Of a stretch of DNA of 46,618 nucleotides, positions 1-46,618 are shown piece by piece. Position 1 is the stretch's first letter. Each line of letters opens with the position of its first letter. The stretch is from a virus, in the IMG/VR virus record IMGVR_UViG_3300021440_000038, positions 1 to 46,618 of that record; one strand, written 5' to 3'. The notes below the pieces were generated by a model. It did no database searches. It saw nothing but the letters and a program-made list of their open reading frames with translations, and was not told the DNA's origin. A program made the position numbers and the translations under genes.

Positions 1-117
1 GACGGGGGGTTGACGCTTGCGCTTGCGGGGAAGGAAGAGAACGGCGAAGCACCCGCACGCCGCCACGCCGCCGACAAAGCCCAAGAACACGAAGCCTAGC
101 TCAGTGATGTCAGGCAT
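1..117 (-). CDS. Small membrane protein, amino-terminal part, open at left edge
   Basis: The first 39 codons of a gene that runs off the left edge. The ATG (115-117) lies seven bases after an AAAGGA ribosome site, and its first 8 bases overlap the stop of the gene at 110-460. Residues 7-29 form one hydrophobic segment, followed by a basic RKRKR stretch; a single-pass inner-membrane protein with a cytoplasmic carboxyl end is the simplest reading. The frame reaches base 1 exactly on a codon boundary. The open frame at the right edge (46618 to 46439) also starts on a codon boundary, and joined they give 98 residues. Function unknown. Confidence 0.72.
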   Translation of the reverse strand, partial: MPDITELGFVFLGFVGGVAACGCFAVLFLPRKRKRQPPV

Positions 118-460
118 CGGGGCATCCTTTCGGTCTATCGTCATTGCCGATCCCACGCAGCTGGTAGCCCAGCAGGAACAATACGCAGCACGCCGCGTGG
201 GCCATGTGTAGCAGGCCAGTTTCCCTGTCGCGGTCTTCGCCACGCCAGTAGGCCCACATGTGCCGCATGCACGCCGAGAAGCAACGGCTCCACAACATGC
301 CTTTTTCCCAGTTACGTGGGGCGTACTTCACTGCTCCGTAGTCCAGCACTTGCAGGATTGCTTCAAGCGCATCCGGGGGAAGCAGGTGCCACGGCAACTT
401 GCCCTCGTCTGCCTTGTACCCTTCCACGAGTTTGGTCTCGTCGGCTTTGTGAACGTGCAT
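110..460 (-). CDS. dATP/dGTP diphosphohydrolase-like protein
   Basis: A 116-residue protein resembling the phage family annotated as dATP/dGTP diphosphohydrolase, amino-terminal domain, a MazG-like all-alpha fold. Visible family signatures are the LPPDALEAILQVLDYGAVKY segment, then PRNWEKGM, and MRHMWAYWRGEDRDRETG followed by a His/Ala/Cys-rich helix (HMAHAACC). Members are thought to hydrolyse deoxynucleoside triphosphates and so reshape the nucleotide pool; that activity is inferred here. The ATG at 460 overlaps the stop of the upstream gene as TGATG, so it is translationally coupled. A TTG one codon earlier is a less likely start. The stop overlaps the next gene (start 117) by 8 bases. Confidence 0.8.
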   Translation of the reverse strand: MHVHKADETKLVEGYKADEGKLPWHLLPPDALEAILQVLDYGAVKYAPRNWEKGMLWSRCFSACMRHMWAYWRGEDRDRETGLLHMAHAACCVLFLLGYQLRGIGNDDRPKGCPDA

Positions 461-732
461 CAATCCATCCCCACTCTAACCGCCTTCACCGTCGAGCGCT
501 CCAGCTCGGCGATGCGCGCCTCCTGCTTCGCCGCAATCTCGGCCATGCGGTAGAGAGCCCAGTGCAGGCCGCGTGCACGCACGCCGATGGCAACTACGAT
601 GTCGCCGGAACGTGTGCTCGCGTCGGCGACTTGGCTGTCCAGCAGCTTGAGGAACGCCATCACTGCAGCAGGCGTCTGCACGCTGTCAGGTGAGATCGAG
701 TCGTCAGGCTTTTCTAGGGTGTCGTCAGTCAT
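460..732 (-). CDS. Hypothetical protein, 90 aa, first gene of its operon
   Basis: The start is the ATG at 730-732, which has AAGGAGA six bases upstream; a longer reading would begin inside the palindrome at 754-779 and is rejected. The amino third is acidic and Ser/Pro-rich. The rest is Ala-rich with a predicted helix at the carboxyl end (AAKQEARIAELE). No family was recognised. The codons around 590-603 read GDIVVA and contain the CATCGTAGTTGC block that also occurs in non-coding copies of the early repeat, so part of that repeat may overlap a coding region here. It heads a coupled operon with the genes at 110-460 and 1-117. Confidence 0.7.
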   Translation of the reverse strand: MTDDTLEKPDDSISPDSVQTPAAVMAFLKLLDSQVADASTRSGDIVVAIGVRARGLHWALYRMAEIAAKQEARIAELERSTVKAVRVGMD

Positions 733-753
733 CGATGTCTCCTTATGAAAAAA

Positions 754-779
754 GCGTTGGGACACCATTGTCCCAACGC
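754..779. repeat. Early palindrome copy 1 (operon head)
   Basis: GTTGGGACA, CCAT, TGTCCCAAC with flanking GC/GC, making 11-bp arms. It lies 22 bases before the start of the gene at 460-732. It belongs to a family of 13 copies confined to the early arm, defined by arms GTTGGGACA and TGTCCCAAC with a four-base centre. Role unknown: an operator, a promoter part or an RNA hairpin at the 5' end of the message are all possible. Confidence 0.85.
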
Positions 780-787
780 CATGCGCG

Positions 788-970
788 TTACATCTCGACC
801 CCTGTGGTCTGGATCACGATGTTCGTCCGGTCGTCAGGCTCGACAGCCTGCTCGCAGTCCAGCTCCAGAAAAAGTTTGGAGAAGAATGTGCCAGTCTCCT
901 TGGTGTCCTTCGGGATCAAGTCAAGGACAGCACGAGCCTGCTTGCGTGTAACCTTGATGAGCGCAGCCAT
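788..970 (-). CDS. Hypothetical protein, 60 aa
   Basis: Short unrecognised protein with a basic amino end (KVTRKQARAVLD) and an acidic middle. The ATG at 970 is preferred; a GTG at 979 would add three residues and overlap the stop of the upstream gene. The ribosome site is weak, so translation is probably coupled to the gene at 972-1343. It is the last gene of the operon that begins at 4895. After its stop comes the palindrome at 754-779 and the next operon. Confidence 0.6.
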   Translation of the reverse strand: MAALIKVTRKQARAVLDLIPKDTKETGTFFSKLFLELDCEQAVEPDDRTNIVIQTTGVEM

Positions 971-971
971 G

Positions 972-1343
972 TCAGCCACTCACCGCAGCATCAGCTGCGC
1001 CTTCGGCGTTCTCCAGCTTGCCACTGGCTTCTTCCAGCTTTTCGGTCACCACGTCGAGCTGTTCCTGCAGTATGTCGATGGCTTCGGACAACGCCTCGTC
1101 GGCGTACTCGGCTTCGCTGACGGCTTCCTCCAGCTGGGAGATCGCCTCGTCGGCCATCTGCCCCTTGTCGCCGTCCTGCATGTTCTCAGGCATGCTGTCC
1201 TTGTACTCTTGCTCCTCGTCCTTGAGGGTTTCGAGGTTGTACTTGGTGTTCCGGATTTCGGCCTGCACCTCTTCCAGTTTGCCGCGAGCCGCAGCAAGCT
1301 CGTCCATTGCTTCGGTGATCGCCTTACGACGTTGCTTGTTCAT
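972..1343 (-). CDS. Coiled-coil hypothetical protein, 123 aa
   Basis: The ATG at 1343 follows AAAGGACGACAA, a good ribosome site. The protein is almost wholly helical and strongly acidic, with Glu/Leu-rich heptads from about residue 15 to 115 (for example ARGKLEEVQAEI and LQEQLDVVTEKLEEA). This suggests a coiled-coil scaffold or adaptor. No catalytic motif is seen and no family was recognised. It overlaps the upstream gene (1340-1543) by 4 bases and sits two genes downstream of the VWA/helical cluster on the same transcript. Confidence 0.72.
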   Translation of the reverse strand: MNKQRRKAITEAMDELAAARGKLEEVQAEIRNTKYNLETLKDEEQEYKDSMPENMQDGDKGQMADEAISQLEEAVSEAEYADEALSEAIDILQEQLDVVTEKLEEASGKLENAEGAADAAVSG

Positions 1344-1543
1344 TTGTCGTCCTTTCTGTTGGGGCTGTAGGTTGGATCAAACTCACTCCAATCACTGGCC
1401 ATGTCAAGCAGTAGCTTGCGCGTGGCAGTGATGCCTTCCGCCCTCAGCATTGAACTGAGGGATAGCTTCAGCGCTGTGAGGTACAGAAGCTGATCTTGTT
1501 TGAACATCGCCTTCGCGATGTGCTCGTCCAGAGCTTGGCTCAT
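1340..1543 (-). CDS. Hypothetical protein, 67 aa
   Basis: Predicted helical protein (ALKLSLSSMLRAEGI) with a polar tail, not recognised. The start is the ATG at 1541-1543, which forms TGATG with the stop of the preceding gene and has AAAAGGAAAG just upstream. A GTG one codon earlier is possible. Its last bases overlap the start of the coiled-coil gene at 972-1343, so both are coupled within the long early operon. Confidence 0.66.
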   Translation of the reverse strand: MSQALDEHIAKAMFKQDQLLYLTALKLSLSSMLRAEGITATRKLLLDMASDWSEFDPTYSPNRKDDK

Positions 1544-1809
1544 CACTTTCCTTTTGTGATGAAAGCCAACGTCTCACCCTTGTGCTCGACGCGGAACGCC
1601 GTGTACGAGGGGAAGTTCTCAGGGACAACAGCCATGATGTCCTTGAACGCGGTCGAGATGCTAGGCACTTCGACACAGCGATTGGTTTGATCCCACGTGG
1701 GCATGGACCCTTGCGGATCGAAGCCAAGATGCCCCATGAGTTTCGTCAGGCGGGTTTCAATCCGCCTAACACGATCTTGTATTTCCCTGCTGCGCTCGTC
1801 GGTGCTCAT
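1543..1809 (-). CDS. Hypothetical protein, 88 aa
   Basis: The ATG at 1809 overlaps the stop of the gene at 1806-2675 (ATGA), with GGAGG nine bases upstream. The amino third is charged and helical (RSREIQDRVRRIETRLTKLM). The carboxyl half looks like a small beta fold (SYTAFRVEHKGETLAFI). No family was recognised. Its tight coupling to the helical protein at 1806-2675 suggests a linked function, but that is inference only. Confidence 0.68.
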   Translation of the reverse strand: MSTDERSREIQDRVRRIETRLTKLMGHLGFDPQGSMPTWDQTNRCVEVPSISTAFKDIMAVVPENFPSYTAFRVEHKGETLAFITKGK

Positions 1810-2675
1810 TCCTTCATTCCTCCAAAAGCCTTCATGTAGCCGCCCATCACATCCATGATGTTCTTGGCTTCCTCTGCCACGTACGCACGTGTCTCGGGTT
1901 CCTTGCGCAGCTGGCCCGGCGTGTAGCCGATCAGCTTCTCCTTGATCTCCTCGCCCATCTCGGCGAGACGCTTGTCGCCGAAGATGTTGAGATCGGGCAG
2001 CAGGTCCACGATCTCCTCAAGGTTGGTGACCGTGGTGTCGCGGAAGACCTGATCCTCCTTGCTCATGGTCTTCGTGTAGTGCTCCAGCTTCTCGGCCAGC
2101 CGCATCCACACATCGCCCAGTGCACGGTTGACGCGATCCTGCATCGCGTCCTCCATCGACTTGCGCACCTCCTCCTTCGCCTTGTCGCTCATCTGCACAC
2201 GGAAGTCGTTCGCCGTGGTGACAGCGTCGATGTCGAGAGCGACAGAGAACTTGCGCCGCAGCTGCTCGACCGAGGGGTAGTCGTTCTCGTTGAACAGCGT
2301 ACCCATGCGGAACTCGGCGCGCTGCCGCTCCTCCGCGTAGGTGGTGTTGACGAACTTGTCAGCCGCACCGTCGAACACGGAGACAAGGTTGTTGTGCTCC
2401 TCCATGAACTTGAAGTGGAGCTTGCGGGTCAGCAGACGGTCGCCGTTGTCCTTCCACGGCATCGTCTTGGTGTAGAGATGCGTGCGCACGGCAGTCGCTG
2501 CGGACACGATGTCCTTCAGCGCTTCCTTCGGGATGATGTGCTTGTTCACCCGAGCCGTGTCGGCCTCGGCGTTGGCCTGCGCGACAAGCGCCTGAGACGC
2601 AGCCTTGTCGTGGCGATACCCCAGCCACATGTTGATCCGCACGTTGACGATCATGCACTCGTTGACGATAGACAT
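1806..2675 (-). CDS. Helical protein, possible third partner of the MoxR/VWA pair
   Basis: A 289-residue, mostly helical, charged protein. Visible features include WLGYRHDKAA near the start, then TKTMPWKDNGDRLLTRK, the segment LFNENDYPSVEQLRRKF, and FRDTTVTNLEEIVDLLPDLN toward the end. From memory this pattern recalls the DUF3150-type proteins found beside CobS/MoxR-like ATPases and VWA proteins in phages and integrative elements. I could not verify that. The start is the ATG at 2675, with AAAGGA nine bases upstream. It lies in the same operon as the VWA protein (3822-4895), downstream of it, and could be a substrate or adaptor of that machine. Confidence 0.75.
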   Translation of the reverse strand: MSIVNECMIVNVRINMWLGYRHDKAASQALVAQANAEADTARVNKHIIPKEALKDIVSAATAVRTHLYTKTMPWKDNGDRLLTRKLHFKFMEEHNNLVSVFDGAADKFVNTTYAEERQRAEFRMGTLFNENDYPSVEQLRRKFSVALDIDAVTTANDFRVQMSDKAKEEVRKSMEDAMQDRVNRALGDVWMRLAEKLEHYTKTMSKEDQVFRDTTVTNLEEIVDLLPDLNIFGDKRLAEMGEEIKEKLIGYTPGQLRKEPETRAYVAEEAKNIMDVMGGYMKAFGGMKE

Positions 2676-2720
2676 AGCTCTGTTCCTTTCAGTTGGGTTG
2701 TCGTTCAGATGTTTCAGTTC

Positions 2721-3524
2721 TTACCTTTTAGCCCAGCCATACTGGGCGTCACGCTTCTTCCAATTCTGGTAGTCAGTGTAGCCTTGGAATGGACCTCGGT
2801 TGACCACTGCCACGCACTCGGGGTGCTTCTTGTAGACAGCATCCTTCACCCAGTTCAGCGTGCAGTGATACGCGAGGACGCTCCAGTTCTCCCGCTCCCC
2901 CAGCATCTCGACTACCATGTCGCGGTCGATGTTGTTGGGGCGATGCGCCGGGTTCTTGCGGCTCTTGTAGCCGTGGTTGGGTTCGCCGTGGATGGCGATG
3001 TGCATCTTGCGCCACACTGCGAAGTCTTCGACGCCGTACCTCTTGCGCAGCTCCTTCATCACCTTGGGCTTCGCTGCGTAGGCCAGCATCGGCAGCGGGT
3101 TGATCAGCACAGGTGCTTCCCCTGTCAGGTCGAACGTGGCCACATCGCCCTCCACCAGCCAGCCCTGACGATCAGCCCAGCCCTGCCCGATCCACGCCAC
3201 GGTTGGCAGGTAGCTGTTGCTCTCGGCAGCAAAGCCTGCAGTGCCTAGCACCTCGTAGATGAAGTTGTTGGTCGAGCGTGACGGGTAGCGGCAGTCCACA
3301 TCCACCTGCCCATCGCAGTGGAAGATCACTACGTCGGTGCTGTGGTAGCGACAGCGGATGGCGTCGTTGTGATCCTTGCGGATGCCTACCCACTTCTTCT
3401 TGCCGTCGAGCTGGCGGTCGTTGGACACGTGCGACTGCCGATGCTCCTTGGCGTTGCGCCACATCCGCGCAGCCTCGTCGTAGTTGTTGATGCGGATGTC
3501 TTCACTGGCACGATATGCAAACAT
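2721..3524 (-). CDS. Hypothetical protein, 267 aa
   Basis: An unrecognised protein with ordinary soluble composition, rich in aromatic and basic residues (KKKWVGIRKDHNDAIRCRYH, KSRKNPAHRPNN, NWKKRDAQYGWAKR at the end). The ATG at 3524 follows AAAGGACTCCAAC. There is no membrane segment and no obvious catalytic triad. The middle carries His/Cys pairs (IFHCDGQVDVDC) that could bind metal, but no standard finger spacing is seen. It lies between the small gene at 3537-3812 and the helical protein at 1806-2675, so it is part of the MoxR/VWA operon. Confidence 0.72.
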   Translation of the reverse strand: MFAYRASEDIRINNYDEAARMWRNAKEHRQSHVSNDRQLDGKKKWVGIRKDHNDAIRCRYHSTDVVIFHCDGQVDVDCRYPSRSTNNFIYEVLGTAGFAAESNSYLPTVAWIGQGWADRQGWLVEGDVATFDLTGEAPVLINPLPMLAYAAKPKVMKELRKRYGVEDFAVWRKMHIAIHGEPNHGYKSRKNPAHRPNNIDRDMVVEMLGERENWSVLAYHCTLNWVKDAVYKKHPECVAVVNRGPFQGYTDYQNWKKRDAQYGWAKR

Positions 3525-3536
3525 GTTGGAGTCCTT

Positions 3537-3812
3537 TCATAGGTTGATTGTTGCAGACATGATCGCTGCGTCGAGGGTCGGGAAATTCTTCGCAGCTGCC
3601 GTAGGCACGTAGAAGGTTTCCCAGTCTTCATTGAGCGTCACCTCAAACAGGTCGAGCTGCACGTAGTGCTTGGGCGACAGCTTGTAGATGACGAAGCGTG
3701 AGCCCATCGGGCGGTTGCGGTACACGTCGCCGAACGATGGGTAGTTCATCCGTTTCCAGATGGGCGTGGGGTCCGATGGTCCTGACCCCAAGTAGGCAAT
3801 CACGTGGTACAT
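3537..3812 (-). CDS. Hypothetical protein, 91 aa
   Basis: The ATG at 3812 has AGGAGGACAC directly upstream, one of the strongest ribosome sites of the early arm. The protein is small and mixed alpha/beta, with aromatic residues (YPSFGDVYRNRPMGSRFVIY) and a short helical end. Not recognised. It is nine bases downstream of the VWA gene, so the two are very probably made together. Confidence 0.7.
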   Translation of the reverse strand: MYHVIAYLGSGPSDPTPIWKRMNYPSFGDVYRNRPMGSRFVIYKLSPKHYVQLDLFEVTLNEDWETFYVPTAAAKNFPTLDAAIMSATINL

Positions 3813-3821
3813 GTGTCCTCC

Positions 3822-4895
3822 TCAGTTGATGCGAATAACGTCTCCAACAGGGCAGTGCGCATTGGTCGTGCACACCACGATCAGCGGGAACGGCGGCTCT
3901 TGCGTCGGCCACGGCGTGTAGCCGTCAGTGATCATCACAACCACCTGCGGGTCGAACTGCTCAGCATACTCCAGAGGCACGCGCATGTCAGTACCGCCAC
4001 CGCCTGCGGGCCTGAACTGCAACTCCTCGCCTTCCTCGAACACCTGCTCCTCGACCTGCGTGTCGGTCCACAGGATGCGGATGCGCTCGGGCTTCACCTC
4101 CACGGCGATGGCATTCATCTCGGTGGCCACCTTGTTGGTCGTGCCGATCATGGAGCCCGACGTGTCGCCGATCATGATCATCTCGCCCATGCCCTTGCTG
4201 TGGCGCGAAGGCAGGTAGATGTCACGGAAGCGACGGTTGCGACGGGACCACGTTTCCTCGCTGCGCACCACGCGTGTGAGGTACTGGCGCAGCGCCTCCT
4301 GCCATGCGACCTGCGGCGTCAGCAGCCTGTCCACCAGCAGCTGCAGCTCGGCAGGCATGCGCCCCTGCAGCTTGGCGAGCGTGGCCGCCTGTGCAACACG
4401 CGCGGCGATCTCCTGTGTCAGCGCAGCATCGGCAGCCTCGTCGCCACCAGTGCCGGGGTCGAGCAGATCGTCCATCGGCTTGGGCATCTGCGGCGGCGGG
4501 TTGTTCATGAGATGAGCGTAGGCTTCTTCGGAAGTCATCTTGCCCAGCTCGTCGTTGAACAGACCGCACGCTGGCAGCACGAGCTTGGACTGCTGCAGGA
4601 TGTAGTTGATCACGTAGTCGGTGGCGACGTTCCACGCGTCGTGGTTCCGCGTGCCGAGACGCAGCATGTGCTTGAACATGTCGTGCGCACCCTCGTGGGC
4701 ACGCAAGCCCATGATCTCTTCGATGCTCAGCGTGTCGAGGAAGTCGGGGTTGTAGAAGTGCATGCGCCCGTTGGTCGCCGCCGTGGCTACGTCACGCGTG
4801 AACACGTAGGGCACCGTCACCACCAGCGTCGAGAAGAACGGGTGGTACAGCATGAGCCGCGTCGTGGCCGTCGAGAACTTTTCCTTGTAGTGCAT
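3822..4895 (-). CDS. VWA protein with metallopeptidase-like domain (DUF2201 type)
   Basis: A 357-residue, two-part protein. Residues 55-135 hold a metallopeptidase-like domain with H67-E68-G-A-H71 followed by a helical core (HDMFKHMLR, then WNVATDYVINYIL), as in the DUF2201 family. The carboxyl half (about 235-357) is a von Willebrand A domain. It has a complete MIDAS start, D244-T-S246-G-S248, and a later T-D324-G. Such proteins act with MoxR-family AAA+ ATPases as chaperone or remodelling machines, and the MoxR-like gene lies directly upstream (4953-6083). Proteolysis is not proven; the zinc site may be structural. The ATG at 4895 has AAGGAGACAGAG before it, and the palindrome at 4918-4945 sits just upstream. 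Confidence 0.85.
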   Translation of the reverse strand: MHYKEKFSTATTRLMLYHPFFSTLVVTVPYVFTRDVATAATNGRMHFYNPDFLDTLSIEEIMGLRAHEGAHDMFKHMLRLGTRNHDAWNVATDYVINYILQQSKLVLPACGLFNDELGKMTSEEAYAHLMNNPPPQMPKPMDDLLDPGTGGDEAADAALTQEIAARVAQAATLAKLQGRMPAELQLLVDRLLTPQVAWQEALRQYLTRVVRSEETWSRRNRRFRDIYLPSRHSKGMGEMIMIGDTSGSMIGTTNKVATEMNAIAVEVKPERIRILWTDTQVEEQVFEEGEELQFRPAGGGGTDMRVPLEYAEQFDPQVVVMITDGYTPWPTQEPPFPLIVVCTTNAHCPVGDVIRIN

Positions 4896-4917
4896 CTCTG
4901 TCTCCTTCAGGTGATTG

Positions 4918-4945
4918 GCCGTTGGGACACCAATGTCCCAACGGC
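4918..4945. repeat. Early palindrome copy 2 (operon head)
   Basis: GCCGTTGGGACA, CCAA, TGTCCCAACGGC: 12-bp arms with a four-base centre, the longest arms of the family. It lies 22 bases before the VWA gene and just after the stop of the AAA+ gene. It therefore separates two genes that should work together and may set their relative expression. Confidence 0.85.
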
Positions 4946-4952
4946 ATGAGTG

Positions 4953-6083
4953 TTAGATGCTGCGGCTGTAGTTCTTGGAGAAGTCGAGGTACGCGTTGGT
5001 CTGCTCCAACGTCTCGTCGCGCTTGGACGCCATGATCCAGCCGAGCATACAGAACTCGCGGTCCAGCCGCTTGTAGTAGGTGTGGATGATGTCGGCGTTC
5101 TTCTGCGTCATGTCGCCCGACAGGCCCACGGTCACAGCGAACATCACGTCGCGCGCCTCGGGCACCGGAGCCTTGGTCGGGTCCTTCATGATGGCCGGGA
5201 TCAGCTTGGACAGCTGGTCGTACGCCTTCTCGAATGCCCAGAACTTGGCTGCCGTCGCATCGCCGATGGTGCCAGCGATGAGCACGTGCTTGGTCGCCAG
5301 CGGGATGTCCGGGTTGTCGTAGATACGCAGCGCCTTCTCCCACGTGCGCGGAGTGGCGAACGCCTTCTCGCTCGTGACCTTCATCGCGCCGCCGTCGCCA
5401 TCAGGCACCATGAAGGTGGACAGCTGGTCCTTGCAGAACTGCAGGAACATCGGACCCATGCGATGCAGGCCCTTCTTCTGCGCATAGACGCAGAACTCGT
5501 CCACACTGGTGATCACCTCCACATGCGTGAAGCGATTGTTGAGCGGTACAGGCATTCGCCGCGAGATGCCCTTGTCGCCTTCGCGGTTCGACATCGCCAC
5601 GATGCGCACGTTGGGCATGAGCACGTGCTCGCCGACGCGACCCTCGTTGACGAGCTGATAGGCGACCGACATCACGCTCTCCTGCCCATGCGTGAACTCG
5701 TCGAGCGACAGAATAATGATGTGATCCGGGTCGCTGTTGAAGTTCGGGTTGCCGATGAACGGCAACGTGGCCGGAAGGTTCCACACCGTCATGCGGTTCT
5801 CGGTGTCGGGCAGGCCGCGCAGGTCCACGCTCTCGTACTGGGCGAGGCGGATGTCGCACAATGTAGCGCCGGGGCGCTTTGTCCTCGGCTTGATGTTCTT
5901 GGGAGCCCCGGCTTTCGCCGGGACTGCCGCCTCGATCTCGCGCGTGTCCAGCTCGGCGACGAGCTGCGCGATGGCCTGTGTCTTGCCAACACCGGGCTCG
6001 CCCCAGCCGAACTGGGGCTCACGCATGACGACCGCGCCCCAATAGACCGCGTCCTTGAAGCCCTGAATGGTTACTTGCTGCAT
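4953..6083 (-). CDS. MoxR/CobS-like AAA+ ATPase
   Basis: A 376-residue AAA+ ATPase of the MoxR/CobS type. Walker A is G28-E-P-G-V-G-K34-T35, Walker B is ILSLD128-E129, sensor 1 is VAMSN166, and the arginine finger candidate is R184 in NNRF. The SVDLRGLP segment (85-92) between the Walker motifs is typical of the family. The carboxyl third is helical. Known relatives couple ATP hydrolysis to remodelling of partner proteins through VWA adaptors, and the next gene downstream is such a VWA protein. The chosen start (ATG 6083) has AAAGGACAAGACA before it; an earlier in-frame start at 6128 lacks a good site. Target unknown. Confidence 0.88.
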   Translation of the reverse strand: MQQVTIQGFKDAVYWGAVVMREPQFGWGEPGVGKTQAIAQLVAELDTREIEAAVPAKAGAPKNIKPRTKRPGATLCDIRLAQYESVDLRGLPDTENRMTVWNLPATLPFIGNPNFNSDPDHIIILSLDEFTHGQESVMSVAYQLVNEGRVGEHVLMPNVRIVAMSNREGDKGISRRMPVPLNNRFTHVEVITSVDEFCVYAQKKGLHRMGPMFLQFCKDQLSTFMVPDGDGGAMKVTSEKAFATPRTWEKALRIYDNPDIPLATKHVLIAGTIGDATAAKFWAFEKAYDQLSKLIPAIMKDPTKAPVPEARDVMFAVTVGLSGDMTQKNADIIHTYYKRLDREFCMLGWIMASKRDETLEQTNAYLDFSKNYSRSI

Positions 6084-6138
6084 TGTCTTGTCCTTTGATT
6101 GGGTTGGATTAAGCTGAAGGCACTGCACGTCTCACTCA

Positions 6139-6567
6139 TCAGTCGATCACCCGGATGACCCTCTGGACTTCGTACTCGCTGGAGTATTCCTCCCAGTCGA
6201 GGTCGTAGCGGTTGTCTTCCGCCACCTCGCACACTTCCTCCATCGCCACGTCCTCGTTCGCCGCTTCGATCTCGACCTCGGCATCCTGCACCAACGTGCG
6301 GCGCACCGTGATCAGGAACTTGCGCTTGACCGGGACCAGTTCCAGCAGGCTGCTCACAGCGTTTCCGGGCTTGCCGTCCGCGTGCACCACGTTGCCGTAG
6401 CGGTCGTGGGCGATCAGACGGTAGCCGTCGTCACCACTGAGCCTGTAGACGCCGAGGATGACGCCGGGTTCGACACCCTGATACAGCTCAAAGCGCTCGT
6501 ACTCCCAGTCGCCAGCCAGTCGCACGTCTCCGCCTTCTTCGATGATGTCGACGATGTTGATCTTCAT
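6139..6567 (-). CDS. Acidic hypothetical protein, 142 aa
   Basis: The start is the ATG at 6567, with AAAGGAATAGAACC before it. A longer reading to 6633 would start in the repeat unit and is rejected. The amino half looks like a small beta barrel (VILGVYRLSGDDGYRLIAHD). The carboxyl half resembles a short repeat-like alpha/beta domain seen in many phage proteins (RRTLVQDAEVEIEAANEDVA) and ends acidic. It is the first gene after the palindrome at 6588-6609 and is probably cotranscribed with the MoxR-like gene downstream (55-base gap). Confidence 0.7.
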   Translation of the reverse strand: MKINIVDIIEEGGDVRLAGDWEYERFELYQGVEPGVILGVYRLSGDDGYRLIAHDRYGNVVHADGKPGNAVSSLLELVPVKRKFLITVRRTLVQDAEVEIEAANEDVAMEEVCEVAEDNRYDLDWEEYSSEYEVQRVIRVID

Positions 6568-6587
6568 GGTTCTATTCCTTTCGTTGT

Positions 6588-6645
6588 GTTGGGACACCAT
6601 TGTCCCAACGGGCATGCACGTCACGCGCGGCAACTACGATGCCGC
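6588..6645. repeat. Early composite repeat, copy 3
   Basis: Full composite unit. On the minus strand the order is GCGGCATCGTAGTTG, then CGTGCATGCCC, then the palindrome (core 6588-6609, centre CCAT on the plus strand), then the ribosome site of the gene at 6139-6567. The same three blocks in the same order recur at 8613-8670 and 9448-9515. Confidence 0.85.
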
Positions 6646-6648
6646 TCG

Positions 6649-7287
6649 TCAGTAGAGCGAGCCGTCCTCGGTGAACTCGACTTCGGCATAGCCGATGCTC
6701 TCGTCCACGCATTCGTCCGAGAGCAGGTAGTCGTGCTCCTGCTCCAGCTTGGCGTAAATCCAGTCCATGATGTCCCGCATCAATTCACTGATGGCCTCAG
6801 TTACATCCTCGCTCACATCATAGAGACCGTCTTCATAGACTTCGATCTCCACGCTGCGCGAGTGGCAGTACATGTCCATGTGGCGCATCTGTGCCGACAG
6901 CTTGTAGAAGTGACGACGCTGCAAATCCTGCAGCTCACTCGCGATACGGTGCAGCTCCTCCTCTTTGGGTGCGGCTGCCTTCACTGCCTTGAGCGCGCCC
7001 TTGGCGTAGCTGTAGCTACCCTCAAAGCACGCACCATCACCTTGGGAGCTGAACCCGCTGAAGCGGATGTCAGGCCCCTTGCGCCGCATCTTGCCGTCCA
7101 TGCATTTGACGTAGTCGTCCGACGTGATGCCAATAGCCTTGAACACCTCGTCAGCCCACTCGTAGATGTACTCCCACCAGCTGTCGTACAGCGCAGCCTC
7201 GCGCCACTTGTTACGTGCCTTCTCCTTGGCCGCATCGCTCAGCTCGCTGAACTTGTAGACCGTCGTGGTCACTGTATCTTCACGCAT
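6649..7287 (-). CDS. Conserved phage protein, 212 aa (SGF-QGDGACF family)
   Basis: The protein carries the hallmark FSGFSSQGDGACFEGSY around residue 80, preceded by YKFSELSDAAKEKARNKWRE and followed by helices. This combination is familiar from conserved hypothetical proteins in many phages, whose function is unknown. The start is the ATG at 7287, which has GGGAGGGACGAAAG upstream; a longer version from 7335 lacks a site. Its start overlaps the stop of the gene at 7280-7687 by 8 bases. Composition is acidic at the carboxyl end (EVEFTEDGSLY). Confidence 0.8.
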   Translation of the reverse strand: MREDTVTTTVYKFSELSDAAKEKARNKWREAALYDSWWEYIYEWADEVFKAIGITSDDYVKCMDGKMRRKGPDIRFSGFSSQGDGACFEGSYSYAKGALKAVKAAAPKEEELHRIASELQDLQRRHFYKLSAQMRHMDMYCHSRSVEIEVYEDGLYDVSEDVTEAISELMRDIMDWIYAKLEQEHDYLLSDECVDESIGYAEVEFTEDGSLY

Positions 7288-20982: not shown

Positions 20983-21240
20983 ATGGGCGAATGCACTGTC
21001 AAGATCGAACGGCTCGTCAACGGCTATGAAGTCGAGATGAAAGACCCGGAGATCGTCAAGGCAAACATGAAGCCCAGCAAGGGGCCTTCGCCTTGGAAAG
21101 ACCCGAACGTCGGCTACGTGTTCAAGACCGTGGACGAGGTGCTGGCGTTTCTGAAAACCAATCTCGAAAAAGCTCTCCCGATGGATGAGTACGAGAGCAG
21201 CTTTGACGCAGCTTCAGCAGAGGAAGAAGGAGAAGACTGA
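20983..21240 (+). CDS. Hypothetical protein, 85 aa
   Basis: A small acidic protein with a conserved-looking core (GPSPWKDPNVGYVFKTVDEV) and an acidic end rich in Glu. Ribosome site GGAGGTCGCT. It ends in TGATG shared with the next gene. Its position in the head-tail segment suggests an assembly role, not otherwise shown. Confidence 0.7.
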   Translation: MGECTVKIERLVNGYEVEMKDPEIVKANMKPSKGPSPWKDPNVGYVFKTVDEVLAFLKTNLEKALPMDEYESSFDAASAEEEGED

Positions 21241-21563
21241 TGGTTGAGTACGAGGGCATTGAGCCCAACATCGAACCCGCGAAGAAGCCCCGACTGAAGG
21301 CGGTCAAGTCTGCGGCACCTGTCTCGCAGGACCGTGTGCGCATCCAGCTTGAAGAGGCTGATGACATTCCGCCCACCGGGCAGTTCGTCGGCTACAACGG
21401 CGTCGGCTACATCCTGCGCCCCGGCGTTCCTGTCGAAGTGCCGCTCGGCGTCAAGGAAATTCTCGACAACGCGGTGATCGACGTACCGCAGATCGACCCG
21501 GACACACGACAAGTCATTGGCACGCGCCCCAAGATGCGCTATCCCTACCGCTTGGTCCCTTGA
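21240..21563 (+). CDS. Hypothetical protein, 107 aa
   Basis: Coupled by TGATG to the gene before, with GAAGGAGAAGAC upstream. The amino third is disordered and basic. The remainder has a compact fold with VGYNGVGYILRPGVPVEVPL, a pattern shared with small head-region proteins of other short-tailed phages as far as I recall. No function can be given beyond probable head completion. Confidence 0.68.
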   Translation: MVEYEGIEPNIEPAKKPRLKAVKSAAPVSQDRVRIQLEEADDIPPTGQFVGYNGVGYILRPGVPVEVPLGVKEILDNAVIDVPQIDPDTRQVIGTRPKMRYPYRLVP

Positions 21564-21578
21564 ACATGAGATGGTCCG

Positions 21579-22340
21579 ATGAACCTTGGCGAACTGCGAG
21601 ACGAGCTTCGGGTCGGCATTCTGAACGACCGTTCTGACCGAGTTAGCGGGTCATCGGACTACCTCTGGACGGACGAGACGCTGACGCGATACATCAATGT
21701 CGCGCAGCGTCGTTTCGCTCGGCGCAGCCTGTGCCTGCGTGACAGTCGCACAGCAGAGGTGTGTCAGGTGACGCTGGTGACAGGTCAGACCGAGTACACC
21801 CTCAATCCTGCAGTGATCGCGGTGATCTCCGCGAAGATCGAAGGCGACGCGCAGGATTTGGCGCGCGGCGGACATACGGTATTCGGCGGTGTCCAAACAC
21901 CTGACACGCTGTATTTCGATGTGAACCAGCTCAGCACGCTGCCGCCCAGCAAGCCGTTGGCGTACAGCACAGATGAGACGTTGGTGGAAGATGACAACGG
22001 TGCAATCAGCACGGTCGTGCTGCGTGTCTACCCGGCCCCGAGCGATGCCTACAACGGCATCAAGATTTTGCTGCGTGTCGCGCGTTTGCCGCTGGACACG
22101 CTGAGCAACGACGCACAGCAGTGCGAAATTCCTGAGGATCACCAGCTGGAGATGCTGGACTGGGCGGCATATCTCGCACTGCGGATCGCCGATCACGACG
22201 CGGGAGATAGCCCGCGTGCAGAGAATTATGCCAAGTCATTCGAGATGCATGTGCAGGCTGCACGCAACGCGATGCTGCGCAAGCTGTTTGCCCCTACGCC
22301 GTGGGGCTTCGGTCGCGGCGGCTATATCTGGGAGCGGTAA
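21579..22340 (+). CDS. Head-to-tail adaptor protein
   Basis: A 253-residue protein opening with MNLGELRDELRVGILND and YLWTDETLTRYINVAQRRFA, the amino-terminal helix pattern of phage adaptor proteins that dock under the portal. A beta-rich middle follows, then a helical end (EMLDWAAYLALRIADHDAGD) and FGRGGYIWER. In short-tailed phages this protein joins the portal to the tail tube. The start ATG at 21579 has GAGATGGTCCG before it. Assigned by pattern and position. Confidence 0.8.
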   Translation: MNLGELRDELRVGILNDRSDRVSGSSDYLWTDETLTRYINVAQRRFARRSLCLRDSRTAEVCQVTLVTGQTEYTLNPAVIAVISAKIEGDAQDLARGGHTVFGGVQTPDTLYFDVNQLSTLPPSKPLAYSTDETLVEDDNGAISTVVLRVYPAPSDAYNGIKILLRVARLPLDTLSNDAQQCEIPEDHQLEMLDWAAYLALRIADHDAGDSPRAENYAKSFEMHVQAARNAMLRKLFAPTPWGFGRGGYIWER

Positions 22341-22342
22341 TC

Positions 22343-23746
22343 ATGGTTGCAGTAATCGACCCGAAGAAGCTGGCGACAAGCACGTACGGCATGCTGCCTT
22401 CGCAGACAGCTGAAGCGAAGAAGGTTGAGCAGTTCGCTCCGCAGGCGCGTTTCACTGAGCTGATGCGCAAGCCTGAGAACTACCCGAGCCTGCTTGAGAG
22501 TGAGCTGAATGGGTACGCGGAAGGGCGCGGCAAGATGCGCAACTTCCTGTCGTTCGGGCTTATGCCGACAGCGCCGCAGGCTATTGCGGAAGCTGGCGAG
22601 GCACCTGAAGAGGCCACTGAGAAGATGATGCAGGGGATGAAGGAAATTCGTCCGTTCTCGTACTACCCGAGCATGGCTGTTGGCGCGGCGCTGGAGCCTG
22701 CTGCGATGGTGATGAGCGGAGCAGCGGGTCTTGCGAGCGCAGGCATGGAGACGGTAGGCATCCCTGCCGCCGCAGCCATCGGTGCGGCTGCGGGCGATCT
22801 CGCGCACACGGGCTACAACTGGATTTGGGGCAACGACTACCCGACGCAGAAGGGTGAGACGCCGCAGGCAGGGGTGTCCGAGAAGGACGCGCGGCTGGCA
22901 GCGTACGCAGAGCAGCACCCGGAATACAAAGCCGCACAGGCGGCTTACGACGCTTCGCTGACACAAGGGCGCGCGCTTACAGGCGAGGCTGCTACGCGGC
23001 CTTCGGCTATCGCGTTCAGTAAGCTCTACACACCAGATGGCAAGCTCGCGCCGGGAGTAACACCGGAGCAGGAGGCGACCACGCGTGCGTGGGCTGCATA
23101 CGAAGCGAAGGGCTTGGCGGGCCAGACCCGAGACGGTCGGCGAGACGCATCGCGCTTCACCCCCGATGTGTTCGAGAACAACCCTGCCACCGCAGCAGCT
23201 GGCGGCACACTTGTTGGACGTGCATCGAGCGCGACAGGCGCACCGAGTGGCGCGGCTGGACAGGGAGCGCCGCAGTACGCTCCCGGCGCGATGGCCGACG
23301 CGATGGACCAGTACGAGGAGGAGCACCCCGGCAATCGTGGCGGCACCTTGACCACGTCGGAATACAACAAGCGCAAGGCGCAGGCCGAGGTTGATCGCGT
23401 GGATGGTCAGTACGCAGCTCTGGGGGCGCAGCTTGGTTTCGCCGACCCCAAGCTCGCTGTCGCGCTTGGCCGCAAGGGGCAGTTCACGCATGGCATGGTC
23501 AACGCCGCGATCCTGCAGCAGCAGGTGCGGTCGTCGGAAAAGCTCGACGCGAAGACTGACATCTACCGCCGCAAGATTGCGGCGGTAGAGGCGGCGTACG
23601 CAGCAGCTGAGCAGCTTCCTGATACCGATCCACGTAAGGAGCAGATCAAGTCTCGCGCGCAGGCGACGCTGGATGAGATATTCAATACGATCAATGCCCC
23701 CGGCTCTGTTGTTACAATCCCCAGCGCTCCGCAGACTGGTAATTAA
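22343..23746 (+). CDS. Internal virion protein with hydrophobic segments
   Basis: A 467-residue protein. The ATG at 22343 has GGGAGCGG upstream; the longer reading from 22301 lies inside the adaptor gene and is rejected. Residues 112-155 are rich in Gly/Ala with hydrophobic runs (AAMVMSGAAGLASAG, AAAAIGAAAGDLA), able to insert in membranes as ejected proteins do. The rest is helical with Gln/Ala-rich parts. The partner is the giant protein encoded next. A role in forming the DNA channel through the host envelope is inferred from position. Confidence 0.72.
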   Translation: MVAVIDPKKLATSTYGMLPSQTAEAKKVEQFAPQARFTELMRKPENYPSLLESELNGYAEGRGKMRNFLSFGLMPTAPQAIAEAGEAPEEATEKMMQGMKEIRPFSYYPSMAVGAALEPAAMVMSGAAGLASAGMETVGIPAAAAIGAAAGDLAHTGYNWIWGNDYPTQKGETPQAGVSEKDARLAAYAEQHPEYKAAQAAYDASLTQGRALTGEAATRPSAIAFSKLYTPDGKLAPGVTPEQEATTRAWAAYEAKGLAGQTRDGRRDASRFTPDVFENNPATAAAGGTLVGRASSATGAPSGAAGQGAPQYAPGAMADAMDQYEEEHPGNRGGTLTTSEYNKRKAQAEVDRVDGQYAALGAQLGFADPKLAVALGRKGQFTHGMVNAAILQQQVRSSEKLDAKTDIYRRKIAAVEAAYAAAEQLPDTDPRKEQIKSRAQATLDEIFNTINAPGSVVTIPSAPQTGN

Positions 23747-23758
23747 GGGTAAGCCCGC

Positions 23759-26700
23759 ATGGCTTCGATCTTGGACGACCCGAACCGTGACGCTTCGATC
23801 AGGGCGATGGCAGACGCGATCATCAACGGTCCCGCGCCTGCGGCGCAGCCGAAGCGAAACTTGTTCACGGCAGGTGTCAGCTCGGGTATCGATCAGCTGC
23901 AGGCGCTGAGCGGTCGTGCCATTCAGGCAGTCGGCGACGCAGCAGAGATGCCAACTGTCTCTGACTTCGGCAAGGGCATCGCAGATCGTAATTTCGCGGA
24001 AGCTGCAGCGAATGGACGCCCCGATCTGGAGAACCGTCCCGATCTCGCGCACTGGACTGACTACCCTGCATGGGCGGCGTATCAGGCATCCAAGCAGCTG
24101 CCGACACTTGCCGCAGCACTGGTGGCTTACAAGCTCGGCGGCGCGAAGCTCGCAGGCGCGATCCCCGAAGAACTCGCGACTGCTGGGGCGTACGCCCCAC
24201 GCATCATGGGTGGCGGCGGTGCGCGCATCGGCATGGCTGCAGCCGAGCGTGAAGCAGCGCAGACAGCGGGCGCTCAGATGGTCGCGGGTATCGCGTCGCA
24301 AGCACCTGTCATGTACCCGCAGGCTGTGGGCAGCATGTACGATGAGGCGGTGAACTCTGGTACGACCGGGAAGGATGCGGCGAACAAGGCTCTTGCGCTC
24401 GGTGTGCCTTACTCGCTCATGGAGGGCTTTGAGCCCGGATCGCTGTCGGGCGTGGTCAAGACCGGCCTTGCAGGCGGGATGTTCAAGCGGCTCGGCACGG
24501 GTGCGCTCACCGCTGCCGCAACCGAGACTGTCACCGAGGGTGTGCAGACAGGTATGGAGCAGAGCTTCCGTCCTGACCTCACTCCGCGTGAGAAGATGTC
24601 GAACATCATCGAAGGCGCGATTGCAGGCGGTGTGGTCGGCGGACTGTTCGGTGGTGTCGCGGGTGTGCTTGGTGGTAACCCGCACATCAAGAAAGCTGCG
24701 CCCGGTGATGTCGGCAACTCCGAGCTGGCGAAAACCGTGGACAACGCGCTCGGTACGTCCGAGGGCGGGCTGAACCTCAAGGTTCATGGTCAGCCTATCG
24801 CGCAGCCCAGCGAAACACGCCCGCTGGCGGGCTTGAGTGAGAGAGAGCTGCTTGCCCGCTTGAGCATGGTGCAGGCGCGCGAGATGGACGCGCGCAAGGG
24901 CACCGGCGAGTCCAACCCTCAGGCGTCGCTGATCGCTCAGCAGATCAATCACGAGCTGGACATTCGTCAAGGTCGTATCGACCCGGATGCGCCGACACCG
25001 AATGATCCTGCGCAAGCCGAGCTGCTAGACATCAACAAGCGGGTCAGTGACGGCACAGCGACTGCGCAAGACATCGCGCGTGCGCGCATGTTGCAGGAAG
25101 GCCCTGTCGCAGCCAATACCAGCCCCGACCGTGGACCTCAGGCAGAGCCTGCGCTGGTTCCCGACGTGGATGGTCGCTTGACGGCGAACTTGCGTGAGCA
25201 GCCGTCGTTCGATCTTGTCGATCCGCGCACGAAGGAAGCGCGGGGCGAGCAGCTGACACCTGAGGCGACAGCGCAGCGCGAAGCCGCCACGAGCATGGAC
25301 GAGGCTGTCAGCCAGAAGCTGGCGGGCACCAAGCCTGTCACCGATGATGTGCGCGCGGCGCAGGACGAAGAGTTCTACGGCAAGACGACTGCTGGGTGGG
25401 CTGCAGAGGCCAAGGCGTCAAAGCCGCAGGATCATGTTGACCGGGTCATCACTGTCATCAACGCCATCAATGCGGCAGACAGCGCCGATGGCGGCCGTGG
25501 CCGTGCGCTACCCAAGAGCCTGAAGGACAAGGCCGAGGAGATCGGCCTCACGCACAAGGATGGTTCCCCGCGTGATCTGCAGGCTGAGGTGAATGACGCA
25601 CTCTTGGAGTACAGCGACAAGCTGAAGCGCGCGACGCTCACCAACACTGCGCAGGCGAACACCGCTGCCGAGAAGTTCAAGAACGAAACACTCGTCCCTC
25701 TGCGCCAGAAGTTGCAGACCTTGCAGGAGGCCCAGAAGCGTCTCGCGGGTGCGCCTCAGGCAACTGGACCCCTGACGCCCCAGCAGTTGCTGGGCATCAA
25801 GCCCGGTAACGTCTCAGAGGCTGATGCGCAGGCATTGGCGGCAGCGCCCCCGGCTCCCGTAGCCCCGACGTTCACCCAGCGGTTCCGGGGCGCAGGGGCG
25901 CCCAACTTTAACGCGAATGTTGCTGAGGAGGCCCCGGCCCCGGCAGTCGCCAACGTCCCGCCGCCCAAAGCCGCCGACATGGCGCAGGTGAGCGAGCGGT
26001 GGGCGCAGGGCAGGGTCGGGCAGACGCAGGCTGAGAGGATGGCTGCCCGCGAAGCAGTGGCCTCAGCGCCCGCCGCTGTCAATCCTACGGCCATTCCCAA
26101 CGCCACCGCGCAGGGCACGGCGTTCTCCCCAGCTGGGCGGGCCGTCCCGGTCAGTGAGCCGACCAAGATTGTCACTGCGCAGGATCGCGCCAAGGCTCGG
26201 CGTACAGGTAAGCGCACACCCGCTGCGACCGTTGTCCCGGTGGAGGCCCCGCTGGCGGGAGGCACCAGTTTCCGGGGTGAGGCCCCGGTTGCGCCGCAGG
26301 CTGCGACAGACATCGAACCGAATAGCGCACGCGCCCAGATCGTGACGCAGCTCATGCGCTCCAAGCTGGAGCGCATCTCGCAGACCGATGACGTGGGACG
26401 CCCCCTGCGTCAGGCCGCGTCTGAAGCATTGGCAGGGCTCGACGCCTTCCAGCCGGGTGCCGATGCGACAGCTGCCCGTGTTCTGGCCGAGCACGCGGTG
26501 GTCACGGGCGACATCGTCTTCAGCCGTCGCAACCCGATCACAGCCGAGCCGCCCATGTCCGAAGAAGCCTTCGGACAGGCGATGCAGGCGGCAACTCGCA
26601 AGATGCCTGTCTCCGCGTTGAACGCGATCACTGTGGTGAGGTCGGTCGAGAACCTGCCTGCCGAGGTGCTGGCGGCTGCTGAGAAGATGGGCATCCACCC

Positions 26701-29700
26701 GTCAGAGGTTCGCGGTGTGTTGCATGACGGCATGGCCTACGTGGTGCAGAACCACGTTAGCTCTCAGGCAGAGCTGAACGATGTAATCGCCCATGAAATC
26801 TTCGGGCACGGCGGCGCTCGCGCACTCTTCGGCGACAGGCGTGTCGCAATGCTCTCCACAGCGTTCAAGCTCGCGGGAGATACCGAGGGTTTCCGGCGCA
26901 CTGTCGCGCAGTTCGGTATCAGCGGGCGCGAGTTCGATAACCTGTTCCCGGCGCGGGAGCTTACAGATCAGGATCGCGCGCAAATCGTTGACGAGCTGCT
27001 GGCGATGGCTGCAGGTCGCGCAGGTGGTAAGCTCAAGACGGCGCTGCTCTCGTGGGTCGGTACGTTCAAGAGCATGCTGATCAGGGCGCTTGACGCCATT
27101 GGCTTGCGCGAGGTGGCGGATCGCTTGAACAGGTTCGACGCGGCGACCTTCGCGGCCACGATGGCGCAGATGAAGTATGCCGTGGAGATGGGCGGCAACC
27201 TCGGCGGCGGTGATACGGTGTTCTCGCGCGTCACGGTCCCGGCAACGCCGGACGGCCTGAACGAGAGCACGCAGAACCTGACGAAGTCCGTCTCGCGCGT
27301 CGAGGACTGGTTCCACTCGCGGGATTGGTCCACACTCTCGCTCAAGGCCAACCAGCTGAACCTCTACACCAGCTCGGCGGGTCACATCGTCGATACCTTC
27401 GGACCGATGTTCCAGCGCGAGGACGGCACCAACCCGCTCAAGGATTGGTGGGAGGCCAACCGTCTGCGCGGTGTCACCGAACAGCGTCTCGCTCACCTTG
27501 TGCAGGTGGGTCACCGCATGTTCGAGAAGGTGATGCAGAATGATCCCAAGGCCGCCAAGAAGATCGGCGATCTCATGGGCTACACGTCCTACAACATCGA
27601 CCCCGCGAAGACGTGGGAAGAGCACGAGTGGCTGCATAAGACCGACAACGAGGAGGCGTTGAAGGGCCACGTGCGTGAGGCGAACAAGATTTATCGTGAT
27701 CTGCGCCAGAACCACGCGGAGGCTGCGGCAACTTACGACGCGTTCCATAACACGAACGAGAGCCTGCACTTCGCGCAGCAGGCCGTGTCGCTCTACAACC
27801 TCATGATGCTCGACAACGCGGTGCCCGAGGGCGTCAAGGAGAAGCTGCGCTCGGACCCGAAGTTCGGCAACCCGATGGAGAAGTACCTCCAGATGGAGGG
27901 CACCTACGACAATCCGAAAGCATCGCGCGACTACTGGTACAGCTACGGCACGCAGCTGCTGGCAGAGGCAGAGGAGTATGTCGCTGCGCAGCGCGGGCTC
28001 GCGAACATCAGCGACAAGGAGACGAAGGCAAAGCTGAACGTCAGCACCAGCTCTATCGCCTCGCGTATTCGCTCCATCAATCAGGAGCGCGACGCAATGG
28101 CGCAGTCGCCATACTTCCACCTTGGCCGCTTCGGCGACTACGTGCTCTCCTTCCACATCAAGAAGGACGCGAAGGGCAACTCCGACCCGGCGTCGATGGA
28201 CCGCATCGTCACAGCGTTCAGGCAGGCTGGCCTTGAAGGTATTGAGATGAACGGCGAGTACAACAAGGACGGTGTGGTGATCCCGAAGGATGCCACGCGC
28301 GCCAACGCCTTCATGCGGTTCGAGAACAAGGTGAAGATGGACGAGGCTCGCCGCGTTGCCGAGATGCTGGCGAAGGAAGGCCATGTGCTCAACGAGATCA
28401 CCGGGACCGAGGACGGCGAAGGCGACAAGCGCATTAAGACCTTCTCGCGCGAGCACGAGCAGAGCGCGCTGGCCTTCCAGAAGATGCAGAGCCCTGAGTG
28501 GGCTCGCGACCTCATGGACCGCCTCAACGCCGAGGAGTTCGGCAAGCGTGAAGGCATGACCGAAGGCGAGCGTCAGCTGGCCGGGAACATGAAGGGCGAG
28601 TTCGAGCGTTACGTGCGCCAGTACTTCCTCAACCTGCTGCCGGACACAGCGGTGTCCAAGGTCATGGTCCACCGCAACAACGTGCCGGGTTACTCGGCTG
28701 ACATGATCCGCTCCTACCTGTTCCGCACGCAGGTGGGTGGTCGCGCGCTGGCGAACCTCTACGCATCGGCGCGCATGTCGAGCGCGAGGCAGGGCATGAT
28801 CGCTGCGGCCAACGACGCCAAGGCCGACAGCGACACGACGAGGGCGATGCTGAAGCAGAACGTGGTGAACGAGCTGTTCACGCGCGACGCACAGCGCCCG
28901 CTGGTGGTGCGCAACAACTTCATCGACACGTGGCGCGCAGTGAACCACGCGTACTTCCTCGGCATGTCGCCGTCCTACATGGCGGTGAACATGACGCAGC
29001 TCGGCGTGCTGCTGTGGCCGGAACTGTCGAAGCGGTTCGGCTTCATTCCCTCGGCCAAGGCCATCGGCAAGGTGACCCCCAAGGCGATGAAGATCATGGC
29101 TGCGGTGATCAAGGAGGGCGGCAAGCTCGGCTGGAACAACCTGCCTGACGCGTCGATCAGCCGCGAGGTGCTGAGCAAGGTCAACGGCCTCACGGAGGCG
29201 GACATCAACTTCATCATGCGCGTGGTGAACTCGGGCGTGATCGACATCGGCTCGCAGTCTCGCGAACTGGGTCGCGTCGTGGAAGGCACAGCTAACAGCA
29301 AGGTCGAGGGCGCACTGCGCTGGGCCTCGGCGGCAGGCTACTACTCGGAAATGACATCGCGCCTTGTTGCTGCGATGTCAGCTCGCGAGCTGCACGGCGG
29401 CAACAGCAGCAATGAGGAACTGTACAAGTACGTTGACGAGACGGTGCGTCAGTCGATGCTCTCCTACGAGACATGGAACCAAGCGCGTGCCACAGGACGC
29501 ATGGGGCTTGCGGGTCCGATGACCCCGGTCATGACGAGCTTCCTGCAGTACACCTTCCAGCTGACAGAGAAGCTGTACCGCGAACTCGCGACGGCCTTCT
29601 GGCGCGCAGGCAAGACGAACGAGGAGCGTGTCGCCTCTCGCAAGTTCTTGGCTGCTCACCTTGGTGCCGTGACGATGCTGACAGGCACGCTCGGCATGCC

Positions 29701-30523
29701 GATGGCCTCGGTCTTCGCCAAGGCGTTCGACAGCCTGCGCGATGTGTTCGGTGACCCCGATGACGAGCCGTCCGACATCCGCACATCCTACCGCAACATG
29801 CTGGATGACATGCTAGGCAAAGATGTGGCTGAGGTGGTCGCACGCGGCGTGCCTCGTGCATTCGGTGCCGATGTCTCGCAGCGCGCAGGCGAGCAGGACA
29901 TCCTGCCCTTCGCGCACATGGTCAGCAAGCTGATGACGGATCGCGGCAAGTGGGATGACCGCGTGAAGGACTGGGCTCTACAGACGTTGGGCTCTCCGGT
30001 CAGCATGATCTCGAACATCATCGATGGCGGCAACAAGATGTACGCTGGCGATTTCAAGGCGGGCTTCCTGCAGGCCATGCCGACAGCGATCAAGGGTCTG
30101 GGCAGGGCGTACTATCTCGCCACCGAAGGCTACGTGGATGCCAAGGGCAACAAGCTGCCGATGGATGTCGGAACCTTCGACGTGCTGACGCAGGCGCTGG
30201 GCTTCAACACCTCGCGCAAGGCCGAATATTCGGAGGAGCGCGGTGCACAGGCAGCGCTCAAGGGTGACAGGTATCGCAGGGCGCAGATACTGCGGAACGA
30301 TCTTGCGCAGGCCATTGAGGCGGGCGACCCGGAGGGCATTCAGGACGCAGCTGCGGCGGCGCAGCGCTTCGACGCGAAGAACCCGGATTTCCAAGTGATG
30401 CCTACAATCGCTTCAGTGGTCAGGTCGCGCGCACGTGAGCGTATGAAGGCCGAAATGACCGATAGTCCGCTGGGTACGAAGCCGACGCTGGCCGACCGGA
30501 CAGCGTTTGGGAACTTGGATTGA
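23759..30523 (+). CDS. Giant internal virion protein, 2254 aa, with metallopeptidase-like motif
   Basis: The largest gene of the genome, 15 percent of its length. Residues 285-305 are Gly/Val-rich and hydrophobic (GAIAGGVVGGLFGGVAGVLG). Residues 320-900 are disordered, Ala/Pro/Gln-rich. H1012-E-I-F-G-H1017 followed by GGARALFGD resembles the HExxGH motif of metallopeptidase-like domains in large phage polyproteins. The carboxyl 500 residues (MLTGTLGMPMASVF onward, DILPFAHMVSKLM) recall the LPD38-type end of polyvalent proteins; this is from memory and unverified. It is probably packaged and ejected with the DNA. Ribosome site TAAGGGTAAGCCCGC. Confidence 0.85.
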   Translation: MASILDDPNRDASIRAMADAIINGPAPAAQPKRNLFTAGVSSGIDQLQALSGRAIQAVGDAAEMPTVSDFGKGIADRNFAEAAANGRPDLENRPDLAHWTDYPAWAAYQASKQLPTLAAALVAYKLGGAKLAGAIPEELATAGAYAPRIMGGGGARIGMAAAEREAAQTAGAQMVAGIASQAPVMYPQAVGSMYDEAVNSGTTGKDAANKALALGVPYSLMEGFEPGSLSGVVKTGLAGGMFKRLGTGALTAAATETVTEGVQTGMEQSFRPDLTPREKMSNIIEGAIAGGVVGGLFGGVAGVLGGNPHIKKAAPGDVGNSELAKTVDNALGTSEGGLNLKVHGQPIAQPSETRPLAGLSERELLARLSMVQAREMDARKGTGESNPQASLIAQQINHELDIRQGRIDPDAPTPNDPAQAELLDINKRVSDGTATAQDIARARMLQEGPVAANTSPDRGPQAEPALVPDVDGRLTANLREQPSFDLVDPRTKEARGEQLTPEATAQREAATSMDEAVSQKLAGTKPVTDDVRAAQDEEFYGKTTAGWAAEAKASKPQDHVDRVITVINAINAADSADGGRGRALPKSLKDKAEEIGLTHKDGSPRDLQAEVNDALLEYSDKLKRATLTNTAQANTAAEKFKNETLVPLRQKLQTLQEAQKRLAGAPQATGPLTPQQLLGIKPGNVSEADAQALAAAPPAPVAPTFTQRFRGAGAPNFNANVAEEAPAPAVANVPPPKAADMAQVSERWAQGRVGQTQAERMAAREAVASAPAAVNPTAIPNATAQGTAFSPAGRAVPVSEPTKIVTAQDRAKARRTGKRTPAATVVPVEAPLAGGTSFRGEAPVAPQAATDIEPNSARAQIVTQLMRSKLERISQTDDVGRPLRQAASEALAGLDAFQPGADATAARVLAEHAVVTGDIVFSRRNPITAEPPMSEEAFGQAMQAATRKMPVSALNAITVVRSVENLPAEVLAAAEKMGIHPSEVRGVLHDGMAYVVQNHVSSQAELNDVIAHEIFGHGGARALFGDRRVAMLSTAFKLAGDTEGFRRTVAQFGISGREFDNLFPARELTDQDRAQIVDELLAMAAGRAGGKLKTALLSWVGTFKSMLIRALDAIGLREVADRLNRFDAATFAATMAQMKYAVEMGGNLGGGDTVFSRVTVPATPDGLNESTQNLTKSVSRVEDWFHSRDWSTLSLKANQLNLYTSSAGHIVDTFGPMFQREDGTNPLKDWWEANRLRGVTEQRLAHLVQVGHRMFEKVMQNDPKAAKKIGDLMGYTSYNIDPAKTWEEHEWLHKTDNEEALKGHVREANKIYRDLRQNHAEAAATYDAFHNTNESLHFAQQAVSLYNLMMLDNAVPEGVKEKLRSDPKFGNPMEKYLQMEGTYDNPKASRDYWYSYGTQLLAEAEEYVAAQRGLANISDKETKAKLNVSTSSIASRIRSINQERDAMAQSPYFHLGRFGDYVLSFHIKKDAKGNSDPASMDRIVTAFRQAGLEGIEMNGEYNKDGVVIPKDATRANAFMRFENKVKMDEARRVAEMLAKEGHVLNEITGTEDGEGDKRIKTFSREHEQSALAFQKMQSPEWARDLMDRLNAEEFGKREGMTEGERQLAGNMKGEFERYVRQYFLNLLPDTAVSKVMVHRNNVPGYSADMIRSYLFRTQVGGRALANLYASARMSSARQGMIAAANDAKADSDTTRAMLKQNVVNELFTRDAQRPLVVRNNFIDTWRAVNHAYFLGMSPSYMAVNMTQLGVLLWPELSKRFGFIPSAKAIGKVTPKAMKIMAAVIKEGGKLGWNNLPDASISREVLSKVNGLTEADINFIMRVVNSGVIDIGSQSRELGRVVEGTANSKVEGALRWASAAGYYSEMTSRLVAAMSARELHGGNSSNEELYKYVDETVRQSMLSYETWNQARATGRMGLAGPMTPVMTSFLQYTFQLTEKLYRELATAFWRAGKTNEERVASRKFLAAHLGAVTMLTGTLGMPMASVFAKAFDSLRDVFGDPDDEPSDIRTSYRNMLDDMLGKDVAEVVARGVPRAFGADVSQRAGEQDILPFAHMVSKLMTDRGKWDDRVKDWALQTLGSPVSMISNIIDGGNKMYAGDFKAGFLQAMPTAIKGLGRAYYLATEGYVDAKGNKLPMDVGTFDVLTQALGFNTSRKAEYSEERGAQAALKGDRYRRAQILRNDLAQAIEAGDPEGIQDAAAAAQRFDAKNPDFQVMPTIASVVRSRARERMKAEMTDSPLGTKPTLADRTAFGNLD

Positions 30524-30547
30524 TTTTGTGACACGTTCGTGTAGATT
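30520..30547 (+). promoter_or_regulatory. Possible internal late promoter
   Basis: TTGATT (30520-30525), 16 bases, TAGATT (30542-30547), overlapping the end of the giant gene. It would start transcription just before the tail fibre cluster. Moderate match only. Confidence 0.45.
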
Positions 30548-30567
30548 GCCGCAAACGAGGATGGGTG

Positions 30568-30915
30568 ATGGCTGCCGTACACAACATTACAATTGAGCAG
30601 GGTGCAACCTTCCGGCTCAGCGCCATCTGGAAAGACGCGGGTGGCACCCCCATCAATTTGACGGGGTACACCGCACGCATGATGGTGCGTCGAACTTACA
30701 AGGATGCGGCTCCCTTGCTGACGTTCACGACCGAGAACGGTGCTATTGTTCTCGGCGGCTCGGCAGGTACTGTCGAGGTGACAGGGCTTGCAACGCTTAC
30801 CGACGATGTACCAGCCAAGAGCTGTGTGTGGGACATCGAGCTTGTGAGCCCGACCGGGTTCGTGAAGCGCTTGCTTGAGGGCGTGGCGGTTGTCACACCG
30901 GAGGTCACGAAGTGA
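30568..30915 (+). CDS. Probable tail protein with Ig-like fold, 115 aa
   Basis: The start is the ATG at 30568, seven bases after GAGG. ITIEQGATFRLSAIWKDAGG and NLTGYTARMMVRRTY match the opening of small beta-sandwich domains found in phage baseplate or fibre-attachment proteins. It ends in GTGA shared with the next gene. It is the first of a string of fibre genes, so it may anchor fibres to the tail; inferred. Confidence 0.72.
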   Translation: MAAVHNITIEQGATFRLSAIWKDAGGTPINLTGYTARMMVRRTYKDAAPLLTFTTENGAIVLGGSAGTVEVTGLATLTDDVPAKSCVWDIELVSPTGFVKRLLEGVAVVTPEVTK

Positions 30916-31400
30916 CAGACCTTATCACCGTAAACGAGACGACACAGGTTGTTCAGGTCACTGAAACGCCGACGACCGTCATCGTTACGGAGGATAATAC
31001 TGTTGTTGTGATCAGCGACCCCGGCTTGCCTGAGGCCGCTGGTGCTGCGTGCGTAACACACATCATCGACGGTGTAGGGTCTGCAATCTCACCCGGCTTG
31101 CGCGGCAGTGTGCCGATCCCGTTCGACTGCGTAATTGTAGGGTGGACCCTCGTGGCCGATCAGGTCGGCTCCATCCAGCTCGACATCTGGAAGTCCACGT
31201 ACGCGTCATACCCCCCGTCTGTGGGCGGGTCCATCGTTGCTGCTGCGAAGCCCGCAATTGTGTCTGGCGTCAAAGCATCATCGTCCACCTTAACGGGATG
31301 GACAACTGCTGTGAGTGCAGGAGACATCCTCGCATTCAACGTTGACAGCGTGTCTACGATCTCTCGTGTGACGCTGAGTTTGAGTTTGGCCCGACTATAA
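30912..31400 (+). CDS. Probable tail fibre protein, 162 aa
   Basis: The GTG at 30912 overlaps the previous stop. A Thr/Val-rich amino part (TVNETTQVVQVTETPTTVIV) would form an extended beta strand or shaft. It is followed by a beta-sandwich-like domain (ISPGLRGSVPIPFDCVIVGW, then GSIQLDIWKSTY) of a type repeatedly seen at fibre tips. No enzyme motif. Composition and neighbours support a receptor-contact role. A TATAAT with poor -35 lies at 31396-31401 at its end. Confidence 0.72.
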   Translation: MTDLITVNETTQVVQVTETPTTVIVTEDNTVVVISDPGLPEAAGAACVTHIIDGVGSAISPGLRGSVPIPFDCVIVGWTLVADQVGSIQLDIWKSTYASYPPSVGGSIVAAAKPAIVSGVKASSSTLTGWTTAVSAGDILAFNVDSVSTISRVTLSLSLARL

Positions 31401-31421
31401 TCACAATACGAGGATACTGAC

Positions 31422-31850
31422 ATGTCTATCTCAAATACCACAGAGAGCGCCATCCTGAAGTTGATCTACAACGCGACTGCGTGGGCCAACTACGCGGACA
31501 ACGCTGCGACCACACCTGAAACCAACATCGTCGTGGCAGGCCACACAGCCGACCCCGCCGACACGGGCACAGGCTCCACGTCGGAAATCGCTTACACTTC
31601 CTACGCGCGTGTCAACGTCGCACGCACCACGGGCGGCTGGACGGAGACCACAGGCTCGGTCTCGCCTGTGGCAACGATCAGCTTCCCGGCTGGTACAGGC
31701 GGTACGGGCACCATGACCCATTTCTCGACAGGCAAGTCGGGCGGCGGCGCTTCGGCCATCTTGTGGTCGGGCACGGTGACCCCTAACATCGTCTGCGGCA
31801 ACGGCGTTACACCGCAGCTGTCTACCGCTACAACCATCACCTTGGACTGA
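31422..31850 (+). CDS. Conserved tail structural protein, 142 aa
   Basis: A beta-rich protein ending in LWSGTVTPNIVCGNGVTPQL, a pattern common in phage tail-fibre-associated proteins. It is rich in Thr/Gly/Ser, with few charges. ATG after ACGAGGATACTGAC. It lies between two other fibre-cluster genes and is probably a fibre or baseplate component. Exact role unknown. Confidence 0.75.
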   Translation: MSISNTTESAILKLIYNATAWANYADNAATTPETNIVVAGHTADPADTGTGSTSEIAYTSYARVNVARTTGGWTETTGSVSPVATISFPAGTGGTGTMTHFSTGKSGGGASAILWSGTVTPNIVCGNGVTPQLSTATTITLD

Positions 31851-31855
31851 TCCGC

Positions 31856-32311
31856 ATGGATCACGCAGCGGAGTATCGCAGGTGCCTCATGGAGGCGGAC
31901 GTGCCGGGAATTATGCGGGTTTGGAACCACACCGATCCGCATCTTCCTCAGCCGTCGCCGAGTGAGGCGTTGCTTCAGCTGCACCTTGCGCGCGCTGAGG
32001 CAAAGAGCATACCGAAAAAGCTGAGGATGTACTCGTTCGATTTGCTTTACGAGCAGGGCATCAAGAAGATCGATGGTGAGTGGGTCAAGGATGAGCCTGT
32101 GTTTCTCGGCGAGGGCGATCCTTCGATCAAGGCGCTCTCGGTCGGTATCGCATCCAAATCCAGCTACCCCGAGGTGAAGACACGTATTGAGGCCGCGATG
32201 AAGGACGCATACCTTAACGAGATCGCGAAGGGCATCACCGAGCCCGCGATCCATCGCAAGAAGATGCTGGAAGCCCGCGCCAAGCAGCGGTTCAAGATGA
32301 GGATGGCGTAA
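31856..32311 (+). CDS. Hypothetical protein, 151 aa
   Basis: A soluble helical protein (EALLQLHLARAEAKSIPKKL), basic toward the end (KKMLEARAKQRFKMRMA), unlike its Thr/Ser-rich neighbours. It ends in TAATG shared with the fibre gene. Its position in the fibre cluster suggests an assembly factor rather than a structural part, but no family was recognised. The ribosome site is weak, so coupling with the previous gene is likely. Confidence 0.7.
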   Translation: MDHAAEYRRCLMEADVPGIMRVWNHTDPHLPQPSPSEALLQLHLARAEAKSIPKKLRMYSFDLLYEQGIKKIDGEWVKDEPVFLGEGDPSIKALSVGIASKSSYPEVKTRIEAAMKDAYLNEIAKGITEPAIHRKKMLEARAKQRFKMRMA

Positions 32312-33447
32312 TGCCCTTTACCATTGCACATGCAACGCAGGCCGTTGGCACCGATGCTGGCAACGGCGAAATCCGCAAGGCGCAATGGAACGAGAACCAT
32401 ACGCCGACCTTCACCTCGTCGTTCCTCCGCAATCGCATCATCAATGGCGATATGCGGATTGACCAGCGGAATGAGGGTGCGAGCGTCAGCGTTTCGAGCG
32501 ATGGTGTATCTTTCTTCGGTGTTGACAGAACATTTGCGACGAAATCGACCACGGGCGTATTTTCCGTCCAGAGAAGCACGACTGCGCCGAATAACTTTAG
32601 CTATTCCCTAAAGGCCACTGTTACGACTGCTGACGCAGCGGTTGCTGCTGGTGACTATGCTGCAATCATCCAGTACATTGAGGGCTACAACGTAGCAGAC
32701 TTGGCGTTCGGAACCGCGAATGCACAAACTGTCACGCTTTCGTTCTGGGTTCAATCGAGCCTTACGGGTACGTATGCGGTCAGCATCTGTAATGCCACTG
32801 GTGCCAGAACCTATGTGGCGACCTACACCGTAAACAGCGCCAATACTTGGGAATACAAGACAGTCACTATTGCTGGCGACACGACAGGAACGTGGGCCAC
32901 CGACAACACAACGGGCCTTGCTGTCCGATTTGGCCTCATGGCTGGATCGACATTCCAGCAGACGGCAGGTTCATGGGGGACAACAAACGCTCTCGGCACT
33001 TCGGCCACCGTGAACTGGATGGGAACGTTGAGCAATACGTTCTATGTGAGCGGTGTCCAGCTTGAAGTCGGCAGCACCGCCACGGCATTCGAGCGCCGCC
33101 CATACGCGCAGGAAGCCTACCTCTGCCAGAGGTACTACCAGAAGAGCTACGAAGATGTCGTCCCGGCAACCGCTACGACGAACGGTTATGTCGCATGCTG
33201 CTGTGCAGCTCCATCAGGGTTCGGTGGCGGTTTTTCCTTCCCGGTAGCAATGCGCGCCAGCCCGACATTCTCTTATTGGGATAGCGCCGGAAACGCTTCG
33301 CGAAGCGGCTATTACAATACGGCATGGGTTACGAATAATAACTTCTTCTCGACTGTCGCCATGACGAAGAAGTCGGGATATTTCGTCGTGAACGTGGGCA
33401 TCTCGGCGACGCTCTTCATTCATTACACAGCGGAAGCGGAGCTATAG
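32311..33447 (+). CDS. Tail fibre protein with carbohydrate-binding-like domain
   Basis: A 378-residue fibre. The segment NRIINGDMRIDQRNEGA near residue 42 and GVQLEVGSTATAFERRPYAQ near 250 are signatures of a widespread phage tail fibre family. The stretch between is a jelly-roll-like beta domain (VTLSFWVQSSLTGTYAVSIC) similar to carbohydrate-binding modules. The carboxyl end is Tyr/Ala-rich with no chaperone motif. It probably contacts surface sugars of the host. The lower GC of parts of this gene (32500-33400) hints at exchange. Confidence 0.85.
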   Translation: MPFTIAHATQAVGTDAGNGEIRKAQWNENHTPTFTSSFLRNRIINGDMRIDQRNEGASVSVSSDGVSFFGVDRTFATKSTTGVFSVQRSTTAPNNFSYSLKATVTTADAAVAAGDYAAIIQYIEGYNVADLAFGTANAQTVTLSFWVQSSLTGTYAVSICNATGARTYVATYTVNSANTWEYKTVTIAGDTTGTWATDNTTGLAVRFGLMAGSTFQQTAGSWGTTNALGTSATVNWMGTLSNTFYVSGVQLEVGSTATAFERRPYAQEAYLCQRYYQKSYEDVVPATATTNGYVACCCAAPSGFGGGFSFPVAMRASPTFSYWDSAGNASRSGYYNTAWVTNNNFFSTVAMTKKSGYFVVNVGISATLFIHYTAEAEL

Positions 33448-33449
33448 AA

Positions 33450-33848
33450 ATGGCTTACAGCAACGCTCAGTATGCGGATAATGGCGGCATCAACGTCCTG
33501 ATTGACGATATTCCTGCCTATGTTCCGAATGATCCGGCGAACTCGCACTATTCCGCCATCATGGCGCTGGTCAAGGCTGGTGAACTGACGATTGCGCCGT
33601 ATGTCGCGCCTCCGCCTGTCGTACCGCTGTCCGTCACGCCCCGTCAGGTGCGCTTGCTGCTGTTGTCTCAGGGGCTTCTCGCGAACGTCGAGGCGATGAT
33701 CGCAGCCAGCGACGAAGCCACGCAGATTACTTGGAAGTACGCTTCCGAGTTCCGCAGGGATGATCCGCTGCTGGAAGGTCTTGCCAAGCAGCTCGGCCTT
33801 ACTGACGAGCAGATCGACCAATTCTTTATCGCCGCCGCAGCTTTGTAA
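33450..33848 (+). CDS. Possible fibre-associated or chaperone protein, 132 aa
   Basis: The amino half has YADNGGINVLIDDIPAYVPN, a small domain that often accompanies fibre genes. The carboxyl half is helical (PRQVRLLLLSQGLLANVEAM), common in small tail accessory proteins. The gene lies two bases after the fibre gene. A tail-fibre assembly chaperone is possible. Evidence is positional. Confidence 0.68.
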   Translation: MAYSNAQYADNGGINVLIDDIPAYVPNDPANSHYSAIMALVKAGELTIAPYVAPPPVVPLSVTPRQVRLLLLSQGLLANVEAMIAASDEATQITWKYASEFRRDDPLLEGLAKQLGLTDEQIDQFFIAAAAL

Positions 33849-33857
33849 GGAAACCTG

Positions 33858-34895
33858 ATGGCCATCTCACACATCAAGTCGAACACCATCGCGGACTGGA
33901 CGGGTACGGTCACTATCGGTAACTCGACGGGCGGTACACAGACCATTGCTGCGACTGACCTTGTTCGCCCCGGCGATTGGAACAGCGCACACAATCAGTT
34001 CTACACTCTGTCGGGTAACACCGCGAACGCCTCGACGGCCTCCGGCACCAATGTCGTGTTTCAGGCGGCTGGCAACCTTACTCTGGCTGGCTCGACGGGC
34101 ACCATCGTCATCAGCGCAGCGGCGCGCGACTGGCTTTCGACCTATCAGAACGTACAGGCCATCAACAACACGGGTACGGTGTCGGTCGGCGGCGGTTCAT
34201 CAAATGTCGTGTTTCCGTTCGTCATGCCGCAGGATGGTTCGTTTTCCTACCTGCGCATGCCTGTCACCATGTCGCTTGCGTCAACCACGTTCACCACGGG
34301 CGCGGCTGGTTACGGTTCATCGGTGGCGCAGTCCAACACGCTCTGGTTCAACATTTACACGCAAGGAACGGGTGCAAGCTCGCGTTCCATCCAGTGGATC
34401 ACCAGCGCCTCGACCACTTGGGCCATGCAGATCAGCTACAGCGGCACGTCCTCAACGCATTCCGTCAGCTACAACGTGACCTTCCCTTCGGAAGGCGGCG
34501 TTTCATCGTCCACGCAGATGAGCACCACGCAGGCGTCTGCGTCCATCAACGAGGTTCCGGCTGGTACGTCGAACTTCGCTTCCTACCGCTACTTTGACAT
34601 GCCGTTCGCGGCATCGCTCAGTGCTGGCAACTACTTCGTCGCAATCCAGCGTTCCTCGACCACGGCGGGCGGCTCAAACATCGGCCTCGGCATATCGGCG
34701 CTGATGGTGACGCAGCATAACTCATCTATCGGCTTCCCGAACCTTGCATCGAACAGCAGCAACCAGCTTGTGCCGTATCTCGGCTCGTGGTCGACCAACA
34801 CGCTCGGAGCCACGACGTCCAGTATTGCGAGAGCTAACGTCTCGACGTCTGCCTCTCACCCCATTCCTGTATTCCAGATGATCCGAGAGGCATGA
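33858..34895 (+). CDS. Tail fibre protein, 345 aa
   Basis: A Ser/Thr/Gly-rich beta-structured protein (TNVVFQAAGNLTLAGSTGTI, then SYLRMPVTMSLAST and NYFVAIQRSSTT), a typical fibre composition with an adhesin-like end domain from about residue 105. The start ATG at 33858 has AAGGAAACCTG before it. Its last bases overlap the glycosyltransferase gene (ATGA). Probably a second receptor-contact fibre. Confidence 0.78.
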   Translation: MAISHIKSNTIADWTGTVTIGNSTGGTQTIAATDLVRPGDWNSAHNQFYTLSGNTANASTASGTNVVFQAAGNLTLAGSTGTIVISAAARDWLSTYQNVQAINNTGTVSVGGGSSNVVFPFVMPQDGSFSYLRMPVTMSLASTTFTTGAAGYGSSVAQSNTLWFNIYTQGTGASSRSIQWITSASTTWAMQISYSGTSSTHSVSYNVTFPSEGGVSSSTQMSTTQASASINEVPAGTSNFASYRYFDMPFAASLSAGNYFVAIQRSSTTAGGSNIGLGISALMVTQHNSSIGFPNLASNSSNQLVPYLGSWSTNTLGATTSSIARANVSTSASHPIPVFQMIREA

Positions 34896-35611
34896 TGAAG
34901 CCGGAAATCGTCACAGTCGGTAACGGTCGCCATAACGAGACGCTAGAGGAAAGCTCGCAGCGTATTCTGCAAGGCGCGTCGTGGAAGAAAAACCGCATCA
35001 TCGTGCTGGTGCCAGCAGCGCACAAGATCGACGCCAAGGTCTACCTAAGCCACTGCAGCCTGATCTTCCCACCCAATAACGCGGTCTATCGCATGCTGTG
35101 TCTGGGCATGGAAGTGGGCGAGGCGTATTCGCAGGCAATCGACGCCGTTCTTGCGCACCCGGAACTGCGCGAGTGGGAGTATATCCTGACTGTGGAGCAT
35201 GACAACGTACCCCCGCAGGACGGTGTGTTGAAGCTCATTGAGAGCATGGATGCCCATCCTGAGTATGCCTGCGTCGGTGGGCTGTACTGGACAAAGGGCG
35301 AAGCGGGCGTGCCGCAGATTTGGGGAGACCCGACAGACCCCGTGCTGAACTTCAGGCCGCAGGTTCCGCGCCCCGGCGAAGTGCAGGAGTGCTGCGGTAC
35401 GGGAATGGGGTTCAACCTGTGGCGACTGTCCATGTTCAAGGATGAGAAGCTGCGAAAGCCTTGGTTCAAGACGCTTGCCAGTGCGGCTGAAGGTGTGGGT
35501 ACGCAAGACCTCTACGCTTGGAACGACTTCAGGAAACATGGGTATAGGTGCGCGATTGACAACCGCGTGCTGGTTGGACATCAAGATAGCGAGACAGGGA
35601 TCACATGGTAA
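34892..35611 (+). CDS. Glycosyltransferase-like protein (GT-A type)
   Basis: A 239-residue protein. ILTVEHDNVPPQDG around residues 96-109 fits the DxD-like metal and sugar-nucleotide site of GT-A enzymes, followed by YACVGGLYWTKGEAG, an acceptor-loop-like segment, and CCGTGMGFNLWRLSMF. LVGHQDSE at the end is a plausible last active-site element. No signal peptide. Coupled to the fibre gene before and to the methyltransferase after (overlap of 7 bases). It may modify virion or host surface sugars; the substrate is unknown. Confidence 0.78.
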   Translation: MMKPEIVTVGNGRHNETLEESSQRILQGASWKKNRIIVLVPAAHKIDAKVYLSHCSLIFPPNNAVYRMLCLGMEVGEAYSQAIDAVLAHPELREWEYILTVEHDNVPPQDGVLKLIESMDAHPEYACVGGLYWTKGEAGVPQIWGDPTDPVLNFRPQVPRPGEVQECCGTGMGFNLWRLSMFKDEKLRKPWFKTLASAAEGVGTQDLYAWNDFRKHGYRCAIDNRVLVGHQDSETGITW

Positions 35612-36135
35612 AGATCGACATTGGTTGCGGGCCGAGCAAGAAAGAAGGGTTTGTCGGGGTGGATCAGTACGCGTTCCCCGGCGTGGATCATGTTGTGCGT
35701 ATCGGCAACGAGCTGCTGCCCTTCGGTGAGGGTGAGGTCGAGGAGGTTCACGCCTCGCACTTCGTTGAGCATCTGACAGCACCCGAGCGCTGCCATCTGT
35801 TTAACGAGTTGTTTCGCGTGATGCCGCCGGGGGCGAAGATGACCATGATCGTCCCGCACTGGGGTTCGAGCCGCGCCTACGGCGACCCCACCCACCAGTG
35901 GCCGCCTATTGGCGAGATGTGGTTCTATTATCTCAAGCGCGAGTGGCGCATAAGCCAAGCGCCGCACACCGACAAATCGAACTGGCCTGAAGGCTACGAC
36001 TGCGATTTCGACGCGACATGGGGGTACTCCATGCATCCGTCGTTTCATACCCGCAATGCTGAGTACCAGCAGTTTGCAATGAGTTTCTATCGCGAGGGCG
36101 CGCAAGATATCATCGCTACGTTGACACGGAGGTAA
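35605..36135 (+). CDS. SAM-dependent methyltransferase-like protein
   Basis: A 176-residue protein starting with KIDIGCGPSKKEGFVGVDQY, motif I of class I SAM-dependent methyltransferases (DxGCG) with the acidic residue at the end of strand 2 (VD). Then HASHFVEHLTAPERCHLFNE and PPGAKMTMIVPHWGS, the usual late strands seen in small methyltransferases near sugar genes. It overlaps the glycosyltransferase, so both probably act on the same glycan. Target not determinable. Confidence 0.82.
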   Translation: MVKIDIGCGPSKKEGFVGVDQYAFPGVDHVVRIGNELLPFGEGEVEEVHASHFVEHLTAPERCHLFNELFRVMPPGAKMTMIVPHWGSSRAYGDPTHQWPPIGEMWFYYLKREWRISQAPHTDKSNWPEGYDCDFDATWGYSMHPSFHTRNAEYQQFAMSFYREGAQDIIATLTRR

Positions 36136-36139
36136 CACC

Positions 36140-37684
36140 GTGTCGGACGCGTTTCAGAGAGACGCATTCCAAGGCTTCGTTCAAGAGGGTGCGCCTGCAG
36201 CGGCCAGCTCTCCGGGCACGTTCGACACAGGTATCTTTGATCGGAATATATTTGATAACGTCCTTGGGCCTGTCTCTGGCGCGTCTGTCGGCTCCGCTGC
36301 AGGCGTGGGCGCTGCCTCCGCTGTTGGTAGGGCGCTGTTCACAGGCGCGGGTTCGGCTGCAGGTCTTGGTGCGGCTTCGGCGGCGGCTATCGCGCTGTTC
36401 ACAGGTGCAGGCTCCGCTGCGGGTGCTGGTGCTGCGTCCGGCGTGGGTCAGTCCACGGCGGCGGCGGCTGGCGCGTCTGCAGGCGTTGGCGCGGCCTCAG
36501 GTGTGGGTCAGTCTACAGCGGTTGCCGTCGGCTCTGCGGCAGGTGTTGGCGCGGCCTCAGGTGCTGGCATCGCGCTGTTCGCAGGCGCAGGTTCTGCAGC
36601 AGGCGTTGGTGCTGCGTCCGGCGGGGGTCAAGCTACTGCAGCAGCCGCTGGCGCGGCTGCAGGTGTCGGCGCTGCGTCTGCTGTTGGTAGGGCGCTGGGC
36701 ACAGGCGCGGGCTCTGCGGCGGGTGCGGGCGCTGCGGCTGGTGTAGGTCAGTCCACAGCGGTCGCTGTCGGCTCCGCTGCAGGTGTGGGCGCAGCCTCGG
36801 GCGCGGCTGTTACATCTGCGAGCGTGGGCTCTGCGGCGGGTGCGGGTGCTGCGTCTGGCGCGGGTCAGTCCACGGCAGTTGCTGTCGGCTCCGCTGCGGG
36901 TGTTGGCGCTGCGTCCGGCGTGGGTCAGTCCACGGCGGCGGCTGTCGGCTCCGCTGCAGGTGTGGGTGCTGCGGCTGCTGTTGGTACAGGTGCCGCGCTG
37001 GCTGCTGGCGCGGCCTCTGGTGTGGGTGCTGCGTCCGGTGTGGGACGGTCTACTGCGGTCGCTGTCGGTTCTGCTGCGGGTACGGGCGCTGCAGCGGCTG
37101 TCGGTACGGGCGCTACTCTGGCCGCTGGCGCTGCCGCTGGCACGGGCGCTGCAACGGCTGTAGGGGCTTCTCAAGCTCTCGCCACGGGCTCTGCGGCGGG
37201 CGTGGGTGCAGCCTCGGGTGTTGCTGTCTCGTCTGCAAGTACAGGCTCTGCTGCAGGTGTCGGTACAGCCACAGGCGTCGGCGTTGCCATCGTGATCTCT
37301 GTCGGCGCGGCCTCGGGCGTAGGCGCTGCGTCCGGTGTCGGTCGGTCCAACGCGGCTGCCGCAGGCGCGGCTGCTGGTACAGGCGCAGCTGCCGCTGTTG
37401 GCACAGGAGCCATTTTGGCTGCTGGCGCATCCGCTGGTGCAGGTGCGGCCACAGGTGTTGGGCGAGCCTCTGTGTTTGGTATCGGTGCTGCAGCAGGCGT
37501 TGGCGCTGCTGCAGGTGTCGGGCGCAGCATCGTGATCGGTACTGGTTCAGCGAGCGGTGCCGGAAACGCCGCAGGTACAGGCGGCTCGCTGGCAAAGGCT
37601 ACGGGTACAGCCGCAGGTATCGGTGCAGCCGCAGCTTTGTCACTTTCTGGCAGACAATTCGTGCAAAGCTGGATAATTTCTTGA
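36140..37684 (+). CDS. Gly/Ala-rich 20-residue repeat protein, probable fibre
   Basis: A 514-residue protein. After a unique start (DAFQRDAFQGFVQEGAPAAA, residues 3-22) come about 23 tandem imperfect repeats of 20 residues, of the form GSAAGVGAASGVGQSTAVAV. It has almost no charged residues and regular glycine spacing. Such sequence could form a glycine-rich beta or polyglycine-II-like rod, as in some phage adhesins. It ends with SLSGRQFVQSWIIS. The GTG start has a perfect GGAGGTAACACC site. It lies between the sugar enzymes and the lysis genes. Function as fibre or adhesin is inferred. Confidence 0.75.
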   Translation: MSDAFQRDAFQGFVQEGAPAAASSPGTFDTGIFDRNIFDNVLGPVSGASVGSAAGVGAASAVGRALFTGAGSAAGLGAASAAAIALFTGAGSAAGAGAASGVGQSTAAAAGASAGVGAASGVGQSTAVAVGSAAGVGAASGAGIALFAGAGSAAGVGAASGGGQATAAAAGAAAGVGAASAVGRALGTGAGSAAGAGAAAGVGQSTAVAVGSAAGVGAASGAAVTSASVGSAAGAGAASGAGQSTAVAVGSAAGVGAASGVGQSTAAAVGSAAGVGAAAAVGTGAALAAGAASGVGAASGVGRSTAVAVGSAAGTGAAAAVGTGATLAAGAAAGTGAATAVGASQALATGSAAGVGAASGVAVSSASTGSAAGVGTATGVGVAIVISVGAASGVGAASGVGRSNAAAAGAAAGTGAAAAVGTGAILAAGASAGAGAATGVGRASVFGIGAAAGVGAAAGVGRSIVIGTGSASGAGNAAGTGGSLAKATGTAAGIGAAAALSLSGRQFVQSWIIS

Positions 37685-37758
37685 CAAAAGCACGTGGACT
37701 TTCCGCAACGACAGGCTATAAGATGTTGGAACCGTTTGAATTTCGAGGGATACGTGGT

Positions 37759-38076
37759 ATGGAGCCGAAAGACCCCACATCGTTTAGCCTGATCACGTAC
37801 CTCTGGGTCATGGGACTGGCGGTTGGAGGCGGACTGGTGAGCTACATGCATAAGCTCCAGCTTGGTGTCAGGCGTCCATTCAGTCTCGTCGAGTTCATCG
37901 GTGAGCTGGTAACATCTGGTTTCACAGGCGTCATAACTTTTTGGCTGTGCGAAAATTCAGGTATCTCTCCGCTGCTCTCCGCAGTCTTCGTAGGTATCTC
38001 GGGCCACATGGGTAGCCGCGCTCTGTTCCTCATTGAGCGCATCATCGAAAACAAAATCAGGAAGATCGTATCGTGA
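37759..38076 (+). CDS. Holin, LydA type
   Basis: A 105-residue membrane protein. The ATG at 37759 is preferred because GAGGGATACGTGGT precedes it and MEPKDPTSFSLITYLWVM matches the usual start of LydA-type holins; longer readings from 37681 lack a site. Hydrophobic segments lie at about 10-30, 47-66 and 72-95 (SPLLSAVFVGISGHMGSR), with a basic end. It would open the inner membrane for the endolysin encoded next (GTGA overlap). A -10-like TATAAG lies upstream at about 37719. Confidence 0.85.
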   Translation: MEPKDPTSFSLITYLWVMGLAVGGGLVSYMHKLQLGVRRPFSLVEFIGELVTSGFTGVITFWLCENSGISPLLSAVFVGISGHMGSRALFLIERIIENKIRKIVS

Positions 38077-38609
38077 CAGCTCTCCCCAAACAGTACGCAT
38101 GGCTTCGTGACGAGCCCGGTCCTCGCCTTCTCGTCGAAGGCATCAAGACCTTCGGCACCGTCGAGGCTCCCGGCCCGAACGACAACCCCGCGATCCTCGC
38201 GTGGGCCAGACAGACAGGTACGGCGAAAATCTACGCGCACGACAGCACCGCGTGGTGTGGTTTGTGGATGGCGTATGTCGCGTTGCAAGCTGGATGGGAC
38301 TTGCCCGTCAACCCGCTGTGGGCTCGCAACTGGGCTGACTGGGGCCGCGCTGCGCAGCAGTCGGCCATGCTGGGTGACGTGCTTGTGTTCGCACGTGGCA
38401 CTTCGGGTCACGTTGGTATCTACGTGGGCGAGGACGACACTGCGTACCACGTGCTTGGTGGTAACCAGAGTGATCGCGTGATGGTCAAGCGCGTCGCCAA
38501 AAATCGCCTTCTTGCCGCTCGTCGCTGTCCGTGGCGAGTGAACCAACCGGGTAACGTGCGCCGCGTTATCTTGGCCGCTTCCGGCGCTATCTCAACCAAC
38601 GAGGCATAA
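38073..38609 (+). CDS. Endolysin, NlpC/P60-like (TIGR02594 type)
   Basis: A 178-residue enzyme with a probable catalytic Cys in STAWCGLWMAYVA (C62) and His in GTSGHVGIYVGED (H113), the layout of cysteine peptidases that cut peptidoglycan peptides. The opening PKQYAWLRDEPGP and the NPAILAWARQTG segment match the TIGR02594 family. No signal peptide, so release depends on the holin. The GTG start overlaps the holin stop. Together with the spanins it completes the lysis cassette. Confidence 0.87.
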   Translation: MTALPKQYAWLRDEPGPRLLVEGIKTFGTVEAPGPNDNPAILAWARQTGTAKIYAHDSTAWCGLWMAYVALQAGWDLPVNPLWARNWADWGRAAQQSAMLGDVLVFARGTSGHVGIYVGEDDTAYHVLGGNQSDRVMVKRVAKNRLLAARRCPWRVNQPGNVRRVILAASGAISTNEA

Positions 38610-38613
38610 GGAC

Positions 38614-38928
38614 ATGGACTTCATTCGGAACTTCTTCCTCAAGTACACCAACCTGTTTGGCACCATCGGGTCCGTGCTCGCCGCGATCACTCTCTGGCTC
38701 GGCCAGCAGGGCTGTCTCTCGACGGGCGATTTCGCCGCGACGTGCACGATCAACTGGCTTCCGGTTTCGTGGATGCCAATGATCACTGGCGTGTTCATTG
38801 TTCTGACAATCATCGGCAAGCTTACGCGACCGGGCGGTCTTCTCCGCAGCGTCTTCGGTGGCACTGCCGTGATCTCGCCCAGCGCCAGTGTCGGTGCCGT
38901 CACTCCGGAGCAGGTGGCCGAGAAGTGA
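38614..38928 (+). CDS. Second holin-like membrane protein
   Basis: A 104-residue protein with two hydrophobic segments (about 14-30 and 51-70, the second being MPMITGVFIVLTIIGKL) and a Ser/Val-rich cytosolic end. The pair of Cys at 34 and 44 could form a disulphide in the periplasmic loop. It lies between endolysin and spanin genes, where accessory holins or antiholins are common. ATG after AAGGAC. Whether it promotes or delays lysis cannot be read from the sequence. Confidence 0.78.
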   Translation: MDFIRNFFLKYTNLFGTIGSVLAAITLWLGQQGCLSTGDFAATCTINWLPVSWMPMITGVFIVLTIIGKLTRPGGLLRSVFGGTAVISPSASVGAVTPEQVAEK

Positions 38929-39149
38929 CATACGTCAAGCTCATCGTTCTCCTTCTGCAGGTGACGCAGGCCATCATCCGTTATGTGACGGATCGGCAGC
39001 TGATCGCAGAAGGAGAGCGGCGAGTGATCGCCAAGCAGCTGGCAGCGTGTGCGGCTGCAGCGAAGATCGCCAAAGACACCCACACCGATGTCGGGAACAA
39101 GACAGATGCTGAAATCGATGATGCTCTGCGTGGCGACTATCGCCCTTAG
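38925..39149 (+). CDS. Rz-like inner-membrane spanin
   Basis: A 74-residue protein starting at GTG 38925 (GTGA overlap with the previous stop). Residues 4-19 (VKLIVLLLQVTQAIIR) make an amino-terminal membrane anchor, followed by a helical periplasmic part and an acidic end NKTDAEIDDALRGDYRP, typical of i-spanins. It would pair with the lipoprotein encoded in an overlapping frame (39106-39303) to fuse inner and outer membranes at lysis, which implies a Gram-negative host. Confidence 0.78.
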   Translation: MTYVKLIVLLLQVTQAIIRYVTDRQLIAEGERRVIAKQLAACAAAAKIAKDTHTDVGNKTDAEIDDALRGDYRP

Positions 39150-39303
39150 CGGCTGCGTCACGTCGCAAGGCCCGAAGCCTGTGAAGGATACTTCGTGCGT
39201 GGCCTTCAAGGTCATCCACCCTTCGCGCGATGACACTCTCGACACAAAGCGTCAGGTGCTGGAGCACAACACCGTCTACCGCAAGCTGTGTGGAGCCAAG
39301 TGA
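39106..39303 (+). CDS. Rz1-like outer-membrane spanin lipoprotein
   Basis: A 65-residue protein whose ATG (39106) lies inside the Rz-like gene in another frame. The signal MLKSMMLCVATIALSGC has a lipobox (LSGC) with Cys17 as the lipidated residue. The mature part (SCVAFKVIHPSRDDTLDTK, then EHNTVYRKLCG) matches the common Rz1-like family with two further Cys. The 44-base nesting of the o-spanin start in the i-spanin frame is a classical arrangement. Its stop overlaps the next gene (TGATG). Confidence 0.82.
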   Translation: MLKSMMLCVATIALSGCVTSQGPKPVKDTSCVAFKVIHPSRDDTLDTKRQVLEHNTVYRKLCGAK

Positions 39304-40352
39304 TGCCGAAGCCCGACGATCCGAACGCCCCGCCCGACAACATCACGATCAGTCAATTCGCAGGGGTCAAGAACACTGTCGCGCCAGAACGCCTCCAGCC
39401 GGGTGAACTTGAGCGCGCTCGCAACGTGGACATCGATGACGCACGTCAGCTACGCCGTCGCAGGGGCTACACACTCAAGTCCGCTGGCAGCTACCACAGC
39501 CTCTTCCGCGCGGATCACGGCCTCGTCTACGGCGTGAAGAACGGCGCACTCGGACGTATCGAACCGAACTACAGCTTCATCACCATCGCGTCAGGAGTAG
39601 GGTCGCGCCCGCTCGCGTATGTCCATCTCGGCGACTACATCTATTTCTCGTCTGAGGTCACGTCGGGCAAGTTCGAGCACCACACCAACACCCCCGCGCC
39701 GTGGGGCGCTGTCGCTGCTGAGAAGATGTGGCTGTCGCCTGTCGTGAACCCGACGTCGACACTGCCGCCCATCAAGGGCAAGAGCTACATGCGTCCGCCG
39801 CTGGCGAGCATCCTCGCCTACTTCAACGGTCGCATCTACCTAGCGGTCGACAACATCGTCTGGTTCACCGAGCTGTACCTCTACGACTGGGTGGACGACG
39901 TAAAGGGCTACCTGCCGTTCGAGAACGACGTGAAGGTGCTGGCGGCTGTGGCTGACGGCCTCTACGTAGGCACCGAGACGGCAGTCTGGTATCTCTCCCC
40001 GACCGAGGGAGGCATGAAGCGCGTGCAGGTCGCCAACTACGGTGCGATCAAGGGCTCGGCCCAGCAGGTGCCGTCCAACCTCATCCCCGACCAGCTGCAG
40101 CAGCAGACCAAGGGCGGCACCCTGATACTGACCAAGCAGGGGCTGTGCATCGGCATGGACGGCGGGAACTTCCTGAACCTGATGCAGACCACGGTTATCT
40201 TCCCAGACGCAGTACGTGCAAATAGCTTGTTCAGGACACAGGATGGTGTTAATCAGTACATCAGCGTCGTGGATAGCGGGGGCAGCCCCGCGTCCGCCGC
40301 AAGGATTGGTGACTACGTAGACGCAGAAATCAGACGGTTCCAAGGAGCATAA
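39303..40352 (+). CDS. Tail protein, beta-propeller-like, possible nozzle
   Basis: A 349-residue protein. The ATG at 39303 overlaps the spanin stop (TGATG); a GTG five codons earlier is less likely. The opening ERARNVDIDDARQLRRRRGY and repeated short beta units (LVYGVKNGALGRIEP, RPLAYVHLGDYIYFSS, NDVKVLAAVADGLYVGTETA) look like a beta-propeller of the kind found in tail nozzle or stabilisation proteins of short-tailed phages. It ends in DYVDAEIRRFQGA. Assigned as tail structural; the exact part is uncertain. Confidence 0.76.
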   Translation: MPKPDDPNAPPDNITISQFAGVKNTVAPERLQPGELERARNVDIDDARQLRRRRGYTLKSAGSYHSLFRADHGLVYGVKNGALGRIEPNYSFITIASGVGSRPLAYVHLGDYIYFSSEVTSGKFEHHTNTPAPWGAVAAEKMWLSPVVNPTSTLPPIKGKSYMRPPLASILAYFNGRIYLAVDNIVWFTELYLYDWVDDVKGYLPFENDVKVLAAVADGLYVGTETAVWYLSPTEGGMKRVQVANYGAIKGSAQQVPSNLIPDQLQQQTKGGTLILTKQGLCIGMDGGNFLNLMQTTVIFPDAVRANSLFRTQDGVNQYISVVDSGGSPASAARIGDYVDAEIRRFQGA

Positions 40353-40354
40353 TC

Positions 40355-40894
40355 ATGGAAAACGGTTACGAAATGTCAGAGGGCGGCATTTTGCTGCCGA
40401 ACCATAAGCTCCTTGTTGGGGGCGCTTACACGGGCCAGATCATCCGCGACGGCAAGGTGATCGACGAGTTTGAGGACAGCAACCTCGTTGTCAACGAGGG
40501 CCTGAACTCGCTGCTCAACATCATGTTCTTCGCCAGCACACAGATCACTGCGTGGTATCTGGGCGTGTTCGAAGGTAACTACACACCAGTTGCGGGCCTT
40601 ACGGCGGCTACCGTCACATCGGCCTCGACCGAATGCACAGCATACGCAAGTGCCACGCGTCCGGCCTACACAGCAGCTACGTCTTCGGCCCAGAGCACAA
40701 CGAACTCGGCGTCTCGTGCCTCGTTTGTGTTCAACGCTACCAAGACGGTCTATGGTGCGTTCCTCGTCTCCAACTCGACCAAGTCCTCTACGGCTGGCAC
40801 GCTGTTCTCGGCGGCTCGCTTCGGAACCTCCAAGTCGGTGGTGAGCGGCGACGAGCTTCTGCTGACCTACACCTTCACCGCAGCGTCGGTGTAA
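40355..40894 (+). CDS. Conserved tail or virion protein, 179 aa
   Basis: The protein opens with a short polar part, then GGAYTGQIIRDGKVIDEFED and NLVVNEGLNSLLNIMF with WYLGVFEGNYTPVAG, a pattern I have seen in conserved phage structural proteins. The remainder is Ser/Thr/Ala-rich beta structure (SRASFVFNATKTVYGAFLVS). AAGGAG lies just before the ATG. A perfect 12-bp hairpin follows the gene. Confidence 0.74.
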   Translation: MENGYEMSEGGILLPNHKLLVGGAYTGQIIRDGKVIDEFEDSNLVVNEGLNSLLNIMFFASTQITAWYLGVFEGNYTPVAGLTAATVTSASTECTAYASATRPAYTAATSSAQSTTNSASRASFVFNATKTVYGAFLVSNSTKSSTAGTLFSAARFGTSKSVVSGDELLLTYTFTAASV

Positions 40895-40901
40895 GACCGG
40901 A

Positions 40902-40940
40902 GAACCACCCGAGGTATCAGCTCGGGTGGTTCCTTCCTTC
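40902..40940 (+). terminator. Terminator
   Basis: GAACCACCCGAG, seven-base loop, CTCGGGTGGTTC, followed by CTTCCTTC. It has a perfect 12-bp stem with an imperfect T-tract. It probably gives partial termination inside the late arm. Confidence 0.78.
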
Positions 40941-40951
40941 AAGGGTGACGG

Positions 40952-42100
40952 ATGACGCAGTACACCGACACGATCACCGACAACATCGGCGCTGGCGAGC
41001 AGTACGTGAACCTCGGTCGCGTGCTGGCTATGGCCGAAAGCTTGGGTGTCAGCGAGGTGGACCTGAACCTCGGCGTGGTGATGAGCGCCACGGACAACGT
41101 GGGTGTCAGCGAAGCCCTGCGTACTGATCTAGGTCTTTGGCTTCTTGAAACGCTCGGCGTAACAGACACAACCTCAGCAGCTCAGAAGATCGCTGTGATC
41201 TTGCTGGATCAGCCGACCATCGCTTCCGCACTCCTGACCGCAAGTGGCGGGGTCATTACGGACAACGTGGGTGTCAGCGAGGCGCTTGTCGCCTTGCGCG
41301 CTGTAGCACTTGTCGAAGCTCTCGGACTAACCGACACGCTGGCGGCTGCCGCCAAGTATTACCGCACCTTCACAGACACCATCGGCATCGACGACCTGCT
41401 GCAGCTGTTCGTGAGCGGGTCGCTGACCGACAATGTGGGTGTCAGCGAGGCGCTGGCCTACAAGTTCAACATGTATTTGGAGACTATCGAAAACGTCGGT
41501 ATCTCCGAGACGCTGGCGCAGAAGCTGGTGTTCCGCATGGACATGGCGGACACCGTCACGTTGACCGACGCCCAGCTCTTGAAGCAGGTGTTCTCCGGGC
41601 AGCTGCTGGATGGCGTTGAGGTGACTGCAGGGTATGTCAGCCCCAACGGCACGGTCACAACATGGGTGATCAATACCAAGAATTTTGCCGCGACCGAGTA
41701 CACCAATTTCGACTTCAACAGCTTTGCCCAGATGGGCAACAAGTTCCTCGGCGCAACGAGCACCGGGCTCTACGAGCTGAATGGCGATACTGACGATGGT
41801 GCGGCGATCATCGCGGACATCAAGTCCGGGCTCATGCAGCTGGGCGGCTCGCGCTTCACGTCGTTCAAAACCGCCTATCTCGGTATGCGGGGCGAGGGCG
41901 ATTTTGTGCTGCGGCTGGAGACCGGCGATGGCAAGACGTACAATTACGCGGTAGTCGGAAAGAGTATGCAGTCTGCGCGGGTCCACTTTGGCAAGGGGCT
42001 GCGGTCGCGGTACTTCTCGTTCGAGCTGATCAGCACCGGGCAAGACTTCGACCTCGACACCGTGGAGTTCCTTCCGTTGGTGGCCCAGCGCCGTGTTTAG
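40952..42100 (+). CDS. Tail protein with TDNVGVSEAL repeats
   Basis: A 382-residue protein. The first 210 residues contain repeated DNVGVSEAL-like units (near residues 48, 106 and 153, with weaker versions at 15, 30, 72, 125 and 180), suggesting a fibrous, possibly trimeric rod. The carboxyl domain (GLYELNGDTDDGAAIIADIK through RSRYFSFELISTGQDFDLDT) is beta-rich and compact and resembles end domains of phage tail proteins. AAGGGTGACGG lies before the ATG. It overlaps the next gene by 8 bases. Confidence 0.76.
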   Translation: MTQYTDTITDNIGAGEQYVNLGRVLAMAESLGVSEVDLNLGVVMSATDNVGVSEALRTDLGLWLLETLGVTDTTSAAQKIAVILLDQPTIASALLTASGGVITDNVGVSEALVALRAVALVEALGLTDTLAAAAKYYRTFTDTIGIDDLLQLFVSGSLTDNVGVSEALAYKFNMYLETIENVGISETLAQKLVFRMDMADTVTLTDAQLLKQVFSGQLLDGVEVTAGYVSPNGTVTTWVINTKNFAATEYTNFDFNSFAQMGNKFLGATSTGLYELNGDTDDGAAIIADIKSGLMQLGGSRFTSFKTAYLGMRGEGDFVLRLETGDGKTYNYAVVGKSMQSARVHFGKGLRSRYFSFELISTGQDFDLDTVEFLPLVAQRRV

Positions 42101-43226
42101 GCCCCCATTCATTATCGCAAATGTGAAGGGAACAGAGCTGTGGCCCGCCAGACTGCAAATGCCGACTGTCGTGCAAATCCGGGTCATGTCAAAAAGCACG
42201 ACGTCTGGCGATGTGCGCGAGATCGCTCGCCAGATCGCTGAACGAAAAGTAAGTGCTTACGCTGGTCCGCTCAAACAGTTTTTTCTCGGGCGTCGCCAAG
42301 CAGTCAACATCAGCGGGCTGCCTTTCGCCAGCTATTCAACGCAGCTGGATGTAGGCATTGTCGTGCGCTACGTATTCAACTCGACACAGGACTTCGTCTA
42401 TATCATGGTCGACGCTGACGCCATTGCCACTGCTCCGCAGCCTGCGCAGATCATTGAGGTGCCGCCGCCTACGACACGTGGGCCGCACACGAAGTTCATC
42501 GCTGTGCAGTGGAACATCTATCAAGACCTCCCACCGCCCCTGATCAACGAGAGCTGCAGCTCGGACGATCCGCCGCCAGTAAGCCCCATCGGCCTGTACC
42601 CCAGCAGTTACGCGCTCGGGGGCACATTCCACACGACCTATCGCGACGCACCAACAAACCCGTTCTCGTCGCTTGGCAAAGGGTTCTGGCTAGACGATCT
42701 TGGCGATGGCTCAGAGGGATGGAGCCCGATATGGCCCGCCAACATCGACATCACCGACGACATCCAGACGCAAGCTTCGGTGACAGCTGCGGCGTGGAAT
42801 TACACGTTCCTTTCGCCGACAGACGGCAAGGCTACATGGATCGCACCTACTGGCGGAACTATTGCGGCCCCGACAGGTGGCCTCTTGCGAATGCCGTCAG
42901 GTGGCATCCATGACACAGCCTTTGTGACTGCTTCAGGTGTCAGCGGCGCGTTTCTTGGGATAGTCGAAGACCCTTCGCAAGTCGTCTGCGCCCTTGTCGC
43001 CGAGCAAAAGTATACCGCTGCCTTGTCGGTAGGGGAGGTGTTCGAGACGCCGCTGGCGATACCTACAGTCACCTACTACGACGAAGCCAGCAACCCGCAC
43101 AATTGCCCGCTGATTGGCGCGTGCATCGACGATGACCCTCTGTACTATTCTTTCGGTGCTTATTCCTTGCCCTACAACAAGTACATCTGGCTGTTGTACG
43201 CGCCACCAAACGGCACGCCGCCGTGA
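42093..43226 (+). CDS. Hypothetical virion protein, 377 aa
   Basis: The GTG at 42093 overlaps the stop of the previous gene; the ribosome site is weak (TGGTGGCCC), so translation is probably coupled. The amino part is basic and mixed (SGDVREIARQIAERKVSAYA). The middle is beta-rich and Pro-rich (EVPPPTTRGPHTKFIAVQWN), with a Gly/Thr-rich section (TWIAPTGGTIAAPTGGLLRM). No family was recognised. Its place among tail genes suggests a virion part. Confidence 0.68.
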   Translation: MFRPPFIIANVKGTELWPARLQMPTVVQIRVMSKSTTSGDVREIARQIAERKVSAYAGPLKQFFLGRRQAVNISGLPFASYSTQLDVGIVVRYVFNSTQDFVYIMVDADAIATAPQPAQIIEVPPPTTRGPHTKFIAVQWNIYQDLPPPLINESCSSDDPPPVSPIGLYPSSYALGGTFHTTYRDAPTNPFSSLGKGFWLDDLGDGSEGWSPIWPANIDITDDIQTQASVTAAAWNYTFLSPTDGKATWIAPTGGTIAAPTGGLLRMPSGGIHDTAFVTASGVSGAFLGIVEDPSQVVCALVAEQKYTAALSVGEVFETPLAIPTVTYYDEASNPHNCPLIGACIDDDPLYYSFGAYSLPYNKYIWLLYAPPNGTPP

Positions 43227-43229
43227 CGC

Positions 43230-43257
43230 TTGCCGCACTGGAAATTTGAGGTATATT
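43230..43257 (+). promoter_or_regulatory. Possible internal late promoter
   Basis: TTGCCG (43230-43235), 16 bases, TATATT (43252-43257), in the 53-base gap before the coiled-coil gene. Good -10, weaker -35. Confidence 0.5.
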
Positions 43258-43279
43258 GGGGCGCTTCAGGAGATAGCGG

Positions 43280-45133
43280 ATGCCGAGTGGAAAGTTCGAC
43301 GGCCAGCCCAATTACTGGTACGCCATTGCCGTCAAGGAGGTGGACGCCGCGAACAACTATCTTGTTTCGCTGGCGAACGCCACGGTGGGGCTCAGCCCGC
43401 CTGTGATCAGCCCTGTGTTCCCGTCCACGCCGACCGCGCCGCCGCTCCTGACCTCGACACCCCCGGACATGCAGGAGGTGATCTGGCAAATCCCCGATCT
43501 GCCCGCCCCCTTCTCCGGGTCGCTGGACCTCGGCACGTACCTGCCCGAGCCGTTCGATGCCACGCCGCCTGTCCTGTCCTACGGGACGGCCCCGGCTGAT
43601 TTCGTGGAGGCCCTGCCCGACGCCCCCGGCGTCAACATGGACTTCGTGACCCCGGACCTGACCGTCACACTCCCGGCTCCCCCGAGCCTACTGTCGATCA
43701 ATACCTACGCATTTGGTGGGGTATCGTTTCCGACAATCGATACAACCGTACCGACACTGAACATCGCCGCCCCCTCGGTCGTGCCGTACGTGCCGGGCTC
43801 CCTCTACACCTCAAGCCTCCTCAGCGCAGCACAGAGCACGCTGGAGCGCTTTATCGTGGACGGGGGCACCGCACTACCCCCCGCCATCGAAGAGGCCCTG
43901 TGGGGCCGCGCTAGGGACCGGGAGTACCGTACCCAAGCCGACGCCATTTCCGAGCTGGACCGGATGGAGGGCCTAGGCTACTCGGCACCCCCCGGCGTCT
44001 ACATGAGCGCCCGGACCCGGATCGCCACGGAGATGGGCTACACGGCGACTACCCTCAGCCGGGAGATCGCCATTGAGAACGCCAAGCTGGAGCAGGAGAA
44101 CATTGGGGAGGCCCTGAAGGTCGCCACCCAGCTGGAAGGCCAGATGATCCAGTACCGCAACGCGGTGGAGCAGCGCCTGTTCGAGAGCGTCAAGTACGCC
44201 ACCGAGGCGGGGGTGCAGGTCTACAACGCGCAGGTCCAAGCCTATGCGGCCTACCTCGACGCCTACAAGACCAAGGTCGCCGTCTACGAGGCGCAGATCA
44301 GGGCCGAGCTGGGCAAGGTCGAAGCCTACAAGGCCCAAATGGAGGCCGAGAGCGTCAAGGCCCAGATCAACACGGCTCTGGTTGAGCAGTTCAAGGCGCA
44401 GATCACGGCGGCTCTCGCCAACGTCGAGGTGTTCAAGGCTGAGGTCGCGGCCATCCAGACCAAGGCCGAGATCGAAAAGATGAAGATCGAAATCTTCGGT
44501 GAGCAGGTGAAGGCGTACGCCTCCAAGGTCAACGCTTACACGGCGGGCGTCGAGGGCTTCCGGGCCAAGGTGCAGGCTGAGGCGTCGAAGCAGGACGCGT
44601 TCAAGTCTCAGGTCGAAGCCTATTCTGCGCAAGTGGACGCCGGGGCCAAGGTCATCGGGGCCAAGATCGAAGAGTTCAAGGCGCGTATCGACGCCAAGAA
44701 CACCGAGTGGGAAGGCTACAAGGCGGCGTCTGCCGGACAGGCTGCACGCGCCCAAGCAATCGCGTCGGTCAACTCCTCGCTGGCCGAGAGCTACAAGGCC
44801 GAGAGCATGGCGATCTCGTCCTACAACGAGGTGCTGACCAAGCAGTGGCAGGTGTCCATCGATCAGGCTGAACGCATTGTCGAAATCGGCGTTTCGGCAG
44901 CGAAGGCCAACGCCGAGCTTTACACGACCACCCGTGGTCTGGCGTTGGAAGCTGCGAAGGTCGGCGCGCAGGTGTCGGCGCAGATCGGCGCGGCAGCACT
45001 CAACTCGGCCAACTGGAGCTGGAGCGAGAGCGACAGCAACTCGGTCAGCGACAGCACATCGCGGAGCAGCAGCACCAGCTCCAGCGTCAGCACATCGACT
45101 AGCTACGTCTACGAGCAGATCGCATCGGTCTAA
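43280..45133 (+). CDS. Long coiled-coil virion protein, 617 aa
   Basis: The first 180 residues are Pro-rich, with many TPP/APP turns. Residues 205-560 are an almost unbroken helix (for example KVEAYKAQMEAESVKAQINT and AYASKVNAYTAGVEGFRAKV) with a regular A/K/E pattern, so a long coiled-coil rod is expected. The end is strikingly Ser-rich (SESDSNSVSDSTSRSSSTSS). ATG after CAGGAGATAGCGG. Proteins of this plan occur near the tail end of some short-tailed phage genomes. A fibre shaft, tail rod or ejected protein are the options. Confidence 0.78.
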   Translation: MPSGKFDGQPNYWYAIAVKEVDAANNYLVSLANATVGLSPPVISPVFPSTPTAPPLLTSTPPDMQEVIWQIPDLPAPFSGSLDLGTYLPEPFDATPPVLSYGTAPADFVEALPDAPGVNMDFVTPDLTVTLPAPPSLLSINTYAFGGVSFPTIDTTVPTLNIAAPSVVPYVPGSLYTSSLLSAAQSTLERFIVDGGTALPPAIEEALWGRARDREYRTQADAISELDRMEGLGYSAPPGVYMSARTRIATEMGYTATTLSREIAIENAKLEQENIGEALKVATQLEGQMIQYRNAVEQRLFESVKYATEAGVQVYNAQVQAYAAYLDAYKTKVAVYEAQIRAELGKVEAYKAQMEAESVKAQINTALVEQFKAQITAALANVEVFKAEVAAIQTKAEIEKMKIEIFGEQVKAYASKVNAYTAGVEGFRAKVQAEASKQDAFKSQVEAYSAQVDAGAKVIGAKIEEFKARIDAKNTEWEGYKAASAGQAARAQAIASVNSSLAESYKAESMAISSYNEVLTKQWQVSIDQAERIVEIGVSAAKANAELYTTTRGLALEAAKVGAQVSAQIGAAALNSANWSWSESDSNSVSDSTSRSSSTSSSVSTSTSYVYEQIASV

Positions 45134-45143
45134 GGAGGGTATC

Positions 45144-46019
45144 ATGGCAGGCATTTGGGACCAGACAAAGTTCGACGCGGCGCTCGCGCAGAAGTACCGG
45201 AACCAGACGGTGCAGACCAACGCCGCTGCGGCGGAAGCGCGTGCCAACGCGTTCAAGACCACGGAGGCAGCCAAGGTTGTCGCGCCGCTGGCCCAGAGCA
45301 GCATCACCACCGACAAGGCGAACAACGCGCTCACGAGTATGAACACCGCGTGGCTGCCGAAGAAGTATCAGGCGGACATCAACAACTCGAATGCGAGCAC
45401 GAACTTCCTGAACACCCAGAACCAGTGGTACGGGCCGAAGGCGGTGGCCGACATCGCCCTTGGGCGGGCGCAGGGGCTCGAACTCAATTCTCGGACAGTG
45501 GAGACGTTGCACAACACCAACAATGAGCTGAACCCGCCGCCCGTTGCGGGCGCTAGTGCGAGCATCCTCAACGAAATGCTGAAGCCGAGCGGCATGACCC
45601 AGATGCCCGCGCTTACGGCGAGCGCTGGCGGCTACGCCGGGGGCATGGGCGGGGATACAGCCCCGGCACCGATAAACGTCCTGACGGCCCCCGCAGGCCC
45701 TGTAGCGTCGAAGCGATCTCCGCTCTCGTTCGATGATGGGTCGAGCTTCCTGCGGCCCTCCAGCCTCATGGGCGGTAACCTCAAGCCGTTCGGCACGTTC
45801 AAGCGCGGCGTCACCAGTGTTCCGGGCAGGGGCTCGGGCGACAAGATGCCTGCCCTGCTGGAGCCCAAGGAAGCGGTGCTGAACAAGCACGCAGCCGACA
45901 CGCTGGGGCGGGCCAAGATCGCGCAGCTGAACAAGGCTGGCAACCAGAAGCGTGCGAAGGACAATGCTCAGCGCGTGTCCAAGCTGGCGCAGGCTTTGAA
46001 GCAGCATGGCATGATCTGA
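45144..46019 (+). CDS. Virion-associated hypothetical protein, 291 aa
   Basis: Last gene of the late arm. AAGGAGGG five bases before the ATG at 45144. The amino half is Ala/Asn-rich and helical. A Gly-rich middle (ASAGGYAGGMGGDTAPAP) leads to GRGSGDKMPALLEPKEAVLN, a motif that resembles the G-x-GD-x-VPALLEPGE pattern found near the end of tape-measure-like and other tail proteins, and then a basic end (KAGNQKRAKDNAQRVSKLAQ). A strong terminator follows. Confidence 0.76.
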   Translation: MAGIWDQTKFDAALAQKYRNQTVQTNAAAAEARANAFKTTEAAKVVAPLAQSSITTDKANNALTSMNTAWLPKKYQADINNSNASTNFLNTQNQWYGPKAVADIALGRAQGLELNSRTVETLHNTNNELNPPPVAGASASILNEMLKPSGMTQMPALTASAGGYAGGMGGDTAPAPINVLTAPAGPVASKRSPLSFDDGSSFLRPSSLMGGNLKPFGTFKRGVTSVPGRGSGDKMPALLEPKEAVLNKHAADTLGRAKIAQLNKAGNQKRAKDNAQRVSKLAQALKQHGMI

Positions 46020-46050
46020 CCCCCCACTCCCTAGTGGATCATGCTGTACT

Positions 46051-46079
46051 GGCCCCGGTGTCGCTACCGGGGCCTTTTT
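46051..46079 (+). terminator. Strong rho-independent terminator of the late arm
   Basis: GGCCCCGGT, six-base loop, ACCGGGGCC, then TTTTT. It has a perfect 9-bp GC-rich stem. It ends rightward late transcription and meets the leftward gene whose stop is at 46078-46080, so it lies at a convergent junction. Confidence 0.93.
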
Positions 46080-46206
46080 ATTGGGTGACGGTCAGGAGAC
46101 ATCCGAGAGCTTCGTGTGTCTTGTCGGGCGCGCAGCACATCAGGATCGCCGACACGACGAGGTCGATGACTACGAGGACACCTGTCCAACGAATGAACTT
46201 GGTCAT
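46078..46206 (-). CDS. Micro membrane protein, 42 aa
   Basis: ATG at 46204-46206 with AAGGAGAAACAGTC upstream. Residues 7-26 are hydrophobic (WTGVLVVIDLVVSAILMCCA), a single membrane span ending in two Cys, then a short polar tail with one more Cys. The ATGA overlap with the gene at 46203-46442 indicates coupling. It ends on the tail of the late terminator. Function unknown. Confidence 0.72.
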   Translation of the reverse strand: MTKFIRWTGVLVVIDLVVSAILMCCAPDKTHEALGCLLTVTQ

Positions 46207-46442
46207 GACTGTTTCTCCTTCAGCGCCCGGATGGCGTTCCGGCAATCCGTCAGGTCTGCCCAATCGTGCAGCCCATCTAGTGCTGTTTCCGCTTCCTCCA
46301 GCACCTCGGCGCGGATGATGGCGATGGCGGCGGTGGCATCCTTGGCGTAGAACCGCCACACACCCTCTTGGTGTTCGCCTTGCCCGTCAGCAAGCACTCG
46401 GGCCACCTTCTCAACCAGCGCGGCGCGGCGGTCAGCGGTCAT
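46203..46442 (-). CDS. Hypothetical protein, 79 aa
   Basis: A helical soluble protein (RRAALVEKVARVLADGQGEH, then DATAAIAIIRAEVLEEAETA) resembling the small proteins in phages and bacteria that carry an ALVEKVAR...YAKDATAAIAII pattern; their function is unknown to me. ATG at 46442 in an ATGA overlap with the gene before it, with AGAGGAAGATAAGCC upstream. It is part of a three-gene leftward operon with its neighbours. Confidence 0.74.
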   Translation of the reverse strand: MTADRRAALVEKVARVLADGQGEHQEGVWRFYAKDATAAIAIIRAEVLEEAETALDGLHDWADLTDCRNAIRALKEKQS

Positions 46443-46618
46443 GGCTTATCTTCCTCTGTCTGGTCTGCTGGCCCATAATAATTATCGTCCATACGGGCAT
46501 CGCAGTGCTTGCAGTAATACCACTCCCAGCCAAGACCATTATCCCAATAGCGTCCACGCTCATGGCCGATAACGGCGCATTCGCTTTTCAGCGAGGCGCG
46601 TTCTGCGGCAAATTTCTC
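46439..46618 (-). CDS. Carboxyl part of a gene open at the right edge
   Basis: Sixty codons including the stop, with no start in the window. It has charged sequence (EKFAAERASLKSECAVIGHE), then WEWYYCKHCDARMDDNYYG with a C-x2-C pair that may bind zinc together with the earlier Cys/His. It ends in TEEDKP. The first codon begins exactly at base 46618, in phase with the open frame at 1-117. Together they encode a 98-residue protein with one membrane span, a basic stretch and a Cys-containing cytoplasmic domain. Confidence 0.72.
   Translation of the reverse strand, partial: EKFAAERASLKSECAVIGHERGRYWDNGLGWEWYYCKHCDARMDDNYYGPADQTEEDKP

Follow-up and report, generated by a model that had tools for sequence, protein, structure and literature searches.

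The window, that is, the whole stretch of DNA analysed here, is a 46.6-kb virus record (IMGVR_UViG_3300021440_000038, positions 1-46,618). The genes and features at the locus of interest are as follows.

6649..7335, minus strand: phrog_5162-like neighbour gene (phrog_5162, 1.6e-37)
4953..6083, minus strand: predicted AAA+ ATPase (MoxR/NorQ/midasin-like), 376 aa from the ATG, assigned by phrog_1297, profiles and motifs
5979..6002, minus strand: Walker A GEPGVGKT (aa 28-35), with P30, G31, G33 and K34 invariant in 8 diverse phages
5697..5702, minus strand: Walker B D128 E129, the D kept in 134/134 homologues and followed by E in 76/134 or D in 57/134
5586..5588, minus strand: sensor 1 Asn166, kept in 134/134 homologues
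5532..5534, minus strand: putative arginine finger Arg184, kept in 132/134 homologues
5346..5348, minus strand: putative sensor 2 Arg246, kept in 134/134 homologues
4922..4941, no strand: 20-bp palindrome TTGGGACA-N4-TGTCCCAA in the gap that separates the AAA gene from the VWA gene, 1 of 12 in the window
3822..4895, minus strand: DUF2201 protein with an N-terminal zincin-like metal-motif domain and a C-terminal VWA domain, 357 aa, assigned by Pfam, PHROG and AF2
4683..4697, minus strand: HEGAH metal motif (aa 67-71), with H67 and H71 in 159/160 and E68 in 149/160 homologues
4605..4631, minus strand: NVATDYVIN second metal motif (aa 89-97), with N89, A91, D93, I96 and N97 each in 159/160
4152..4166, minus strand: MIDAS DTSGS (aa 244-248; D244, S246, S248), with D, S and S in 160/160
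3537..3812, minus strand: intervening ORF of 91 aa, with no homologue among the fetched loci
2721..3524, minus strand: intervening ORF of 267 aa, with no Pfam family above cut-off
1806..2675, minus strand: DUF3150-like third protein, 289 aa, assigned by family HMM, hhalign and BFVD structure

The ORF at 4953-6083 has an AGGA-like SD upstream of its ATG and matches phrog_1297 'ATPase' (E 2.3e-63). Walker A, Walker B, sensor 1, the arginine finger and sensor 2 are all conserved among 134 AAA homologues. The best solved relative by profile is midasin (7e-33), CbbQ/NorQ are also among the solved relatives, and ClpB, ClpC and RFC lie far behind (~1e-6 to 1e-9). The window protein has no Pfam family above cut-off; across eight members of its family, AAA_5 is found in 7/8, AAA in 6/8 and AAA_3 in 3/8. 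An earlier sequence-only reading had named this minus-strand ORF an AAA protein from its Walker A, Walker B and sensor 1 motifs, all of which are present and conserved, and the product is, by its sequence, a midasin/NorQ-like AAA+ ATPase.

Its immediate neighbour, 57 bp away, is the VWA gene at 3822-4895, whose product matches Pfam DUF2201_N (E 8.7e-35, 121.1 bits against a cut-off of 23.2), Pfam DUF2201 (E 6.3e-18, 65.5 bits against a cut-off of 26.4) and phrog_1314 (7.9e-83). The common label of phrog_1314, 'HNH endonuclease', is wrong for the DUF2201-VWA family: the Pfam domains present are DUF2201_N and DUF2201, with none of HNH type, and the AF2 model (pLDDT 88.8) contradicts the label with a metal-motif domain followed by a VWA fold, which matches MDN1 MIDAS and NorD, MDN1 MIDAS being the nearest solved fold. 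With T302 and D324 (each 159/160) the MIDAS is complete across 160 homologues, and the putative zinc-motif ligand set comprises HEGAH together with H76 and D93. Thus the HEGAH motif and complete D-T-S-G-S MIDAS reported earlier are both intact and nearly invariant, and the proposed AAA+/VWA pair is upheld by Pfam and PHROG matches, motif conservation and adjacency. Because Glu68 of the HExxH is replaced in 11/160 homologues that retain the metal ligands, proteolysis does not appear to be universally required. The DUF2201 match extends to aa 356 of 357, and the protein bears no C-terminal effector domain. In one sister phage the second metal motif is interrupted at the NVATDYVIN site by a segment that is absent from a 99%-identical twin; it has no PDB match by sequence, and is called intein-like because of its terminal motifs and this presence/absence polymorphism.

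The protein at 1806-2675 is distantly homologous to DUF3150, which is usually found between MoxR and VWA genes. It is homologous to a DUF3150-annotated protein of Synechococcus phage MinM2 (E 8e-16), and hhalign aligns its family with bona fide DUF3150 (96.9%, E 1.4e-10), the alignment covering 227 columns from the N-terminal end. A family HMM has matches in 57/90 loci, and family members in Paraflavitalea and Peteryoungia exceed the Pfam DUF3150 cut-off. The AF2 model (pLDDT 90.8) begins with a beta element, and is therefore not purely helical; its BFVD fold match is a DUF3150 structure (TM 0.85). The window protein has no Pfam match of its own, Pfam DUF3150 (PF11348) gives no match to it at E <= 1, and a Pfam DUF3150 search of the window and seven phages also gave no match; since the cut-off is not reached, we name the protein DUF3150-like rather than a DUF3150 member. 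A PDB fold search with its model found no match at E <= 0.001, and further PDB comparison gave similarities at the level of helix bundles only. We also considered whether a 'mid' protein of ~220 aa replaces DUF3150 in the same slot, and rejected this: hhalign gives 1%, indicating that the two are unrelated, and both co-occur in ~100 marine phage loci.

The span 1806-6083 had been read as one cassette. The three named ORFs are indeed present, but so are two unrelated ORFs almost without relatives, that at 3537-3812 and that at 2721-3524, the latter having a single weak homologue (tblastn E 8e-10) upstream of the pair in one relative only. The palindrome between the AAA and VWA genes has 12 matches in the window against 0 expected. 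Trio loci elsewhere, 12 viral and 6 distinct cellular ones, also have a homologue of the 6649-7335 gene nearby.

How far the trio forms a unit was assessed across viruses and cells. Both AAA and VWA genes are present in all 53 untruncated DUF3150-anchored viral loci, and complete trios lie on one strand in 29/29 viral and 45/45 cellular cases, with the order AAA-DUF3150-VWA in most phage loci; of ten loci with canonical DUF3150, most have AAA and/or VWA next to it. The distance matrices of the trio proteins agree (r 0.92-0.94, against a permutation maximum of 0.10), and in a 92-locus tree the virus/cell labels switch at least 6 times. The cassette had no nucleotide match in a search of phages, and single-protein scans of viral contigs with the helical and VWA proteins also gave none. 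The pair itself stays intact, but DUF3150 is absent from 16/46 untruncated VWA-anchored viral loci and from 2/3 near-complete relatives chosen by capsid alone; the AAA-VWA pair occurs without it in many phages, even within the lineage of the window phage. The description of the helical protein as the usual third member therefore stands only in part: it is a DUF3150 relative and frequent, but accessory, and the three genes do not make up an obligate unit.

The same reading took the source for a virulent-looking phage without visible replication genes, a premise that is not supported. The 46.6-kb record is a fragment: all eight of its closest relatives, 7/8 of which share 77-83% of the capsid protein with the window phage, encode a family A DNA polymerase (PolA), and the relatives with the polymerase measure 62-66 kb, so that the apparent lack of replication genes is explained by truncation of the record just before the polymerase position. 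In several of these eight relatives PolA shares the strand of the trio and lies 2-6 kb downstream. In sister phages the trio is directly upstream of PolA and exonucleases, and in one of them (L023) PolA, exonucleases, a methylase, a nuclease and a helicase follow directly. In the window phage group the trio lies within the replication operon, on the strand opposite to the structural genes. Outside phages, T4SS genes stand beside the trio in 14 Burkholderiales loci, and 7 Acidobacteria have PRTRC ThiF or B next to it and 5 Chitinophagaceae a PRTRC-type ParB; chromosomal neighbourhoods were followed to 8 kb, and some of these loci may be prophages.

We give an even chance to the reading that the cassette encodes an ATP-driven MoxR/VWA protein-remodelling machine, part of the replication operon in this phage group and of maintenance/transfer regions on conjugative elements. 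The AAA+ subunit would form a midasin/NorQ-like ring, as its homology suggests, on which the VWA subunit, with its conserved MIDAS residues, would dock and grip a target via the MIDAS metal. The N-terminal metal-motif domain would bind the target and may clip it where the HExxH Glu is kept, a putative activity, and the DUF3150-like protein, which accompanies the pair in many lineages though not in all, may act as an accessory adaptor. Judging from the neighbourhoods, the target would be a protein attached to DNA or to the replication/partition machinery while the incoming element becomes established, and not a virion protein.

A virion assembly chaperone with proteolytic processing, which would fold or cleave structural proteins, has been proposed for the MoxR and metallopeptidase-vWA pair of jumbo phages by analogy with the MoxR-vWA of Acidianus two-tailed virus (Iyer et al. 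2021, PMC7824862). For the present trio we regard it as rather unlikely. The trio also occurs on conjugative plasmids by T4SS genes and on chromosomes by PRTRC genes, in the window phage group it sits in the replication operon on the strand opposite to the structural genes, and the N4 homologues are middle genes (PMC4193335). A role confined to virion assembly is disfavoured by a position next to T4SS/PRTRC genes and, in sister phages, just ahead of PolA and exonucleases; this setting would favour DNA establishment or replication, with the reservation that gene neighbourhood is weak evidence for function and early operons are gene-dense. Of the roles suggested earlier, host takeover, DNA handling or counter-defence, the context favours DNA handling. 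A machine for host takeover or counter-defence, with ring and gripper acting to remove a host protein, unfold it or cleave it, and with a defence factor as one possible target, seems to us no likelier than virion assembly. In its favour, the elements that share the trio (phages, conjugative plasmids and chromosomal loci carrying plasmid-type genes) all face host defences on entry, the location of the trio is of early type, and the HExxH is retained in 149/160 homologues. Counter-defence finds no direct support: a PADLOC search gave no match, the VWA gene lacks a variable effector domain, and replacement of the Glu in the other 11/160 speaks against a general need for proteolysis. Identities among sister phages are 33-47% for the trio and 44-48% for PolA; this small excess of divergence over PolA is unremarkable, and the idea of fast evolution in an arms race was rejected.

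A chaperone for metal insertion or cofactor maturation, built on the pattern of NorQ-NorD or CobS-CobT and serving a metalloenzyme of phage or host, would fit NorQ and CbbQ among the solved AAA relatives, the structural match to the NorD VWA, the NorD-like VWA of the pCAR1 trio and the insertion of metal by NorQD through remodelling of NorD (PMC13036017); no metalloenzyme candidate is constant beside the trio across phages, plasmids and chromosomes, and we consider this role highly improbable. The most speculative proposal, for which we hold out very little expectation, is that the trio is a general establishment machine common to tailed phages and conjugative elements, whose midasin-like ring and MIDAS gripper would single out a protein that is modified or bears a ubiquitin-like tag (on conjugative elements, one supplied by the linked PRTRC cassette with its E1-like ThiF) and strip it from DNA that has just entered the cell.

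The MoxR-VWA pair is widespread and conserved among phages, being found in hundreds of phage records and core in N4-like phages. Because the trio is common to phages, conjugative plasmids and plasmid-type chromosomal loci, its possible functions are narrowed to what these elements share, which argues against a role in the virion only. The question can now be tested in N4 for the pair and in pCAR1-type plasmids for the trio.

AAA-VWA pairs have been described in phages before, and a plasmid version is on record (pCAR1); we found no description of a trio whose VWA is of the DUF2201 type. The closest known phage pairs are the group 2.2 MoxR and vWA-metallopeptidase of jumbo phages (Iyer et al. 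2021, PMC7824862) and gp24/gp25 of N4, which are middle-transcribed core genes (PMC4193335). Both belong to the same PHROG families as the window pair and, as here, place an AAA+ gene beside a DUF2201-type protein with an N-terminal metallopeptidase domain and a C-terminal VWA; the window locus differs in its DUF3150-like third gene, its phage group and its neighbours, which point to replication and not virion assembly. VMAP-type MoxR-vWA 'ternary' conflict systems (Kaur et al. 2020, PMC7159879) also combine MoxR, vWA and a partly helical third protein, but the window VWA lacks a C-terminal effector and the third protein is DUF3150-like. The cellular pairs NorQ-NorD, CbbQ-CbbO and RavA-ViaA share the AAA+ ring ATPase with a VWA adaptor; they differ in being without the DUF2201_N domain and in having known targets (NOR, rubisco and respiratory enzymes). 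Midasin (Rea1/Mdn1) is nearest among solved proteins in both AAA sequence and VWA fold, yet is one giant eukaryotic polypeptide that works on pre-ribosomes. A close three-gene counterpart is ORF101-103 of the IncP-7 plasmid pCAR1, an operon with DUF3150 between AAA and a NorD-like VWA; ORF100-103 are reported as conserved in R478, Rts1, SXT and R391 (PMC2642839). It shares with most phage loci the AAA-DUF3150-VWA order, and with the window trio its location on a mobile element, whereas its VWA is NorD-like rather than of the DUF2201 metal-motif type and its DUF3150 is only distantly similar to the window third protein in the profile-profile comparison given above.

The window is an entire IMG/VR virus record, linear and 46,618 b long, with tightly packed or overlapping minus-strand genes in its left part and structural genes (terminase, connector, capsid, fibre and holin) on its plus strand. 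In transcription order, the cassette and the ORFs within it are as follows:

4953-6083 (-), AAA+ ATPase, transcribed first
3822-4895 (-), DUF2201 metal-motif/VWA protein, second
3537-3812 (-), small unrelated ORF
2721-3524 (-), small unrelated ORF
1806-2675 (-), DUF3150-like protein, 289 aa, mostly helical, last

The AAA+/VWA pair proposed from the sequence is well supported. The ATPase matches phrog_1297 (E 2.3e-63), and a profile built from 8 phage homologues finds midasin as its closest solved relative (7e-33), with CbbQ/NorQ among the further ones; the Walker A Lys, Walker B Asp, sensor-1 Asn, Arg finger and sensor-2 Arg are each conserved in 132-134 of 134 homologues. Its partner exceeds the Pfam cut-offs of both DUF2201_N and DUF2201, and the five MIDAS positions, as well as H67, H71, H76, R79, N89, A91, D93, I96 and N97, are each conserved in at least 159 of 160 homologues. 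The window protein retains the catalytic Glu of HExxH, but 11 of the 160 homologues have Thr, Leu, Ser or Lys in its place (loci L025, L107, L122, L139, L140, L143, L145, L147, L154, L161 and L172); ten of these 11 keep the metal ligands and MIDAS, the exception being L172 (MIDAS and H76 only). Metal binding is thus more tightly constrained in the family than peptidase chemistry. The name "HNH endonuclease" given to phrog_1314, a label carried by many phage records, is not supported, the family being DUF2201 metal-motif/VWA by Pfam and by AF2 model and fold match.

In the relative G689, the VWA ORF is 680 aa long and a 303-aa stretch breaks the invariant NxAxD motif, whereas its twin G690, identical at 375 of 377 residues outside the insert, is uninterrupted. 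The insert starts with Cys, contains TADH and ends with His-Asn followed by Cys; these motifs and its absence from the twin form an intein signature. Inteins commonly sit at a protein's most conserved site, and the position at NxAxD agrees with functional importance of the metal motif. A 207-aa HNH-like, homing-type endonuclease gene (HNH by eye), identical in both twins, lies between AAA and VWA and is a candidate mobility partner for the intein. Moreover, PolA (family A DNA polymerase) matches are interrupted within long ORFs (~920-1035 aa) in phages related to that of the window, which suggests that these polymerases may carry inteins as well. The window itself encodes a GIY-YIG-type homing endonuclease.

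L345:11643-13685 (-), intein-bearing VWA gene
L346:2807-3940 (+), its intein-free twin
L345:13727-14350 (-) and L346:2142-2765 (+), HNH-like endonuclease
G678:C1:31626-33758, G680:C1:1531-3507, G682:C1:42022-44145 and G691:C1:43546-45963, ORFs with split PolA matches
window 13592-14134 (+), GIY-YIG-type endonuclease

The 1806-2675 protein has no match in a Pfam search, but it shows 28% identity over its length to a Synechococcus phage MinM2 protein annotated DUF3150, whose gene sits between the MoxR and VWA genes of that phage. In 57 of 90 loci, an HMM made from these two sequences detected a ~285-aa gene adjoining AAA and VWA; it gave zero borderline matches in the remainder. Family motifs include T-L-P-W, D-Y-P and D-F-R-V; 15 of 44 members give a weak Pfam DUF3150 match, and cellular members (Paraflavitalea, Peteryoungia) pass the curated cut-off. 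Compared with an alignment of 11 canonical DUF3150 proteins, the family reaches a probability of 96.9% (E 1.4e-10) and is collinear across 227 columns. A viral model labelled "DUF3150 domain-containing" aligns with the AF2 model (pLDDT 90.8) at TM 0.85; solved structures gave no significant match. These profile and model comparisons indicate that the protein is DUF3150-like, homologous to DUF3150 while itself under the Pfam threshold.

Canonical DUF3150 genes in 10 genomes mostly adjoin AAA and/or NorD/CobT-like VWA genes. The order on plasmid pCAR1 is AAA-DUF3150-NorD-like VWA, a cluster reported to be conserved in R478, Rts1, SXT and R391 (PMC2642839). Both AAA and VWA are present in 53 of 53 untruncated DUF3150-anchored viral loci, which mostly belong to one marine clade and are not independent. 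Among VWA-anchored loci, 45 of 46 untruncated viral ones have AAA (29 with DUF3150 as well), and 45 of 59 cellular ones have all three genes. Every complete trio lies on a single strand, and the distances of its three proteins show correlations of 0.92-0.94 (at most 0.10 in permutations), so they move as a group. This dependence runs one way, however: the pair often occurs without DUF3150, for instance in 2 of 3 relatives >60 kb selected by capsid alone, and in the examined N4-like phages, Bacillus phage G and Thermus phiFa. The helical protein, earlier suggested as possibly the usual third member, is a linked DUF3150 homolog that the pair often lacks.

Two other families lie nearby. A ~220-240-aa family with "V-R-M" near the N terminus adjoins AAA/VWA in 119 loci (e.g. 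L020:9118-9795, L055:1939-2598), following VWA in marine phages that have the trio and separating AAA from VWA where DUF3150 is absent. The phrog_5162-like gene at 6649-7335 (-) of the window has homologs close to the trio at 12 further viral and 6 cellular loci, and its product is a possible fourth component. At 110-463 (-), the product matches dATP/dGTP pyrophosphohydrolase families. In addition, the 20-bp palindrome TTGGGACA-N4-TGTCCCAA occurs 12 times in the window (10 exact; 0 expected), at 757, 4922, 6589, 8614, 9449, 9936, 10282, 10494, 11159, 11932, 11984 and 13366. Its copies are confined to the early half, several of them shortly before start codons, that of the VWA gene among these, and it was found in none of the other loci searched save L001, a copy of the window. 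The set resembles an early-regulon operator or 5'-UTR hairpin.

The sequence-only premise of a virulent-looking phage with no visible replication genes is not supported. The eight closest trio relatives all carry PolA, and seven of them, mostly 62-66 kb, share the capsid protein at 77-83%; in the locus L023 the genes run AAA-VWA-DUF3150-like-PolA-exonuclease-methylase-exonuclease-nuclease-helicase. The window extends only 1.8 kb beyond the DUF3150-like gene, so replication genes are missing because the record stops just short of the expected PolA position. Elsewhere, VirB11/VirB4/TraD/TraI genes lie downstream of the trio in 14 Burkholderiales loci and plasmids pBVIE02 and pIII; its neighbours are PRTRC ThiF/B in Acidobacteria and, in Chitinophagaceae, a PRTRC-type ParB; and the pCAR1 trio is near RecT, an exonuclease and MobH. 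At least 6 virus/cell label changes on a tree of 92 trios show that it has moved between viruses and cells.

Beside these observed gene identities, motifs, linkage and contexts, we propose that the ring ATPase would act through the VWA protein as a gripper, with the DUF3150-like protein as a putative accessory adaptor, on a target probably tied to DNA establishment or replication. Virion assembly, the role that PMC7824862 proposed for the jumbo-phage pair, fits poorly, at least as a general function, with a trio that conjugative plasmids and replication operons also contain, and NorQD-like metal insertion (PMC13036017) is left without a target. Host takeover, DNA handling or counter-defence had been suggested earlier; a target in DNA establishment or replication would retain part of that suggestion, whereas counter-defence, though possible, found no specific support.

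The AAA/VWA pair was already known from jumbo phages (PMC7824862), to which the window adds a DUF3150-like third gene, and the plasmid trio of the pCAR1 type had been recorded as genes with no assigned function; DUF3150 is mentioned in none of the literature searched. The DUF2201-type trio and its spread across phages, plasmids and chromosomes are therefore a new form of a known system rather than a new category.
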